This document shows positions 1 to 64,000 of a stretch of 64,000 nucleotides of DNA, piece by piece; positions within the stretch are counted from its first letter, which is position 1, and each line of letters begins with the position of its first letter. The stretch is taken from NCBI RefSeq assembly GCF_900167225.1, contig NZ_FUXH01000001.1, positions 193,371 through 257,370 on the forward strand, read 5' to 3'. The position numbers were made by a program, and so were the translations under genes. The notes beneath the pieces are model-generated. The model made no database searches. It worked only from the letters and a program-made list of their open reading frames with translations, and was not told the DNA's origin. The DNA comes from Porphyromonas crevioricanis (lineage in GTDB: Bacteria > Bacteroidota > Bacteroidia > Bacteroidales > Porphyromonadaceae).

Positions 1-1076
1 TGGATGGCATAGCGCACACAGGCTCCTCTGCTTTCCAACTCATCTGCCAGCTGTTTCACCTGATGCTGAGCCTGCGCCAAAGCCATACCGTAGCCGGGTA
101 CTATGATTACGCTATTAGCTGCTGCCAATATTTCTCCTGCATTTTTTTGAGTCGGTGCATCGGAGGAGCATTCTGCTGTTTGCTGAGAGACTTTCCCTTG
201 CTCTTGGGGCTTTATGCTGCTTTGTTTTGCTTTGGGTTTGTTCGATACTCCCATCAATATGCTCACCAAGCTGCGGTTCATAGCTCTACACATAATTTGC
301 GTGAGCAGCAGACCGGAAGCTCCAACAATGCCTCCTACGGCAACAAGGAATATATCCCCAATAGCCATACCGGCAATAGACCCGGCAACCCCAGATAAGG
401 AGTTGAGTAGGGAGATAGTGATAGGCATATCAGCCCCCCCTACACGAACGGAGAAGTATAAGCCAAACAAACCAGAGAAGATCACGCAACCCAAGATAAG
501 AATGGACATACTTCCATCCTGTGGAATTGCTTGAGAAAGCATGATAAAACTAAGTGTAACGACCAAAGACAAGATCGTAACGACAGAGTGGAAAGGCCAG
601 AAAATAGGCTTTTGCGGTAATAGTCGATGAAGTTTGCCTGCAGCCACCAAACTGCCGACCAACGTGATCATCCCAACCGCAATAGCGAGCATGGATGTAA
701 ACCGTATGAAGGGAATATAGCCATCAGATGCAGTATTGAAAATAAAGCCAATCATCGAAGCCGAAAGGATACCTACCAAGGCCGATGCCCCTCCACCCAA
801 TCCGTTGAAGAGGGCTACGAGTTGTGGCATCTGTATCATTTTGACTCTCTGTGCCATAACTCCGCCTATCAGAGCTCCCACAATCAGAGCTGGGTAGATA
901 GTCCAAGCACTCAATATATCACTATGGATGATTGTAAGAACAATGCCTACAAGCATAGCGAATGCAGAGATGGTATTCCCCATGACGGCTGTTTTCACTC
1001 GGCTCATCATGGCTATACCCAGAAGCACAGCCAAAGAGAGGATTGTGCTAATGATAACGACCGATGTGCTAATCAT
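1..1076 (-). CDS. pntB: NAD(P) transhydrogenase subunit beta, C-terminus cut by window edge
   Basis: Membrane and NADP(H)-binding subunit of the proton-translocating transhydrogenase, which moves hydride between NAD(H) and NADP(H) at the cytoplasmic membrane. Reading the minus strand from ATG at 1076-1074 gives an open frame to the window edge (358 codons) that begins with hydrophobic segments (MISTSVVIISTILSL). Near the edge comes the nucleotide-binding signature VIIVPGYGMALAQAQH, typical of PntB domain III. The rest of the NADP domain lies outside the window. The ATG overlaps the TGA of the upstream pntAB by four bases, so translation is probably coupled. No stop codon is present because the gene is incomplete here. 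Confidence 0.95.
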   Translation of the reverse strand, partial: MISTSVVIISTILSLAVLLGIAMMSRVKTAVMGNTISAFAMLVGIVLTIIHSDILSAWTIYPALIVGALIGGVMAQRVKMIQMPQLVALFNGLGGGASALVGILSASMIGFIFNTASDGYIPFIRFTSMLAIAVGMITLVGSLVAAGKLHRLLPQKPIFWPFHSVVTILSLVVTLSFIMLSQAIPQDGSMSILILGCVIFSGLFGLYFSVRVGGADMPITISLLNSLSGVAGSIAGMAIGDIFLVAVGGIVGASGLLLTQIMCRAMNRSLVSILMGVSNKPKAKQSSIKPQEQGKVSQQTAECSSDAPTQKNAGEILAAANSVIIVPGYGMALAQAQHQVKQLADELESRGACVRYAI

Positions 1077-1387
1077 GACTGTTTGTCTCCTTTCTTCTTC
1101 TTGTTGAACATCTGGAGCATCCTATGCGTGATGCCAAAGCCTCCGACCACGTTAATTGTAGCCAATATAATGGCTATGGTGCCGAACAACTGGGAAACGA
1201 AAAGATGGTTGCGCATTAACAGGGCTACCCCGGTAGCCGACAGAGCCCCCACGATAGTAACCCCGGAAAGAGCATTCATCCCGGACATGAGAGGTGTGTG
1301 TAGCAGACTCGGTACTGTTTTGATGATGAAATAGCCAACTATGGTGGCAATAACAAATACGGCTAATAATATCAGTGGATGTATCAT
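1073..1387 (-). CDS. pntAB: NAD(P) transhydrogenase subunit alpha part 2 (membrane part)
   Basis: Small membrane subunit of the split-type transhydrogenase. The 104-residue product has about three hydrophobic helices (LILLAVFVIATIVGYFIIK near residues 5-23, and two more to residue 85) and a basic cytoplasmic tail (KKKKGDKQS). This is the size and pattern of the PntA C-terminal domain when it is encoded separately, as in many Bacteroidota and Alphaproteobacteria. It sits between pntAA and pntB in the usual order and overlaps pntB by four bases. A 108-base gap containing a hairpin separates it from pntAA. Confidence 0.93.
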   Translation of the reverse strand: MIHPLILLAVFVIATIVGYFIIKTVPSLLHTPLMSGMNALSGVTIVGALSATGVALLMRNHLFVSQLFGTIAIILATINVVGGFGITHRMLQMFNKKKKGDKQS

Positions 1388-1421
1388 CGTTTCTTTTTCT
1401 TTTTTCTGGACATAAAGCTCA

Positions 1422-1464
1422 AAGGGTGGTCGCCGAGTTTTTCAATTCCACGGTGGCCACCCTT
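1422..1464 (-). other. Hairpin between pntAA and pntAB
   Basis: Inverted repeat with 8-bp perfect outer arms (AAGGGTGG at 1422-1429, CCACCCTT at 1457-1464), extended inward by imperfect GC pairing. On the coding (minus) strand it is not followed directly by a T-run, so it is more likely an mRNA stability or processing structure than a terminator. The role is inferred; the arms are read directly. Confidence 0.55.
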
Positions 1465-1495
1465 CGGTTATGAGTTAATATTTCGTTGATCTATA

Positions 1496-2653
1496 TCAGA
1501 TTCCCATTGCCTCACGAGCCCCAGCGTGCACCAACTCTCCGTCTATGCAAACAAGGCTTTTGGCAATTACTTCGTCATTTCTGTCAAGAACTACCTGGCC
1601 ATCTTTTACCAGATATTTTACCAAGTTGTAGAGGTTGTTCGAGAACATCCAAGTAGAGCTTGTAGGTAACAAGCCAGGGATATTCTTGACTCCCATAAGG
1701 GTTACATCGTGCTTCACTACGATGTCTCCAGCCGGAGTCAGAGCACAGTTACCTCCTTGGTCGATAGAGATATCCACAATTACCGATCCTCGTTTCATAC
1801 CTTTGACCATTTCCTCTGTGATAATGACCGGAGCAATCTTGCCAGGGATAAGAGCTGAGCAGAAGACAATATCCATCTCCTGTATCGCTGCTGTGAGGGC
1901 TTTTCTTTCGCGCTCCAGTACATCATCGGGCAGTTTGTTGGCATAGCCACCCTCTGCGATGGCCAGTTCGGCGGGTACTGTGGTGTCGATGACTTTGGCT
2001 CCAAGGCTTTGTGCCTGTTCAGCTGCTGCCGGACGTATATCGGCTGCATAGGTGATGGCTCCCAATCGTTTGGCTGTGGCCAGGGCTTGCAAACCTGCCA
2101 CACCTACTCCGATAACCATAACCTTGGCTGCATCTATCTTGCCCACTGCGGTAAACATCTGCGGCAAGAAACTGGTCACACGGTCTGCGGCCATGATAAT
2201 CCCTTTGTAGCCTGCACAAGTACTCATAGAGGTCAAGGCGTCGAGGTTTTGGGCTCTGGAGATACGGGGGATCCCATCCAAAGTGATAGCTGTTACTCCC
2301 TTGTTGGCAAGATTTTTTACCATCTCGTGGTTGACAGGAGAAGCTGGGTGGATAAAGGTGATCAAATACTGACCCTTGTGCATCATGTCTACCTCGTGTT
2401 TCCCGACCTTCTCATTGAAAAGAGGTTCTTTAACCTTAAGGATCATTTCAGCCTCGTTGTAGATTTCTTCGGGCTTGTCTATCATACGGGCTCCGGCTTT
2501 GGTATAGTCCTCATCTCGATAGAGGGCTGCATCTCCGGCTCCTCGCTCTACAAGTACAGTAAATCCGTCTTGAACCAACTTTGCCACTGTCTCCGGAGTG
2601 GATGCCACACGAGCTTCGTCGTGCATAATCTCCTTGGGAATACCAATAATCAT
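1496..2653 (-). CDS. pntAA: NAD(P) transhydrogenase subunit alpha part 1 (NAD-binding)
   Basis: Soluble NAD(H)-binding subunit of transhydrogenase, related to alanine dehydrogenase. The 385 residues start with the family motif MIIGIPKEIMHDEARVA. They contain the RAQ loop (R133-A-Q-N-L-D138) and a Rossmann glycine motif (VIGVGVAGLQA, G182-G187). The length fits a protein that stops before the membrane helices, which are encoded by the next gene. First gene of the pntAA-pntAB-pntB operon. A TATATTTG -7 box lies about 75 bases upstream. Alanine dehydrogenase is the alternative, but the two following transhydrogenase genes decide the call. Confidence 0.95.
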   Translation of the reverse strand: MIIGIPKEIMHDEARVASTPETVAKLVQDGFTVLVERGAGDAALYRDEDYTKAGARMIDKPEEIYNEAEMILKVKEPLFNEKVGKHEVDMMHKGQYLITFIHPASPVNHEMVKNLANKGVTAITLDGIPRISRAQNLDALTSMSTCAGYKGIIMAADRVTSFLPQMFTAVGKIDAAKVMVIGVGVAGLQALATAKRLGAITYAADIRPAAAEQAQSLGAKVIDTTVPAELAIAEGGYANKLPDDVLERERKALTAAIQEMDIVFCSALIPGKIAPVIITEEMVKGMKRGSVIVDISIDQGGNCALTPAGDIVVKHDVTLMGVKNIPGLLPTSSTWMFSNNLYNLVKYLVKDGQVVLDRNDEVIAKSLVCIDGELVHAGAREAMGI

Positions 2654-2728
2654 GTCTTTTTGTTGTTTGAGTTTGTATGTTGCGAAATCTTAGGTCTGCC
2701 TAAAGATTTCTTTTTGCTTAAAACTTCG

Positions 2729-2736
2729 CAAATATA
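2729..2736 (-). promoter_or_regulatory. -7 promoter element for pntAA
   Basis: Minus-strand TATATTTG matches the Bacteroidota -7 consensus TAnnTTTG and predicts a leader of about 70 bases before the pntAA start. I see no clear TTG -33 box at the usual distance. Confidence 0.5.
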
Positions 2737-2769
2737 AGAAGTATAATGGTAGGATTTGCGACTTTCCTG

Positions 2770-4131
2770 CTAATTTTTGATACTGTGGAATGAAAGAGGG
2801 TATACTACTGGTCGGGTGGGGCTCAGTACCCCATCATGGTAGGCCAAAGAGCCGTTTACATAGGTACGTCTGACACTGTGGGAAAAGGAATAGCCATCAA
2901 AGGGAGACCAGCCACATTTCGATAGAACTCGGCCGTCCTGCACCAAAAGAGGACGATGAGGATCTACCAATACAAGGTCTGCCCGATAACCCGGCCTGAT
3001 GTAGCCACGATCGGGAATGCCAAATAGCTCTGCCGGCTGATGGGCCATTTTGCTTACAACTTGTTCCAGACTGAACTCTCCCATTCGGCTCAACTCCAGC
3101 ATAAGCAGCAGAGAATGTTCTACCAATGGCCCCCCACTGGCCGCTGTGAGTACGTTGCCTTCTTTCTCTGTCAGTAGATGTGGGGCATGGTCTGTTGCAA
3201 CAATATCTATGCATCCGTTGCGTACTGCTTGCCGAAGAGCTGCTCTATCGGAAGCGGCCTTGATGGCAGGGTTCCACTTTATTCTGTTGCCCAAGAGGGC
3301 GTAATCACTGTCACTGAACCAAAGATGATGCACACAAACTTCTGCCGTAATTCGCTTCTGACTCAGAGGTAAATCGGAGCGGAAGAGCCCCAGTTCTCGA
3401 GCCGTGGATATGTGCAAAATGTGGAGTCGCGCATTTGTCTTATCGGCCAATTCGACAGCTTCGGAGGAGGAGCGATAGCAAGCCTCTTCCGACCGTATAA
3501 GCGGATGAAAATGAATATCCAGATTTTTGCCAAATTTCTCCGTATAATAGGCCTTATTGGATTGTATAATGTTCTCTTGTTCACAGTGTGTAGCTATTAG
3601 CAGATCTGTTTCTCCAAATATCCTTCTGAGTGTTTCTTTGTTGTCTACCAGCATATTTCCGGTAGAAGCACCGAGGAAGAGCTTTAGCCCCGGCACCGTA
3701 TGTTTGTCTACTCGCTTTATCTCGTCTATGTTGTCGTTCGTTCCACCGAAGAAAAAACCATAGTTCCCCCACGAGCATTCAGCCGCTCTCTCCTTTTTGG
3801 CCTGCCAAGCCTCCAGTGTAACGGTGGGGGGCTTGGTGTTCGGCATATCCATAAAAGACGTTATTCCTCCAGCTATAGCTGCCCGGCTTTCACTATAGAG
3901 GTCGGCTTTGTGAGTTAGCCCTGGGTCACGAAAATGTACCTGATCGTCAATACAACCGGGGAGCAAATACAGCCCTTGGCAGTTTACGACTTCATCTGCA
4001 ATAGATCGCAAATGTTCTTCCTTTTCCGGTTCATAGAGGACAGCCTTGATGTCCGATCCTTCTATCAATACTGAGCCTCTCAGTCTTTGTCCCTCATTTA
4101 TGATAAGAGCATCGGAGAGCAGGGTTTTCAT
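2770..4131 (-). CDS. pyrC: Dihydroorotase, class I-like
   Basis: Cyclises carbamoyl-aspartate to dihydroorotate in pyrimidine synthesis; an amidohydrolase-superfamily metalloenzyme. The 453-residue protein has the entry motif [11 protein letters not shown], in which the usual first histidine of HxH is Q64 and the second is H66. Other expected ligands are present: H182 in ATHCEQ, H240 in LHILHIS, and D314 in VATDHAPH. The substrate-binding stretch [10 protein letters not shown] is conserved. I recall QVH at this position in other Bacteroidota dihydroorotases, so it may be a lineage trait rather than a defect. Its ATG overlaps the stop of the upstream glycosyltransferase by four bases, so the two are cotranscribed. 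Confidence 0.92.
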
Positions 4132-4880
4132 CTTTCAGTTCCTTTCTTTTTGGGGAAGCCTTTGAATAAATGCCAATACCTCAACTTCAAAACACCTAAG
4201 AAAGCTTCTCCAAAGATGGATGAATTCATCTTGGATGTCCCCAATACTCTATTGGTAAATGTGATAGGGACTTCCTTGATTTTGTACTTCATGCAATGAG
4301 CTGTGTATTTCATTTCTATTTGGAAGGCATAGCCTTTGAAGTGTATCGAATCCAAGTCGATCGAATTCAAGACTTCTCGTTTGTAGCAAACAAATCCGGC
4401 GGTTGTATCCCGAACATTCATCCAAGTGATAAGACGCACGTACACGGAGGCGAAGTAGGACATCAAAATCCGTCCCAAAGGCCAGTTGTCTACTCTCCCT
4501 CCACGGATATAACGAGATCCTACGGAGACGTCTGCACCTTCTTGCGAACAGGCTTGGTACAGCTCCAGTAGCTTGTCTACAGGATGACTGAAATCACAGT
4601 CCATCTCAAAAATATAGTCGTAACCTTTCTCCAAAGACCATTTGAAGCCGGCAATGTAGGCTGTTCCTAATCCCTGTTTGCCTGAGCGTTCGATCATATG
4701 CACTCGAGATGGGTAGTCCTGCTGTTTTTGTCGTACGATGTCTGCGGTTCCATCCGGAGAATTGTCATCCACAACAAGAAGATCGAATTTATGAGGCAGG
4801 GACATTACCTTGTCGATCATAGAAGCGATGTTTTCTCGCTCATTGTAGGTCGGGATAATTACAATGCTATCCATTGGCAA
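4128..4880 (-). CDS. Polyprenol-phosphate glycosyltransferase, family 2 (DPM1-like)
   Basis: Probably transfers a sugar from a nucleotide donor to a polyprenyl phosphate at the inner face of the cytoplasmic membrane. The 250-residue protein has the GT-A fold start ([12 protein letters not shown]), the donor-binding DDNSPDGT (38-45), and the metal motif [10 protein letters not shown] with D94 and D96. It resembles dolichol-phosphate mannose synthase and lacks C-terminal membrane helices, so it is the soluble, membrane-associated subtype. M3 (MDSIVIIP) is an equally plausible start. It is translationally coupled to pyrC, a pairing with no obvious functional link. The exact sugar cannot be read from sequence. 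Confidence 0.85.
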
Positions 4881-5188
4881 AATTCTGTCATACGAAACTG
4901 TGCTTGAGAGACCAAGAGCGTGGAAAATCTTTCACACAAAGCCCTTGCAGATTTTCCTCGAGATTTGAAAGTCAAAACCAAGACTCGAAGGAGAGTCAAG
5001 GTACGAGCTCAACCTCTAATTGTCGGTAATACTGCATACCTCACTGCGCAACATGTTTCAAATGCGTTATTATTGAGGCAAATGTATGCAAAACCCTTTA
5101 TACATAGTTCAATTTGGAAAAGAGAGCACGAGAGATAGGTCTCGGTCTTTGCAAGTCGATAGATTGACTGAAATAAGAGTCAGAAATG
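4881..5188. other. Divergent intergenic region before the sulfur cluster
   Basis: Gene-free stretch between the minus-strand glycosyltransferase and the plus-strand Crp/Fnr gene. A minus-strand TACATTTG (5086-5079) could be a -7 box for the glycosyltransferase, but no -33 element is well placed. An upstream extension of the Crp frame exists here but does not look like family sequence. I see no RNA gene or repeat. Confidence 0.4.
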
Positions 5189-5217
5189 TTGAGGTTGGTG
5201 GGGTTTTCGTAAGTTTG
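5189..5217 (+). promoter_or_regulatory. Candidate promoter of the Crp/Fnr gene
   Basis: TTG at 5189-5191 and TAAGTTTG at 5210-5217 fit the Bacteroidota -33/-7 pattern with an 18-base spacer. The -7 box ends only six bases before the chosen ATG (5224), so transcription from it would give a leaderless or nearly leaderless mRNA. Either that is real, or the true promoter lies further upstream. Confidence 0.4.
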
Positions 5218-5223
5218 TCTATC

Positions 5224-5847
5224 ATGAAAGAATTGGAACAGGTAAGCGAATTTCGTTCATCTCCTGAGCTGGTAGAGAAGCTCTATAAATACAGCATCCT
5301 CAAAACTTATGAAGCCGGTAGCGTTATCCTCAATGAGAATGCCTATATACGCTCTATCCCTATCGTAACTCGTGGAGTAATGCGGGTAATTCGTACGGAA
5401 GAGGATGGGCGAGAGATTTTGTTGTACTATATCAAGGCAGGGGAGAGTTGTATTATGTCTTTTCTTGGAGGGCTACACAACGAAACGAGTAAGGTCAGGG
5501 TAGAAGTGGAGGATGATGCAGAGATCCTTTTTCTTCCGATGGACAAGGTCTCGCTTTTTATGAAAGAGCATCCCGAGTGGCTCAACTACATCTTTCGATC
5601 TTATCACAAGCGTTTTGAGGAATTGTTGGAGACGATCAATGCTATTGCTTTTAAGAAAGTGGATGAGCGTATGTTATCTCTCCTTCGGAAGAAATCCGAA
5701 CTTACCGGCTCATCTACCATTCAGATCACACATGAGCAATTGGCAACAGAACTGGGTACGGCACGAGCTGTTGTCTCCAGGTTGCTCAAACAGCTGGAAG
5801 AAGCTGGTCAGGTTCGTCTTGGGCGTAACAAAATCTCTCTTATGTAA
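5224..5847 (+). CDS. Crp/Fnr family transcriptional regulator of the sulfur cluster
   Basis: Predicted transcription factor of 207 residues: an N-terminal cyclic-nucleotide-binding-like beta barrel (about 15-125), a long dimer helix, and a C-terminal winged helix (ITHEQLATELGTARAVVSRLLKQLEEAGQV). The open frame continues upstream to 5086, but only from MKELEQ does it align with the family, so I place the start at 5224. It has a single cysteine, C76 (AGESCIMSF), in the effector-domain barrel; there is no Fnr-type iron-sulfur cysteine set. It heads a cluster with a TauE exporter, a CstB-like enzyme and a rhodanese. It therefore probably senses reactive sulfur and acts at the duplicated sites before the next two genes. 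That role is inferred from position. Confidence 0.88.
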   Translation: MKELEQVSEFRSSPELVEKLYKYSILKTYEAGSVILNENAYIRSIPIVTRGVMRVIRTEEDGREILLYYIKAGESCIMSFLGGLHNETSKVRVEVEDDAEILFLPMDKVSLFMKEHPEWLNYIFRSYHKRFEELLETINAIAFKKVDERMLSLLRKKSELTGSSTIQITHEQLATELGTARAVVSRLLKQLEEAGQVRLGRNKISLM

Positions 5848-5887
5848 CCAAAGTAGCTGTACGAGTCTCGGGAGAAGAAGACCTTTG
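5843..5887 (+). promoter_or_regulatory. Operator/promoter block before tauE (copy 1 of 2)
   Basis: Contains GTAACnAAAGTAGCTGTAC (5844-5862) followed by CTTTGTG starting at 5883. The second copy, before the cstB-like gene, has the same two elements at exactly the same 40-base offset. GACCTTTG (5880-5887) is a weakened -7 box (TA replaced by GA), with no TTG at -33. The conserved 19-mer covers the -33 region, as expected for an activator-dependent promoter. The ends GTA/TAC form a weak dyad. Binding by the Crp/Fnr protein is inference. Confidence 0.6.
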
Positions 5888-5912
5888 TGCTATTATTTAA
5901 TCCCGAGGATTT

Positions 5913-6710
5913 ATGTACATAGCAGGTTATTTAGCTTCTGTCTTTATTGGGGTTGCTCTTGGTCTGATCGGAGGAGGTGGTAGTATACTTACCGTGCCCG
6001 TATTGGTCTATCTGATGGGAGTAGACCCCATGTTGGCCACGGCCTATTCGCTTTTCATTGTTGGGATAACCAGTGCAGTAGGGAGTGTCTCTTATTTCCG
6101 TCTTAATTTGGTAAATATTCGTACTGCAGCTGTCTTTGGCTTCCCTTCCATTGTGGCAGTGTTTCTTACCAGAGCCTACTTGGTCCCTGCTATTCCGTAT
6201 GAGGTCTTTCGTATCAATGGCTTTTTAGTTACACGGGGGATGCTGTTGATGCTGCTCTTTGCTGTCATGATGCTTGTGACTTCTTTGAGTATGATCCGAA
6301 CAGAGAAAGACAAACCGAAAGCAGAAACTAATAGAAGTCATTTCAACTATGGACTTATTCTACTCGAAGGAACTATAGTTGGTACTCTCACCGGCCTTGT
6401 TGGAGCCGGTGGTGGCTTTTTGGTCATTCCGGCTTTGCTTGTTCTTGGCAAACTTCCCATGAAAGAGGCGGTTGGGACATCTTTAATCATCATTTCTGCC
6501 AAATCCCTTATTGGTGTACTTGGGGAGCAAGGGATTGCCTATTGGAATTGGAGCCTTCTTTTGTTAGTTACGGTATTTGCTTCTGTGGGCATTTATTTTG
6601 GTATAATACTTTCCAAGAGAATTGACAGCAATAAATTGAAACCGCTCTTTGGTTGGTTTGTCTTGGCGATGGGAGTATACATCATTTTTAGGGAAGTAAT
6701 CGGTATATGA
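5913..6710 (+). CDS. Sulfite exporter TauE/SafE family membrane protein
   Basis: Integral membrane protein of 265 residues with about eight hydrophobic segments. It is built as two related halves, each with a glycine-rich turn (GLIGGGGSILTVPVL near residue 16, GLVGAGGGFLVIPALL near residue 160), the hallmark of the TauE/SafE family. Members export sulfite or other sulfur anions across the cytoplasmic membrane. In the staphylococcal cst operon, a TauE protein accompanies the persulfide dioxygenase CstB, whose product is an oxidised sulfur anion; the same partnership is seen here. The gene has its own operator/promoter block rather than being simply cotranscribed with the regulator. Confidence 0.88.
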   Translation: MYIAGYLASVFIGVALGLIGGGGSILTVPVLVYLMGVDPMLATAYSLFIVGITSAVGSVSYFRLNLVNIRTAAVFGFPSIVAVFLTRAYLVPAIPYEVFRINGFLVTRGMLLMLLFAVMMLVTSLSMIRTEKDKPKAETNRSHFNYGLILLEGTIVGTLTGLVGAGGGFLVIPALLVLGKLPMKEAVGTSLIIISAKSLIGVLGEQGIAYWNWSLLLLVTVFASVGIYFGIILSKRIDSNKLKPLFGWFVLAMGVYIIFREVIGI

Positions 6711-6728
6711 TTTCGATTTCCCCATTTG

Positions 6729-6773
6729 TGTAACAAAAGTAGCTGTACAGCTAATTGCTTTGGTGGATCTTTG
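6729..6773 (+). promoter_or_regulatory. Operator/promoter block before the cstB-like gene (copy 2 of 2)
   Basis: Second copy of the block at 5843-5887: GTAACAAAAGTAGCTGTAC at 6730-6748 and CTTTGTG starting at 6769, again 40 bases apart. The DNA between the elements differs completely from copy 1, so conservation is limited to the two short motifs. GATCTTTG (6766-6773) would serve as the -7 box, giving a leader of about 30 bases. Confidence 0.6.
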
Positions 6774-6810
6774 TGTTCAGAAAAAATAGACATCAAAATA
6801 TTTAGAACGG

Positions 6811-8226
6811 ATGAAAGTAGAACAGATTTATACCGGTTGTTTGGCTCAAGGAGCTTATTACATTTCCTCGGAAGGAGAAGCAGCCATTATAGACCCTTTG
6901 CGTGATACGAAGCCTTATTTAGATAGGCTTGCGCATGATGCCGTGCAGCTTAAATATATCTTCGAGACACATTTTCATGCAGATTTTGTGAGTGGGCATC
7001 TTGACTTGAGTCATGACACTGGAGCACAGATCGTTTATGGCCCCACTGCCAAGCCTGGTTTTGAAGCTATTGTCGCTGAGGATAATCAAATTTTCAAAGT
7101 AGGGAAGGTTTCAATTCGCGTGATTCATACACCCGGACATACGATGGAGAGCTCTTGCTTTTTGCTCACGGATGAGGAAGGGCATGAACACGCCCTTTTT
7201 AGTGGTGATACACTCTTTTTGGGAGACGTGGGACGCCCTGATTTGGCACAAAAAGCAGCCAATTTGACCAAAGAAGAGCTGGCAGGTCTGCTCTATGATA
7301 GCCTCTACAACAAGATATTGCCTCTTGCGGATGACATTGTTATCTATCCGGCACATGGAGCTGGATCTGCTTGTGGAAAAAATATGATGAAAGAGACGGT
7401 GGACACTCTTGGCAATCAAAAGCGTGTAAACTATGCTTTCAACCAACCTTCTCGAGAGGCTTTCATCGCTTCTGTGATTGATGGGCTACTACCCCCTCCG
7501 GCTTATTTTGGAGGGAATGTAGCAATGAATAAACTTGGTTATGACCATTTTGAAAAGGTACTTGGTCGCAGTCTTGAGGCTCTCTCTCCGGACGAGTTTG
7601 AGAGTAAAGCAAAGTTGTTTGGAGCATTGATACTTGATACCAGAGCTATAGAGGATTTTGCTTCGGCATTTATTCCTCAATCTGTGAACATTGGAGTAGA
7701 TGGTGATTTTGCGCCTTGGGCTGGGGCTATGATCATAGATGTGCAGCAACCTATTCTTATTGTTGCGGATCCGGGTCGAGAAGAGGAAGTTATTACTCGA
7801 TTGGGGCGTGTAGGCTTCGATCATGTATTGGGCTATCTTGGCAGAGGCTTTGAGAGCTGGCTTGCTTCTGGCAAGCAGATCGATAGGGTAGAGCGTATCT
7901 CTGCCGAGCAGTTTGCCCACACAGTTGATTTAGGCATTGATCTTGTGATAGATGTACGCAAAGAGAGCGAGTTCCTTTCTGAGCACGTAGAGGGAGCTGA
8001 CAATAAGCCTCTGGATTACATCAATGACTGGATTGGCAAGTTACCACGAGACAGACACTTCTATCTGCATTGTGCCGGTGGTTATCGCAGTATGATTGCT
8101 GCAAGCATTTTGCAAGCACGAGGTTATCGCAATTTTACGGACATAATCGGAGGCTTTTCCGCTATTGCTCAGACCAATATTTCTAAAACTGATTTTGTAT
8201 GTCAAAGCAGAGTATCAAAAAAATAG
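6811..8226 (+). CDS. CstB-like persulfide dioxygenase-sulfurtransferase (MBL fold plus two rhodanese domains)
   Basis: Probable iron-dependent persulfide dioxygenase fused to sulfurtransferase domains. Residues 1-245 are a metallo-beta-lactamase fold with THFHADF (H54, H56, D58), PGHTMES (H110), SGDTLFLGD (D133) and YPAHGAG (H182), the ligand set of ETHE1/CstB enzymes. Residues 260-355 form a rhodanese-like domain without a catalytic cysteine (IVADPGREEE). Residues 365-465 form a second one with C421 in LHCAGGYRS. This MBL, dead rhodanese, active rhodanese order is that of staphylococcal CstB, which oxidises persulfides and moves sulfur on to form thiosulfate. The next gene overlaps its last 28 bases. 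Confidence 0.88.
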   Translation: MKVEQIYTGCLAQGAYYISSEGEAAIIDPLRDTKPYLDRLAHDAVQLKYIFETHFHADFVSGHLDLSHDTGAQIVYGPTAKPGFEAIVAEDNQIFKVGKVSIRVIHTPGHTMESSCFLLTDEEGHEHALFSGDTLFLGDVGRPDLAQKAANLTKEELAGLLYDSLYNKILPLADDIVIYPAHGAGSACGKNMMKETVDTLGNQKRVNYAFNQPSREAFIASVIDGLLPPPAYFGGNVAMNKLGYDHFEKVLGRSLEALSPDEFESKAKLFGALILDTRAIEDFASAFIPQSVNIGVDGDFAPWAGAMIIDVQQPILIVADPGREEEVITRLGRVGFDHVLGYLGRGFESWLASGKQIDRVERISAEQFAHTVDLGIDLVIDVRKESEFLSEHVEGADNKPLDYINDWIGKLPRDRHFYLHCAGGYRSMIAASILQARGYRNFTDIIGGFSAIAQTNISKTDFVCQSRVSKK

Positions 8227-8591
8227 TATTAACCATCGTATATATATCAATCGTATTTATCATGTTCGGATTATTCAAGAATCTTTTCGGCCAGCCAGAT
8301 AACAATCGTTTGGCACAGGCTATACAAGAAGGTGCTTATCTCGTAGATGTTCGTACTCCTGGAGAATTTGCCTCTGGCAGTGTGCGGGGAGCTGTAAATA
8401 TCCCATTGGATCAGATTCAGGCCCAGATCGACAAATTCAAAGACAAGAAGACTATTGTTGTTTTCTGTCGTAGTGGAGGTCGAAGTTTGCAGGCCAAGAG
8501 CATACTTGAGCGAAATGGATTTGACAATGTGATCAATGGAGGAACTTGGGAGAATGTAGCCTCTGTCAAACAAATCTGTAGAAGCCAATAA
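8199..8591 (+). CDS. Membrane-anchored single-domain rhodanese
   Basis: Sulfurtransferase of 130 residues. Residues 7-27 are a single hydrophobic anchor (IVLTIVYISIVFIMFGLF). The rest is one rhodanese domain with D50-VRTPGEF and the active loop CRSGGRS (C90). Such proteins accept or carry sulfane sulfur. The domain could face the periplasm or the cytoplasm; the basic residues before the helix (KQSIKK) favour the N-terminus inside and the domain outside. It starts within the cstB-like gene (28-base overlap), so the two are translated from one mRNA. It is the last gene of the sulfur cluster. Confidence 0.88.
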   Translation: MSKQSIKKIVLTIVYISIVFIMFGLFKNLFGQPDNNRLAQAIQEGAYLVDVRTPGEFASGSVRGAVNIPLDQIQAQIDKFKDKKTIVVFCRSGGRSLQAKSILERNGFDNVINGGTWENVASVKQICRSQ

Positions 8592-8637
8592 GGAGGCCTT
8601 GTTTCTTGATGTGAGGAACAAAAAGGGAGGTCATAGA

Positions 8638-8683
8638 GAAGTGCACCCTGAAAGTTTTTCGTCCAATTTTTAGGGTTCACTTC
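8638..8683. repeat. Inverted repeat, possible relic of an insertion-sequence end
   Basis: Arms GAAGTGCACCCT and AGGGTTCACTTC match at 11 of 12 positions around a 22-base AT-rich centre. I recall hairpins of the form GTGCACCCC...GGGGTGCAC at the ends of some IS3-family elements of Bacteroidota. No transposase remnant is visible, so this is a weak suggestion. It could equally be a terminator for the rhodanese operon, but no T-run follows. Confidence 0.3.
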
Positions 8684-8848
8684 GTAGTCCGAAAACTTAA
8701 AGTTTGAGTAGTGCTCTCGAATATGAAGATGCTCAAAGTAAATGTCTGATGCAGTTGCGAGTTAGATCATTGCTAAATTTTTTCGATCAAAATAGAGGAT
8801 CTTCTTTTATGCTTTTACTTTTTCGAGAGGGGGTAGTCCAATTTTCTA

Positions 8849-8856
8849 TATATTTG
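8849..8856 (+). promoter_or_regulatory. -7-like element upstream of the LRR gene
   Basis: TATATTTG fits TAnnTTTG, but there is no TTG at the -33 distance, and the leader to the LRR gene would be about 250 bases. The palindrome at 8902-8923 lies just downstream of the predicted start. Confidence 0.25.
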
Positions 8857-8901
8857 TCTCGGCTGAGGAATCAAACTCTCTGATGAATAGGGGTGGATTG
8901 T

Positions 8902-8923
8902 TTACGAGAGCGGTCTCTCGTAA
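8902..8923. repeat. Perfect 9-bp inverted repeat, operator-like
   Basis: TTACGAGAG, loop CGGT, CTCTCGTAA. It is compact and perfectly symmetric, about 190 bases before the LRR gene. It could be a protein-binding site or a small RNA hairpin; it is not followed by a T-run. Confidence 0.4.
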
Positions 8924-9114
8924 TATGGTTTAATTCTTGTTATCCTTGTTGTCGAGAGAGGTTGCTTTCTCTTCTTTTGTCTTATCGCCTCGCAATTATC
9001 TGAGAAATAGAGGAGCTCTGAGAATTGAGCAGAGGTGGTGATATAATTATCCTTTTGAGTGTGGACTCCTCTATCTAGTGATCGAAGAAAAACTATTCTA
9101 AAAATTGAAGTGAG

Positions 9115-10929
9115 ATGAGCAAATCTACAATTTCTCTTGCCAAGTTTTTTGGCATACTGTTGTCAGGCCTGTTCCTGATGACAACTTATTCTTATGCAGT
9201 AGAACCAGTAGTAACTTTGACGGTGAACGATACGTCCGGTGAATGGGCATTCAGTATATCTGCTCGAGATGAAGATAAGAAAGATTGTTGGATCGACTGG
9301 AACAACAATGGTCAAAAAGATGGTGGTGAGGAAATTGATCAACAAGAATGGGAGGATATTATTAGACGTCCTATTACAAAGACAACAATTAAGCTGCATG
9401 GTAAGCTTTCTACTTTTGAATGCACCAGAGTCAATCAACTTTCTGCAGTATCTTTTTCCGAAAGTGAAGATCTGTATGAAGTTCTGATAGAAAATGGACA
9501 GCTGACAAGTTTAGATGTCAGTCCTCTAAAAAGACTTCAGGCTTTGCACTGCACGAACAATAACCTTTCTTCATTAGATGTTTCTTCTAATGAGTCTCTG
9601 GAGACACTTATGTGTCGAAAGAATAAAATAACCTCATTGAAGCTCCCTTCTTCGGATGACTTTACTACACTTACTTGTTCTGAGAATTATCTTGAGTCGA
9701 TAGATCTGTCAACAGTTCCTTATCTGGAAATTTTTGGCTGCTCCGACAATAGAATATCTGAGATAATTATAGATGGTTTTGAGAGTATGGAGGAACTGGA
9801 CTTGAGTAATAACAATCTTAGTAAAATAACTCTGAGTAATCTCCCTTCCTTGACAGCTCTGCATATAAGCAAGAATGGACTCGAAAAAATAGATCTTTCC
9901 TCCCTTAGCAAGTTGGAGAAGCTTGAGTGTGATAACAATAAGTTGAGTGAGATTGATTTGACTAAGAACCCACAGTGTCGAATCCTTAAATGCTACGGAA
10001 ACCGAATTGGAGATGCATCTAAGATGGAAAAGTTGATATCTTCTCTTGGAGCTAAAACAGATGATCTTCCCGGTCTTTTTGCAGTTGTGGATACGAAGAA
10101 TGCCAACGAAGGCAACAGAATTACTCCCACACAGGTACAGGGAATGAAAGCAAAGAAATGGAGAGTATTTGATCATAAGGGAGGCGCAAATGATGGTAAA
10201 AATGAATATGATGGAGATGGGACGGAAACACCTAAGTTTAGTGTAACTCTGGATTTTGATCCACAGTTTGCTACAATGCGTATCGAACAGGATGTTGATT
10301 TGAAATCAGTTGAGAGAGACACTGAGTTGAGTGTAATTATTGACTATAAGTTCCAAGGTATATATCTGTCCGAACTTACTGCCAATGGTGTGGATATTCG
10401 TGATAAAAAGAAATTTGTAGTGAGAGAAAATACGGTTGTAAAAGCAACTTTTGGAAGATTGGTTTACCCTGTAACAACTAAGGTTATAGGAGAGGGGGAT
10501 GTTGTTGTAAAAGGATTTCATGATCTAAGCAAAGTCCCAGTAGGAGAAAAACTTACCGTTGAGGCCACACCTAAGGCTGGTTGGGCTTTGCAGAGTATCA
10601 AAGTCGGTAAAGAGGATATTACCGAGAATAAGGAGTTTCATCTAAAGGAAAAGAGCGAAGTGGTAGTGACATTCGTACAAGGTGGGGCTGCTGAAATCGT
10701 AGAAAATCCTTCTTTGAAACTCTATCCCAATCCCGTTGCAAGCTACATAACTCTTACTGGAGCGCGAGCACAAGCTGAGATACGTATCTTCTCGATTGAT
10801 GGTAGCCCTGTATATACAGGACTGGCAGATACTCAGGGGCACGCTCTTATTGACTTGTCTGGCTTGTTGAATGGATTTTACTTAGTACAGGTGGGTAAAG
10901 ATATTCAGACCATAGAGGTGCGTCATTGA
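9115..10929 (+). CDS. Secreted leucine-rich-repeat protein with T9SS C-terminal domain
   Basis: Exported surface or secreted protein of 604 residues. It has a signal peptide (about 1-29) and a divergent N-terminal region with an acidic DWNNNGQKDG-type segment. About eight leucine-rich repeats of the internalin-J-like type follow (roughly 115-300, repeated LTSLDVS, CTNNNLSSLDVS and CDNNKLSEIDL). Next come a linker and a GEGDVVVKG...EATPKAGWALQSIKV bacterial-repeat module (about 455-525). From about 528 there is a type IX sorting domain (LKLYPNP ... FYLVQVG). The T9SS domain directs outer-membrane translocation and A-LPS attachment. LRR proteins of this kind in oral Bacteroidota take part in adhesion and biofilm, but a ligand cannot be named here. 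Followed by a strong terminator. Confidence 0.9.
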   Translation: MSKSTISLAKFFGILLSGLFLMTTYSYAVEPVVTLTVNDTSGEWAFSISARDEDKKDCWIDWNNNGQKDGGEEIDQQEWEDIIRRPITKTTIKLHGKLSTFECTRVNQLSAVSFSESEDLYEVLIENGQLTSLDVSPLKRLQALHCTNNNLSSLDVSSNESLETLMCRKNKITSLKLPSSDDFTTLTCSENYLESIDLSTVPYLEIFGCSDNRISEIIIDGFESMEELDLSNNNLSKITLSNLPSLTALHISKNGLEKIDLSSLSKLEKLECDNNKLSEIDLTKNPQCRILKCYGNRIGDASKMEKLISSLGAKTDDLPGLFAVVDTKNANEGNRITPTQVQGMKAKKWRVFDHKGGANDGKNEYDGDGTETPKFSVTLDFDPQFATMRIEQDVDLKSVERDTELSVIIDYKFQGIYLSELTANGVDIRDKKKFVVRENTVVKATFGRLVYPVTTKVIGEGDVVVKGFHDLSKVPVGEKLTVEATPKAGWALQSIKVGKEDITENKEFHLKEKSEVVVTFVQGGAAEIVENPSLKLYPNPVASYITLTGARAQAEIRIFSIDGSPVYTGLADTQGHALIDLSGLLNGFYLVQVGKDIQTIEVRH

Positions 10930-10967
10930 TCTTCCTTCCAATTTTTTAATACTAAATTCAGATAGAG

Positions 10968-11012
10968 AGTTCCCTTCCCGAGGAGATTAACCTTGGGGAG
11001 GGAACTTTTTTA
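10968..11012 (+). terminator. Rho-independent terminator after the LRR gene
   Basis: AGTTCCCT arm (10968-10975) pairs with AGGGAACT (10999-11006), with further inner pairing of CCCGAGG/CCTTGGG, followed by a T-run. Confidence 0.85.
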
Positions 11013-11101
11013 TTGTCTCTGTCTTGAGGCTTCTGATTCTTTTGAGACTGTTGCGTTAATGAGCATATGTAATGATCTCTTTTGTTTTTGATTTTCTCTC
11101 A

Positions 11102-11127
11102 TGAAACTGCTTGAGAAAGCTGTTTCA
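11102..11127. repeat. Inverted repeat upstream of tnaA
   Basis: TGAAACTGCTT and AAGCTGTTTCA, 10 of 11 paired, loop GAGA. It lies about 65 bases before the tnaA -7 box and could be an operator or a hairpin. No T-run follows. The surrounding 10930-11248 gap holds only this, the terminator and the promoter. Confidence 0.35.
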
Positions 11128-11189
11128 ACACTCTTTTCTGAGACTAAAGAATAAGTCTTAATAAGAGCCCATGAGTCGAAATAAAAGGC

Positions 11190-11206
11190 TACTTTTGCGA
11201 AGCAAA
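11190..11206 (+). promoter_or_regulatory. -7 element of tnaA with overlapping small dyad
   Basis: TACTTTTG (11190-11197) matches TAnnTTTG and predicts a leader of about 45 bases. A short dyad TTTGC-GAA-GCAAA (11194-11206) overlaps it and could be a repressor site. No -33 TTG is evident. Confidence 0.45.
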
Positions 11207-11248
11207 GGCCGATACAACGTGCCTTAAAACCTAAAACAACAATATGTT

Positions 11249-12628
11249 ATGAAGCTTCCTTTTTCCGAATCTTACCGCATCAAAATGGTAGAGCACATTC
11301 GCAGAAGTACCCGTGAGGAACGTGAAGAATGGATCAAAGATGCGCATTACAATCTTTTCCAACTCAAAAGTGAGCAAGTATTTATCGATTTGCTTACTGA
11401 CTCCGGTACCGGAGCGATGAGTGATCGTCAGTGGTCTGCCATGATGTTGGGTGATGAAAGCTATGCAGGAGCCAGTTCATATTACAATATGAAGTCAGCA
11501 ATCAAAGATATTTTGGGGTTTGATTACTTCTTGCCTACTCACCAAGGGCGTGCGGCTGAGAATGTCCTATTCTCCACTATATTGAAGGAGGGAGATGTGG
11601 TGCCCGGTAATTCTCACTTTGATACGACTAAGGGACATATCGAATTCAGGCGTTGTGCTGCGCCGGACTGCACGATAGATGAAGCTGCAGATACTCAGTT
11701 GGAAATCCCTTTCAAAGGAAATATGGATCCTGCCAAATTGGAGAAAATCCTCAAAGAAACTCCACATGACAAGCTCCCCTGTGTGGTATTGACCGTTACA
11801 AACAATACGGCTGGAGGGCAACCTGTTTCTATGAAGAATATCAAAGAGGTTGCTGCTTTATGTAAGCAGTACGATGTACCTCTTTTGATGGACTCCGCTC
11901 GATTTGCCGAGAATGCATATTTCATCAAACAAAGAGAAGAAGGCTATGCGGATAAGACAATAAAGGAAATCGTAAGGGAGATGTACCAATACGCTGATAT
12001 AATGACGATGTCCAGCAAGAAAGATGCGATCGTAAATATGGGCGGATTTGTTGCTTTCAAGAGCAAAGACTTATGGCATAGGTGCCAAATGTTCTGCATT
12101 ATGAATGAGGGCTATATCACCTACGGTGGAATGAGCGGACGTGACATGAACGCTTTGGCTCAAGGATTGGATGAGGGGACCGAGTTCGATACTTTGGATT
12201 CTCGCATTCATCAGGTTGCTTATTTGGGTGCCAAATTGGATGAATATGGCATCCCTTACCAGCGACCAGCAGGTGGACATGCCATATTTCTCGATGCAAA
12301 AAAGATCCTTACGAATGTCCCCAAGGAAGAATTTATTGCTCAAACATTGGCTGTAGAGCTTTATCTCGAAGCTGGCATCCGAGGCGTGGAGATTGGTTCT
12401 ATTTTGGCAGACCGTGATCCGGTTACAAGAGAGAACCGTTATCCTCGTTTGGAATTGTTGCGCTTGGCCATCCCGAGACGCACCTATACGGACAACCACA
12501 TGGACGTAGTGGCTGCTGCCGTGAAGAATGTATATGACAGACGAGACAGCATCAAGAGAGGATATGTGATTACAGCAGAATTGCCAGTGATGCGTCATTT
12601 TACGGTGGAGCTGGACAAGGCCAAATAA
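11249..12628 (+). CDS. tnaA: Tryptophanase
   Basis: PLP enzyme that splits L-tryptophan into indole, pyruvate and ammonia. The 459-residue protein has the family N-terminus with [13 protein letters not shown] and [12 protein letters not shown], the PTHQGRAAE motif, and [13 protein letters not shown]. The PLP lysine lies in [13 protein letters not shown] (K258 by comparison with E. coli). Tyrosine phenol-lyase is the close alternative, but indole-producing Porphyromonas carry tryptophanase, and the length fits. No TnaC-like leader peptide or tnaB permease is adjacent. It is followed by glyA and mgl, a run of amino-acid-degrading or converting PLP enzymes. Confidence 0.92.
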
Positions 12629-12675
12629 GTGCGAACTTATCAGTATTACTACATAAAAATAACAGATTAAGTACA

Positions 12676-13956
12676 ATGAAGAAGGACAATGTAATCTTCG
12701 ACCTGATTGAGAAAGAGCATCAGCGCCAACTCAAAGGTATTGAGCTAATCGCTTCGGAGAACTTTGTAAGTGATCAGGTGATGGCTGCGATGGGTAGCTA
12801 CATGACCAATAAATATGCTGAAGGATACCCTGGTAAACGGTATTATGGAGGTTGCGAAGTGGTGGACCAAAGCGAACAAATCGCCATAGATCGTATCAAG
12901 CAACTCTACAACGCCGAATGGGCGAATGTGCAGCCTCACTCGGGAGCTCAAGCCAATATGGCAGTGTTGCTTGCTTGTTTGGAGCCGGGGGATACTTTTA
13001 TGGGGCTCAATTTGGCGCATGGCGGACACCTTTCGCATGGAGCTCCAGTCAATAGCTCTGGTTTGATTTATCGTCCTTGTGAGTATAACGTAGGCGAAGA
13101 GGATGGCCGTGTAGACTACGATATGATGGAACGTGTGGCTTTGGAGAAAAAGCCTAAACTGATCATTGGTGGTGGTTCGGCTTATTGTCGTGAGTGGGAC
13201 TACAAGCGTATGCGTGAGATAGCAGACAAGATTGGTGCAATCCTCATGGTAGATATGGCACACCCTGCCGGGCTGATTGCTGCGGGTCTGCTTGAGAATC
13301 CGCTCAAATATGCCCACGTTGTAACTTCTACTACACACAAAACACTCCGTGGCCCTCGTGGTGGAATTATTTTGCTTGGCAAAGACTTTGAAAACCCATG
13401 GGATAAGAAAACATCTAAGGGGGAAATCAAGAAAATGTCTGCACTTTTGGATTCTGCTGTATTCCCAGGCGTGCAGGGAGGTCCTTTGGAACACGTGATT
13501 GCAGCCAAGGCTGTTGCTTTTGGAGAAGCTTTGCAGCCTGAGTTCAAGGCTTACCAACAGCAGGTTAAGCTCAATGCTTCTACCATGGCCCAAGCTCTCG
13601 TAGATAAGGGTTATAAACTCGTTTCTGGCGGAACGGATAACCACTGTATACTGGTAGACTTGAGGACTAAGTTCCCCGAGCTGACAGGAAAGGTGGCAGA
13701 GAAAGCTCTTGTGGCAGCCGATATTACTTGCAACAAGAATATGGTACCCTTCGACACACGTTCTCCTTTCCAGACCTCTGGGATCCGTCTGGGTACACCG
13801 GCGATCACTACCCGTGGGGTGAAAGAAGACCAAATGGGAGTAATTGTAGAAATGATCGACCGTGTGTTGTCTTCTCCAGAGGATGAGAAAGTCATAGCAG
13901 CCGTACGAGCAGAGGTGAACAAGATGATGTCGGCCTACGAATTGTATGCCTGGTAA
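12676..13956 (+). CDS. glyA: Serine hydroxymethyltransferase
   Basis: PLP enzyme converting serine and tetrahydrofolate to glycine and methylene-THF in the cytoplasm. The 426 residues carry the classic N-terminal [34 protein letters not shown], and the PLP-lysine region [15 protein letters not shown]. The length is normal. It starts 47 bases after tnaA and ends before a strong terminator, so it can share the tnaA transcript. A 412-codon frame on the opposite strand is a codon-usage shadow, not a gene. Confidence 0.97.
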
Positions 13957-13992
13957 TTCTCTCGCAGTAAAGTTATTGCTCAATGAATGATT

Positions 13993-14031
13993 AAAAGCCC
14001 TCGCAAATCGTTTGATTTGACGAGGGCTTTT
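13993..14031. terminator. Bidirectional-type terminator after glyA
   Basis: AAAAGCCCTCG (13993-14003) pairs perfectly with CGAGGGCTTTT (14021-14031). A-rich on the left and T-rich on the right, so it could act in both directions. Confidence 0.85.
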
Positions 14032-14132
14032 GGGTATATGAAATCTGTAGATTCTCTATATCTGACCTACAATTTAGAATTAAAGACAGAGGCTTGGCCG
14101 AACGAGACTTTGCCTCAAAACATCGAAGCGAT

Positions 14133-15335
14133 ATGATGAAAAATGAAGAGCTGAAAAAAAGCGGCTTTGCTACCCGCGCCATCCATGCCGGATCTGTAGA
14201 AAATGAGTTTGGTACATTGGCTGCTCCTATCTACCAAACTTCCACTTTCGTGTTTGAGAATGCTGCCCAAGGAGGTAAACGTTTTGCATTGGAAGAAGAA
14301 GGTTATATCTATACCAGACTCGGCAATCCCACTTGTACCATGGTGGAAGAAAAGTTGGCCATGCTGGAAGGTGGAGAGGCTGCGTGCAGTATGTCTTCTG
14401 GAATAGGAGCTATTAGCTCCGCTATCTGGGTCCTGGTTAAGGCTGGAGATCACATTGTAGCAGGCAAGACCCTCTATGGTTGTACCTTCTCTTTCCTGGA
14501 GCATGGTCTTAGTCGCTATGGAGTAGAGGTCACATTTGTAGATATGCGCGATCCAGAAAACGTGCGTAAGGCCATGAGACCCAATACTAAACTTGTGTAC
14601 ATAGAGACTCCTGCCAACCCCAATATGTACATCACGGACATTGATGCGGTAGCTAAGATCGCCCACAGTCAAGAAGGCGTGCAAGTAATGGTGGATAATA
14701 CCTACGCCACTCCTTATCTCACTCGCCCATTAGAGCATGGCGCAGATATGGTAGTTCATTCGGCAACAAAATATCTCAATGGGCATGGTGATGTAATCGC
14801 CGGATTTGCAGTGGGGAAAAAGGAGTATATCGATCAAGTGCGTTTGTTGGGAGTAAAAGACCTGACTGGAGCTTCCATGAGCCCGTTCGATGCTTGGCTT
14901 ATCAACCGAGGAATGAAGACTCTTGAGGTTCGCATGGATCGTCATTGCAGTAATGCTCAAAAAGTGGCCGAGTTCCTTGAGCAGCATCCCGCTGTGCAAA
15001 ATATCGCCTATCCGGGTCTGAAGAGCTTCCCTCAATATGACTTGGCTAAAAGGCTTATGGATCAGCCCGGTGCGATGATTGCTTTTGAAGTCAAAGGCGG
15101 ACGAGAAGCCGGTATTACTCTTATGGATAGCGTGCAACTTTGTTCTCTTGCTGTCAGTCTTGGAGATACTGAAACATTGATACAGCACCCGGCCTCTATG
15201 ACTCACTCTCCTTATACTCCCGAAGAGCGTGCCGCCAGTGATATTTCCGAAGGTCTTGTGCGGCTTTCCGTCGGTTTGGAAAATCCGGAAGATATCATAG
15301 CTGACCTTAAACAAGGGTTAGACAAACTGATCTGA
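14133..15335 (+). CDS. mgl: Methionine gamma-lyase
   Basis: PLP enzyme that cleaves methionine to methanethiol, 2-oxobutyrate and ammonia; a source of the volatile sulfur compounds typical of Porphyromonas. From ATG 14133 the product has 400 residues. A longer frame exists from TTG 14094, but its extra residues are not family-like; ATG 14136 is also possible. Key sites: the PLP lysine K213 in HSATKYLNGHGD, the GNPT motif, and C117 in YGCTFSF, the residue that separates true methionine gamma-lyases from cystathionine lyases. Cystathionine gamma-lyase or synthase is therefore less likely. Located between two terminators, so probably monocistronic. Confidence 0.9.
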   Translation: MMKNEELKKSGFATRAIHAGSVENEFGTLAAPIYQTSTFVFENAAQGGKRFALEEEGYIYTRLGNPTCTMVEEKLAMLEGGEAACSMSSGIGAISSAIWVLVKAGDHIVAGKTLYGCTFSFLEHGLSRYGVEVTFVDMRDPENVRKAMRPNTKLVYIETPANPNMYITDIDAVAKIAHSQEGVQVMVDNTYATPYLTRPLEHGADMVVHSATKYLNGHGDVIAGFAVGKKEYIDQVRLLGVKDLTGASMSPFDAWLINRGMKTLEVRMDRHCSNAQKVAEFLEQHPAVQNIAYPGLKSFPQYDLAKRLMDQPGAMIAFEVKGGREAGITLMDSVQLCSLAVSLGDTETLIQHPASMTHSPYTPEERAASDISEGLVRLSVGLENPEDIIADLKQGLDKLI

Positions 15336-15392
15336 TTATATCCCTATTTTCCCAAGCCTCTTTAGGCAGGATTTTTTTAGGACATTTATGTT

Positions 15393-15420
15393 GCCCCCCA
15401 ATCGTGCTCGGTTGGGGGGC
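15393..15420 (+). terminator. Terminator-like hairpin after mgl
   Basis: GCCCCCCAA (15393-15401) pairs perfectly with TTGGGGGGC (15412-15420). It is followed by TTGTGTTT rather than a clean T-run, so termination efficiency is uncertain. Confidence 0.65.
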
Positions 15421-15425
15421 TTGTG

Positions 15426-15461
15426 TTTGGGAAAGTGCTCAAAGCAAATTTGTTATCTTCG
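15426..15461 (+). promoter_or_regulatory. Candidate promoter of the M3 peptidase gene
   Basis: TATCTTCG at 15454-15461 is one base off the TAnnTTTG -7 box. TTTG at 15426-15429 is the only -33 candidate, but its 24-base spacing is longer than usual. Confidence 0.35.
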
Positions 15462-15507
15462 CAGACAATAGTAATTCCTTTCTGTCTCACTAATCAAAAC
15501 AACAAGT

Positions 15508-17622
15508 ATGAAAAAAACGCTTTTAGCTTTAGCTCTGTTAGTTATGGTATCATCATGTACACAACGGGCAAAGCAGGGCGAAGAAAATCCCTTGCTCCGA
15601 CCTTCCGAGCTGTTCATGGGTGCGCCCGACTTTGCCAGTATCAAAAATTCCGATTTTAAGCCGGCTTTCGAAGTGGCCATGAATGAGCAATTGGCCAAAA
15701 TTGACTCTATTGTAAACAACGGTGAAAAACCAAGTTTCGACAATACGGTATTGGCTTTGGAACTTTCCGGTAAGTCTTTGCGCAGAGTATCGGCTGTCTT
15801 TTTTGGCTTGGTCTCGGCTCATACCAATGATGAGTTGAAAGCCATTGAATCTGAAATGATGCCCAAACTCTCTGATCATAGCGATGCGATCTTTCTGAAT
15901 GAGGCTCTTTTTGCTCGTATCAAGAAAGTCTATGAAACACGCTCTGAGGCATTGGAGGGAGAAGACAAACGCTTAGTTGAGTATTATTACAATGATTTTG
16001 TCCGTGCCGGGGCTAATTTGTCGGCTCAGGATAAAGCAGAGTTGAAAAAGATCAATGCTCAATTGGCTTCTCTTTCTACTGAGTTCGGGCAGAAGCTGAC
16101 TGACGCAACTTATGCCAATTATATTTTGGTTTCAGACAAAGATTCATTGGCAGGACTTACGGACATAGAGATTTCCTCTGCAGCTGAAGAAGCCAAGAAA
16201 AAGGGGCATGAAGGGAAATATCTGCTCCAGCTCACTAATACAACACAGCAACCTCAGATGGCTTTCCTCGAAAACCGAGAGGTGAGGCGTCGTTTCTACG
16301 AAGCTTCGGTAAATCGTTGCTCCAAAGGGGATGTCAATGATACAAGAGATATTATTCGTCGTATTGCCAAATTGAGAGCACAAAAAGCAAAGTTGCTTGG
16401 GTACAACTCTTTTGCCGCATGGAAAGTAGAAGACCAAATGGCTAAGACTCCTGAGCATATCTATGATTTGCTTGGTACCCTTGCAGCCGGTTATAGCAAA
16501 AAAGTTAAGACCGATGCAAATGAGCTTCAGAGCTATATGCAGAAGCTCACCGGAGATAAGAGTATGAAGCTCGAAGCCTGGGATTGGGCTTATTATGCCG
16601 AGAAGCTACGTAAGGAAAAGTACGATCTGGACGAAAATACACTGAAGTCGTATTTTGTGCTTGACAGCGTATTGCACAATGGTGTTTTCTATGCAGCCAA
16701 TGCCCTCTATGGATTGAGCTTCAAGGAGAGAGATGACTTGCCTGTATATCAAGAAGATGTGAGAGTTTTTGATGTGTTTGACAAAGGTGGCGAACAGATA
16801 GCTTTGCTCTACACTGACTTCTATAAACGTCCATCTAAGAGTGGCGGAGCATGGATGAGCAACTGGCAAGAACAAAGTACAGTGGAGGGAACCAAGCCCA
16901 TCATATACAATGTCTGCAACTACACCAAGCCGGAGCCAGGCAAACCTTGTCTATTGACTTTTGATGAAGTAGGTACTCTTTTCCATGAGTTTGGACACAC
17001 CCTGCATGGGTTGTTTGCCTCGCAGAAGTATGTATCTCTGTCCGGTACAGCCGTACCTCGTGATTTTGTGGAAATGCCTTCGCAGTTTAATGAACACTGG
17101 GCCGTTGAGCCTTCTGTGCTGACTCATTATGCCAAGCATTATCAGACGGGAGAAGTTGTGCCAGATTCTCTATTGACAAAAATGGAAGAGGCCTCTCATT
17201 TCAATCAGGCATATAGCTTGGGTGAAAATCTTTCTGCTGTGACTATCGATATGGCTTGGCATAGCATTTCGGCTGATACGGACATAAACGATATAGAGGC
17301 TTTTGAAGCCGAAGCATTGAAGAAAATGGGGATATTGAATGCCCAGGTTCCTCCTCGCTACAAGTCTCCTTATTTCCGCCATATTTTCTCCATTGGCTAC
17401 GCTGCCGGCTATTATGCTTATTTGTGGTCGGAAGTTTTGGATCAAAACATCTACACATGGTTCAAGGCTAACGGAGGAATGACAGCTGAGGGAGGGCAAC
17501 GTTTCCGTGAAATGATTTTGTCTAAAGGACATACGGAAGATCTAGCCAAGTTGTTCTCTCTTTTCACTGGTCTGGAAAAGCCTAAAGTGGAAGATCTGTT
17601 GAAATCGAGAGGGGTGATGTAG
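15508..17622 (+). CDS. dcp: Peptidyl-dipeptidase, M3 family, lipoprotein
   Basis: Zinc metallopeptidase removing C-terminal dipeptides from oligopeptides, which suits a peptide-fermenting organism. The 704-residue protein starts with a lipoprotein signal (MKKTLLALALLVMVSSC, lipobox cysteine C17), so it is attached to a membrane on the periplasmic side. This differs from the cytoplasmic E. coli Dcp. The catalytic motif HEFGHTLHGL (H493, E494, H497) and the downstream FVEMPSQFNEHW are typical of the M3A oligopeptidase/Dcp group. Oligopeptidase A is the alternative; the Dcp subgroup fits the length and the Bacteroidota annotation habit. Confidence 0.9.
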   Translation: MKKTLLALALLVMVSSCTQRAKQGEENPLLRPSELFMGAPDFASIKNSDFKPAFEVAMNEQLAKIDSIVNNGEKPSFDNTVLALELSGKSLRRVSAVFFGLVSAHTNDELKAIESEMMPKLSDHSDAIFLNEALFARIKKVYETRSEALEGEDKRLVEYYYNDFVRAGANLSAQDKAELKKINAQLASLSTEFGQKLTDATYANYILVSDKDSLAGLTDIEISSAAEEAKKKGHEGKYLLQLTNTTQQPQMAFLENREVRRRFYEASVNRCSKGDVNDTRDIIRRIAKLRAQKAKLLGYNSFAAWKVEDQMAKTPEHIYDLLGTLAAGYSKKVKTDANELQSYMQKLTGDKSMKLEAWDWAYYAEKLRKEKYDLDENTLKSYFVLDSVLHNGVFYAANALYGLSFKERDDLPVYQEDVRVFDVFDKGGEQIALLYTDFYKRPSKSGGAWMSNWQEQSTVEGTKPIIYNVCNYTKPEPGKPCLLTFDEVGTLFHEFGHTLHGLFASQKYVSLSGTAVPRDFVEMPSQFNEHWAVEPSVLTHYAKHYQTGEVVPDSLLTKMEEASHFNQAYSLGENLSAVTIDMAWHSISADTDINDIEAFEAEALKKMGILNAQVPPRYKSPYFRHIFSIGYAAGYYAYLWSEVLDQNIYTWFKANGGMTAEGGQRFREMILSKGHTEDLAKLFSLFTGLEKPKVEDLLKSRGVM

Positions 17623-17655
17623 TCAGTCCTTTTCTTGAGCTCAACAAAAACGACT

Positions 17656-17710
17656 CAAAAAGATAGAGAGAGTCTGCCCGAGAAGAAGGCAGGCACTCTC
17701 TATCTTTTTG
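17656..17710. terminator. Strong terminator after the M3 peptidase gene
   Basis: Long inverted repeat, with CAAAAAGATAGAGAG pairing with CTCTCTATCTTTTTG and further inner CTGCC/GGCAG pairing. A-rich left and T-rich right ends make it bidirectional in form. Confidence 0.85.
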
Positions 17711-18297
17711 ATAGGAAAGGATTTGTTGGTTCAGCTTTTGGAGTCCGTCGTATGGGCATTCAAAATCTCTTTGCCTCGACTGTTTGATTGTATATGTTTT
17801 GTAAACTCTTGTGCCCTGTAAGAATTGGAAAAAGAGAAAAAAGAGAGACCTTTTTTAGGAAGTAAACAGCAGCCTTTTTTATGCATTATATCGACCTCTC
17901 AAAACCCCGATGAATAGGCTGTTCTGAGAGGGTCAAAATTCTCTCCTGAGAGAAATTTTGCTAACACAGGAGAAAAAGTTTGCTCTCACGGGAGAGAATT
18001 TTCGTTCTCTCCCGTGTTAGCAAAAAACGGCTCCCATGCACATCAAAAAAAGAGCAGAAAAACTCAATGAAGGACCTCTGATTTGAGTAGAGAAAACCTC
18101 TCAGATAGGAAACAATAGAATATAAAAATAAACAGAAGGAAGCATCTTGGAAAGAGCCTTGTGGAATGCAGATGAGACGAGAAAAATGCAGCCGAAAATC
18201 CGCATATAAAAGATTGCACAATCCGGAAGAGAGTGGATTGTGCAATACTCTCAAAGAGCTATGCGACTTTGAGACTGGAATGCTTAAGCGAATTTCC
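17711..18297. other. Gene-free region with nested palindromes
   Basis: About 590 bases between convergent genes. No reading frame here looks like a protein; the small minus-strand frame over 17961-18368 only translates the palindromes into RER-type low-complexity peptide. The notable content is the palindrome cluster at 17894-18025, listed separately. The remainder is AT-rich with scattered AGAGAG runs. Confidence 0.5.
17956..18025. repeat. Nested inverted repeats (two competing hairpins)
   Basis: Outer arms TTTTGCTAACAC (17956-17967) and GTGTTAGCAAAA (18014-18025) are a perfect 12-bp inverted repeat. Inside is another perfect 12-bp pair, CACGGGAGAGAA (17987-17998) and TTCTCTCCCGTG (18005-18016), loop TTTTCG. 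The two pairs share bases 18014-18016, so the structures partly compete. Just upstream, CAAAATTCTCTC and GAGAGAAATTTTG form a third, imperfect hairpin (17934-17960). The motif GGGAGAgAA-TTTT recurs. The function is unknown. Confidence 0.7.
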
Positions 18298-18798
18298 TTA
18301 GTATTTCTTTTTTCGCGAAAGGGTATAAGAGGATTTGTGTAGGATAAACACCGGCAAAATAGAGCCAACTCCCAAGGTGAAAAGTACTGTTACAGCAATA
18401 ATCATATTCGTTTGGAAGTCTTGCATATACTGAATAGCCAATGCGCCCTCTTTGTGGTGTATCACAAAGCGTACCAAACTCAACACGGCATTGTAGGCAT
18501 ACATACCGGGTATCATGGGTAGAAGAGCTGGAATGTAGAGTACTGTCATGGGGCAGTGGGTCCACCAACGGCCAAATACATAACTACCAAACCCGATAAG
18601 GATAGAGGCTAAGAGAGAGGCTCCTACAATATCCACTCCCAAACGGTTCATTAGGAACCAGCGGAGTCCGTGCCCCAAAGCTGCTAATATGATAATTGGA
18701 GGAAAAGATCGGCGGGGAGGAACGGATACGGCTGCAAATCCAACTGCAGCCATGCCGGCAAAGAAAGCATCGAGTAAAAGAGGGGTGAGGAAGTCCAT
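18298..18798 (-). CDS. Threonine/serine exporter, small subunit (ThrE C-terminal half, DUF3815)
   Basis: Membrane protein of 166 residues with about five hydrophobic segments (MDFLTPLLLDAFFAGMAAVGFAAVSV at the start, then LALGHGLRW-like loops and PALLPMIPGMYAYNAVL). The PAL-PxIPG motif is that of the ThrE/DUF3815 half of amino-acid exporters. It works with the adjacent DUF1212 protein as a split exporter for threonine and serine across the cytoplasmic membrane. Six bases separate the two genes. The substrate is taken from the Corynebacterium ThrE family and may differ here. Confidence 0.85.
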   Translation of the reverse strand: MDFLTPLLLDAFFAGMAAVGFAAVSVPPRRSFPPIIILAALGHGLRWFLMNRLGVDIVGASLLASILIGFGSYVFGRWWTHCPMTVLYIPALLPMIPGMYAYNAVLSLVRFVIHHKEGALAIQYMQDFQTNMIIAVTVLFTLGVGSILPVFILHKSSYTLSRKKKY

Positions 18799-18804
18799 AA
18801 GCGA

Positions 18805-19590
18805 TTATATTTGGGCTATAGTTCCCGTGGTGATTAGTAGGGTGATGGCCATACCGCAGGCTATACTTAGGATGATGAGAGCACTGTGAATGAGTCGAGA
18901 GGTTCCCGAGAGAGTATGCCCCTCCACAATATCTATAATACCATTGATCAGGGGAACTCCGGGGATAATGTATAGGACAGAGGTTGCGAGAGCTGTGCCA
19001 GGAGTCGTTGTCGGATATCCGAGATAAAGGGCCAGAGCCGGCAATCCGGAGGAGATCGCAGCGGCTATTGTTATGGCTACATAGGCATTCAAGCCTCGTT
19101 TCTCAATCAAATACTTACGAACATAGAAGCCCGCTGCTGTTGCGAAAGCAACCAGTATGCAGGCAAAAAAATCTCCACCGAAAAGAGCACAAAAACATGC
19201 ATTGGATAGAGAGATCAATAGCCAGGCTTGCCAGAATTTTTGCCTGTTCGACTTGAGCAGCACTTCTTCATACCGCTCCTGCGCCTGATCTATAGAGAGC
19301 TTTTTGTCGTGTATTTCCCAGCTGAGTGCACTTAGTTCGGAGTTTAGTACGAATTTTATTGGGAGTGTGGGTATATCGATCACTTCAGTGATAATATCTC
19401 CGCTCTCTTGATCACAGACCGTGAGAGTCATGGTTTTCATCGAGAGGTTTAGGTGAACTTCCGCTCCGAGGGCATTCCCTATGCGTTTCGTATTGCGGAC
19501 TGTCCGTGAAGTATGAACACCGGAGCCAATGAGTCTGGCAGAATATTCAGCCAAAAAAGTGGCGATTTGTTTGAGGTGGTTAATAGTCAT
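18805..19590 (-). CDS. Threonine/serine exporter, large subunit (ThrE N-terminal half, DUF1212)
   Basis: 261-residue partner of the preceding gene. An N-terminal cytoplasmic domain of about 110 residues (LAEYSARLIGSGVHTSRTVRNTKRIGNALG) is followed by about five membrane helices, with YIIPGVPLINGIIDIVEG corresponding to the ThrE pore motif. In actinobacterial ThrE both halves are one protein; here they are separate, as in many Bacteroidota and Firmicutes. A consensus promoter lies about 280 bases upstream on the same strand, giving an unusually long leader. Confidence 0.88.
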   Translation of the reverse strand: MTINHLKQIATFLAEYSARLIGSGVHTSRTVRNTKRIGNALGAEVHLNLSMKTMTLTVCDQESGDIITEVIDIPTLPIKFVLNSELSALSWEIHDKKLSIDQAQERYEEVLLKSNRQKFWQAWLLISLSNACFCALFGGDFFACILVAFATAAGFYVRKYLIEKRGLNAYVAITIAAAISSGLPALALYLGYPTTTPGTALATSVLYIIPGVPLINGIIDIVEGHTLSGTSRLIHSALIILSIACGMAITLLITTGTIAQI

Positions 19591-19867
19591 TTTGCTATCT
19601 GTGCGGTAATTCCATAAAACAGGGCAGGATGTATATAAAATCGTATTACATAGACAAATAAATCCATATGAGGGTTGTTTTGTCGATTATCCTTTTGTAA
19701 TCTTGGCAGAATAGCTTCCAGACAGGAATTTCTATCACCCAACTCTGAACATCAACACTGACCAATACAACCTCAATTTTACCTACACCCTTCCCAGCCT
19801 TGCCCGGGAAATTGATAAAGATTGTTAGGTCTCTTCCCAACTACCCCGACATACTTGTTTGGTGCAG
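19591..19867 (-). other. Long untranslated leader of the thrE operon
   Basis: If transcription starts from the promoter at 19868-19896, the mRNA has about 270 bases before the first ATG. A TTG-started frame of 64 codons (19840-19646, minus) runs through most of it but matches nothing I know. The rest of the gap up to pta (20017) holds only the divergent promoters. The leader could be regulatory RNA, a small-peptide gene or degraded sequence. Confidence 0.35.
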
Positions 19868-19896
19868 CAAAGATAGCTCCTTTAGTTGTTTGGCAA
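19868..19896 (-). promoter_or_regulatory. Consensus promoter for the thrE operon
   Basis: Minus-strand TTG (19896-19894), an 18-base spacer and TATCTTTG (19875-19868), an excellent match to the Bacteroidota -33/-7 pattern. Confidence 0.65.
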
Positions 19897-19954
19897 GCGA
19901 TCAAATGGAGGACATTTCTCGCACGGAACAGTTCAGACACTGTGAGGTTTTGCT

Positions 19955-19962
19955 TACTTTTG
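19955..19962 (+). promoter_or_regulatory. -7 element for pta-ackA
   Basis: TACTTTTG fits TAnnTTTG, about 55 bases before the pta start. It is divergent from the thrE promoter, with about 60 bases between them. No clear TTG at -33. Confidence 0.45.
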
Positions 19963-20016
19963 TAGTGCTCAAAACGAACAGTTAAAAGCAAATACATCTT
20001 AATAAACATATCCATA

Positions 20017-21024
20017 ATGAACGTATTACAAGAAATTATCAACCGGGCAAAGGCCATGCCTCAGCGCATTGTCCTACCGGAGGGTAATGAACCCCGTACA
20101 TTGCAGGCGGCTGACAAACTGTTGGCTGACGGCGTAGTGAAAGTAATATTACTGGGCAAATCAGCCGAGATAAAAGTCAAGGCTGATGAGTTGGGCCTGA
20201 AACATATCGGGCAAGCTGAAATCATAGACCCACAGAATAATCCTCACAAACAGACCTACATAGATCTTCTGGTTGAATTGCGCAAATCAAAAGGGATGAC
20301 CCCCGAACAGGCTGCTAAGCTGGTCGAGGATCCTTTGTATATGGCTTGTTTGATGATCAAGAATGGAGATGCAGATGGAGAAGTAGCCGGTGCCATCAAC
20401 ACTACTGGTAATGTACTTCGTCCTGCCCTACAGATTATCAAGACAGCTCCGGGCTTTAGCTGTGTGAGTGGTTTCTTTATGCTCTTTACCAAGGCCGAAG
20501 ATTTGGGCGAAAAGGGTATGATCTGCTGTGCTGACTGTGCAGTGATCCCCAACCCCAGTGCCGAGGAGTTGGCACAGATAGCAGTAGCTTCTGCTCAGTC
20601 TGCTCGCGTTCTGGCCGGCATCGAGCCTCGTGTGGCTATGTTGAGCTTCTCCACAAAGGGAAGTGCCAAACACGAATTTGTAGATAAGGTGGTAGAAGCA
20701 ACCAAACTTGCTCAGCAGAAAGCCCCTAATGAAATGATTGACGGAGAATTACAGGCCGATGCGGCTTTGATCAAAGAGGTGGGTGAGCTGAAAGCTCCAG
20801 GCAGCCCGGTGGCAGGTAAGGCCAATGTGCTGGTTTTCCCGAGTCTGGAAGTCGGAAATATCGGATACAAGTTGGTGCAACGGTTGGGTCATGCCGAAGC
20901 GATTGGCCCGGTACTTCAGGGAATGGGGGCTCCGGTGAACGATCTCAGCCGTGGATGTTCTGTGGATGATATATACAAGCTCGTGGCTATCACGGCTAAT
21001 CAAGCTATTGCTTTGAAAAAATAA
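20017..21024 (+). CDS. pta: Phosphate acetyltransferase
   Basis: Converts acetyl-CoA and phosphate to acetyl phosphate, the first step of ATP-yielding acetate formation. The 335 residues correspond to the catalytic PTA_PTB domain alone (RIVLPEGNEPRTLQAAD at the start, GEVAGAINTTGNVLRPALQI, VFPSLEVGNIGYKLVQR near the end), without the regulatory N-terminal domains of E. coli Pta. ackA follows after 25 bases, and together they form the acetate branch of fermentation. Confidence 0.97.
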   Translation: MNVLQEIINRAKAMPQRIVLPEGNEPRTLQAADKLLADGVVKVILLGKSAEIKVKADELGLKHIGQAEIIDPQNNPHKQTYIDLLVELRKSKGMTPEQAAKLVEDPLYMACLMIKNGDADGEVAGAINTTGNVLRPALQIIKTAPGFSCVSGFFMLFTKAEDLGEKGMICCADCAVIPNPSAEELAQIAVASAQSARVLAGIEPRVAMLSFSTKGSAKHEFVDKVVEATKLAQQKAPNEMIDGELQADAALIKEVGELKAPGSPVAGKANVLVFPSLEVGNIGYKLVQRLGHAEAIGPVLQGMGAPVNDLSRGCSVDDIYKLVAITANQAIALKK

Positions 21025-21049
21025 TTGATTGAATTTTCTTTAGACAGAT

Positions 21050-22246
21050 ATGAAGATATTGGTTCTTAACTGTGGTAGCTCCTCAGTAAAATATAAGCTT
21101 ATAGATATGCCTCAGGGCAGTGTGTTGGCCGAAGGTGGAGTGGAGAAATTGGGCTTGCCCGATAGCTTCCTAAAGCTCAAACTTCCCAATGGAGAGAAGG
21201 TTGTGCTGGAGAAGAATATGCCTGAACATACTGTGGCTGTAGGATTTATTCTTGAGACATTGCGCAGTGAGAAATATGGCTGTATCAAGGATTACAACGA
21301 GATAGAAGCTGTTGGCCACCGTTTGGTACATGGCGGTAGCAAATACGCCAATAGTGTGGAGATCGATGTGAATGTGATTACGACTCTCCAAGAGTGTACA
21401 GATTTGGCTCCAGCACATAATCCTGCCAATATCAAAGGGATAGAGGCTATTAAGGCCATCCTCCCCAATATCCGCCAGGTAGGGGTATTTGATACGGCTT
21501 TTCATCAGACGATGCCGGACTATGCCTACATGAGTACTTTGCCATACGAGATGTATGAGAAACATGGAGTACGTCGCTATGGCTTTCACGGAACCAGCCA
21601 CCGCTATGTAAGTCAGAGAGCTTGCGAGATACTCAACTTGGATATCAACAAAGTGAATATCATTACGGCTCACATTGGTAATGGAGCTTCTATCGCCGCT
21701 ATCAAGCAGGGCAAGGTTATTGATGTATCATTGGGTATGAGTACAGTGTCCGGTCTGATGATGGGAACTCGCTGTGGAGATGTAGACCCGGGTGCCTTGA
21801 CTTTTGTTATGGAGAAAGAAAACATGACTCTGGCTCAGCTCTCCGAGATGATCAATAAAAAGAGCGGTGTCTTGGGTGTAAGTGGTGTATCAAGCGATAT
21901 GCGTGACATAGAAGGAGCCATCAAGGCCGGTAATCCTCGTGCGATATTGGCAATGAAGATGTATGACTATCGTATTAAGAAATACATCGGCTCCTACGCT
22001 GCTGCTCTCGGTGGTGTGGACGTGATTGTCTTCACCGGAGGGGTAGGCGAAAACCAATGGACAACTCGTGAAATAGCTTGCGAAGGGCTTGAGTTTATGG
22101 GAGTCAAGATTGACAAGTCCGTCAATACCAATATGCGTGGTGAGGAGAAAGTGATCAGCTCTTCTGACAGTCGAGTGAAAGTGATTGTCGTTCCTACAGA
22201 CGAAGAATTCTTGATAGCTAAAGATACAATGGAGATATTGGGGTAA
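21050..22246 (+). CDS. ackA: Acetate kinase
   Basis: Makes ATP and acetate from acetyl phosphate. The 398-residue protein has the ASKHA-fold start (ILVLNCGSSSVKYKL), the substrate loop GHRLVHGG, YGFHGTSHRYVSQRA, the GNGAS phosphate loop and DVIVFTGGVGENQ. Normal length and complete. The operon ends in a very strong terminator just downstream. Confidence 0.98.
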   Translation: MKILVLNCGSSSVKYKLIDMPQGSVLAEGGVEKLGLPDSFLKLKLPNGEKVVLEKNMPEHTVAVGFILETLRSEKYGCIKDYNEIEAVGHRLVHGGSKYANSVEIDVNVITTLQECTDLAPAHNPANIKGIEAIKAILPNIRQVGVFDTAFHQTMPDYAYMSTLPYEMYEKHGVRRYGFHGTSHRYVSQRACEILNLDINKVNIITAHIGNGASIAAIKQGKVIDVSLGMSTVSGLMMGTRCGDVDPGALTFVMEKENMTLAQLSEMINKKSGVLGVSGVSSDMRDIEGAIKAGNPRAILAMKMYDYRIKKYIGSYAAALGGVDVIVFTGGVGENQWTTREIACEGLEFMGVKIDKSVNTNMRGEEKVISSSDSRVKVIVVPTDEEFLIAKDTMEILG

Positions 22247-22274
22247 TGTAAGCCCCTTCCTCTCGAATTTATAG

Positions 22275-22322
22275 ATAAGAGGCGCGCCAAAATATGATTT
22301 TTTGGCGCGCCTCTTATTTTTT
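22275..22322 (+). terminator. Very strong terminator after ackA
   Basis: ATAAGAGGCGCGCCAAAA (22275-22292) pairs perfectly with its complement at 22300-22317, followed by a T-run; 18 bp including the GGCGCGCC core. Confidence 0.9.
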
Positions 22323-22386
22323 TGTTTTTATGGAGGACAGTCTTGCAGAAACTGTTGCTCCTTTTTTATGCAAATCATATTCTATG

Positions 22387-22425
22387 AAAAAAATCTCTCA
22401 CTACCGAAATACCAGAGATGAGAGA
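22387..22425 (-). terminator. Terminator of bioB
   Basis: On the minus strand TCTCTCA (22425-22419) pairs with TGAGAGA (22400-22394), followed by seven Ts (22393-22387). About 30 bases beyond the bioB stop. Confidence 0.7.
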
Positions 22426-22456
22426 CTTTTTGTGGATTGCAGAGCCGATTGCAAAC

Positions 22457-23455
22457 TCACTTATTCCATTCGTACTCCCATTCGTTGTGCAGCCCCATCT
22501 GTTCTATCATAGCCATATCATGAGCTACCTGTTCTCCGTCTGTGGTGAGCATATCTCCAGTGATAGCAGCATTGATCCCTATGTATATAGCCTTGCGTTG
22601 CTCCTCATCGGAGAGCCTTTTTCGGCCACCTGAGAAGCGTAAATAAGCTGTAGGATTGACAAATCGGAAGTAGGCAATGGTGCAGAAAATCTCATCTACA
22701 GACAGAGGGGGTGCTGAGCCAAGAGGAGTACCGGGTATAGGTTGTAGAATGTTTATTGGGATAGAGAGAGACCCGATGGAACGCAAATAGAGAGCCAGCT
22801 CGATGCGTTGCCGGGCGGTTTCGCCCATACCGATAATGCCACCTGAGCATATTTGCATTCCTACCCGGCGAGCGGCCTCTATCGTTGCAAGTTTGTCTTG
22901 CTGAGTATGAGTGGTGCAGAGTTGTCGGAAAAAGGATGGAGCCGTTTCCATATTGCAGTGATAAGTCTTCACTCCAGCCAAATAGAGCTTGGATAACTGT
23001 TCTTCATTAAGCAGTCCGAGCGAAGCACAGCACTTGATATCAGTAACTTGGGCAATGGCTTTGTATGTTGCCGATAGATGTTCGATTTCCCTGTTTGAGG
23101 CTTTTCGTCCACTGCCAACAAGGGAAAAACGGCTGATGCCGTTTTGTCGATTGTAGCGGGCTAGTTTGACTGATGGCTCGTCGGACAGTAGAGCATAAGC
23201 CTCTGCTTGAGTGCTGTAGTGGGCACTCTGTGCACACCATTTACAGTCTTCCGGACAATTACCGCTTTTGCAGTTGATGATGGAACAGGTGTCAAATCGC
23301 ACTCCATTAAGACTCCGGGTGATGCGGTGAGAGGCCTCGTAAAGCCTTTCCCGAGCTGCTTCTTTACCTTGCTCCACATAGTCGAGTAGTGCGTAAGCTT
23401 CTGACTCTGATATAAGGCCGCCTTCTATAATTCTCGAGGCTAAAAAATCGATCAT
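22457..23455 (-). CDS. bioB: Biotin synthase
   Basis: Radical-SAM enzyme inserting sulfur into dethiobiotin. The 332 residues contain the cluster motif C67-PED-C71-KW-C74 and, before it, C62. The usual BioB blocks [31 protein letters not shown]-like (split here: [19 protein letters not shown]) and [10 protein letters not shown] follow, with the second-cluster cysteines and an arginine in YLRFSGGR. No other biotin gene is in the window. It follows the DUF4831 gene on the same strand after an 84-base gap. Confidence 0.94.
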
Positions 23456-23539
23456 GTTATTCAGAAGGTATATGAGTTGTATCCTCGATTAATGAGGGTG
23501 GGTAATGAATTTGAGTTGATGGGAATTTCATTACCCTTC

Positions 23540-24658
23540 TCAACTCTCATTGCCCTCTATACGTCGGATACTTCCTGTTTCCGGGTCGAAATAGATCTGT
23601 ATGGATCCTCCCTTTCGAGGTTTGAACATACGAGGAGCCAGAGCTTCCCTATGGCCGAATTGGACTATCGGAAGTCTTGTCTTGGCTATTTCTTTCCCAT
23701 CCAGACTGAGTCGAACAATAGCTAAGCCTGGTACATTGTAAACAACCCCTTTGAGCTTTCGGTCGTGTTTGATTTCCTCTTCTGCCCGTGCAAAGGAGGA
23801 GTTTTCGACGATTTCCAGATCCAATCGTACCGGTCTGCCACTCAAATCGTCTGAGGTTGTGAGTCCCCATTCTTCGGAATAGCGGAAAAGAACTCTGTTG
23901 GAGATTGCATCTCCCGGCTGTATTCTTGCACGGAAATGTTTGTATTCTTTTTTCTCTTGGCCATAGAATAGCTGCATCGATGCTTCTTCTTGCTCGCTAA
24001 GGGCGTCTATGGCCAACTTGAGAGATGCTCCGTCTTTGGGCATGCTCTCCACATTCCCTTTCATCAAGTCTATCTTGGCTTCTCGTATCTCATAGAGATA
24101 CCGGGCTGCAATCTCAGCCTGTCTGGATTGCGAACCTGCAATTGCAAATTCTTGAGGGAGAGAAGGTTGTATGGGGTTTTGTCTTTCTTGATGATTGAGT
24201 GAGTTCAAGTCGAAAGGTTCAGATTCTCTCAGAGGCCAATTGTGAATTTCGGAACTGCCGGCGTTGATGGCGCAGATGAGCCCACGATCGTTGAGAATTA
24301 CGTAGGGGGCGAGTGTTCCCGATCGAAACTCCACCTTGTAGCTGTGGTTCGGGTCGGGTACCCCTTTGGAGGATATTTTGATGTCTTTAATATGGTATTG
24401 TTGCAAAGGCTGGGCCTTGGCTTCAGATCCGAGTAAGGATGATGCATAGATTGCCAAAGGACCTGGCTGATAGCTGGTGTGTTCGACTAAGACATCTACC
24501 ACAATCTCCGATTGAGGCAAGGTATATGTCACTCCGTAGTCGTTGTCCTTTTCTGCTGTTACTTTGCTGACATGAGTTTGAGCCTGCATGGATAAATCCC
24601 CACATAGAGACAGGAAAGACAAGCAGAGCCAACTCCATATGATTATGGTTCGTTGCAT
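23540..24658 (-). CDS. DUF4831 family exported protein
   Basis: Exported protein of 372 residues with a signal peptide (about 1-27, ending near SMQAQ). The early segment GVTYTLPQSEIVVDVLVE followed by TSYQPGPLAIYASSLLG is the recognisable part of DUF4831, a Bacteroidota family of unknown function. The C-terminal part is beta-rich. No catalytic motif is visible. It is divergently placed from a TonB-linked outer-membrane protein, and a periplasmic role is likely. The DUF assignment is from memory of the family motif. Confidence 0.75.
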   Translation of the reverse strand: MQRTIIIWSWLCLSFLSLCGDLSMQAQTHVSKVTAEKDNDYGVTYTLPQSEIVVDVLVEHTSYQPGPLAIYASSLLGSEAKAQPLQQYHIKDIKISSKGVPDPNHSYKVEFRSGTLAPYVILNDRGLICAINAGSSEIHNWPLRESEPFDLNSLNHQERQNPIQPSLPQEFAIAGSQSRQAEIAARYLYEIREAKIDLMKGNVESMPKDGASLKLAIDALSEQEEASMQLFYGQEKKEYKHFRARIQPGDAISNRVLFRYSEEWGLTTSDDLSGRPVRLDLEIVENSSFARAEEEIKHDRKLKGVVYNVPGLAIVRLSLDGKEIAKTRLPIVQFGHREALAPRMFKPRKGGSIQIYFDPETGSIRRIEGNES

Positions 24659-24686
24659 ATCGGTAGAAGTCTTGTTCCAAGTGTCG

Positions 24687-24694
24687 CAAAGCTA
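24687..24694 (-). promoter_or_regulatory. -7 element for the DUF4831 gene
   Basis: Minus-strand TAGCTTTG matches TAnnTTTG, about 29 bases before the start codon. No obvious -33 TTG. Confidence 0.4.
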
Positions 24695-24908
24695 ATACAA
24701 TCTTTTTGGCCTGATTACCCTCTGTCTTTTCAAAGTCCGATTTTGAGAGATCGAGGTATAGGGATTGAGCCTATTTGATTCAAAGGTTTGGGTGAAATTA
24801 AACATTCATACCCTTTTGTGATCTGAGGAATAGGCGAGCGATCGTAGTGCTTATTATTTTTCGCTCTATTTGATTGTTTGATAATTGCGATAGATAAAAA
24901 CTGTAAGT

Positions 24909-27692
24909 ATGAAAGTAAACTTTTGGACACTTCTTATCCTCCTCCTTTGTGCCTTTTCCCCCTGGGGAAATGTATCTGCCCAAAATGACCTGCATACAGC
25001 TACCGGTTTGGTGTTGGATATGCAAGGTGAAGCCATTATCGGAGCACACGTACAGCTCAAGAATGATCAGAAAACATACGGTGCTGCCACCAATACTAAC
25101 GGTTTTTTTTCGGTCAAGAATGTGCCGGCCGGCAAATATCGGCTTTCGGTTTCCTACATAGGGTACGCAACCGTGGACAAAGAGGTTAGGTTGAGCCGGA
25201 CAAAAGATTGGCAACTGGGAAATATAAATTTGCGGGAAGATGCTTTGCATTTGCAAACTCTGACTGTGAAGGCCTTAGCTGCGGATATGCAGGTGCGAGG
25301 AGATACGCTGGAGTTTAGTGCAGCTAATTATGGCCTTTCCGAAGGATCTGTGCTTGAAGATCTCATCAAGAAACTTCCTGGAGCGGAAGTGGATGAGTCG
25401 GGGAAGATTAAGATAAACGGGAAAGAAATCTCCAAAATCTTGATAGACGGCAAGGAGTTTTTTGCCGGGGATCCCAAGGTAGCCGGCAAGAATCTGCCGA
25501 CAAATATGATTGATAAGTTGCAAGTATTGGAGAGACTCTCCGACATGGCTCGTATGAGCGGATTTGATGACGGAGAAGAAGAAACGGTGATCAACCTGAC
25601 CACAAAGAAAAGTCTCAGGAAAGGGCTTTTCGGGTCTGCTTATGGGAGCTATGGAACGGTCTCCAGATATGAGGCTGGTACTATGATTAATCGTTTCAGC
25701 GGAGACAGTCAATTCACTTTCATTGCTGCTGCCAATAATACCAATAATCAAGGCTTTTCTGACCTTGATTTGGATATGTCACAAGCATCCTTTATTAATC
25801 CAAATTCTGGAATGGGGCGTCAGAGAGGGGCTGTTGCTTCTCCAATGCAGGTACCTCGGATTGATCCGAGTAAGGGGCTTACTGAGTCTGTGGTTGCAGG
25901 AGTCAATGCTGCGACTGATCTGTTTTCCCAACTCTCTCTCAACGGGAATGGTCAGTATGGATATGCAGATCAGTTTGTACGTACAGATCGGTCTATTATC
26001 AACATCTTGCCAGACGGAAAGAACACTCATCAGACGGAGCACAGCTTAGATCGGAGTTACAGGCACAATGCTGGGGTTGAGTTACGCTTGGTGTGGAAAC
26101 CCGATTCGCTCACCGAGCTTATATACAGACCCTCTTTGCGCATGAATATCGGGCGACGGCTTTATGATGTCGATTATCGTACAACCCCCGAGGGTAGTGA
26201 GACCTTGATCAATGAGGGACATTACGCAATGAAGGAGGACAGCCGTCTGTGGTCCACATTCCATTTTCTCAATTTCAGTCGCCGGCTCAATAGCCGAGGA
26301 CGCACGATTTCTTCGATGCTTAGTTTCAATTATAGGGGAGAAGATCGTGAAGCTGATCACCAATCGGAAGGAATGCCTTTCAGGAAAGACAACAATGATA
26401 TTTCCAGATATGGTTATCGTTTGTGGTTATCCTATGTAGAGCCTGTTTGGAGTAGCTTTTTTCTGCAAGGAACGTATTCGTTGAGGCAGCAGCAACAGGA
26501 AAACAATAGAAGTTGGGATCGATTTGTATCCAACGATGTGAAAACATCGAATGGGGAGTTCAGCAACCGTTTCACAAGCCAAAAATTGGGTGTCAATCTG
26601 AAGTACATCCGTAAGTTCAGTGATTTTACATTGGGTTTTAGTGTCGATCCGAGCCAGACCCATAGCAAAAGAGTCGGTAGCTCAGAGATTTCTGCTTTGG
26701 ACACAACTATTAGGGCTCTCAATTTTGCTCCGATAATGAGCTTTACTTATAACCCTCGGAAGCAAACCTCCGTGCGCTTGACCTATAGAGGACGGAGCTT
26801 GCAGCCCGGACTTGAGCAGTTGATCCCAATACCTGATGACACCAATCCTTTGCTTGAGATTGTAGGTAACCCGACTCTTAAACCCGGATTTGCTCATAAC
26901 TTATTTGCTCGCATACAGCACTATAATAGTGCTTCTAAATCTTCTATCCGGAGTTCTCTTTTTGCTTCATACTTTATGAATGCCATTGTCCCTTATTCTC
27001 AGTATGATCCTAAGACTGGTAAGCGAACATTGAGCTATACAAATGAAAGTGGTGGCTATATGCTCCATGGCAATGCTTCTTACACCAGACCTTTGGGAAA
27101 TCGTGGGCTTAGCTTGAGGATGAGTTTGAGTGGTGCCTATTCGCAAAATCCCAGCTTTGTAAACGGACAAAAGAATACATCCAAAGGGTTGAGAACAAAT
27201 AATCGTCTGACTCTCGCCTATCAAAACAGCTTCCTCTATACATCATTGAACGGTAGACTTGGATGGAGCTATGTGACGAATACGACAGCCGGGAAAAATG
27301 AGATCAATACACAAGACTACACATTCAATCACGAAATCACTCTTAATATACCTTGGGGATTGAGTTTAGGTTCGGACATGAATTATAATGCCAACTCCGG
27401 ATTTAGTCAGGACTTCAGAAATAGAGCTGTTAATTGGGATACGTTTGTGTCTTATAGCTTCCTCGCAGAGAAGAGAGCTACACTTCGTCTCAAGATATAT
27501 GATATGTTGGATCAGGGAGCAGCTGTTTCCTCAGTCAGCACCCCTTTGACACTTTCCGAGGAAAAAGTGAACTCGATGGGACGGCATGTAATGTTGCATT
27601 TTATATATAAGTTCGACTCGTTTAGTGGCGGAGCTTCCCATAAGGATATGAAGCTTCCGGCTTCGACGATGCCCGGTCCTCGTCGTCATTGA
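24909..27692 (+). CDS. Outer-membrane beta-barrel protein with carboxypeptidase-like and TonB plug domains
   Basis: 927-residue outer-membrane protein. Signal peptide about 1-25 (ending VSAQ), then a carboxypeptidase-regulatory-like beta-sandwich (about 27-110, TGLVLDMQGEAIIGAHVQLK). A plug-like region follows (about 125-220, GLSEGSVLEDLIKKLPGAEVDESGKIKINGKEISKI type, with ILIDGKEFF). A long barrel of the outer-membrane beta-barrel family 3 type runs to the end. It lacks a SusD partner, so it is not a SusCD pair. The ligand is unknown. Its C-terminus (PGPRRH) does not end in the usual aromatic residue. Confidence 0.85.
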   Translation: MKVNFWTLLILLLCAFSPWGNVSAQNDLHTATGLVLDMQGEAIIGAHVQLKNDQKTYGAATNTNGFFSVKNVPAGKYRLSVSYIGYATVDKEVRLSRTKDWQLGNINLREDALHLQTLTVKALAADMQVRGDTLEFSAANYGLSEGSVLEDLIKKLPGAEVDESGKIKINGKEISKILIDGKEFFAGDPKVAGKNLPTNMIDKLQVLERLSDMARMSGFDDGEEETVINLTTKKSLRKGLFGSAYGSYGTVSRYEAGTMINRFSGDSQFTFIAAANNTNNQGFSDLDLDMSQASFINPNSGMGRQRGAVASPMQVPRIDPSKGLTESVVAGVNAATDLFSQLSLNGNGQYGYADQFVRTDRSIINILPDGKNTHQTEHSLDRSYRHNAGVELRLVWKPDSLTELIYRPSLRMNIGRRLYDVDYRTTPEGSETLINEGHYAMKEDSRLWSTFHFLNFSRRLNSRGRTISSMLSFNYRGEDREADHQSEGMPFRKDNNDISRYGYRLWLSYVEPVWSSFFLQGTYSLRQQQQENNRSWDRFVSNDVKTSNGEFSNRFTSQKLGVNLKYIRKFSDFTLGFSVDPSQTHSKRVGSSEISALDTTIRALNFAPIMSFTYNPRKQTSVRLTYRGRSLQPGLEQLIPIPDDTNPLLEIVGNPTLKPGFAHNLFARIQHYNSASKSSIRSSLFASYFMNAIVPYSQYDPKTGKRTLSYTNESGGYMLHGNASYTRPLGNRGLSLRMSLSGAYSQNPSFVNGQKNTSKGLRTNNRLTLAYQNSFLYTSLNGRLGWSYVTNTTAGKNEINTQDYTFNHEITLNIPWGLSLGSDMNYNANSGFSQDFRNRAVNWDTFVSYSFLAEKRATLRLKIYDMLDQGAAVSSVSTPLTLSEEKVNSMGRHVMLHFIYKFDSFSGGASHKDMKLPASTMPGPRRH

Positions 27693-27716
27693 TTTACCTC
27701 CAATAGATTATCTTTG
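27689..27716 (+). promoter_or_regulatory. Promoter of the carboxynorspermidine dehydrogenase gene
   Basis: TTG at 27689-27691 and TATCTTTG at 27709-27716 with a 17-base spacer. The -33 box overlaps the stop region of the preceding gene. Confidence 0.55.
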
Positions 27717-27775
27717 CGAGTGGAGGGTACTAAGTTCGGTACTGCAATGTTGTAATATTTATAAACACAGGAAAA

Positions 27776-28969
27776 ATGGGAAAAGTCTTGATAATAGGCG
27801 CCGGAGGAGTCGGTACTGTAGTCGCTAAGAAGGTGGCAATGAACTCCGATATATTCACTGAGATTATGCTTGCCAGTCGCACCAAATCGAAGTGCGATAA
27901 GATAGTCGCAGAGATCAAAAATGTACACATACGAACTGCTGCTGTAGATGCAGATAACGTTGATGAACTTTGCCGACTGTTCGATGATTTCAAGCCCGAG
28001 CTCGTTATCAATGTGGCTTTGCCATATCAAGATCTCAGTATCATGGAGGCCTGTCTCAGGTCGGGAGTAAATTATTTGGATACTGCTAATTATGAGCCTT
28101 TGGACGAGGCCAAATATGAGTATAGCTGGCAGTGGGCATACCACGATAGATTCCGTGAAGCCGGCCTTACGGCTATTTTGGGATGTGGTTTCGACCCTGG
28201 ATGTACCAGCGTGTACACGGCTTATGCAGCCAAGCACCATTTCGATGAGATTCATTACTTGGATATTGTGGATTGCAATGGTGGCGATCATCACAAGGCT
28301 TTTGCAACGAACTTCAACCCTGAAATTAACATCAGAGAAATTACCCAGCGAGGAAAATATTATGAGGATGGAAATTGGCATGAGACAGACCCTCTGTCCG
28401 TACACAAGACTTTGAATTATCCCAATATCGGGCCTCGGGAGTCTTATCTGATGTATCACGAAGAATTGGAGAGTCTGGTCAAGAATTTCCCCTCTATCAA
28501 GCGTGCTCGTTTTTGGATGACTTTCGGGCAGGAATATCTTACTCACCTCAGAGTATTGCAAAATGTTGGGATGACGAGAATCGATCCTGTGTTGTACAAT
28601 GGAATGGAGATTGTTCCCATCCAATTCTTAAAGGCCGTATTGCCAGATCCTGGAGAGTTGGGAGAGAATTACAGTGGAGAGACCTCTATTGGCTGTCGTA
28701 TCCGAGGAGTGAAAGATGGTAAGGAACGTACCTACTACATTTGGAATAACTGTAGTCACCAGGCCGCTTACCAAGAAACTGGAGCTCAAGGAGTGAGCTA
28801 TACGACGGGAGTCCCGGCTACAACCGGGGCTATGATGTTCTTCCGTGGATTGTGGCGCAAGCCGGGTGTGTTCAATGTGGAGGATTTCGATCCGGATCCC
28901 TTTATGCAAGAAGTTGCAAAACAGGGTCTGCCTTGGCATGAGGCTCATGATCTGGATTTGGAGCTATGA
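27776..28969 (+). CDS. Carboxynorspermidine dehydrogenase (saccharopine dehydrogenase-like)
   Basis: Predicted to condense aspartate semialdehyde with a diamine or 1,3-diaminopropane to give carboxy(nor)spermidine, the alternative bacterial spermidine route. The 397-residue protein has an N-terminal Rossmann fold (VLIIGAGGVGTVVAKKVA), DTANYEP, and the family blocks GCGFDPGCTSVYTAYAAKHHFD and NCSHQAAYQETGAQGVSYTTG. These distinguish it from lysine-pathway saccharopine dehydrogenases. The decarboxylase partner nspC is not in this window. The next gene overlaps its stop by four bases. Confidence 0.88.
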   Translation: MGKVLIIGAGGVGTVVAKKVAMNSDIFTEIMLASRTKSKCDKIVAEIKNVHIRTAAVDADNVDELCRLFDDFKPELVINVALPYQDLSIMEACLRSGVNYLDTANYEPLDEAKYEYSWQWAYHDRFREAGLTAILGCGFDPGCTSVYTAYAAKHHFDEIHYLDIVDCNGGDHHKAFATNFNPEINIREITQRGKYYEDGNWHETDPLSVHKTLNYPNIGPRESYLMYHEELESLVKNFPSIKRARFWMTFGQEYLTHLRVLQNVGMTRIDPVLYNGMEIVPIQFLKAVLPDPGELGENYSGETSIGCRIRGVKDGKERTYYIWNNCSHQAAYQETGAQGVSYTTGVPATTGAMMFFRGLWRKPGVFNVEDFDPDPFMQEVAKQGLPWHEAHDLDLEL

Positions 28970-29484
28970 GCAAACAGCATACAGTGCTGATCGTAGATCC
29001 ACAGATTGATTTTGTAAGTGGTTCACTCGCTGTGCCCGGAGGGGACAAAGCACTTGATTGGCTAGCTGTCTATCTCCGGGAGCATTGGGCGGATATAACC
29101 CAAGTGGTAGTAACCCTTGACGAGCATACCGCCGATCATTGCAGTTTTTTGTCCCAAGGAGGGGAATGGCCGCCTCATTGCATCCGATATACCGTGGGGG
29201 CAGCTATTTATCCTCCTATATCCGATGTCTTGGCTTTCTTTGTTTCCAAGGGAATCCCGATTCTTTATTTGGAGAAGGCGACAGATAAAGATGTTGATGC
29301 ATACAGTGCTTTTGAAGAGGTTGTCCCGGAATGTCTTCGTCAAGCAAATCGCATTTGTGTAGCCGGATTGGCTGGAGACTTTTGCGTGAAGAAGTCGGTA
29401 GAAGACCTGAAAAAGTATGGGCTTGGAGATAAGATAGAGCTACTGCAGCGTGGGATTGCTTATATCAATTCAACAATATTGTAA
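28966..29484 (+). CDS. pncA: Nicotinamidase-like isochorismatase-family hydrolase
   Basis: Cysteine hydrolase of 172 residues, probably deamidating nicotinamide to nicotinate for NAD salvage. The triad is visible as D11 (IVDPQIDF), K104 (YLEKATD) and C140 (GLAGDFCVKKS). The metal site D52-x-H54-x3-H58 (LDEHTADHCSF) is specific to nicotinamidases within the isochorismatase superfamily, which supports the call. The ATG overlaps the stop of the dehydrogenase gene (ATGA). It ends before a good terminator. Activity on pyrazinamide or nicotinamide cannot be read from sequence. Confidence 0.85.
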   Translation: MSKQHTVLIVDPQIDFVSGSLAVPGGDKALDWLAVYLREHWADITQVVVTLDEHTADHCSFLSQGGEWPPHCIRYTVGAAIYPPISDVLAFFVSKGIPILYLEKATDKDVDAYSAFEEVVPECLRQANRICVAGLAGDFCVKKSVEDLKKYGLGDKIELLQRGIAYINSTIL

Positions 29485-29495
29485 TTATATATGAG

Positions 29496-29540
29496 AAAGA
29501 GACTGTGTCGTAATTGATTTATGGCACAGTCTCTTTTTTT
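29496..29540 (+). terminator. Terminator after the nicotinamidase-like gene
   Basis: AGAGACTGTG (29498-29507) pairs perfectly with CACAGTCTCT (29525-29534), followed by a T-run. The right arm contains an ATG (29521) that opens a longer but false start for the next gene. Confidence 0.88.
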
Positions 29541-29559
29541 GTTTTCTCGAAGGAATAAT

Positions 29560-30282
29560 ATGCTTGATATCAAGACTGATACGGAGGAGAAGATCCTCAC
29601 CCCGGTTTGTGTGGTTCCACTTGGTCCCGGAAATCCCGAGGATTTAACCTTGGGTTGTTGGCATAAATTGCAGGCAGCCGATCTGATATTCTGTCCCTCT
29701 ACGCTTTCCGGAGAGAGCAAAGCTCGGCAGATCATGCTTGCTGTAGGTATCAAACCGGAGCAAATACGGGCTTATCCTTTGCCGATGTCGAAGGATAGGA
29801 CAGCTGCTCTGCGTGCATACGACAAGGTTACAGAGGAGGCTGCCGAAAACTATCGTCTTGGACTTCGAGTGGTAATTACAGCGGAGGGAGACGCCGGCTT
29901 GTATAGTAGCTCGGGCTATATCTTTAGCCGACTGGATCAATTAGGGGTGCAGACAGAACGGAAGGCTGGCATCCCAGCTTTTGTGGCTGCAGCAGCCTTG
30001 TCGAAGGTAATTCTTACAGAGGGGGATGAATCTTTGTTGATTCTCCCGATTGTGAAATCTGCCGAGAGTTTACTCAATCAAATAGATCAGGGTGCCACTG
30101 TTGTTTTGATGAAATGTTCGCAATCAGTGGAAACCATAAAGTCAGCCATTCGAAAAAGACCGGATTTGAATTGGCACTATTTTGAATCTGTCGGATATGC
30201 ACAGGAGTACTGCACCTCTTCTGTCGAGGAGATAATAGAGAGATCTTTCCCCTATTTTTCTCTTATCATTGTTCGGAGGTGA
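29560..30282 (+). CDS. cobI: Precorrin-2 C20-methyltransferase-like protein
   Basis: SAM-dependent tetrapyrrole methylase of 240 residues. The N-terminal VVPLGPGNPEDLTLGCWHKLQAADLIFCP is the cobalamin methylase signature, described here in pieces: PLGPGNPEDLTL and LQAADLIFCP. VITAEGDAGLYSSSGYIF is the SAM-binding loop. The spacing fits CobI/CbiL. I chose ATG 29560 because AAGGA stands seven bases before it, and the longer frame starts inside a terminator. No other cobalamin gene is adjacent, so the exact methylation position is inferred. Followed directly by the repeat element. Confidence 0.75.
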   Translation: MLDIKTDTEEKILTPVCVVPLGPGNPEDLTLGCWHKLQAADLIFCPSTLSGESKARQIMLAVGIKPEQIRAYPLPMSKDRTAALRAYDKVTEEAAENYRLGLRVVITAEGDAGLYSSSGYIFSRLDQLGVQTERKAGIPAFVAAAALSKVILTEGDESLLILPIVKSAESLLNQIDQGATVVLMKCSQSVETIKSAIRKRPDLNWHYFESVGYAQEYCTSSVEEIIERSFPYFSLIIVRR

Positions 30283-30345
30283 AGCCTTCTTGAGTGGCTG
30301 CAATTTGTTTCTTCTCGGTTTCATAATGGGAGCCGTGTAGTGCTC

Positions 30346-30527
30346 TTCTCGAGGTTGGTAATACACTTTCTTAAGGGTGTTTACATCCAAATCGCAGGAA
30401 AGTCCTCCATCGACTCTCTGGCACAAACTGACTATCGCAAGAGAACTATTGGAGACAAAGCATTCGCTTGAGGGGGATGTTTCTGCTCCATTTAGGTGCC
30501 ACGCAAAAGAAGTTGCCGAATGGTGGC
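30346..30527. repeat. Repeat module 1, left copy (copy A)
   Basis: About 180 bases that reappear in diverged form at 31180-31363 in the same orientation. Shared landmarks are TTCTCGAG at the start, GGAAA.TCCTC in the middle, and CC.CATTTAGGTG.C near the end. Its last part belongs to the 242-bp segment shared with the inverted copy at 46766-47007. Frames through it are broken and not conserved between copies, so I treat it as non-coding. Confidence 0.65.
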
Positions 30528-30682
30528 CCAAAAGATACCGGGCGATCGCAAGATTGCTCGGTATCTTTTTTTCGATTGCTCAGTATCCTTTCTGGGAAAC
30601 TTCTAATTAGTGCATCAAAAACTCCTAAGCTTTTGATTGATTGCTTGGCACATTTTTTTAGAAAGCACCTGATGAGAGCATC
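30441..30682 (+). repeat. 242-bp repeat element, copy A
   Basis: Aligned by eye with the reverse complement of 46766-47007: equal length, four mismatches. It contains part of module 1, a terminator-like hairpin and module 2, and ends exactly where the 22-bp array begins. The two copies are inverted relative to each other and 16 kb apart. Confidence 0.85.
30531..30571. terminator. Terminator-like hairpin inside repeat copy A
   Basis: AAAGATACCGGGCGATC, loop GCAA, GATTGCTCGGTATCTTT, with an A-run before and a T-run after. In copy B the arm reads GATCGCT, which turns a G-U pair into G-C; the change keeps the fold. Could terminate transcription from either side. Confidence 0.7.
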
Positions 30683-31056
30683 AAAAGCAACTAAGCTTTC
30701 GAGCAAAAGCAACTAAGCTTTCGAGCAAAAGCAACTAAGCTTTCGAGCAAAAGCAACTAAGCTTTCGAGCAAAAGCAACTAAGCTTTCGAGCAAAAGCAA
30801 CTAAGCTTTCAGACAAAAGCAACTAAGCTTTCACGCAAAAGCAGCTAAGCTTTCGAGCAAAAGCAACTAAGCTTTCACGCAAAAGCAGCTAAGCTTTCGA
30901 GTAAAAGCAACTAAGCTTTCACGCAAAAGCAACTAAGCTTTCAGACAAAAGCAGCTAAGCTTTCGAGCAAAAGCAACTAAGCTTTCAGACAAAAGCAACT
31001 AAGCTTTCGGACAAAAGCAACTAAGCTTTCACGCAAAAGCAATAAAGCTTTTGATT
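30683..31056 (+). repeat. 22-bp tandem repeat array, copy A (16 units plus one degenerate)
   Basis: Units begin at 30683 and follow every 22 bases. Each is AAAAGCAACTAAGCTTTC (some with GCAGCT) followed by a variable tetramer. In order the tetramers are GAGC five times, AGAC, ACGC, GAGC, ACGC, GAGT, ACGC, AGAC, GAGC, AGAC, GGAC, ACGC. The final unit (31035-31056) is degenerate, with AATAAAGCTTTT. Each unit can form a short AAAGC/GCTTT hairpin. There are no spacers, so it is not CRISPR. The period is not a multiple of three, so it is not coding. Copy number is likely to vary between strains. Confidence 0.92.
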
Positions 31057-31130
31057 GATTGCTCAGCATCTTTCCCGAAAGCTCCTAATTAGTGTATGAA
31101 AAGCACCTAAGCTTTCGATTGATGCCTCAG
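31057..31130 (+). repeat. Repeat module 2, right copy
   Basis: GATTGCTCAGCATCTTTC...CTAATTAGTGTATGAAAAGC resembles the segment just before the hairpin-array junction at about 30574-30645 (GATTGCTCAGTATCC...CTAATTAGTGCATCAAAAAC) in the same orientation. The array is therefore bracketed by direct repeats. Confidence 0.6.
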
Positions 31131-31179
31131 TAGCTTTTGATTGATTGCTTGCCGGCTTTCTCCAAATTGGTAATACGCT

Positions 31180-31363
31180 TTCTCGAGATTGGCAATACAT
31201 AATCTTAAGGCTGCTTACATCTAAATCACAGGAAAATCCTCTATTGACTCTCCGACAGACATCAACTGACTACTGCAGAAGAGCTATTGGAGATAAAGCT
31301 TTCGTTCGGGGGATATTTCTGCCCCATTTAGGTGTCGCTCAAAAGAACTTGCCAAATGGGCAA
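31180..31363 (+). repeat. Repeat module 1, right copy (diverged)
   Basis: Diverged direct copy of 30346-30527, starting TTCTCGAG and ending near CCAAATGGGCAAC. It lies between the array and the 3' end of rlmN. It lacks the terminator hairpin. Copy B at 46.6 kb has no equivalent module beyond its array. Confidence 0.6.
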
Positions 31364-31408
31364 CTTGTCCAAATCCTTAGTCCTTCCGTTACAGTTTGGA
31401 TAACATTT

Positions 31409-32437
31409 CTAAATTCTTCCCTCAAGAGCTGAGAGCATACCGCAAGCCGCAGCTATGTCTTCTCCTCGTGATTGACGGATCGTTACGGTATGTCCCTTTC
31501 GCTCCAACATCTCTTTGAATTGGATTAGTCTGTCTTCATCGGTGGAGGGCAGGTCGACATTCGGTATTCGGTGGTATCGGATCAAGTTGATCAAGGCCGG
31601 CAGTCCCTTGAGGAGAGTGGATAATCTGTTTGCGTGGTTGAGAGTGTCATTGAGTTTGCCAAAGACGATATACTCAAAACTTAATTTTCGTTGCCCTCCA
31701 AAGTTGTGCTGTCTTAGCAGTTCTATTGTTCGTTCAATAGGGAAAGCCTTTTCGGTGGGCATTATTTGTGCTCGCTCTTCCGGAATTGCATTGTGAATGC
31801 TGATAGCCAAATGACAGTTGCATTCTTTGAGGAATGTCTCCAAGGCCTTTGTCACTCCAATTGTGCTGAGAGTTATTCGTTTGGGACTCCAAGCAATTCC
31901 CCAATTAGAAGTCAATATGCTTATGGATTTCATAACAGCCGAAAGGTTGTCAAGCGGTTCGCCCATACCCATGTAGACGATATTGGTTAGCAGTGAAGCT
32001 TCTTCTACTGAGAAGATTTGGTTGATAATTTCTGCAGCCGAGAGATGACCACTGAACCCCTGTTTCCCTGTCATGCAGAATAGACAATTCATTTTGCAAC
32101 CGACTTGAGTGGAAATACAGAGGGTATATCGCCCTTTATCCGGTATCATTACGGATTCTACATATTGTCCCTCCTTGATGCGAAACAGATATTTACGAGT
32201 ACCATCTGCAGATTGCTGTACGTATTGGGGAGCATATCGTCCTACTGTGTATTCTTGGGATAGTTTCTCTCTATTACTCAAGCTCAAATTAGTCATTTCC
32301 TCTATCTGAGAAATTCGTTTTACATAAAGCCAATCGGCTATCTGTTTGGCAGTGAATTTGGGCATTCCTGACCGGATAACGATCTCCTGTAATTCTTGTA
32401 GAGAAAGGCCTAAAAGAGGTTTCTTATTCTGCTCCAT
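31409..32437 (-). CDS. rlmN: 23S rRNA (adenine-C2)-methyltransferase RlmN
   Basis: Radical-SAM enzyme methylating A2503 of 23S rRNA and A37 of some tRNAs. The 342 residues contain the cluster motif C-KMN-C-LF-C (STQVGCKMNCLFCMTGKQGF). The methyl-carrying cysteine near the C-terminus lies in GEDIAAACGML, and GMGEPL binds SAM. Normal length. Last gene of the minus-strand run kdsB-dnaG-priA-uvrB-rlmN, 59 bases after uvrB. Its stop lies about 45 bases from repeat module 1. Confidence 0.96.
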   Translation of the reverse strand: MEQNKKPLLGLSLQELQEIVIRSGMPKFTAKQIADWLYVKRISQIEEMTNLSLSNREKLSQEYTVGRYAPQYVQQSADGTRKYLFRIKEGQYVESVMIPDKGRYTLCISTQVGCKMNCLFCMTGKQGFSGHLSAAEIINQIFSVEEASLLTNIVYMGMGEPLDNLSAVMKSISILTSNWGIAWSPKRITLSTIGVTKALETFLKECNCHLAISIHNAIPEERAQIMPTEKAFPIERTIELLRQHNFGGQRKLSFEYIVFGKLNDTLNHANRLSTLLKGLPALINLIRYHRIPNVDLPSTDEDRLIQFKEMLERKGHTVTIRQSRGEDIAAACGMLSALEGRI

Positions 32438-32496
32438 ATGGCTCTTGGTGAGAAAGACTTTGTTGTAACCAATGAAAAGATTGAGATGTATATTCT

Positions 32497-34527
32497 TTAC
32501 TTGCTTGCTTTGAGACGAGCTTCCAGCTTGTGCAGCTCATCTCTAAGCCTTGCTGCCTCCAGAAAATCCAGCTCGGCTGCTGCATCGAGCATCTTCTTAC
32601 GTGTGAGCTCTATCAGATCTTTCAGTTTATCAGAGGTCAGCTTGTCTACTATCGGATCGGTAACTCGTCCTGCTGCGGGCTCTACATAGGCATGAAGCCC
32701 TCCCATATCTTTGTCGTCTAAATCTCTGTTATCCAGTATGGATTTGAGGTTCTTGACAACTTGTTTGGGCGTGATACGATTAGCTCGATTGTATGCCATT
32801 TGCTTCTCTCTCCTGCGCTCCGTCTCGTCAATGGTGCGCTGCATACTTTCTGTGATTTTATCTGCATAGAAGATTACTCTGCCGTTGATATGTCTTGCAG
32901 CACGTCCGGCTGTTTGTGTCAGAGAGCGATGAGAGCGAAGAAAACCTTCTTTGTCTGCGTCAAGTATTGCTACAAGAGAGACTTCCGGCAGATCCAACCC
33001 TTCGCGGAGCAGGTTTACCCCGACAAGCACATCGTACACTCCTCTGCGAAGATCTTCCATGATACGTATTCGCTCCAGAGTATCCACATCGCTGTGAATA
33101 TAGGCTGTGTTGTAGTTGTGTTCGGATAGATAGTCGGACAGCTCTTCTGCCATGCGTTTGGTCAGGGTTGTTACCAATACGCGTTCTTTCCGTTCGATGC
33201 AACAGCTTATTTCCTCTTCCAAGTCGTCTATCTGATGCTCTGTGGGACGAACTTCGATGATCGGATCGAGCAGACCAGTGGGTCGAATCACTTGCTCCAC
33301 CACTATGCCTTCGGATTCTCCCAGCTCATAATCTGCCGGAGTGGCACTGATATAAATTGTCTGATGAGTGAGGGTACAAAACTCTTCAAAGGTCAAAGGC
33401 CTGTTGTCCAGAGCTGCCGGAAGACGGAAACCATAGTGTACCAAGTTTTCTTTTCGAGAACGGTCCCCTCCGTACATGGCTCGTACTTGAGGGATCGTCA
33501 CGTGGCTTTCATCTATCACCATGAGGAAGTCTTTTGGGAAATAGTCGAGTAAGCAAAATGGGCGTTCCCCGGCTTTCCTGCCGTCGAAGTAGCGAGAATA
33601 GTTCTCTATTCCCGAACAGTAACCCAGCTCTCGGATCATCTCAAGATCATAGGTTACTCGCTCATACAGACGCTGAGCTTCGAGAGCTTTGCCTTCTTTT
33701 TCGAGGAATGCCTTTTGAGTGCCCAAGTCTACGTCTATCAGGCTTACAGCTCTGTCTACCTGCTCTTTGGTTGTGACAAAGAGGTTAGCTGGATGTATTT
33801 GCAGACTGCTCATCGGGCCGTATTCCTCTCCACTGATCGGATTGAATGAGGCTATATGCTCTATTTCGTTGTCCCAAAATTCTATTCTATAGGCCATTCC
33901 CTCGTATCCCTCAATAGCCGGAAATACGTCTATCGTATCTCCTCGTACACGAAAGTCCCCACTGTTGAATTCTATTTTGTCGTTTGTGTAGTAGCTCTCT
34001 ACCAGTTGTCTCATCAATATATTTCGAGAGAGCTTCTGACCGATCCTCAGATGAATAACTTTTTCTTCAAAAGCCTTTGGATCGGCCATTCCATACAAAC
34101 AGCTTACAGAAGATACCACTATCACATCTTGTCTGCCACTCAATAAAGCGGCAGTAGCTTTCAAGCGAAGTTTCTCTATTTCAGCATTGATTGCCATATC
34201 CTTCTCTATGTAAGTATCACTTACAGGTATATAGGCTTCCGGTTGGTAATAGTCGTAGTAAGAAACAAAATACTCGACAGCATTGTCGGGGAAGAAGGAT
34301 TTGAATTCACCATAGAGTTGTGCTGCCAAAGTTTTGTTGTGACTGAGCACTAAGGTTGGTTTATTGATTTGAGCTATTACGTTCGCCACAGTGAATGTTT
34401 TGCCCGATCCCGTTACCCCCAGCAAGGTCTGTGCAGCGTCTCCATTCCGCACACCTGCTACTAGTTGAGAGATGGCCTGAGGTTGATCCCCGGTCGGGAC
34501 AAAAGAAGATTTGAGTTCGAATTTCAT
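32497..34527 (-). CDS. uvrB: Excinuclease ABC subunit B
   Basis: DNA-damage recognition helicase of nucleotide excision repair. The 676-residue protein has Walker A GVTGSGKT (37-44), the beta-hairpin region YYDYYQPEAYIP, DESHVTIPQ as motif II, the helicase C-terminal blocks (LREGLDLPEVSLVAILDADKEGFLRS described as LREGLDLPE and DADKEGFLRS) and a terminal UVR domain (about 630-672). Complete. It follows priA after 18 bases, so it is cotranscribed with replication genes. Confidence 0.98.
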   Translation of the reverse strand: MKFELKSSFVPTGDQPQAISQLVAGVRNGDAAQTLLGVTGSGKTFTVANVIAQINKPTLVLSHNKTLAAQLYGEFKSFFPDNAVEYFVSYYDYYQPEAYIPVSDTYIEKDMAINAEIEKLRLKATAALLSGRQDVIVVSSVSCLYGMADPKAFEEKVIHLRIGQKLSRNILMRQLVESYYTNDKIEFNSGDFRVRGDTIDVFPAIEGYEGMAYRIEFWDNEIEHIASFNPISGEEYGPMSSLQIHPANLFVTTKEQVDRAVSLIDVDLGTQKAFLEKEGKALEAQRLYERVTYDLEMIRELGYCSGIENYSRYFDGRKAGERPFCLLDYFPKDFLMVIDESHVTIPQVRAMYGGDRSRKENLVHYGFRLPAALDNRPLTFEEFCTLTHQTIYISATPADYELGESEGIVVEQVIRPTGLLDPIIEVRPTEHQIDDLEEEISCCIERKERVLVTTLTKRMAEELSDYLSEHNYNTAYIHSDVDTLERIRIMEDLRRGVYDVLVGVNLLREGLDLPEVSLVAILDADKEGFLRSHRSLTQTAGRAARHINGRVIFYADKITESMQRTIDETERRREKQMAYNRANRITPKQVVKNLKSILDNRDLDDKDMGGLHAYVEPAAGRVTDPIVDKLTSDKLKDLIELTRKKMLDAAAELDFLEAARLRDELHKLEARLKASK

Positions 34528-34545
34528 TTGTATGTAGGGAGGTGT

Positions 34546-37017
34546 TTATATGGCATCGACATCGAAGTGTATCTTGCACTTTTTGGAGTCTGGAACGGAG
34601 ATGGAAAGCTCATTGTAAGCTGCGATAATCGCTTGACGCTCGGCATTTGAGTTCATGAAAGTAGGCCTGCGAAGTATAATTTGCCGGATGTAGTAGCGAT
34701 CTATACGCTCAATGTCGGGAGTATGGATGTCGGTGATCAGTTCATGTGGAAGGTTTCGATTGATAATGGTTGCAAATTGTCTTGCAACATTGGATACAAC
34801 AGACCTATCCAAGGCTCTTATAACTACTGTTGTGAGTCTGGTAAAGGGAGGAAATTGACAGGCTTGACGTTCTTGAAGTTGCTCCTCAATGAAAAGCCTG
34901 TAATCCCCGAGAGACAAGGCCTCTATAAAAGGGTTTTGAGGATCATTCGTTTGCAATATCATTCTTGTATTTCCCTCCTTTACTCCGAAGGAAGAACGGA
35001 TAGCAAGTTGATACAGAAGTTGATAGGCTTTTTCGTCTGCTCTAAAGTCTGGAAAGGCTAAAATGCTGTCCAAGTTTATCACTCCAATGAGATCGATATC
35101 GTGCCAGATCGGGAGAGCAGCCATCATCTGTGTTCCTACTATAATGTTGACATTGCCAGTTTCTATCTGGTTGAGCAGAGTTTCCAGCCGCTTCTTGCTT
35201 TTCGCAATATCGGAGTCTATGCGGAGTATTTGGGCCTGAGGGAACAGCTTCTTTATTTCTTCGGCCACCCTCTCTGTGCCAAAACCATATGGCTGCAACT
35301 CTTCTCTATTGGGGTTTCCACAGCTCGGACAAATGTAAGGAAGCAGCTGTTCGTACCCGCAGTAGTGGCAGCAAAGTTTTTCACTCTGTTTGTGGTATGT
35401 AAGGCTTACGGAGCAACGAGGGCAACAGAGACTATTGTTGCACTTCTTGCATTTGACATACATTCCGTATCCTCGCCTATTTTGTATCAATACTACGCGC
35501 CGCCCTTTTTCCAAGATTGATTTTACAGCAGTTTCAAGTTGTGGAGAGATCGTTTCGTCCGATTGAAGACGTCTTTGACGGTAGAGTGTTTTCATGTTTA
35601 CCGTTTCTATGTCTATCGGTCTGGGCCGGGGTTGTTCTTCTCCTTGTAGGAGATTTTTCCATTTCCCTATTGACATATTGTATAGCGTCTCAGCAGATGG
35701 AGTCTCGGAGGTGATGAGCACCTTTGCCCCTTTCAGTTGTCCTAACATGATAGCGGCATCTCGGGCATGGTATCGAGGTGCCAGGAGTTGTTGTTTATAG
35801 GCATATTCTTGTTCCTCATCGATAATGATTAACCCCAGACGTTTCATTGGCAGAAAGAGAGCAGAGCGATTTCCAATCACAACAACTGGTATATCTTGTT
35901 GAGCAAGTTGCTGAAAAAGAGTGATACGTTGGCTGGTTGTTTGTCGAGAGGAATAGAGCTGACATCTATCTCCATAACGTAGACAGAGTCTTTCGGTAAG
36001 ACTGTCAGCCGATGGAGGGTATTGAGATTCAGGACTAAGAAGTAACACTTGTTTGCCCTCTGCATATGTTTGGCTTATCTGCTGCTCCAAAAAAAACTCC
36101 TTACGCTTAATACTCTCTTGATAGTGGACAGATACGCCCTCCGGCAGGATTATTTTCTCTTTTGGATTTAGTGGAGAAGTAGGAAAGACCGATCCAACAG
36201 TTTTAGTCAGTTTTCTTAGTCTTTCTTTTCGGATCAGAATACCTTTCCTGATCAGAGCTCTCAGGGTAGTAGCTTCATTCGCATTATTGCCACAGAGAAG
36301 TCGCAAAGGAATTTCTCCATGAGGGAATATGTCTTGAGAATCTAATAGAGCAATCAGTTTTTGCAATAGCTTTTGTTGTTTTGGTGCTCGGTGCAGGAGG
36401 TCTATTTGCTTCATCAGAAGCATTTCATCCTCAGCTAACGAGTCTGCTAAGGCAACCGTTTGTTCGTGTTTCCCTTTTGTTCTAATGTTAAGCTCTTCTT
36501 TCAGCTGTATGGCTCCTGATTTTACCAAACGTAAAAAAGAAGGTAGGGCAGGGCGACCGATACTTTTCTGTATTTCGGCTATGGATAAGGATTCTTTCCC
36601 TCTTTTGATAATGAGATCTAAGATGTTTAAGTCTGCACAAGGGAGAGGCTCCGAAGCTTCGTATTCAGGGTTTGCGATAACTTCTGTATGACTTTCAGGT
36701 AAGAGGGCAGAGGGCAGAGCTGTCCGGAGGACTTCTCCTTCAGTACACAAATAGTATTTGGCTATCCATGTCCAAAAAGCAATGTCATCACTACTGACCA
36801 GCGGAACTTCATCCACGACAAAAAGGATCGGCTTGATTTCTTTGACTCCCTCAGGTGGTAGTTGATCGATCCTTATAACAACAGCCGTATAAAAGCGTTT
36901 GCTGCCCAAGGGCACTGCTACTCGCATACCTACCTTTATCTTTTCTTCCAAATCCTGTGGTATGGAGTAGTGATAGCTCCCGGGGATAGCCAAAGGGATG
37001 AGGACGTTGGCGTACAT
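34546..37017 (-). CDS. priA: Primosomal protein N' (replication restart helicase)
   Basis: 3'-5' helicase that reloads the replisome at stalled forks. The 823-residue protein has the N-terminal DNA-binding domain, a helicase core with DEEQEYAYK (DEEH-like motif II), and the PriA zinc module with eight cysteines in pairs (CKKC, CCPRC, CCHYC, CPSC). In the core the Walker A region is atypical (QVLLLSPES before it); I could not pick out a classical GKT, as is known for the more divergent Bacteroidota PriA proteins. It is 14 bases downstream of dnaG. Confidence 0.94.
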   Translation of the reverse strand: MYANVLIPLAIPGSYHYSIPQDLEEKIKVGMRVAVPLGSKRFYTAVVIRIDQLPPEGVKEIKPILFVVDEVPLVSSDDIAFWTWIAKYYLCTEGEVLRTALPSALLPESHTEVIANPEYEASEPLPCADLNILDLIIKRGKESLSIAEIQKSIGRPALPSFLRLVKSGAIQLKEELNIRTKGKHEQTVALADSLAEDEMLLMKQIDLLHRAPKQQKLLQKLIALLDSQDIFPHGEIPLRLLCGNNANEATTLRALIRKGILIRKERLRKLTKTVGSVFPTSPLNPKEKIILPEGVSVHYQESIKRKEFFLEQQISQTYAEGKQVLLLSPESQYPPSADSLTERLCLRYGDRCQLYSSRQTTSQRITLFQQLAQQDIPVVVIGNRSALFLPMKRLGLIIIDEEQEYAYKQQLLAPRYHARDAAIMLGQLKGAKVLITSETPSAETLYNMSIGKWKNLLQGEEQPRPRPIDIETVNMKTLYRQRRLQSDETISPQLETAVKSILEKGRRVVLIQNRRGYGMYVKCKKCNNSLCCPRCSVSLTYHKQSEKLCCHYCGYEQLLPYICPSCGNPNREELQPYGFGTERVAEEIKKLFPQAQILRIDSDIAKSKKRLETLLNQIETGNVNIIVGTQMMAALPIWHDIDLIGVINLDSILAFPDFRADEKAYQLLYQLAIRSSFGVKEGNTRMILQTNDPQNPFIEALSLGDYRLFIEEQLQERQACQFPPFTRLTTVVIRALDRSVVSNVARQFATIINRNLPHELITDIHTPDIERIDRYYIRQIILRRPTFMNSNAERQAIIAAYNELSISVPDSKKCKIHFDVDAI

Positions 37018-37031
37018 TGTTCTTTGGCTGA

Positions 37032-39008
37032 TTATAGAATGACTCTTTCCCCCAAAGCTTGGGCGAAGGACGCTTTTGTGTTGTTTAGGTCTTTTAACTC
37101 AGAGAGAAGGTCCAGTATTTGCTCGGATTCGTTATTTCGTTGGGCGATTACTATTTCTCGTTGCACTTCGTGAATCCGTTTTATTACAAATGCGTTTTGG
37201 AAAATCTGTATCGCTCGCACACACTGATCTGCCAAGCGTTTTTGTTCTTTCAAGGCTTCTGCTTCTTGCTCTTTTTCCATATCCTCATCCGATTTAAGCA
37301 GGTCACTCAGTCGATAACGATCGGAAATTAGATCCATAGCCAGGCAGTTGATTTCCTCTTGTGGATGGTGAATGAAGTAGGATTGACTGTTGAAGTCTCT
37401 ATTTTCACGAGTCTTCATTGCGGCCTCCTCCAGTATTTGTCGGACAAGAGGCGTGGTAAAATCCAAAATTCCATCAGAGGCAAGTTCTTCATAGACAAAA
37501 GAAGCCAATACGATGCGATTTGCCGGTTTCCCATCCCTATCCAGAAAGAGGATATCTTCTCCTCCATGCTTTACCACAAGTCTGATAAGCTCCAGTTCTT
37601 CCTTTTTGGGAGGTTCTTTTTGTTTTGTCTCTTCCCGAGTTTGGAGAAGGGTTTCTTTTTCATTTGTCGTATTCTCTCTCGGAGTATTGTGAGCGGTGTA
37701 TTTGCTATTTCTATGTTTCTGGACTTCGATCAGTAGCAGCTCTTCTGATATTTCAAGTTTTTGAGAAGTAGCTTGCACATAGACGGACCGATTGATGGCA
37801 TCCGGTATTATGGATATGCTGTGCACAATGTCCGAAATGACTTTGGCTCGTTGCATCGGATCACTTCCCGAGTCATGCAACAGAAGATTGGTTTTGAAGC
37901 TGATGAAGTCTTGTTCGTTTCTCTGCAAATAGGTTTGAAACTCCTCCGCAGTATGAGATTTGGCGTAAGAGTCTGGGTCTTCCCCCTCCGGAAGCAGTAC
38001 AACCTTTATGTTCATCCCTTCGGCCAGAAGCAGATCTATTCCTCTTAATGCAGCTTTAATACCTGGTGCATCACCATCGTACAAAACAGTGACGTTCGAT
38101 GTAAACCTCTGTATTAGACGAATTTGAGGGATTGTAAGAGCTGTGCCGGAGGAGGAGACTACATTCTCAACGCCGGATTGTGTCATTTGGAGCACATCGA
38201 GGTAGCCCTCCACCAGATAGCATTTATCCAGCTTTGATATGGCTCGCTTGGCTTGGTGTAAACCATAGAGCTGGTAACTTTTGTCGTATATGATGCTCTG
38301 TGGAGAGTTGACATATTTGGCCAGTTTGTCGGACTTTTTGAGAATGCGTCCTCCAAAGCCCACTGGCTTGCCACTGACCGTGTATATCGGGAATATTATG
38401 CGCCCTCTGAACCGGTCTGTAAGGAGTTTCCCAGCCTGCGTTTGGGAAGACAGCCCAGTAGTGATCAGAAGTTCGGTTGAGAATCCTTTGTGTATGGCAG
38501 TTTCTGAGAAAAGATTCCATTCGTCCGGAGCATACCCCAGGCCGAAACGTTCTATTGTATCCGGTCGGATTCCCCGTTCTTGGAAATAGGACAGACCGAT
38601 GCGTTTCCCCTCATCACTTTCCAATAGATATTTATGGAAATATTTAGCAGCAAATTCGTTGAGGATAAAAAGACTTTGTCGTTTGTCAGCCTCTCTTTTT
38701 TCCTCGTCGGTGAGTTCTCTCTCTTCTATGGGAATGCCATACTTGCGAGCCAGATACTTGAGAGCCTCTGTATAGCTCATTTGCTCCAGCTTCATCAGAA
38801 AGTTGATAGGATTTCCTCCCTCTCCGCAAGAAAAGCATTTGCAGAAGTTTTTCCCTGGAGTGACATAAAAAGAAGGGTTGCGATCGGCATGGAAAGGGCA
38901 TAGTCCCACGTAGCTTGCTCCGCGTTTTCGTAAGGACACGAAGTCGCTCACCACATCTAATATTTGTGCGGCATCTGTGATTTTCTGTATGGTAACAGGA
39001 TCTATCAC
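37032..39008 (-). CDS. dnaG: DNA primase
   Basis: Makes RNA primers for replication. The 658-residue protein has an N-terminal CHC2 zinc finger (C37, H40, C58, C61), the RNA-polymerase basic region, a TOPRIM domain with VEGYLDVLQM and LYDGDAPG, and a DnaB-binding C-terminal part that is rich in charged residues between about 440 and 500. Located between kdsB (two bases upstream) and priA. It is not in the common rpsU-dnaG-rpoD operon, which is usual for Bacteroidota. Confidence 0.97.
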   Translation of the reverse strand: MIDPVTIQKITDAAQILDVVSDFVSLRKRGASYVGLCPFHADRNPSFYVTPGKNFCKCFSCGEGGNPINFLMKLEQMSYTEALKYLARKYGIPIEERELTDEEKREADKRQSLFILNEFAAKYFHKYLLESDEGKRIGLSYFQERGIRPDTIERFGLGYAPDEWNLFSETAIHKGFSTELLITTGLSSQTQAGKLLTDRFRGRIIFPIYTVSGKPVGFGGRILKKSDKLAKYVNSPQSIIYDKSYQLYGLHQAKRAISKLDKCYLVEGYLDVLQMTQSGVENVVSSSGTALTIPQIRLIQRFTSNVTVLYDGDAPGIKAALRGIDLLLAEGMNIKVVLLPEGEDPDSYAKSHTAEEFQTYLQRNEQDFISFKTNLLLHDSGSDPMQRAKVISDIVHSISIIPDAINRSVYVQATSQKLEISEELLLIEVQKHRNSKYTAHNTPRENTTNEKETLLQTREETKQKEPPKKEELELIRLVVKHGGEDILFLDRDGKPANRIVLASFVYEELASDGILDFTTPLVRQILEEAAMKTRENRDFNSQSYFIHHPQEEINCLAMDLISDRYRLSDLLKSDEDMEKEQEAEALKEQKRLADQCVRAIQIFQNAFVIKRIHEVQREIVIAQRNNESEQILDLLSELKDLNNTKASFAQALGERVIL

Positions 39009-39010
39009 GA

Positions 39011-39766
39011 TTATTGCTCTGCTTTCAATTTTTCTATAGCAAGAGAGAGGTCTTCTGCTGTGTCTATGCCTATTGTCTCTTCTTCGGCCTGCAGCACACG
39101 TATGCAGTAGCCTGCTTCTAACCAGCGGAGTTGTTCCAAACTCTCCGCTTGCTCTAATGGGCTGACGGGCAGGTCTGTCAGTTCTCTCAGTATATTAGCA
39201 CGAAAGGCGTACAGCCCTATGTGTTTGAAAAAGACATGAGAACTGGACCACTGTGTCGGGTCTACATTCCTTAGATATGGAATGACCGATCGGCTAAAGT
39301 AGATAGCATTACCAAATGAATTGACAATCAACTTTGGGGAGTTGGGATTAGACAGATTCGCAAAGCCACAGTCAGCAGGGAATGGTATAGCAGTAGTAGC
39401 TATATCTACCTTGTTGTCCTCAAAAGAAGAGGCCAGTCTTCGTATGAGTTTGGGGTCGATGAAGGGTTCATCTCCCTGCAAGTTGATTACGATATCTGCT
39501 TCTTCTCCCAATTTGTCGAGAGCTTCCCGACAGCGGTCCGTGCCAGACTTACAGCTCTCGGATGTGAGTATTGCTGTCCCTCCAAAACTCTCTACTGCGG
39601 AGATTATACGCTCGTCATCGGTAGCAACGATTACTCGTTCTACAGCTTTGCTTGCTTGCTCTACAACTCGCTGTATCATGGGCTTCCCAAGCATGTCTAT
39701 CAGAGGTTTCCCAGGCAATCGAGTCGAAGCATACCGGGCCGGGATGATGGCTATTACCTTATCCAT
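39011..39766 (-). CDS. kdsB: CMP-KDO synthetase
   Basis: Activates KDO with CTP for lipid A core synthesis. 251 residues, starting [31 protein letters not shown], given here as [16 protein letters not shown] and GKPMIQRV. Further motifs are [23 protein letters not shown] and [10 protein letters not shown], all typical of KdsB. First gene of the minus-strand kdsB-dnaG-priA-uvrB-rlmN run. A -7 box TACCTTTG ends only five bases before its ATG, suggesting a leaderless or very short-leader transcript. Confidence 0.97.
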
Positions 39767-39771
39767 ATGTG

Positions 39772-39788
39772 CAAAGGTACTATCTTTG
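39772..39788. promoter_or_regulatory. Back-to-back divergent -7 boxes (kdsB / NAD(P)H oxidoreductase)
   Basis: CAAAGGTACTATCTTTG contains TACCTTTG on the minus strand (39779-39772, towards kdsB) and TATCTTTG on the plus strand (39781-39788, towards the gene at 39825), with one base between. The site is also an inverted repeat with 7 of 8 pairs. Both fit TAnnTTTG. -33 boxes are poor on both sides. Confidence 0.55.
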
Positions 39789-39824
39789 GGTCACCAAGTT
39801 ATTAAGTAACCGTCCTTTCTGAAT

Positions 39825-40352
39825 ATGAAGAAGACTTTGATCATAGTAGCTCATCCCTCTTTGAGAAAAAAATCAGTTATCAATAGCGCATGGTGTAATG
39901 CACTTAGTGGTCATGAATCCATAACAATTAGGGATCTCTATGCCGAATACCCTGACGGGAAGATAAACATTGCAAAAGAACAAGCTCTGGTAGAGGCACA
40001 TGAGCGCATCATATTTCAGTTCCCCCTATGGTGGTATGCTGCTCCGGCTTTGCTCAAAGTTTGGTTAGACGAGGTTCTTACAGAGGGTTGGGCCTATGGA
40101 GCCGGAGGAGATAAAATGTTGCCCAAGGAAATCGGTGCAGCTGTTAGTTGCGGTGGGAAAATAACAGATTTTCAAGAAGGAGCCGCTCAGCGTCATACAT
40201 TGGCCCACTATCTCGATGTCTTTGATGGTGTGGCTGCTTTCACTCGTTGTAAATACATTGGTTTCCACGCTGTGTATGACACTTACAATCCCGAAACCGT
40301 TGCTCATATTGATGAGAATTGCCGTGATTATCTCTCTTTTTTGGAGCGCTGA
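39825..40352 (+). CDS. NAD(P)H-dependent flavin oxidoreductase (MdaB/KefF/YwrO-like)
   Basis: Flavodoxin-fold quinone reductase of 175 residues. It starts KKTLIIVAHPSLRKKSVIN, the FMN/FAD-binding loop of this family, and contains IIFQFPLWWYAAPALLKVWLDEV, whose FPLWWY..P.LLKxW is the family hallmark, and the GAYGxGG-like WAYGAGGDKM. It reduces quinones or nitro compounds with two electrons. Divergent from kdsB, with which it shares the promoter region. The exact substrate is not determined by sequence. Confidence 0.85.
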   Translation: MKKTLIIVAHPSLRKKSVINSAWCNALSGHESITIRDLYAEYPDGKINIAKEQALVEAHERIIFQFPLWWYAAPALLKVWLDEVLTEGWAYGAGGDKMLPKEIGAAVSCGGKITDFQEGAAQRHTLAHYLDVFDGVAAFTRCKYIGFHAVYDTYNPETVAHIDENCRDYLSFLER

Positions 40353-40453
40353 TGTCCCCCCATTATGATATTCTTACCACGTATCTTTTTTTGCTTATAC
40401 GCTGAGGCGTGGTTGAGACTTGTGTAGAATTTTGCTCATAGCGAATCTAAGAT

Positions 40454-41128
40454 ATGAATTCCACCAAAAAGAAGTTTATTTCCAAGCATCCTATTTTGTC
40501 TAGCTTGCTGCTCATGCTCGTATTATCTCTTTTGATTGTATTTGTATTGGGTTCGTTCACGGACATTTATACCTCTCATGGACAGGAGAGAGAGGTTCCC
40601 ATGCTGAAAGGATTGACACAACAGCAAGCTGTCGAAAAGCTTGAGACTCTGGACCTGAAATGTGAGGTTGTTGATTCGGTTCATTTGGGTTATAATCGGA
40701 ATGTCCTACCGGGTGCCATTGTTGAGAGTGTACCCGAGGCCGGATCAAAGGTGAAACCCGGGCGTATCATATTTCTCACGGTTAATGCCTTTTCTCCCCA
40801 AAAGGGGACTATCCCGGACCTCAAAGATTTGTCTTTGAGACAAGCAGTATCTGTCCTGAAGTCTATTGGATTTACCAATGTAAGGCAGAGGTATATTAGT
40901 GGAGATTTCTTAGATCTGGTTTCTGCGGTGGAGACAGCAGATGGGCGTGAGATACGCCCGGGAGATCGAATAGCCCTTTCGGATCCTCTTGTATTGGTCG
41001 TAATACGAGGAGGTTTTTCTCTTGTTGATTCTCTACAGCCTGAGCTAGAATCTGTTCCCGATTCTATGACCGTTGAGGAGGAAGGACCACGCAAGAACGA
41101 TCGGGAAGAAAATGAATCTTGGTGGTAA
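40454..41128 (+). CDS. Membrane-anchored PASTA-domain protein
   Basis: 224 residues. One membrane helix (about 15-35, ILSSLLLMLVLSLLIVFVLG), then periplasmic PASTA domains at about 45-112 and 115-185 (EVPMLKGLTQQQAVEKLETLDLK as start, split here; second IPDLKDLSLRQAVSVLKSIGF), and an acidic tail. PASTA domains often bind peptidoglycan stem peptides. Unlike Ser/Thr kinases or PBP2x there is no enzymatic domain. It sits before rluD and ddl, a conserved Bacteroidota order, and a cell-wall role fits its ddl neighbour. Confidence 0.85.
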   Translation: MNSTKKKFISKHPILSSLLLMLVLSLLIVFVLGSFTDIYTSHGQEREVPMLKGLTQQQAVEKLETLDLKCEVVDSVHLGYNRNVLPGAIVESVPEAGSKVKPGRIIFLTVNAFSPQKGTIPDLKDLSLRQAVSVLKSIGFTNVRQRYISGDFLDLVSAVETADGREIRPGDRIALSDPLVLVVIRGGFSLVDSLQPELESVPDSMTVEEEGPRKNDREENESWW

Positions 41129-41149
41129 TTCATATTCAGATTTGGAGGA

Positions 41150-42250
41150 ATGTTTGTAGAAGAATCTGAAAGAGTCAGTGTTCCGGATTCGGATTTGGAT
41201 GAAGATCTGGATTGGGATTCCGAGCAACTAGCCGATACATCTACCCCTCTCTACGAGCATTACCGGTTTGTTGCCGACCCAGGACAGACTCCTGTCCGTG
41301 CCGACAAATTTTTGTTCGATAGGATAGGGCGTATTTCCCGCAATCGTATACAGTTAGCAGCCGAAGCAGGCTGCGTATTTGCTGGTGATAATCCTATCCG
41401 TAGCAGTTATAAGGTAAAGCCAGGGGATGTGCTGACTATCCGGATGGAACGCCCTCGGAATGAACTGGAGATACTTCCGGAAGATATATCTCTGGATATA
41501 GTATATGAAGACGATTCGCTTTTGGTGGTAAATAAGGCAGCCGGGATGGTGGTGCATCCGGGACACGGCAATTTTACCGGGACTTTGCTCAATGCCTTGG
41601 CTTATTATCTGCGTCATGATAACAATTTCGATCCTACCGATCCCAGGTTAGGCTTAGTACACCGTATAGACAAGGATACATCCGGATTGCTTGTTATTGC
41701 CAAAAATCCAGATACCAAAACACATCTGTCGAGGCAGTTTTTCAACAAAACGACACAACGAACTTACCGAGCTCTTGCTTGGGGACGATTTGAGGAGAAA
41801 GAGGGAACCATAGAGGGAAATATCGGTCGAGACTTGCGTAACAGAACCGTTATGGCTGTTTATCCCCCGAATTCAGAAGAAGGAAAACCGGCTGTCACAC
41901 ATTATAGTGTGTTGGAGGAAATGGCCTTTGTCAGCTGGATAGAATGTCGTTTGGAAACTGGTCGTACGCATCAGATACGCGCTCACATGAGTCATATAGG
42001 ACACCCTCTATTTTCAGACGAAAAATATGGCGGTACTTGTATATTGAGAGGGAATAATACACCTAAGTATCGCCAATTCATCAATAATTGTTTCGATATT
42101 TGTCCTCGTCAGGCTTTGCATGCCAAGACTTTGGGTTTTGAACATCCGATTACAGGCCAATGGATGAGTTTCGACTCGGAATTACCTACGGATTTAGAAA
42201 AACTCCTCTTGCGTTGGCAGGCCTATACACAAACTCTTTTTGATAAATGA
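41150..42250 (+). CDS. rluD: RluD-like 23S rRNA pseudouridine synthase
   Basis: Isomerises uridines of large-subunit rRNA. 366 residues: an acidic N-terminal extension (about 1-30), an S4 RNA-binding domain (about 48-100, ADKFLFDRIGRISRNRIQLA), and an RluA catalytic domain with LVHRIDKDTSGLLV (catalytic D174) and ETGRTHQIRAH. The S4 domain favours RluD over RluA. It overlaps ddl by four bases. Site specificity is inferred. Confidence 0.9.
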   Translation: MFVEESERVSVPDSDLDEDLDWDSEQLADTSTPLYEHYRFVADPGQTPVRADKFLFDRIGRISRNRIQLAAEAGCVFAGDNPIRSSYKVKPGDVLTIRMERPRNELEILPEDISLDIVYEDDSLLVVNKAAGMVVHPGHGNFTGTLLNALAYYLRHDNNFDPTDPRLGLVHRIDKDTSGLLVIAKNPDTKTHLSRQFFNKTTQRTYRALAWGRFEEKEGTIEGNIGRDLRNRTVMAVYPPNSEEGKPAVTHYSVLEEMAFVSWIECRLETGRTHQIRAHMSHIGHPLFSDEKYGGTCILRGNNTPKYRQFINNCFDICPRQALHAKTLGFEHPITGQWMSFDSELPTDLEKLLLRWQAYTQTLFDK

Positions 42251-43257
42251 AACCTCATGTTATTGCTGTTGTAGCCGGTGGTTACTCCGGGGAGGCAGAA
42301 GTATCGCTTCGCTCTGCACAGTCTTTGATGGGCTGGATCGACAGAGATTACTGTAGCCCTTATTTGTTGAAGGTAGACCGGGAAAGCTGGACCGTATTGA
42401 ATGGTCCTGATGGAGAGCCGGTGGATAAGCCGGTGGATAGAAATCTTTTTGGTTTTGAGGATGCAGACGGCAATTCAATTAAGTTCAAGTATGCGTTCAT
42501 CACAATACATGGTACTCCCGGAGAGAATGGGCTGCTCCAAGGATATTTGGATATGATGGCTGTGCCATACAATACCGGAGGGGTGCTTACTGAGGCTCTC
42601 ACTTCGGACAAGTATACTTGCAATAGATATTTATCCACTTTTCCCGATATTCATACAGCGCAGTCTGTCCGAATATCTTGTGAGGAACATCCGTTGGAAA
42701 TAGAAGACTTGGTTTCCCAATTGGGGCTTCCTCTTTTTGTCAAGCCTAATACGGGGGGGTCGAGTATTGCTACATCTCGTGTAGATAAACTGCAGGATTT
42801 GTCGCCGGCTATTGATAAAGCCTTTGAAGAAACACCAGATGTTTTGGTGGAATCATTGCTCTCCGGTACGGAGCTTACTTGTGGCTGCTATATGTCATCC
42901 GAGGGTCTGCGGGCTCTTCCTGTGACAGAAGTTGTAAGCAAGAACGAGTTTTTTGACTACGAGGCTAAATATCAGGGAGCGGTGGAAGAAATTACCCCTG
43001 CTCGCATATCTCCAGAGCTGACTCTGCATATACAGGATCTTACGAAGAAGATATACAAATATGTTTCGGCGCACGGGATTATACGTGTAGATTACATCGT
43101 CTCTCCGGAAGGAGTTCCTTTTTTGTTGGAAGTAAATACAACCCCGGGGATGACCTCTACAAGTTTTATCCCCCAGCAGGTGACAGCTGCCGGTCTTTGT
43201 ATGAAACAGGTGCTCACTGATATTATATCCCAAGATTTGGGCCGGAAAGAAAATTAA
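42247..43257 (+). CDS. ddl: D-alanine--D-alanine ligase
   Basis: ATP-grasp enzyme making the D-Ala-D-Ala dipeptide for peptidoglycan. 336 residues with AGGYSGEAEVSLRSAQ at the N-terminus, IHGTPGENGLLQGYLD, FVKPNTGGSSIA for ATP binding, and VDYIVSPEGVPFLLEVNTTPGM near the end. The ATG lies inside the rluD stop region (four-base overlap). Complete and normal length. Confidence 0.97.
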   Translation: MKPHVIAVVAGGYSGEAEVSLRSAQSLMGWIDRDYCSPYLLKVDRESWTVLNGPDGEPVDKPVDRNLFGFEDADGNSIKFKYAFITIHGTPGENGLLQGYLDMMAVPYNTGGVLTEALTSDKYTCNRYLSTFPDIHTAQSVRISCEEHPLEIEDLVSQLGLPLFVKPNTGGSSIATSRVDKLQDLSPAIDKAFEETPDVLVESLLSGTELTCGCYMSSEGLRALPVTEVVSKNEFFDYEAKYQGAVEEITPARISPELTLHIQDLTKKIYKYVSAHGIIRVDYIVSPEGVPFLLEVNTTPGMTSTSFIPQQVTAAGLCMKQVLTDIISQDLGRKEN

Positions 43258-43273
43258 GCATAGGAAGATACTT

Positions 43274-44437
43274 ATGGTAGACTGTAAATTCGATGATATT
43301 CGCCCCTTTAGTGATGAAGAGGTCCCTTCAGCAATGGATGGCTTGCTCAAGGATCCTGAGTTTGAAAAATTCCGTTCGGTAGTTTTGTCTGGGTTGTCCT
43401 CTGAGGAGTTTTCTTCCTATTGTCGCCAGTTTGTTACGGGCAAAGGCTTTAAGGAAAATGTAGGATACATGGTGGTAAACCATATTGTCGAACAGTCGGC
43501 TTTTTCCTTGGATGCTTCTGGGCGCAGTCGATTGAAAGAAGACAAGCCGTTTACCTACATCAGTAATCATCGGGATATCATTCTTGACTCAGCGTTTCTT
43601 AATGTTTGCCTGAAAAACATTGGTCATCGTATGTGCCAAATAGCAATTGGAGACAACTTGCTCAAACGGCCTTGGATCAAGACTTTAGTAAAACTCCTGG
43701 GGAGTTTTATTGTTAAGCGAAAACCTGATATTAGAGAGATGCTGCACGAGAGCAATAAGCTCTCCTCCTACATCCGAGCTTGTATCACGGAGCTGGATGA
43801 GTCTGTTTGGATTGCGCAAAGAGAAGGACGTGCCAAGGATTCAGACGACCGGACCCAGACGGCTCTTCTCAAGATGCTTGCCATGTCCGGCGAAGGTGAT
43901 TTGCTTGATCGTTTCAGAGAACTAAACATAGTCCCTGTTTCGTTGAGTTACGAATACGATCCCTGCGACTACCTCAAAGCCCGAGAGCTTCAGGCCAAGC
44001 GAGATAATCCGCAATATGCCAAGTCTCCCATGGAGGATTTACTCAACATGTCCACCGGATTGAGAGGCTACAAAGGGCGAGTACATATCACATTCGGTTC
44101 TCCTTTGAACAATGTTTTGGACGGTGTAAATAAGAGCTTACCCAACAAACAGCAATTGGAAGCTGTAGCCGACTTGATCGATAGAGAAATACATAGGCAT
44201 TACAGGCTATATCCTGGAAATTATGTTGCCTTGGATTTGTTGCACGGTGATGCGAAATACAGTGCCCATTACAGCGAGGACGAGAAAAGTAGATTTATCG
44301 AATACGTATTGCGACAGGTACATAAAATAGTTTTTGAAGACGGAATGGCCAAAGACGAAGCCTTTTTACATCAAGCCATCCTCAGAATGTATGCCAATCC
44401 TGTCATCAACCAGTTAGTTAGTCAAGGAGTAGATTGA
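43274..44437 (+). CDS. PlsC-type acyltransferase family protein
   Basis: Probable glycerolipid or related acyltransferase of 387 residues. The acyltransferase motif appears as SNHRDIILDSAFLN, where H99 and D105 are separated by five residues instead of the usual four; D101 is an alternative acid. A second conserved block (WIAQREGRAKDSDD, about 178-191) resembles the EGR motif of PlsC/PlsB (motif III), and VPVSLSYEYDPCD is motif IV-like. It follows ddl after 16 bases. Its 3' end overlaps the convergent GNAT gene by 20 bases. Substrate unknown. Confidence 0.8.
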   Translation: MVDCKFDDIRPFSDEEVPSAMDGLLKDPEFEKFRSVVLSGLSSEEFSSYCRQFVTGKGFKENVGYMVVNHIVEQSAFSLDASGRSRLKEDKPFTYISNHRDIILDSAFLNVCLKNIGHRMCQIAIGDNLLKRPWIKTLVKLLGSFIVKRKPDIREMLHESNKLSSYIRACITELDESVWIAQREGRAKDSDDRTQTALLKMLAMSGEGDLLDRFRELNIVPVSLSYEYDPCDYLKARELQAKRDNPQYAKSPMEDLLNMSTGLRGYKGRVHITFGSPLNNVLDGVNKSLPNKQQLEAVADLIDREIHRHYRLYPGNYVALDLLHGDAKYSAHYSEDEKSRFIEYVLRQVHKIVFEDGMAKDEAFLHQAILRMYANPVINQLVSQGVD

Positions 44438-45440
44438 AGAAACCAGATGGATACTCTTGCACGATATATTGATTAAGATCCGTTATTGTCAAACAAGGGA
44501 GGAAAGCAGATACTGTTTCCCTCTCTTTTTTTTGTCCTTGTGTCTCTTCTCTTTTGTATCGACCATTCTCATATTGATAAATGCCGTCATTTTGGGGTAA
44601 TTGTGGATCATGGAGGACGAAACGGGGCGGAATCTTTTCAGATAGATTGTTTGTTTCGTTCAAGGCTCGCAGAGGATCTAATATCCGGATCATTGATGTG
44701 GCTTTGTAATCGTTGTTTTGTTGACCCCAAGGAGCCACTGCCTCTATTTGGGAAAATGACGATTTGTACTTGCACAATAGATTTAACAGAAGATCTTTGT
44801 CTGGCTTTCCTGTGCAGCCTTTTATCTCCATGGTATTATTACGTAAGAGATAGTATATCCTACTGTTTCTATTTTGTGATATTACACACCCTCCAACCCC
44901 AGCCAGAGATAGATCTTTAGCTACTATTTGTGCTTGTTTTTCATTGTGTAGCACGATTGGCCCTTTGCAAGCAGCATATTTCTTTGAGATTATTTCGGCC
45001 ACTTGTTCGTGGGAATACTCGTTGGAGAAATGGAGTGTATCTCGGGTAAAAGCGGGCGAATAACTACTACTTTTTTGATAGAAGTCAAAAAGCCAAGGCT
45101 CTGCCGGAATGAGGAAGCTGTATATGTCTCCCTTTGCGTACATCATTTGTAAGGCCTCCTGCATCAACTGTGACATAAACCCACGGTTTCGATATTCAGG
45201 ATGGGTGCAGGCTCCTGATATGTAGGAGGCTTGCATTGGCTCTTTGCTAGAGAAATGTAATTGATATGGAATCATTTGTACGTGGGCAACAGCTTTCTCT
45301 CCCTTCTCTTCATACAGCAAAAGAGTATTGTCATCTTTATAAACCTCGCTGAAGTATAGATTGACAAAGACTGCTGGATCATTGAAGCAAATCTCCCAAA
45401 GAGATCTGGCCGAAAGACCCTTGTCTGACAGGTGTAGCAT
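44418..45440 (-). CDS. GNAT family N-acetyltransferase
   Basis: 340-residue protein with an N-terminal GNAT domain. The acetyl-CoA loop is in SGACTHPEYRNRGFMSQLM (about 71-90), and the remainder resembles the two-domain Eis-like group. It is ten bases from the DUF2156 gene upstream on the same strand, so the two form a pair. Its stop lies inside the last codons of the acyltransferase gene on the other strand. The acceptor is unknown; amine groups of small molecules or proteins are possible. Confidence 0.8.
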   Translation of the reverse strand: MLHLSDKGLSARSLWEICFNDPAVFVNLYFSEVYKDDNTLLLYEEKGEKAVAHVQMIPYQLHFSSKEPMQASYISGACTHPEYRNRGFMSQLMQEALQMMYAKGDIYSFLIPAEPWLFDFYQKSSSYSPAFTRDTLHFSNEYSHEQVAEIISKKYAACKGPIVLHNEKQAQIVAKDLSLAGVGGCVISQNRNSRIYYLLRNNTMEIKGCTGKPDKDLLLNLLCKYKSSFSQIEAVAPWGQQNNDYKATSMIRILDPLRALNETNNLSEKIPPRFVLHDPQLPQNDGIYQYENGRYKREETQGQKKERETVSAFLPCLTITDLNQYIVQEYPSGFFNLLLD

Positions 45441-45449
45441 ACTGGGAAA

Positions 45450-46376
45450 TTATTTCATAACAGAGTTATTCCCTGTTCTTAGTATTGCTGTTTCTTTGCA
45501 CAATAGGATGTCCGGTTTGTACTGTAGCTTGGCCTTACGAAGGCCTTCGATACCCAAGTCTTCTTCCCTATTTATATAGGTGTACTGCTCTGGGATATGT
45601 TTGGCCATTTCGTTGTTGATGATGGCAAATGTACCTGGTATTGAGGCGTCTGCTTTTTCTATAGATACACCAAACGTATCCTTGTTGATTGGCATTCCGA
45701 GAGAGAAAGCTACGACCCGACCATCTACTCGTATAGCCCCCCCATATAACCCGATTGCTTCTCGCTGCTCTATGGCTCGTTGTATCATGGTCAGTTCATG
45801 CTTAGCCTTGTCGGCTTCAGACTTCGATTCGTTCCAGTCCTGAGCCAATTGTAGGCATTCTTGTTCATTTGCACTATTTATTTCTTCAAAGCTGTAGTCC
45901 GGGTATGTGCTCTTAAATCGATTGACAAAGTTTCTTCTTGATTGCAGTTTCTTACCAGCCAGAGTTGCGAGTTTTTCGCGGGTGTAGATATAGTCGCACC
46001 AATCTCGATCGGTGAAGAAAGTGAACTGTTCCGGATAAACCTCCTCCAAAAGTTGATGACATCGAGATGTAATACCCATGAGAGTGAGCGGATAATCACC
46101 TTTTTCGGCTTCTTCTGCCAACAGTTCGATTACTTCCCTCAATGCTCGAGGGGACTTATCCCTGCCTATAGGGAACAAATACAAGGGGTGGGAGGTATTA
46201 TGCGTGCGATAGAATCTTATAACTAAGTGTTCGGCTATCACGGCCCAAGAGGTGTGATATAAAAAACCCCACGAGTATAAATTGCAGAAAGATAAATCGC
46301 AGATCGAGATATTTGCCTCATTGGTATAGTGCGCAATGATATCCTTGTCTTTGCATTCGATAGGTCTAAATTCCAT
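45450..46376 (-). CDS. DUF2156 domain protein (lysyl-phosphatidylglycerol synthetase C-terminal-like)
   Basis: 308 residues covering one DUF2156 module, a tandem GNAT-like fold related to the catalytic part of MprF and to FemX-type aminoacyl transferases. Landmarks are ISICDLSFCNLYSWGFLYHT, RRNFVNRFKSTYPDYSFEEI and AFSLGMPINKDTFGVSIEKAD, each typical of the Bacteroidota members, and LGIEGLRKAKLQYKP near the end. No membrane flippase part is present. Paired with a GNAT gene ten bases downstream. Substrate unknown; aminoacyl-tRNA-dependent transfer is only a possibility. Confidence 0.82.
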   Translation of the reverse strand: MEFRPIECKDKDIIAHYTNEANISICDLSFCNLYSWGFLYHTSWAVIAEHLVIRFYRTHNTSHPLYLFPIGRDKSPRALREVIELLAEEAEKGDYPLTLMGITSRCHQLLEEVYPEQFTFFTDRDWCDYIYTREKLATLAGKKLQSRRNFVNRFKSTYPDYSFEEINSANEQECLQLAQDWNESKSEADKAKHELTMIQRAIEQREAIGLYGGAIRVDGRVVAFSLGMPINKDTFGVSIEKADASIPGTFAIINNEMAKHIPEQYTYINREEDLGIEGLRKAKLQYKPDILLCKETAILRTGNNSVMK

Positions 46377-46611
46377 AGTATAGATTTGTCTCGATTGTTT
46401 TCTTGCTTGCTAAACACTTTCTGGATTGAAACACATTTTCTCTAGGGCTTGTTTAGGTTTTTAACTTCAAATTTTTGATAGCATCTTTTAGACTGGAGAA
46501 TACCATTTATTTCCTTGTGGTTCCATCTTTTTTATTGAGGGGTTTTCTCTGTTCGGATTGAGTGGCTTTTCAGGCTGTATTCGGTGTTTCTAAAAAAGCT
46601 ACTGAGTAATC
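46377..46611. other. Intergenic region before repeat copy B
   Basis: AT-rich gap upstream of the DUF2156 gene. It should hold that gene's promoter, but I find no good TAnnTTTG with spacing. No gene or RNA recognised. Confidence 0.35.
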
Positions 46612-46765
46612 TCTTAAAAGCTTTATTGCTTTTGCTCGAAAGCTTAGTTGCTTTTGCGTGAAAGCTTAGTTGCTTTTGCGTGAAAGCTTAGTTGCTTTTG
46701 CGTGAAAGCTTAGTTGCTTTTGTCCGAAAGCTTAGTTGCTTTTGTCTGAAAGCTTAGTTGCTTTT
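46612..46765 (-). repeat. 22-bp tandem repeat array, copy B (six units plus one degenerate)
   Basis: Read on the minus strand from 46765, units follow every 22 bases with tetramers AGAC, GGAC, ACGC, ACGC, ACGC, GAGC. They end in the same degenerate AAAAGCAATAAAGCTTTT unit as copy A. The AGAC-GGAC-ACGC order also occurs near the end of copy A. Ten fewer full units than copy A, so the arrays vary in length within one genome. Confidence 0.92.
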
Positions 46766-47007
46766 GATGCTCTCATCAGGTGCTTTCTAAAAAAATGTGC
46801 CAAGCAATCAATCAAAAGCTTAGGAGTTTTTGATGCACTAATTAGAAGTTTCCCAGAAAGGATACTGAGCAATCGAAAAAAAGATACCGAGCGATCTTGC
46901 GATCGCCCGGTATCTTTTGGACCACCATTCGGCAACTTCTTTTGCGTGGCACCTAAATGGAGCAGAAACATCCCCCTCAAGCGAATGCTTTATCTCTAAT
47001 AGTTCTC
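46766..47007 (-). repeat. 242-bp repeat element, copy B (inverted)
   Basis: Reverse complement matches 30441-30682 at 238 of 242 positions by my count. It contains the terminator-like hairpin (46876-46917) with one fold-preserving change. Homology stops sharply at 47007, while copy A continues into more of module 1. The element lies between the DUF2156 gene and fbp. Confidence 0.85.
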
Positions 47008-47047
47008 TTTTAGGAAGAGGTGTTTGTTTGCTTTTCTTTTTTCGAAT

Positions 47048-47106
47048 AATTAGAGGTTAGCCAACGGCCTCCCTGAGAGAGGAAGCCATACCTCACACCT
47101 CTAATT
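47048..47106 (-). other. Inverted repeat at the end of fbp
   Basis: AATTAGAGGT (47048-47057) and ACCTCTAATT (47097-47106) are perfect 10-bp arms, and an inner GGCCTCCC/GGAAGCC stem lies between them. The right arm includes the fbp stop codon. There is no T-run, so it is probably a 3' stability structure or weak terminator. Confidence 0.5.
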
Positions 47107-49071
47107 GTCCTTTTCCTGTATTAAACCGTATCGGTATGCCTCGAGCAAATCCTTCAAGTCTTTTACCTGCTCAATCAACTCTTTCCCCTTATCGGTATCG
47201 CGTACCAAAATGCGGTGAGAGGTATGCTCTCGTACCACACTTACACTCTTTATATCTCTCATGTTCTCCACCGCTTCTCGTTTGCTGGTGAAAGGCTCAT
47301 GTTGTACCAATTGCAAGCCTTGAGAATTGAATATAAGCGTATATCCGGCGATACCCGTAGATGATTGATAAGCTCGGCTAAAACCTCCATCGATGAGCAT
47401 CAACTTTCCTCCCGCAAGTAGCGGCTTCTCTCCTTTCTTTGCTTTTACCGGTACGTGCCCATTTACGATGTGTGTGTCAGGGCCTTCCAAGCCAAACTCC
47501 TTGAGAATCATTTCACAAACTTCCTGCTCTTGACGGTAGACAAAGTACCACCCCTTTTGCTCATGGTGGGTTGTTTTGTCTTCGATGAAATATCGTTCAA
47601 AAGTTGTCATGGCAGATTTATCGAAAAGAGGAGAGTCAGGGCCACACCAGAGGTACCACATATAGTCTAAAGCCTCAAGTTGTTCAGGGCTTCCCGCTTG
47701 CCCATTGTGGGCTCTTCGCACCAATTCATCGATTTTGTCGTAGAGAGCCTTACCCTTATACGTCTTTCCCTCAACGGTTACTTCTTTGAGGGTCTTGTCT
47801 TCGTTTAGAGGTACGGATGCGTGGTAGAGCAGGGTCATATTGTAGGGCAAATACATAGAGCCTTTGCGGTAGAAACACTCCATGTGTCTATTGAGGCGTT
47901 CACTCTCACGGAAGCTCCTCATTAGTTTATTTACCACTATGCTTTCTTCCTCGGTCATTCGGTATGGATCTTTTGGATCTATTGTTGGGAAATGAGTGTC
48001 CAGCATTGGGTAAGTTTCTCCAGAGGGTAGGGTAATACTTCCGGATTTGAAATCAATGCGATGCAGTAAGTCTCTATCTGCCATCTTGTATTCTGGATGC
48101 CGTACAATCAGTTCGTGTTCGAGCTTGAATTGTATTACAGACATCGCTTTGTGCATTTGGCTGATCAGATAGACGCTTTTTTCATCATACAACTCGTCGG
48201 CCCCCGACAATTTGGGTTGAAATACAGCACAGGGATCATTGGCGTAGGTCTCCATGGCAAATCTTGCCAATGGCAGGATATTGATCCCATATCCATTCTC
48301 CATCGTGTCAAGGTTGGCATACCTGAGAGCGATACGAACAGTATTGGCCATGCTGGCGGCATTCCCGGCTGCAGCTCCCATCCAAAGCATATCATGGTTT
48401 CCCCATTGAATGTCGAATTGGTGATAATTCATCAAAGTGTCCATGATATGCTGAGGGCCAGGGCCTCTATCATATATGTCTCCGACAATGTGTAGGTGAT
48501 CTACTACTAGACGTTGGATGGTATTGCAAATGGCGATGATGAAGTCTTCAGCCTTACCTATCTGCAATATGGTAGAGAATATACTGCTGAAATAGGCTGA
48601 CTTCTGAGGGTTAGCTCCATCCTCGTGCAGAAGTTCTTGTATGATATAGCTATACTTGGGTGGCAAGGCTTTTCGCACTTTGGATCTGGTGTATTTCTCT
48701 CCTACCTTTCGGCAGAGTTTGACCAATTGATTAAGTGTAACCATGTACCAATCGTCATTGAGAGCTCCTTTTTCGTGCAACTCTGCCAATTTCTCTTGTG
48801 GATAATAGATGAGCGTGCATAGCTCACGCTTTTCCTCCTGCCTGATCTGGCCACCAAACAAGTTCTCCACCTTGCGAGCAATGGAGCCACTGGCATTTTT
48901 AAGCACATGGTTAAAGGCTTCGTACTCTCCGTGCACATCAGCCAAAAAATGTTCTGTGCCCTTCGGAAGGCTGAGTATTGCTTCCAGATTGATGATCTCA
49001 GTAGCTGCTTCTGCTGCTGTTGGAAAGCTTTTAGCAAGCTGATGTAGGAATTTTAGGTCTTTATTTTGCAT
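47101..49071 (-). CDS. fbp: Fructose-1,6-bisphosphatase class 3
   Basis: Gluconeogenic phosphatase of the Firmicutes/Bacteroidota type, from the calcineurin-like phosphoesterase superfamily. The 656-residue protein has the metal-binding blocks FLADVHGEYEAF, GDIYDRGPGPQ, WGNHDMLWMG and, near the C-terminus, IVNGHVPVKAKKGE and LMLIDGGFSRAYQSSTGIAGYTL (cited as DGGFSRAYQS). Length matches the family. Needed for hexose synthesis in an organism living on amino acids. Monocistronic, with an inverted repeat at its end. Confidence 0.97.
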   Translation of the reverse strand: MQNKDLKFLHQLAKSFPTAAEAATEIINLEAILSLPKGTEHFLADVHGEYEAFNHVLKNASGSIARKVENLFGGQIRQEEKRELCTLIYYPQEKLAELHEKGALNDDWYMVTLNQLVKLCRKVGEKYTRSKVRKALPPKYSYIIQELLHEDGANPQKSAYFSSIFSTILQIGKAEDFIIAICNTIQRLVVDHLHIVGDIYDRGPGPQHIMDTLMNYHQFDIQWGNHDMLWMGAAAGNAASMANTVRIALRYANLDTMENGYGINILPLARFAMETYANDPCAVFQPKLSGADELYDEKSVYLISQMHKAMSVIQFKLEHELIVRHPEYKMADRDLLHRIDFKSGSITLPSGETYPMLDTHFPTIDPKDPYRMTEEESIVVNKLMRSFRESERLNRHMECFYRKGSMYLPYNMTLLYHASVPLNEDKTLKEVTVEGKTYKGKALYDKIDELVRRAHNGQAGSPEQLEALDYMWYLWCGPDSPLFDKSAMTTFERYFIEDKTTHHEQKGWYFVYRQEQEVCEMILKEFGLEGPDTHIVNGHVPVKAKKGEKPLLAGGKLMLIDGGFSRAYQSSTGIAGYTLIFNSQGLQLVQHEPFTSKREAVENMRDIKSVSVVREHTSHRILVRDTDKGKELIEQVKDLKDLLEAYRYGLIQEKDN

Positions 49072-49371
49072 TTCCTTGATACGGGTTAGGTTTCTGTTAC
49101 AGCCGAATTAGAACCAAAAGTCTCACAAACCCCTTGGAACAAGCCAAATTCAGCGTGTATCTTAAATATCCGGATAAAACTACGAAAGTTTCCTATTGTT
49201 GCCAAAATGAATGTAATGTAAGACTGTTGTAGCAGTTTCATAATTGGTGTGATTTTACGGCAACTCTCAGTATATCGCAGTGAAAACAGACCAACGAATA
49301 GTAAAAAGAGTTGCTATTTTCATTCAGAAAGAGTACAAAGAGTTGCCGAATAAGAGCCGTCGAATCCTTTA
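49072..49371. other. Divergent region between fbp and the TetR gene
   Basis: No gene recognised. An upstream extension of the TetR frame (from 49311) is open but not family-like. The fbp promoter must lie here; I could not find a confident -7 box on the minus strand. Confidence 0.35.
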
Positions 49372-49402
49372 TTGCACACCCAAGAGCATTTGTGTATCTT
49401 TG
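49372..49402 (+). promoter_or_regulatory. Consensus promoter of the TetR-fabG genes
   Basis: TTG at 49372-49374, a 20-base spacer and TATCTTTG at 49395-49402. The predicted start is about 30 bases before ATG 49440, which supports that start codon. Confidence 0.65.
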
Positions 49403-49439
49403 CCCAAGACCAGATAATAACGAACTAAGTCAGAGCCTC

Positions 49440-50057
49440 ATGCCCAACAATGCCGCCAGTCGCACCAAGGAGTTGATGATAGATGTAGCTAGACAGCTCT
49501 TTGCCAAGATTGGAATTTCCAATACAACGATGAATGACATAGCCGATAAATCAAAAAAAGGCCGTCGTACCATCTACACGTATTTTAGAAACAAGGCCGA
49601 CATTCTCACCGCTATAATCCAAAAAGAGCTGGATACTTTGGCTGAAAACCTCAGGGCAGCAAAATCTGCACGTTTGAGGCCGGAGAATAAACTGATACAC
49701 TTCATTTATATCCATTTGGAGTCCATGAAAGACATTGTAAATCGCAATGGCTCTCTACAAGCGGAGTTTTTCAGTGATATTCACATGGTGGAGCGTACCA
49801 GAAGGTCTCTGGATAGAGAAGAACGGGCAATGATCAAGGAAATACTGGATGAAGGGGTAGCCAATGGTCATTTCTCTATTACTAATACTCAGATAGCCGC
49901 TTCAATCATCTTGGGCTCGATCAAAGGGCTCGAAGTGCCTTATATTGCGGGGCGTATCAGGAACAAGAATGGAGAGATTTTCGATGAGTTTCGCTGTACA
50001 GTGGAGCAAATGCTCCTCAATGGAATTCGTCCGAAGCACCCCAGATCAGCATCATAA
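49440..50057 (+). CDS. TetR family transcriptional regulator
   Basis: 205 residues from ATG 49440. N-terminal helix-turn-helix about 8-55 (MIDVARQLFAKIGISNTTMNDIADKSKKGRRTIYTYFRNKADILTAI, cited as RQLFAKIGISNTTMNDIA and GRRTIYTYFRNKADIL) and a ligand-binding helical C-terminal part. A promoter within 40 bases of this start excludes the longer frame. It precedes fabG by 41 bases, an arrangement common in Bacteroidota, so it may control fatty-acid synthesis. The ligand is unknown. Confidence 0.88.
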   Translation: MPNNAASRTKELMIDVARQLFAKIGISNTTMNDIADKSKKGRRTIYTYFRNKADILTAIIQKELDTLAENLRAAKSARLRPENKLIHFIYIHLESMKDIVNRNGSLQAEFFSDIHMVERTRRSLDREERAMIKEILDEGVANGHFSITNTQIAASIILGSIKGLEVPYIAGRIRNKNGEIFDEFRCTVEQMLLNGIRPKHPRSAS

Positions 50058-50098
50058 TGGACAGATAATCAGAAAACATAAATACACGGAATAGTAGT

Positions 50099-50845
50099 AT
50101 GAAACTTTTAGAAGGAAAAGTAGCTTTGATCACTGGGGCTGGGCGAGGTATCGGCAAAGCCATAGCACACAAATTTGCGACAGAAGGAGCTTCGGTAATT
50201 ATTACTGATCTCAATATCGACAATCATGTACAAGATTTTGTTGCTGAGATAGAATCTATGGGCGTGAAAGCCAAAGCTTATGCCTCAAATGCAGCCGACT
50301 TCGAGGCTGCACACAAACTTGTGGAAGAGGCTGTGGCAGATTTCGGGCGAATTGATATTTTGGTAAATAATGCTGGTATCACTCGTGATGGCTTGATGAT
50401 GCGCATGAGCGAACAACAATGGGATATGGTCATCAATGTCAATTTGAAATCGGCCTTCAATCTCACACATGCAGTTACTCCTGTGATGCTTAAACAGCGT
50501 TCTGGCAGCATTATCAACATGGCTTCCGTTGTAGGTGTATCGGGGAATGCTGGTCAGGCAAACTATTCAGCCTCTAAGGCCGGTATGATAGGTCTTGCTA
50601 AAAGTATAGCCAAGGAGTTAGGTTCCAGAGGCGTGCGTGCCAATGCTATCGCTCCAGGCTTTATTATCACGGATATGACAAACGAATTGAGTGAAGAAGT
50701 GCGCAAACAATGGGCCGCACAAATACCTTTGCGTCGAGGAGGTACACCAGAAGATGTGGCTAATGTGGCTACTTTCCTGGCCTCGGATCTGTCGTCCTAT
50801 GTGACCGGGCAGGTAATTCATGTTTGTGGAGGGATGAACTGCTAA
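50099..50845 (+). CDS. fabG: 3-oxoacyl-ACP reductase
   Basis: NADPH-dependent ketoreductase of fatty-acid elongation. 248 residues, short-chain dehydrogenase fold: TGAGRGIG (12-19), NNAG (90-93), catalytic S143, Y156 and K160 (NYSASKAG), and the FabG-like tail VTGQVIHVCGGM. Paired with the TetR gene upstream. Complete. A GC-rich hairpin follows. Confidence 0.95.
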   Translation: MKLLEGKVALITGAGRGIGKAIAHKFATEGASVIITDLNIDNHVQDFVAEIESMGVKAKAYASNAADFEAAHKLVEEAVADFGRIDILVNNAGITRDGLMMRMSEQQWDMVINVNLKSAFNLTHAVTPVMLKQRSGSIINMASVVGVSGNAGQANYSASKAGMIGLAKSIAKELGSRGVRANAIAPGFIITDMTNELSEEVRKQWAAQIPLRRGGTPEDVANVATFLASDLSSYVTGQVIHVCGGMNC

Positions 50846-50867
50846 GAAAATTTCTTTGTTTTGTTTT

Positions 50868-50911
50868 CGAGCCATGGCTGCTCTGCTCTTTGTCAGCGCA
50901 GCCGTGGCTCG
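50868..50911. other. Hairpin after fabG
   Basis: CGAGCCATGGCTGC (50868-50881) and GCAGCCGTGGCTCG (50898-50911) pair at 13 of 14 positions. On the plus strand the T-rich tract is before it rather than after, so for plus transcription it is an imperfect terminator. On the minus strand it would look like a normal one. Confidence 0.55.
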
Positions 50912-51019
50912 TGTATGTTGATAGGACTAAAGAGGCTCCAACAACAGGGAAGATCAGTAGGTAGACATTGTGCAAGTTTTCAAAGACCTGTTACAGCCAT
51001 ATATATTCATCAGCAAGTA

Positions 51020-51703
51020 ATGCAAATAGTTTACGAAGACAATCATTTGATTGTGGTATCTAAAGCTGTGGGCGAAATCGTACAAGGCGATAAAACAGGA
51101 GATCAGCCTTTGGTAGAGAAGCTCAAAATCTATCTCAAGGAAAAATATCACAAGCCTGGAAACGTCTTTGTTGGCTTGGTACACCGCCTGGATAGACCTG
51201 TGGCTGGATTGGTGATTTTTGCTAAGACAAGTAAAGCTCTAAGTCGGATGAATAAACTCGTAAAAGAAGGAGGTGTACGCAAAGCCTATTGGGCTCTGGT
51301 GGAAGCAAAACCGACTCAAGTATCCGGAAGATTAGTGAACTACCTGCTCAAGAATGAAAAACAAAACAAAAGCTATGTAGTGGCAAGAAATCACCCTGGA
51401 GCCAAAAAGGCGTCGTTATACTATCGTCTGTTGGGGAGTGGTGAGCGATACCATTTGCTGAAGGTGTTGTTGGAGACTGGTCGGCATCACCAAATCCGAT
51501 GTCAACTTTCTCACATAGGTTGTACGATCAAGGGTGATCTTAAGTATGGAGCTCGCAGATCCAACCCCGATGGAGGAATATCTCTACTAGCACATCAATT
51601 GAGCTTTGAACATCCGGTTTCTCATCAGACTATTGATTTAGTAGTTCCTCCAGAACTTATCGATCCTTTATTCACTTCCATTTCCCAGAATACGAGGGGA
51701 TAA
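51020..51703 (+). CDS. RluA-type pseudouridine synthase, no S4 domain
   Basis: 227 residues from ATG 51020, where family similarity starts (MQIVYEDNHLIVVSK); the longer frame from 50861 contains the fabG hairpin and is not family-like. Catalytic loop VHRLDRPVAGLVIF with D58, and LLETGRHHQIRCQLSH. It lacks the S4 domain present in the RluD-like gene at 41.2 kb, so it is closer to RluA/TruC-like enzymes. Target rRNA or tRNA site unknown. Confidence 0.85.
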   Translation: MQIVYEDNHLIVVSKAVGEIVQGDKTGDQPLVEKLKIYLKEKYHKPGNVFVGLVHRLDRPVAGLVIFAKTSKALSRMNKLVKEGGVRKAYWALVEAKPTQVSGRLVNYLLKNEKQNKSYVVARNHPGAKKASLYYRLLGSGERYHLLKVLLETGRHHQIRCQLSHIGCTIKGDLKYGARRSNPDGGISLLAHQLSFEHPVSHQTIDLVVPPELIDPLFTSISQNTRG

Positions 51704-51775
51704 AGCCCTAGATACAGAAATCTCACCAGTGAACATTATTTTGTTATTTTACCTGCCAAAACGTAAGATTATACA

Positions 51776-52798
51776 ATGAAAGACGCAATTATATTGGGGA
51801 TTGAAAGTTCTTGTGATGATACTTCCGCCTCTGTTGTCGCCGGGTGTAAACTATTGAGCAACGTAATAGCTTCTCAAGCCGTACATAGTGCCTATGGTGG
51901 GGTAGTACCGGAGCTTGCCTCTCGTGCTCATCAGCAGAATATCGTTCCGGTAGTAAAGCAAGCAATAGAGAAAGCTGGTATAGGCATGAAAGATATAGAT
52001 GCGATAGGCTTTACTCGTGGGCCAGGTTTGTTGGGTTCTTTACTTGTAGGTAATGGTTTTGCCAAAGGTTTGAGTATTTCTCTTGGCATCCCCCTTGTAG
52101 AAGTCAATCATTTGCAGGCTCACGTCCTTGCTCACTTCCTGTACGAAGAGGGGGAATCTCATGAGTCTCCAAATTTTCCCTATCTCTGTCTTTTGGTATC
52201 TGGGGGAAACTCTCAGATTATTGTTGTTCGTTCGCCTTTCGATATGGAAGTTATGGGTCAGACGATAGACGATGCCGCAGGGGAGGCTTTCGACAAATGT
52301 GCCAAAGTTATGGGTTTAGGTTATCCCGGAGGGCCGGTGATCAATCGATTGGCAACAGAAGGAAATCCTAAAGCTTTTTCTTTTGCCCGCCCCAGAGTGC
52401 CGGGTTTGGACTACAGCTTCAGCGGATTAAAAACGAGTTTCCTATATACTTTGCGAGATGAGTTGGCTAAGAATCCCAATTTCGTGGAAGAGCGAAGGGC
52501 TGATTTGGCGGCCTCTCTACAGTACACTGTGATCGAGATTTTAATGTCAAAGCTACGATTAGCCAGCAAACAACTTGGAGTCAAACGTGTAGCTCTGGCA
52601 GGCGGGGTCTCTGCCAATACCGGATTGCGGGCGGCATTTGAGGCCCATAGAGATCGTTACGGCTGGCAAATATTTATCCCCAAATTTGCCTACACTACGG
52701 ATAATGCAGCGATGGTAGCCGTGACTGCTTATTTCAAATACAAAGCCGGTGATTTTTGTCCTCTTAATCTCCCTCCATTTGCAAGAGTTAGGGTTTAA
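51776..52798 (+). CDS. tsaD: tRNA threonylcarbamoyladenosine transferase
   Basis: Transfers threonylcarbamoyl to A37 of ANN-decoding tRNAs together with TsaB and TsaE. 340 residues with LGIESSCDDTSASVV at the start, the metal-binding NHLQAHVLAH (H112, H116), LLVSGGNSQI, and DNAAMVAVTAYF near the end. Universal single-copy gene, complete. The next gene starts two bases after its stop. Confidence 0.98.
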   Translation: MKDAIILGIESSCDDTSASVVAGCKLLSNVIASQAVHSAYGGVVPELASRAHQQNIVPVVKQAIEKAGIGMKDIDAIGFTRGPGLLGSLLVGNGFAKGLSISLGIPLVEVNHLQAHVLAHFLYEEGESHESPNFPYLCLLVSGGNSQIIVVRSPFDMEVMGQTIDDAAGEAFDKCAKVMGLGYPGGPVINRLATEGNPKAFSFARPRVPGLDYSFSGLKTSFLYTLRDELAKNPNFVEERRADLAASLQYTVIEILMSKLRLASKQLGVKRVALAGGVSANTGLRAAFEAHRDRYGWQIFIPKFAYTTDNAAMVAVTAYFKYKAGDFCPLNLPPFARVRV

Positions 52799-52800
52799 CA

Positions 52801-53295
52801 ATGGAAAACACGACTACGTTAGTCAAGGCCATAGCCAGCAGTTTGATCGCAGCCAGAGAAACTCTCTCTACGGCAGAAAGCTGTAGTGGTGGAGTTTTGG
52901 CTTCCTCAATCACTTCTCAGAGTGGAGCTTCGGCTTATTTCGAGGGAGGAGTGGTAGCCTATTCGTATGCAATTAAAACATCCTTTTTAGGCGTTTCAAG
53001 ATCAGATCTTTTGACTTATGGAGCCGTTTGCGAGACTGTGGCTGTACAAATGGCAGAAGGGATCAGAAGACGTTGTGGTAGTACTTATGGCTTGGCAACC
53101 ACTGGCATTGCTGGTCCTGAAGGAGGTAGTCCGGACAAACCTGTCGGCACCGTATGGATAGCTGTAGCTACTCCTGATGGGACCTACACAGAGTGCTTGC
53201 ATTTGGATGGATCACGACGTGACATAATGGGATTGACAGTCAATCATGTTTTAGATAGGCTTTATAAGCTCATATCGGAAGATAAATCCTGCTAA
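52801..53295 (+). CDS. CinA C-terminal (nicotinamide-nucleotide amidohydrolase, PncC-like)
   Basis: 164-residue stand-alone CinA domain, without the N-terminal pyrophosphatase half. Motifs are STAESCSGGVLASSITS, GGVVAYSYAIK, and ATTGIAGPEGGSPDKPVGTVWIAV. Members deamidate NMN, recycling the by-product of NAD-dependent DNA ligase. Coupled to tsaD (two-base gap), as in many Bacteroidota. Confidence 0.92.
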   Translation: MENTTTLVKAIASSLIAARETLSTAESCSGGVLASSITSQSGASAYFEGGVVAYSYAIKTSFLGVSRSDLLTYGAVCETVAVQMAEGIRRRCGSTYGLATTGIAGPEGGSPDKPVGTVWIAVATPDGTYTECLHLDGSRRDIMGLTVNHVLDRLYKLISEDKSC

Positions 53296-53332
53296 TTACA
53301 CAGAACACACAGCTTACTTAACTAAGAAAATT

Positions 53333-54766
53333 ATGAAACGTAACTCCTTGTACTTCTCTCTTGCACTTTTGCTCTTCATTGCAGGACAGTTCCCCTCTCA
53401 GGCTCAGAAAAATGCAGATAGATATTGCCGTGTGGGAATGTCTTATGAAATAAGCTCCTCCAACAATTGGGGAAAAGGAAAGCCCGTACTTATAGGGGTA
53501 CAGCCCGGAACCCCTGCTGCTGAAGCTGGTCTCAGAGCTGGCGATATCATTGAGAAAATCAATGGGATTCCTTCCTCTCAGATGAATGCGGAGCAGATCG
53601 ATGCTGTTCTCCGTAAGAGTGCCGACAATATATTGTTGGAAGTCAGCAATTATAAATATCGAGGAAGACAAATGCCAATGGGGCGTGACTGCTATTCCAG
53701 AAATGAGTTTTCCGAAGCTGATATGGCTCAGGCTTTTGCCCATTATAGCTTAGAGGATGAATCGGAGAGACGTCTGGTATATCCTTTTGCATACACTGTT
53801 GATTCTCTTTTCTCCTTCGAACATTTCAAGACTTTTGCATTTGCTGTTTCTCAAAACAAAGCAACAGCTGAAGTAGATAAGGCTATCTATGAACTGGTGG
53901 CCCAATCTCTCTATGCAAAAGGATTGAGAGAAGACAGTAGCCAGCCCGACATCGTGGTAGATTGCTTCTACGCATTGGCCGCCAATCGATCCTATGATGC
54001 CAACTACGCAAAAGAAATTCCCCAACGTACATGGCGCTATGAACCTGCACTGAAAGATATGGTACAAAAACCTTTCTTACCAGTAGGAGCTCCTCGTGAA
54101 GCGGCAGAGCATACTCTTTCTTTCGGCTTGAGACTGCTGGATGGTAAGAATACAAATCACTTACTGTGGCAATGTCGAGCAGAAGAATATCTATCCGATC
54201 CAATGTCTATTTTCGACTACGCTCAGCTAAGCATTCCTATGATGCTCATGCAATTCCCTTTCGTTCGCTACTACAAAAAGCCGATATATACCATTGCACG
54301 TCATAGGTTTCTCTATACGGGGGTTCGTTATCGTGCTGATATGCCCTCGGAAGTATTCTCTGTAGATTTTAATTCCCCGGCAGCAAAGGCAGGGATATTG
54401 GCTCATGATAGGATCATAGCGATCAATGGACAAGAATTAGGAGCTAAATCTGCCACACAACATTCCAGTGAATACAAAGATTTTCTAAGCCATACACTCC
54501 ATTACCGAGATGTGGCAACCTCTTTCACGGATAGTCGAGGAATTGAGCACTGCCGTTATTGGCACAAAGAGCACTACGACAAACTTGCTAAAATATTCAG
54601 TGGGAAAAAATTCAATACTCCTTTTGCCTATCTCTTTTTCTTTCGTCCTTATATTAATTCAGAGCAGATGTCTTCTATTGTGTTTGAAGTCGCTAACGAA
54701 TTTGGGCGTCGAGCTGTAATCGTTTCACCAAGCCCGATAGACAATTCATATGTATCCCTTTACTAA
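53333..54766 (+). CDS. Exported PDZ-domain protein
   Basis: 477 residues with a signal peptide (about 1-24, ending PSQAQ). A first PDZ domain (about 55-110, GVQPGTPAAEAGLRAGDIIEKING) is followed by a middle region resembling DUF4136 (about 155-330, FKTFAFAVSQNKATAEVDKAIYELVAQSLYAKGL). A second PDZ-like domain follows (about 335-395, VDFNSPAAKAGILAHDRIIAING). No protease catalytic triad is visible. Probably periplasmic or outer-membrane-facing. Its last 17 bases overlap the next gene. Function unknown. Confidence 0.8.
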   Translation: MKRNSLYFSLALLLFIAGQFPSQAQKNADRYCRVGMSYEISSSNNWGKGKPVLIGVQPGTPAAEAGLRAGDIIEKINGIPSSQMNAEQIDAVLRKSADNILLEVSNYKYRGRQMPMGRDCYSRNEFSEADMAQAFAHYSLEDESERRLVYPFAYTVDSLFSFEHFKTFAFAVSQNKATAEVDKAIYELVAQSLYAKGLREDSSQPDIVVDCFYALAANRSYDANYAKEIPQRTWRYEPALKDMVQKPFLPVGAPREAAEHTLSFGLRLLDGKNTNHLLWQCRAEEYLSDPMSIFDYAQLSIPMMLMQFPFVRYYKKPIYTIARHRFLYTGVRYRADMPSEVFSVDFNSPAAKAGILAHDRIIAINGQELGAKSATQHSSEYKDFLSHTLHYRDVATSFTDSRGIEHCRYWHKEHYDKLAKIFSGKKFNTPFAYLFFFRPYINSEQMSSIVFEVANEFGRRAVIVSPSPIDNSYVSLY

Positions 54767-55652
54767 TCAAGATCTTATTTTGGAAGAACAACAATTGAAT
54801 GAATCATTAAAACCTATTTGTCCTTGTCTGGGGATAACCTCCTCTCTCAGGATAAACAGATTGGTTGAAATAGGGGCTTATGTCGATGCTGCAGGTGTAG
54901 AGGTACTATTGCCTCGTAGGTATTTGCCCACAGGTGCTGCAGAAGGCCAAATGATCGATGCCTTTGTCTATCACGACAATGAGGGACGACTAATTGCGAC
55001 TACTCTGCATCCTTTAGTCGAAGTAGGGCAGGTGGCTACCCTTACGGCCGTTAATGTGACCCGGCATGGAGCCTTTATGCAATGGGGAATCCATCGAGAT
55101 TTGTTTGTGCCTTATGCTGAACAAAGCGATGAAATTCGAGAGGGGTACACTTATTTGGTTTATGCCTACATAGATGAATTGAGCGGGAAGATAGTTGGCT
55201 CGACAAAATTGTCCAAACATTTGGGAAATGTTCCTCCTTTGTACAAGCCGGGAGACAAAGTTGAAATTCAAGTTTATGGGCGGAATGACTATGGCTATAG
55301 GGTTGTGGTGGATCACCAACATTGGGGGATGATATACTATTCGGATATCTCGACTCACCTCTCTCATGGGGATAAGTCTGAGGCTTATGTTATCCGAGTG
55401 AGAGAAGATGGTCGTCTGGATCTCTCTCTTTCTGCTGTAGGCTATGGTAAAATAGCCTCTGAAGCAGAATGGCTGATGCAATTGCTCCACAAACACAATG
55501 GACATTTGCCGATAGGGGACAAAAGCAGCCCAGAAAAGATTCGATCTGTCTGCAAAATGAGTAAGAAGACCTTCAAGACAGCAGTCGGGATGCTGTACAA
55601 AGAGGGCAGGATCGTAATAGATGCAAACTTTATAGCATTAAAAGAGAAGTAG
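54750..55652 (+). CDS. CvfB-like S1 RNA-binding protein
   Basis: 300 residues with several S1-type beta-barrel domains and a C-terminal winged helix (PEKIRSVCKMSKKTFKTAVGMLYKEGRI). The family blocks GAYVDAAGVEVLLPRRYLPT-like (cited as LLPRRYLP), VTRHGAFMQWGIHRDLFVPYAEQ and LDLSLSAVGYGK match CvfB/YitL, an RNA-binding protein tied to virulence-gene regulation in staphylococci. It starts 17 bases inside the PDZ gene, so it is translated from the same mRNA. Confidence 0.9.
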   Translation: MYPFTNQDLILEEQQLNESLKPICPCLGITSSLRINRLVEIGAYVDAAGVEVLLPRRYLPTGAAEGQMIDAFVYHDNEGRLIATTLHPLVEVGQVATLTAVNVTRHGAFMQWGIHRDLFVPYAEQSDEIREGYTYLVYAYIDELSGKIVGSTKLSKHLGNVPPLYKPGDKVEIQVYGRNDYGYRVVVDHQHWGMIYYSDISTHLSHGDKSEAYVIRVREDGRLDLSLSAVGYGKIASEAEWLMQLLHKHNGHLPIGDKSSPEKIRSVCKMSKKTFKTAVGMLYKEGRIVIDANFIALKEK

Positions 55653-55770
55653 GATTGAGGGAGAATTCTTTCTATAGTATATGTCAGAGAATGTATCCGT
55701 ATCTCAGAGGATGTGAGATATATGGAATATTTTTTTGGTGCAATCTGACGGAAATATCAATCGAAATATG

Positions 55771-55778
55771 TATATTTG
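55771..55778 (+). promoter_or_regulatory. -7 element of the T9SS thioredoxin-domain gene
   Basis: TATATTTG fits TAnnTTTG, about 55 bases before the ATG. No convincing -33 TTG at the normal distance. Confidence 0.45.
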
Positions 55779-55832
55779 CGCGGTATAGGTAATAAAAGAT
55801 GACAGAAAATATATAAAGCGAATTAGTCAACT

Positions 55833-57536
55833 ATGAAAAAGACAGCTACATTTTTATGTGCATTAGCCCTTGTCATGGGTTCAATGAGTGCACAAGAGGA
55901 GCGTTTGATAACCACCGACATTACTCCTTTCTCCCTACAGACTCCCTCGAACTCTTTTGGAGCTGGAAAATACCAGTGGAAGCCCTTGAGGACTACTAAT
56001 GTTGAGCTCAAAGATGTTCTTCACAATAGAACCTATAACATGGATGCTATCCTGAAGGAAGGAAAGTCTGTTTTGATAGACTTCTCTGCTGTTTGGTGTG
56101 GCCCATGTTGGACGCTTCACCAGTCTGGGAACTTGGATAAGATTTTGAGGGAATTGGGTCCTGAAGGAAAGAATAAACTCGAACTCTTTTGGGTTGATAT
56201 AGAGGGCTCCAGTATGGAAGTTTGGAAAGGTAAAAAACCTAGTTTAGGAGACTGGACTCATAATGAGACATGGATTGTCCCGATGGTTTCTGATGCTGAT
56301 CTTTCCGGTAAGATTGGGGTTCCTGTAAAATTTGTTCCTACGCTAGTCTTGATTGGACCTGATGGCAAGTATATAGACGTCGCTGGTCCGGTCAGAAGTG
56401 GAAATATAACGGCTTTAGAGGATATCATGAGTGATAACATTACTCCCAATGACAAGCCTCAGGTGGTAGTAAAACCTTCTCGCTCTGTTTTGACTAAGGA
56501 GAGTATTGTGCTCTCTGTCAAAGTTGTTTCTATCCCAGAAGTTACCTATCAATGGACAATAGCAGGAGCAACTCCGAATTCTTCTACAGAGGCAACTCCC
56601 ACTTGTGTATGGGCTACACCGGGAGAATATGAAGTGAAACTTGTTGTTACCAACAAGAATGGTTCTACAGAAGAGAAATTTATAGTGAAGGCAGAAGACA
56701 AAATACTTGTCAAGACATTCCCTTACAAGGAGGGGTTCAATGATGTAGATTTGTCTCCTCAATGGAAAACGATTGATGCTAATGGCGATGGAAGTACTTG
56801 GGAGACGACCATCAATGCTGTGGCTCCTTTTGGTGTTTCTGCTGATTTTGCCCAGAGTATTTCTCCGGACAAAAGCAGGAACAATATGCTCAATTGGTCT
56901 TTTCTGCCAAGTAGTATTGATGGAGGGGGTATACAGGGAAAATCTGTGTTCCCAAAGGATTATCTAATATCTCCTCAGATTGAGATTCCCAATGACGAAG
57001 ATGCCAAGCCGGGATGTGTAATCTATGCATTAGAGTTGAGTCAAGAGAATAATACGATTGGTACAACGTCTATGTATGTGTCTACGACAGGACTGAAGCT
57101 GGATGACTTTACTGAGCAGGTACTGAGTCCTTCTGTACTGATAGGCAGCAATGGTTGGAAGAGCTATGCCGTTGATCTGAGTAAATTCAAAGGTCAAAAG
57201 ATTTATGTAGCCATCGTACACGAGGATAAAGGAGACAAAGGACTTGCTCGAGTATTGGATAACTTCACAGTTACTATGGATGGGACCATTTCTACCAAGC
57301 CTATCGCTTCTGTAGCAGCGATTGTTACGAACTACGATGCTGCTGCGGCTGTACTTACAGTGGAGGCAGAAGGCTTACGTAGCGTGAGACTGTTTGACAC
57401 GAATGGACGTGTTGTTGCTTTTGCCGAGGGAACCGATTGTCTGGAATTGAGCTTAGGGGATTTGGCACCTGATGTGTATGTAGTACAGATCAATACAAAG
57501 GACGGTGTTGAGGTTCGCAAGTTGATGATTCAGTAA
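55833..57536 (+). CDS. T9SS-secreted protein with thioredoxin, PKD and adhesin-like domains
   Basis: 567-residue secreted protein. Signal peptide about 1-20 (MGSMSAQ). A thioredoxin-fold domain spans about 60-200, with the redox pair WCGPC (C89, C92) and cis-proline loop VPTLVLIG. A PKD domain runs about 207-288 (TYQWTIAG, TPGEYEVKLVV). A jelly-roll or cleaved-adhesin type domain runs about 296-475 (YKEGFNDVDLSPQWKTID). A T9SS sorting domain runs from about 490 to the end. Thioredoxin domains on T9SS cargo are known from P. gingivalis HBP35; the addition of PKD and adhesin domains is less usual. Probable cell-surface thiol-disulfide protein. Confidence 0.85.
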   Translation: MKKTATFLCALALVMGSMSAQEERLITTDITPFSLQTPSNSFGAGKYQWKPLRTTNVELKDVLHNRTYNMDAILKEGKSVLIDFSAVWCGPCWTLHQSGNLDKILRELGPEGKNKLELFWVDIEGSSMEVWKGKKPSLGDWTHNETWIVPMVSDADLSGKIGVPVKFVPTLVLIGPDGKYIDVAGPVRSGNITALEDIMSDNITPNDKPQVVVKPSRSVLTKESIVLSVKVVSIPEVTYQWTIAGATPNSSTEATPTCVWATPGEYEVKLVVTNKNGSTEEKFIVKAEDKILVKTFPYKEGFNDVDLSPQWKTIDANGDGSTWETTINAVAPFGVSADFAQSISPDKSRNNMLNWSFLPSSIDGGGIQGKSVFPKDYLISPQIEIPNDEDAKPGCVIYALELSQENNTIGTTSMYVSTTGLKLDDFTEQVLSPSVLIGSNGWKSYAVDLSKFKGQKIYVAIVHEDKGDKGLARVLDNFTVTMDGTISTKPIASVAAIVTNYDAAAAVLTVEAEGLRSVRLFDTNGRVVAFAEGTDCLELSLGDLAPDVYVVQINTKDGVEVRKLMIQ

Positions 57537-57562
57537 ATCGAATAAATAGACATGTATCTGAG

Positions 57563-57598
57563 AGAGGGGAGCACTTGAAAGTGCTCCCCTCTTTTTTT
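57563..57598 (+). terminator. Terminator after the T9SS thioredoxin-domain gene
   Basis: AGAGGGGAGCACT (from 57563) pairs with AGTGCTCCCCTCT (to 57592), loop TGAA, followed by a T-run. Confidence 0.9.
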
Positions 57599-57665
57599 GA
57601 TTTCATTTCATCAAAGTCTGGAGCTTTTTTCTTGAGTTCCAGTGTAGAGATACCAAACAAGAGAC

Positions 57666-57694
57666 TTGCTTGTGTTGATTGTTATGTATCTTTG
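57666..57694 (+). promoter_or_regulatory. Consensus promoter of glmS
   Basis: TTG at 57666-57668, an 18-base spacer and TATCTTTG at 57687-57694. The leader to ATG 57818 is about 120 bases. I see no glmS ribozyme. Confidence 0.6.
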
Positions 57695-57817
57695 CGACTG
57701 AGGCTTCCGGTTCTTGCTCTGAACTTATCGAAAGTGATCTTGAGAATAGAGGACTTCAAGAGAAGAACAGAAGGGAGGACCTAAGATGAAACAAAGGATA
57801 CAATCAGCATAGCAATT

Positions 57818-59662
57818 ATGTGTGGAATAGTTGGATATATAGGACGCAGAGATGCTTATCCCTTTCTTATTTCCGGACTTAAACGTCTTGAATACAGAGG
57901 GTATGACAGTGCAGGTATTGCCCTGCATTCCCAAAACAAGAAACTCAATGTGTACAAGACCAAAGGGAAGGTAGAAAACCTCGAAAATTGTATGCAAAAT
58001 GAGGACAAATCTGGCTATATAGGCATTGCACATACTCGTTGGGCAACACACGGAGAACCATCCGATTTGAATGCACACCCACACTATTCCTCCAATGGTC
58101 AACTCGCATTGGTGCATAATGGCATCATAGAGAACTATCGTGATATTAAGAGCGATCTGGAGGAGAAGGGCTATACATTCCGTAGCGATACGGATACAGA
58201 GGTCTTGGTGCAATTGATTTCCTATGTCAAATCCGCTTACAAGTTGAACACATTCGAGGCCACACAGCTTGCCCTAAAACAAGTGATCGGAGCTTATGCT
58301 ATTGCTGTATTGAGTTTAGATGAGCCAGATCGTATCGTGGCTGCTCGCAAGAGCAGCCCTTTGGTAATTGGCATAGGGCAAGATGAGTTTTATTTGGCAT
58401 CTGATGCTTCGCCCATCGTAGCCTACACCAAAGATGTAGTTTATCCGGAGGACAATGAAGTAATAGAGCTGATGCTCGGCCGTTCTATCCGAATAGAAAA
58501 CTTGGAAAAACAAGCTGTATTTCACGAGGAGCAAAAAATCACCTTGGATATTGGCATGATAGAGAAAGGAGGTTACCCTCATTTTATGCTCAAAGAGATA
58601 TTCGATCAGCCAAGAGTTTTGAGAGACTGTATGAGGGGGCGCATAAATGCCGATGCAAGTTTGGTAACCCTGTCTTCCATCATAGACTATCGTGAACGAT
58701 TGTTGGCTGCACAGCGTTTTATTATCACAGCCTGCGGTACTTCTTGGCATGCTGCTCTGATTGGCAAACAGTTGATTGAGTCTATTGCTCGGATTCCGGT
58801 AGAAGTGGAGTACGCCTCGGAATTTAGATACCGAGACCCGGTGATTATGTCGAACGATGTCGTGATCGCCATTTCACAATCGGGAGAGACAGCTGATACC
58901 TTGGCCGCAGTCAAACTAGCTAAGAGCTATGGTGCATACGTATATGGTATATGCAACTCTATAGGTTCCTCTATTGCACGAGAGTCTGATACAGGCACTT
59001 ATATACACGTGGGGCCCGAGATTGGAGTTGCTTCGACAAAGGCTTTTACTGGACAAGTCTGTGTACTGGTGATGTTAGCTTTGTGTCTGGCTCGTGAAAA
59101 AGGTACAATAGAGCCAATGAGATATAAGGAATTAGTGCAACAGTTAGCCGGTGTTCCCGATGACATAGAGGAGATATTGGCTTCAGCATCACAAATAGAG
59201 AAGCTGGCACCTATTTTTACCTATGCGCGTAACTTCCTTTACTTGGGGCGTGGGTATAACTACCCAGTGGCATTGGAAGGGGCTCTCAAATTGAAAGAGA
59301 TATCCTACATACACGCTGAAGGATATCCAGCTGCTGAAATGAAGCACGGTCCTATAGCTTTGATAGACGAAGAGATGCCGGTTGTATTTATCGCCTCACA
59401 CAATAGCCTATACGAAAAAGTCTTGAGCAATATCCAAGAGGTCAAGGCTCGTAAGGGACGTATATTGGCCATCGTAAGCAAGGGGGATACAGACATATGT
59501 CAGATGGCAGATTATGTAATTGAGTTGCCCTCTATCGATCCAGCTCTTGAGCCGTTGCTGACTGTAATCCCACTGCAGCTTTTATCTTATTATATAGCTG
59601 TAACCAAAGGTAGAGATGTAGACCAACCTCGCAATTTGGCGAAGAGTGTCACGGTAGAATAA
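57818..59662 (+). CDS. glmS: Glucosamine-fructose-6-phosphate aminotransferase
   Basis: Makes glucosamine-6-phosphate for peptidoglycan and LPS. 614 residues: an N-terminal glutaminase domain with C2 exposed after methionine removal (MCGIVGYIGRRDAYPFLISG, cited as MCGIVGYIG), GIAHTRWATHGEPS, two SIS domains (ACGTSWHAALIGKQ and SQSGETADTLAA), and the end DQPRNLAKSVTVE. Complete. The menaquinone run begins five bases after its stop, so read-through is likely. Confidence 0.98.
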   Translation: MCGIVGYIGRRDAYPFLISGLKRLEYRGYDSAGIALHSQNKKLNVYKTKGKVENLENCMQNEDKSGYIGIAHTRWATHGEPSDLNAHPHYSSNGQLALVHNGIIENYRDIKSDLEEKGYTFRSDTDTEVLVQLISYVKSAYKLNTFEATQLALKQVIGAYAIAVLSLDEPDRIVAARKSSPLVIGIGQDEFYLASDASPIVAYTKDVVYPEDNEVIELMLGRSIRIENLEKQAVFHEEQKITLDIGMIEKGGYPHFMLKEIFDQPRVLRDCMRGRINADASLVTLSSIIDYRERLLAAQRFIITACGTSWHAALIGKQLIESIARIPVEVEYASEFRYRDPVIMSNDVVIAISQSGETADTLAAVKLAKSYGAYVYGICNSIGSSIARESDTGTYIHVGPEIGVASTKAFTGQVCVLVMLALCLAREKGTIEPMRYKELVQQLAGVPDDIEEILASASQIEKLAPIFTYARNFLYLGRGYNYPVALEGALKLKEISYIHAEGYPAAEMKHGPIALIDEEMPVVFIASHNSLYEKVLSNIQEVKARKGRILAIVSKGDTDICQMADYVIELPSIDPALEPLLTVIPLQLLSYYIAVTKGRDVDQPRNLAKSVTVE

Positions 59663-59667
59663 AGGAT

Positions 59668-60813
59668 ATGAGAGCTTCTCCTTATTGTTCTATAGCCGAA
59701 CTTTTTTCTCTCCCTTGTTCGGATTCTTCCGCATTCGTACTCATTCAGATGCCCGGCAGTGTAGCCCAGTATTGGCATTGCCCGACTTACTCAGCAGTGC
59801 AAAAGCTTCAAGATCTTACTTCTGAGGAGGGGTTTGTGTTCGCCCCTTTCTGTGCTACGGCACAAACCCCGATTTATTTTCTTCCTCCATTAGATGTAAG
59901 GGAATTTCCTCTCTCTACTTCTATTTCATTTCCATCTCATTCTACCGTTTCTTCTAAAGAGTCCGTTTTTGGTAAAAGAGATTACAAACCCAATGACACA
60001 TACCAATCGGCATTTACCTCTTTCCACTCAGCAGTACGCTCAGGGCAATTCTCCAAGTTAGTCCTTAGCCGAGAGGAGGTATTGTCTCTTCAGGATACAA
60101 TTACCCCGATAGATCTTTTTGCTGATCTTTTGAACTTGCAACAACCGGGAGCCAAATACCTGATTTTTATTCCTGAGATAGGGTTTTGGCTGGGTGCTAC
60201 TCCGGAAGTTTTGCTCTGTAGCTCTCCACAAGAAACATATACCATGGCATTGGCCGGTACCAAAGCCCTTGGAAGAGAGTTTGAGATCGGTCAAGACTGT
60301 GAAGATTTTTTTGGTGCAAAAAACAATTCCGAACATGAGGTCGTGGTCGACCATATACGTACTGTCCTATGCTCGGAAGGTATCAAACTTGGTAAGACAG
60401 AAAAACGGGCACTGAAATCCTATAATGTGCAGCATCTTTGTACCAGATTCGATTTTGACAATTCGGATCATCTTGTTATAGCACGCTTAGTGGATAAGCT
60501 CCATCCAACTCCTGCCGTCTGTGGTATTCCCACAGAAAAAGCAAAGGATTTTATCCGAAAATATGAAGGCTATGAGCGTAGGTATTATGCTGGTTATCTT
60601 GGTTATTGGCAATACAGGCAACAAACCGAACTGTATGTCAATCTCCGTTCCGCATCCATAGACAAAGAAGGGAGTCTGCAAGCCCATTTGTATGCTGGAG
60701 GAGGGATTATGCCAGACTCTGACTATCTCTCCGAATGGGAGGAAACGAAGCTGAAAATGCAGCCTATGCACGCTCTCCTATCCCCATATATTACCCACTA
60801 TTGTTTGCAATGA
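59668..60813 (+). CDS. menF: Isochorismate synthase (menaquinone)
   Basis: Isomerises chorismate to isochorismate, the first step of menaquinone synthesis. 381 residues of the chorismate-utilising fold, with KLVLSREEVLSL, FWLGATPEVLL, the MALAGTKAL...DCEDFFGAKNNSEHEVVVDHIR block (cited as MALAGTKAL and SEHEVVVDHIR), and LHPTPAVCGIPTEKA. The last motif separates isochorismate/salicylate synthases from TrpE. Directly followed by menD, menB and menC. Confidence 0.93.
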   Translation: MRASPYCSIAELFSLPCSDSSAFVLIQMPGSVAQYWHCPTYSAVQKLQDLTSEEGFVFAPFCATAQTPIYFLPPLDVREFPLSTSISFPSHSTVSSKESVFGKRDYKPNDTYQSAFTSFHSAVRSGQFSKLVLSREEVLSLQDTITPIDLFADLLNLQQPGAKYLIFIPEIGFWLGATPEVLLCSSPQETYTMALAGTKALGREFEIGQDCEDFFGAKNNSEHEVVVDHIRTVLCSEGIKLGKTEKRALKSYNVQHLCTRFDFDNSDHLVIARLVDKLHPTPAVCGIPTEKAKDFIRKYEGYERRYYAGYLGYWQYRQQTELYVNLRSASIDKEGSLQAHLYAGGGIMPDSDYLSEWEETKLKMQPMHALLSPYITHYCLQ

Positions 60814-60856
60814 GAGGAAACGCATTCTATTCCTACAAATCTCTCTGTATTTTGCT

Positions 60857-62554
60857 ATGAGTTTTTCTGCCAAGCCTCATGTACAACTATTGATAGGCCT
60901 ACTAAGAGATTATAATATCCAACATTTGGTTGTTTGTCCGGGATCTCGAAATTCACCTATAATAGAGACTGCATATGAGCTACAGGCTTTTCATCTGCAT
61001 TCCGTTGTTGATGAACGTTCTGCCGGATATGTGGCATTGGGGTTATCTGAGGTTTTGAATCAACCGGTAGCTGTCTGTTGCACTTCCGGAACAGCCCTGC
61101 ACAACTTGGGCTCATCCATTGCAGAAGCCTATTTCAGAAGGATTCCATTACTCGTCATATCTGCTGATAGACCAAGCCGGGAGCTTTTTCAGCTTGATGG
61201 GCAGACAATCCCTCAAACCAATATATTTAGACGAATCACGCTACACTCTCTGGATGTAGAGGAGACGTACAACGATGATGATTTGGGAGCTTTGGCAAGA
61301 GATCTCAGCATGGCACTACTTTCTCTATTCCAACTTCCTAAAGGGCCTGTACATATAAACATACACATTCAAGATCCTGTACACGAGAGTGGCGATTGGT
61401 TGTACCAAACTGGGAGAAGAGTTAGGAGAGTAGGTCGATCTATAAATCCTCGATTTGAAGAGGTGAATTGGGAGAGCCTCCCGCGCAAAAGGGTGATGCT
61501 CCTGTTAGGACAAGAGGGTTTTGATCCTAATACAAGTCTGGCTATACGAAGGTTGAAAAGTCTTGGCTGTGTAGTCTTGGCCGAGCATACGGCTAATTTG
61601 AAGCCTGAGGATGATGTCATTAAGTTTTTCGATACGATCCTGTACGTAACAGACAAAAAAGAGTTCCCGTCTTTGGCTCCTGACCTGTTGATCACAGCAG
61701 GTGGGCATATCATTTCCAAGCGAATCAAACAGTTGCTCCGCCAATACAAACCTTGCGGACATTGGCATGTTGGGATAGACAGCTCGACTCCCATCCCTGA
61801 TCCATACTTAAGTCTTACGCATATCTTTGATGTAGACCTGCCAACCTTTGCCATAAGTTTGGAACAGTATTTAAGAGAGAACTCTATCCCCAGCTTAGGT
61901 TCTGAAGAATACTTACAGAAATGGGAAGGTCTTCAGCTGCAGGTTCCTATGCCTCCTATCAATAATATCAAAAATGGACTGTCTGCCATTGGTCTGTTCC
62001 TTTCTCGTTGCAAGGCCGGAAATCATCTCTTATTAGGTAATAGCTCCATCATCAGGCTGGCTCAGCTTTATCCCTTGCCTTTCTTTTGTCACATCTATGC
62101 TAATAGAGGAACATCGGGTATAGATGGCCTTCTTTCAACGGCCGTAGGTATTGCTTTAGGCACTGCCGAAGAAGTTTGGGCTATCGTTGGAGACTTGAGT
62201 GCTTTCTACGACATGAACATCCTACGACATGATTTGCCCTCCAATCTGCGTATTATTGTCCTCAATAATGGAGGAGGTGGGATTTTCTTTCAGTTGCCTT
62301 CTCTGCAAGACAAGTCCTCTTTGAAGCAATACATTGGAGCAAGCCATAGTTGTTCCATGCAAGGCTGGGCAGAAGAAGCCGGGTTGGACTATTTCCAACC
62401 ACAAACAGCACAGCAATTTCTGAAAGCCCTTGACAGAAAACATCCGACCAAAGCCTCTTTGATAGAAATATTCACGGATATCCGGAAGGATACCGAAGCT
62501 ATACAAGACTATCGAGCACACGTATTCGATGCACTAAAACAAACTAAATCCTAA
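60857..62554 (+). CDS. menD: SEPHCHC synthase
   Basis: ThDP enzyme adding succinic semialdehyde (from 2-oxoglutarate) to isochorismate. 565 residues, starting with [27 protein letters not shown] (cited as [11 protein letters not shown]), E at [15 protein letters not shown] for cofactor activation, and [11 protein letters not shown]. The ThDP motif near the C-terminus is [10 protein letters not shown] ... [13 protein letters not shown]. Complete. 43 bases after menF. Confidence 0.96.
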
Positions 62555-62568
62555 TTACATGTAAGTCT

Positions 62569-63387
62569 ATGCAAACTCAATGGACAAGTATCAAGCAATA
62601 CGAAGACATTTTATTCGATTTTTTTGAAGGGATCGCCAAAATCACGATCAACAGACCTCATGTGCGCAATGCCTTTACTCCGCTCACGACAAGCGAAATA
62701 TCCGATGCTTTGAGGATTTGCAGGGAAGACCCGAAGATAAGGGTTGTTGTATTGACAGGGGCCGGAGACAAAGCTTTTTGTAGCGGAGGTGATCAAAATG
62801 CCAAAGGCAAAGGTGGTTATGTGGGGCAGGATGGCGTTCCTCGACTAAATGTATTGGATGTCCAGAAGCAAATCCGTTCATTACCTAAGCCCGTAATTGC
62901 CATGGTCAATGGCTATGCTATTGGAGGAGGTCATGTCCTTCATGTTGTGTGCGACCTGAGTATCGCAAGTGAAAATGCTCGTTTTGGACAAACCGGACCC
63001 AAAGTTGGTAGTTTCGACGCCGGATTTGGAGCCTCTTTTTTAGCCCGATGTGTGGGACAAAAGAAAGCACGTGAGATTTGGTTCCTGTGTCGGCAATACT
63101 CTGCCCAAGAAGCGTTGGATATGGGACTGGTCAATGCTGTAGTGCCATTTGATAAGTTAGAAGAGGAAGTGATTAAGTGGGCAAAAGAAATCATGGTACA
63201 TAGTCCTCTGGCTATAAGGTTACTCAAAGCCGGCTTCAATGCCGAGTTGGACGGGCAAGCCGGTATTCAAGAATTGGCGGGAGATGCCACTTTGCTCTAT
63301 TACCTTACAGACGAAGCTCAAGAAGGTCGGGATGCTTTTCTGGAGAAACGCTCACCGGACTTTGACCAATATCCCATGTTCCCATAA
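62569..63387 (+). CDS. menB: 1,4-dihydroxy-2-naphthoyl-CoA synthase
   Basis: Crotonase-fold enzyme closing the naphthoquinone ring. 272 residues with [55 protein letters not shown] and the C-terminal [11 protein letters not shown], all MenB hallmarks (RSPDF..FP). 14 bases after menD. Confidence 0.98.
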
Positions 63388-63392
63388 ATGAG

Positions 63393-64000
63393 GTGGCAAA
63401 GGTAAAGGTCTTTAGACAAGAGCTGAAGTTTGCTCACCCGGCTATTACATCCAGAGGGATTTACCGTAGCCGGAATGTTTGGTTTTTGGTTTATTATCCG
63501 CAAGATGACAGTGCTGTTCATCATATTGGTGAAATAGCTCCGCTCTATGATCTCTCTCCGGAGTATCACCCGGGGTTTGAGGAGGAAATCATATCCTGTG
63601 CACAGTCAATGGAAGAAATATCGCCCGCCACTCTTCTGCAGGATTGTAGAGCCTCCTCCATTCGTTTCGCTTTGGACTGTATATCGAGACAAAATCAAAG
63701 CCTCCCTCACGCACCTTTCGATGAAGTACCTATCCCGGTCAATGGCCTCATTTGGATGGGAACTAAGGAACAGATGACTGCTCGAATGAAGGAGAAACTC
63801 CAAGCTGGCTTTCGCTGCATCAAACTCAAAATTGGAGGGATCGATTTTGAGGAGGAGTTATCTATACTACAAGAGCTCCGCAATCTGGCCGGCACAGATA
63901 TCACAATCCGGCTGGATGCCAATGGAGCTTGGCAAGACTACGATACTGCCATGAAACGCTTGGAAGCTTTGGCTCCCTTCGGGATTCACTCCATAGAACA
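63393..64000 (+). CDS. menC: o-Succinylbenzoate synthase, C-terminus cut by window edge
   Basis: Enolase-superfamily dehydratase giving o-succinylbenzoate. GTG at 63393, five bases after the menB stop, opens a frame to the window end (202 codons). It contains IRFALDCISRQ, VPIPVNGLIWMGT, the catalytic KxK motif in CIKLKIGG, and the first metal ligand in IRLDANGAW. Those are the MenC landmarks in the right order; the second and third metal ligands are beyond the edge. The ATG at 63388 stops after five codons and is not used. Order menF-menD-menB-menC is as in other Bacteroidota. Confidence 0.9.
   Translation, partial: MAKVKVFRQELKFAHPAITSRGIYRSRNVWFLVYYPQDDSAVHHIGEIAPLYDLSPEYHPGFEEEIISCAQSMEEISPATLLQDCRASSIRFALDCISRQNQSLPHAPFDEVPIPVNGLIWMGTKEQMTARMKEKLQAGFRCIKLKIGGIDFEEELSILQELRNLAGTDITIRLDANGAWQDYDTAMKRLEALAPFGIHSIE

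Follow-up and report, generated by a model that had tools for sequence, protein, structure and literature searches.

A 22-bp minisatellite of Porphyromonas crevioricanis and its proposed origin from terminator-like intergenic palindromes

The 22-bp tandem array analysed here lies in a 64,000-nucleotide stretch of the Porphyromonas crevioricanis genome (the whole stretch is referred to as the window). With a probability of roughly 0.6, this minisatellite represents the expanded tandem form of a family-wide intergenic palindromic repeat and derives from hairpin repeats of a terminator-like type that belong to mobile elements. The layout of the unit, the invariance of its arms, the phase and dyads found across the family, the homology of the leader and the multi-copy state are direct observations, while the growth process and the role of the repeats are proposed on their basis.

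Arms and spacers of the 22-bp unit

As originally predicted, the interval 30683-31056 is filled by 17 units at an exact 22-bp step, each consisting of an 18-mer and a tetramer (Table 1). Tandem Repeats Finder (TRF) reports the array at 30682-31051 with period 22, 16.8 copies and a score of 580. Among the 16 core units, variation is confined to position 8 of the 18-mer (A in 13, G in 3) and to the tetramer (GAGC 7, ACGC 4, AGAC 3, GGAC 1, GAGT 1). The motifs AAAGC and GCTTT take turns at 11-bp intervals, with two six-base stretches between them, one of the AACTAA type and one made of C, the tetramer and A. All units of the window array are in direct orientation, which leaves arms of only 5 bp per unit. 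A second array within the window (TRF: 46617-46766, 6.8 copies, score 223) carries the tetramers AGAC, GGAC, ACGC and GAGC on the minus strand and also finishes in AAAAGCAATAAAGCTTTT, in agreement with the earlier claims that tetramers and the end unit are common to both loci. It is adjoined by a gene at 47104-49071 for a Firmicute-type fructose-1,6-bisphosphatase (PF06874). Another 22-bp near-duplicate, of the TCTCCAAATTGGTAATACGC type, is present at 31155-31198 and at locus L050, with a match on contig C10.

Table 1. Features of the two array loci in the window.
Feature	Position	Strand	Basis or remark
Leader, 3'-terminal remnant of a small helix-turn-helix (HTH; excisionase-like) gene	30346..30523	+	homology to HTH-gene ends; interrupted frames
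Terminator-like hairpin: 18-bp stem, GCAA loop, T-run	30530..30569	+	fold and layout in relatives
Three degenerate 22-mers sharing the register of the array	30617..30682	+	AAAAACTCCTAAGCTTTT unit 66 bp (3 x 22) ahead of unit 1
Core array	30683..31034	+	16 units, each of 18+4 bp
Last, variant unit AAAAGCAATAAAGCTTTT-GATT	31035..31056	+	same 18-mer terminates the arrays at 46612, C6 and C10 (both)
Degenerate tail, unit-like pieces	31057..31200	+	similarity to leader units and other tails; TRF 31155-31198
Second, direct copy of the HTH-gene remnant, without hairpin	31180..31359	+	80% identical to 30346-30523
Second array, 7 units	46612..46765	-	TRF and unit reading
Leader of the second array, hairpin at 46879-46918	46766..47009	-	identity to the first leader

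Several features extend the original prediction, namely further arrays on six contigs, leaders of about 95% identity and degenerate in-register units flanking the core. The related arrays are found on contigs C6, C8, C10, C13, C17 and C21 of the 2.05-Mb genome (29 contigs). The exact 18-mer occurs 48 times in this genome, the backward-read control pattern 0 times, and the 25 other genomes of the genus contain no match to the exact 18-mer. In total, 74 units were read in ten arrays; they were read in register at places found by similarity, with strongly changed edge units under-counted. Since contigs C6, C10 (at both ends) and C13 stop inside arrays of the 22-bp class, assembled copy numbers may be wrong (collapsed), and contig breaks and unit counts at such arrays should be regarded as assembly-sensitive. 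With one genome per species covered, the array is a candidate marker for strain typing.

The arms AAAGC and GCTTT do not change in any of the 74 units. The entropy per position is zero bits in the arms, 0.41 in the middle and 1.52 in the tetramer; changes in the first six-base stretch fall on positions 7-10, and there are 26 different tetramers. Because homogenisation alone would not fix the arms and yet free the spacers within one unit, the arms look constrained. The proposed hairpin or cruciform potential of the unit is borne out by the invariant arms, and also by the dyad, which other species retain through compensating changes. The suggestion that the tetramers form a code or record duplications found no such backing, as their order in the window array is indistinguishable from shuffles. 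Identical tetramers at lags 1-5 give P 0.085 at lag 2 and 0.55-0.69 at the other four, and the longest tetramer run common to both window arrays, AGAC-GGAC-ACGC, is matched by 40% of shuffles (P 0.40). The order thus holds no positive trace of duplications, a point against the expansion proposed below. The tetramer is a spacer or loop between conserved arms and not a code, which accounts for an 18-mer that stays fixed while the spacer drifts.

The leader block and its genomic setting

Near-identical leaders (about 95%) are present at three places: ahead of the window array, at 46767-47009 and at C13:1-455. Across leader and units, 46617-47009 is 94.9% identical to 30439-30831. The full-length relative of the leader remnant is an 83-aa HTH gene, the frames of which are broken in the window. 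By reading of its sequence, the 83-aa protein is a putative helix-turn-helix, excisionase-like protein; a Pfam scan of it gave no match. Homologues of this protein are encoded in 14 of the 26 genomes of the genus, the present one included. Window positions 30382-30592 align at 70-75% over about 210 bp with an HTH-gene end plus hairpin in genomes G003, G004, G005 and G014, and at many other loci the alignment covers about 70-95 bp, which is the gene end alone. The leader hairpin forms 18 pairs (MFE -28.3, z -5.07) and its counterpart in the second leader pairs at 18 of 18 positions with G-T counted. A stable stem followed by a T-run, as in intrinsic terminators, is present, and the 18+4+18 hairpin layout recurs in six other genomes of the genus (G003, G004, G005, G008, G009 and G017). 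Covariation within the 18-bp hairpin amounts to one double change among 8 sequences, not above shuffles. However, the nearest intact gene, which is cobI-like, has its end at 30282, leaving 248 bp to the stem. A search with Rfam yielded nothing at gathering score and only two sub-threshold chance matches, and the Bacteroidetes promoter motif TANNTTTG was not found in 30283-31408.

Arrays of this class are tied to terminator hairpins and to the gene ends of mobile elements. By raw count, 10 of 16 arrays in relatives have the 3' end of a gene no more than 45 bp away, and three of these ten represent one integrase-integrase junction of a mobile element in three genomes. A corresponding junction in the own genome, at C8:14050 between two Phage_integrase-domain genes, carries a three-unit array whose middle unit, GAAAGCAATAAAGCTTTT, is one base off the common last unit of the window arrays. 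A similar three-unit array is located at C20:155335, between two ORFs of like size. Loci L046, L056, L058 and L060 show a conserved array of three 18+4 units flanked by tandem integrase genes of a mobile element, an arrangement that extends to G028, a genome from another genus of the family. For the large arrays of the own genome, the distance to gene ends is roughly 100-400 bp, and the gaps that they occupy are convergent, tandem or divergent. An orthologous empty site was not seen, because the relatives are too distant (at most 45% identity in the neighbouring protein). Additionally, an HU-like gene is found about 110 bp downstream of an array or hairpin of the class in G003, G005, G007 and G008, as detected by an HU-HIG (PF18291) scan in G003 and G007 and by protein reading in G005 and G008. 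At the HU-HIG-adjacent loci L072, L103, L057 and L090, two different repeat sequences occupy the equivalent position.

That the array is the internal minisatellite of a non-autonomous mobile element (MITE), comparable to BrickBuilt of Porphyromonas gingivalis, is possible but unlikely. The three leaders of about 95% identity stand at unrelated intergenic places with flanks and internal repeats, and the general anatomy resembles that of BrickBuilt (PMC4596501). Against a MITE, a terminal repeat of the BrickBuilt type is absent at both window loci with 2 mismatches allowed, the leader homologies start at differing points and no target duplication was identified.

The layout in relatives and the proposed growth of the array

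For 16 arrays belonging to 10 further genomes of the family, the phase of the dyads was assessed using one seed each and scoring unselected neighbours at offsets from -66 to +66; some of these arrays are related copies, so that the effective sample is smaller than 16. Offset 0 carries no weight, as the seeds are palindromic by the search pattern. Out of 9 possible dyad pairs, the mean is 4.88 at +22, 4.75 at -22, 4.62 at +44 and 3.00 at -44. The other in-register offsets give 5.12 at 11, 4.81 at 33, 3.94 at -11, 3.81 at 66 and 3.31 at 55, with weaker values of 2.50 at -33, 2.94 at -55 and 2.88 at -66. The background of 102 other offsets has a mean of 2.29 (sd 0.40, max 3.44). The low value at -44 counts against the proposed layout. 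The dyads are kept by compensation: exchanging halves among 69 distinct neighbour units leaves on average 245 pairs (sd 11, max 282 in 2000 trials), compared to 287 in the actual units, and a compensated arm change is seen in G007, where AAATAGTTCTAAGTATTC stands next to AAAAGCTCTTAAGCTTTC. Units in G003 are likewise of the 18+4 type (AAAAGCACCTAAGCTTTC-ATCT-GATTACACCTAAGCTTTT-ACTC-AAAAGCTTAGGAGCTTTT). Arrays of relatives are short, with 1-6 units, and frequently contain inverted units, which pair to form stems of 18 bp closed by a 4-nt loop. Among arrays of at least three units, relatives and own genome together, 13 of 16 fold at z below -4 on the better strand. In an order-level sample of 393 genomes, four show the phased pattern; one of them is the own genome, and the loop sequences of the remaining three are unrelated. 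The pattern was not found in IMG/VR, where own-like records may be excluded. Judged by these comparisons, the 18+4 layout is older than the window array.

Under the preferred reading, expansion of a palindromic terminator-like repeat, the unit of the class is built from a half-site (6), a middle (6), an inverted half-site (6) and a 4-bp spacer; this arrangement repeats the dyad at 22-bp intervals, which corresponds to two turns of DNA. In relatives, the short arrays behind gene ends and at mobile-element junctions would most likely act as (bidirectional) transcription terminators or insulators. A block of excisionase-like gene end, terminator hairpin and units may then have been copied to several intergenic places of the own species, where the arm (18) and loop (4) of the hairpin would have become the minisatellite unit and the units would have multiplied by slippage or unequal exchange. 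This is the usual growth route of minisatellites, and slippage is the probable process here. The expanded part itself presumably adds little beyond weak hairpins. With all units of the window array direct and its arms 5 bp long, any terminator strength should come from the leader hairpin. A pure terminator role does not agree with the large own arrays, which are not directly behind genes and occur in divergent gaps as well.

A neutral minisatellite without function, in which the invariance of the arms reflects homogenisation only, is considered doubtful. Expansion is indeed restricted to the own genome, where the tandem dyad pattern has 73 matches, compared to a maximum of 3 in the 37 other family genomes, 7 of which contain 1-3, and the edges are degenerate as in homogenised arrays. 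However, homogenisation should have fixed the tetramers too, of which so many forms persist, and the arms recur in the arrays of other species.

It also seems unlikely that the array serves protein binding, with a dimeric protein reading each dyad, the 22-bp step presenting one helix face, and the whole acting as a titration or nucleoid-organising platform. Dyads phased at 22 bp in many species agree with such a function, invariant arms with free spacers suit operators as well as hairpins, and the HU-like gene behind array or hairpin in four genomes could point in the same direction. Here, the HTH-hairpin block of G004 represents a counterexample, as no HU-like gene follows it in the stretch read. 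In addition, the frequent inverted units pairing over 18 bp in relatives are unneeded for binding, and the binder is hypothetical. If a protein did read the 22-bp phase, the arrays would constitute a new kind of chromosomal binding lattice.

A window-wide search for phased dyads brought up a second dispersed element, at 17915-18035. Itself included, it occurs at 33 places, which are 83-100% identical over 94-121 bp; of 26 genomes of the genus, the own genome is the only one in which it was found, and 0 of 32 copies lie within an ORF of at least 150 aa. In an alignment of 30, conservation extends over about 370 bp, and the core comprises five GAGA/TCTC units phased at 22 bp. Covariation as assessed by RNAalifold was close to nil, a double change being present in 1 of 18 pairs. 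The third 22-bp unit of this element and its copies (L288-L319) exists in several forms, among them one that looks like another in reverse complement; hairpin-guided inversion could be the cause, the pattern being ambiguous. The 22-bp phase is common to sequence-unrelated families, this element included. Outside the arrays, 13 phased dyad triplets in the window face a Markov mean of 7.6 (range 2-16, 12 runs), which is no general excess. It is quite improbable that Porphyromonas intergenic DNA holds a general two-turn (22-bp) palindrome lattice, in which AAAGC/GCTTT units, GATACC hairpins and the 33-copy GAGA/TCTC element would share the 18+4 register because of one host factor (perhaps the HU-like protein encoded next to such arrays in four genomes) reading helical phase and dyad instead of sequence, or one replication process (hairpin-guided template switching) that would generate all of them.

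Comparison with known repeat systems

A CRISPR array can be dismissed, as the spacers are 4 bp long and recur, in contrast to unique spacers of about 30 bp. Intrinsic (Rho-independent) terminators resemble the leader hairpin in its 18-bp stem, 4-nt loop and T-run, whereas each unit of the expanded array has arms of only 5 bp and is not followed by a long T-run. REP and BIME elements are short intergenic palindromes that occur in clusters. The present repeats are likewise clustered, short, intergenic and palindromic, with both unit orientations in relatives of the own genome, but the 22-bp array differs from them in being tandem-phased with 4-bp spacers. Head-to-tail units with little divergence, as in minisatellites or VNTRs, are present. 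No description of the 22-bp repeat was found in the literature covered. The BrickBuilt report (PMC4596501) cites the W83 genome paper for 22-nt tandem direct repeats in P. gingivalis W83; these share period and genus with the present array, a comparison made without their sequence, and may correspond to the short arrays of G005.

The closest known counterpart is BrickBuilt, a MITE of P. gingivalis with a 23-nt repeat and IS5-type terminal repeats (Klein et al., 2015), the repeat of which is known from P. gingivalis and P. gulae (PMC4596501). Both are intergenic and multi-copy, surround a tandem minisatellite of predicted stem-loops with a leader and a tail, belong to the same genus and break assemblies; the window array itself is intergenic and has leader and tail around its repeats. 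In contrast to this shared anatomy, the 23-nt repeat is unrelated in sequence to the 22-bp units, and the IS5-type terminal repeats are not found at the window loci. The BrickBuilt repeat AGAYCATARTATCCTCTCRTRTG has 0 matches in the own genome with up to 2 mismatches, compared to 217 in G005 and 28 in G007, and terminal inverted repeats like GAGACCTTTGCA are absent from 30200-31500 and 46500-47100 at the same tolerance. The 22-bp array is thus not a copy of BrickBuilt but is closest to it in anatomy and host, which suggests that minisatellite-bearing intergenic elements of unrelated sequence have more than one origin in Porphyromonas.
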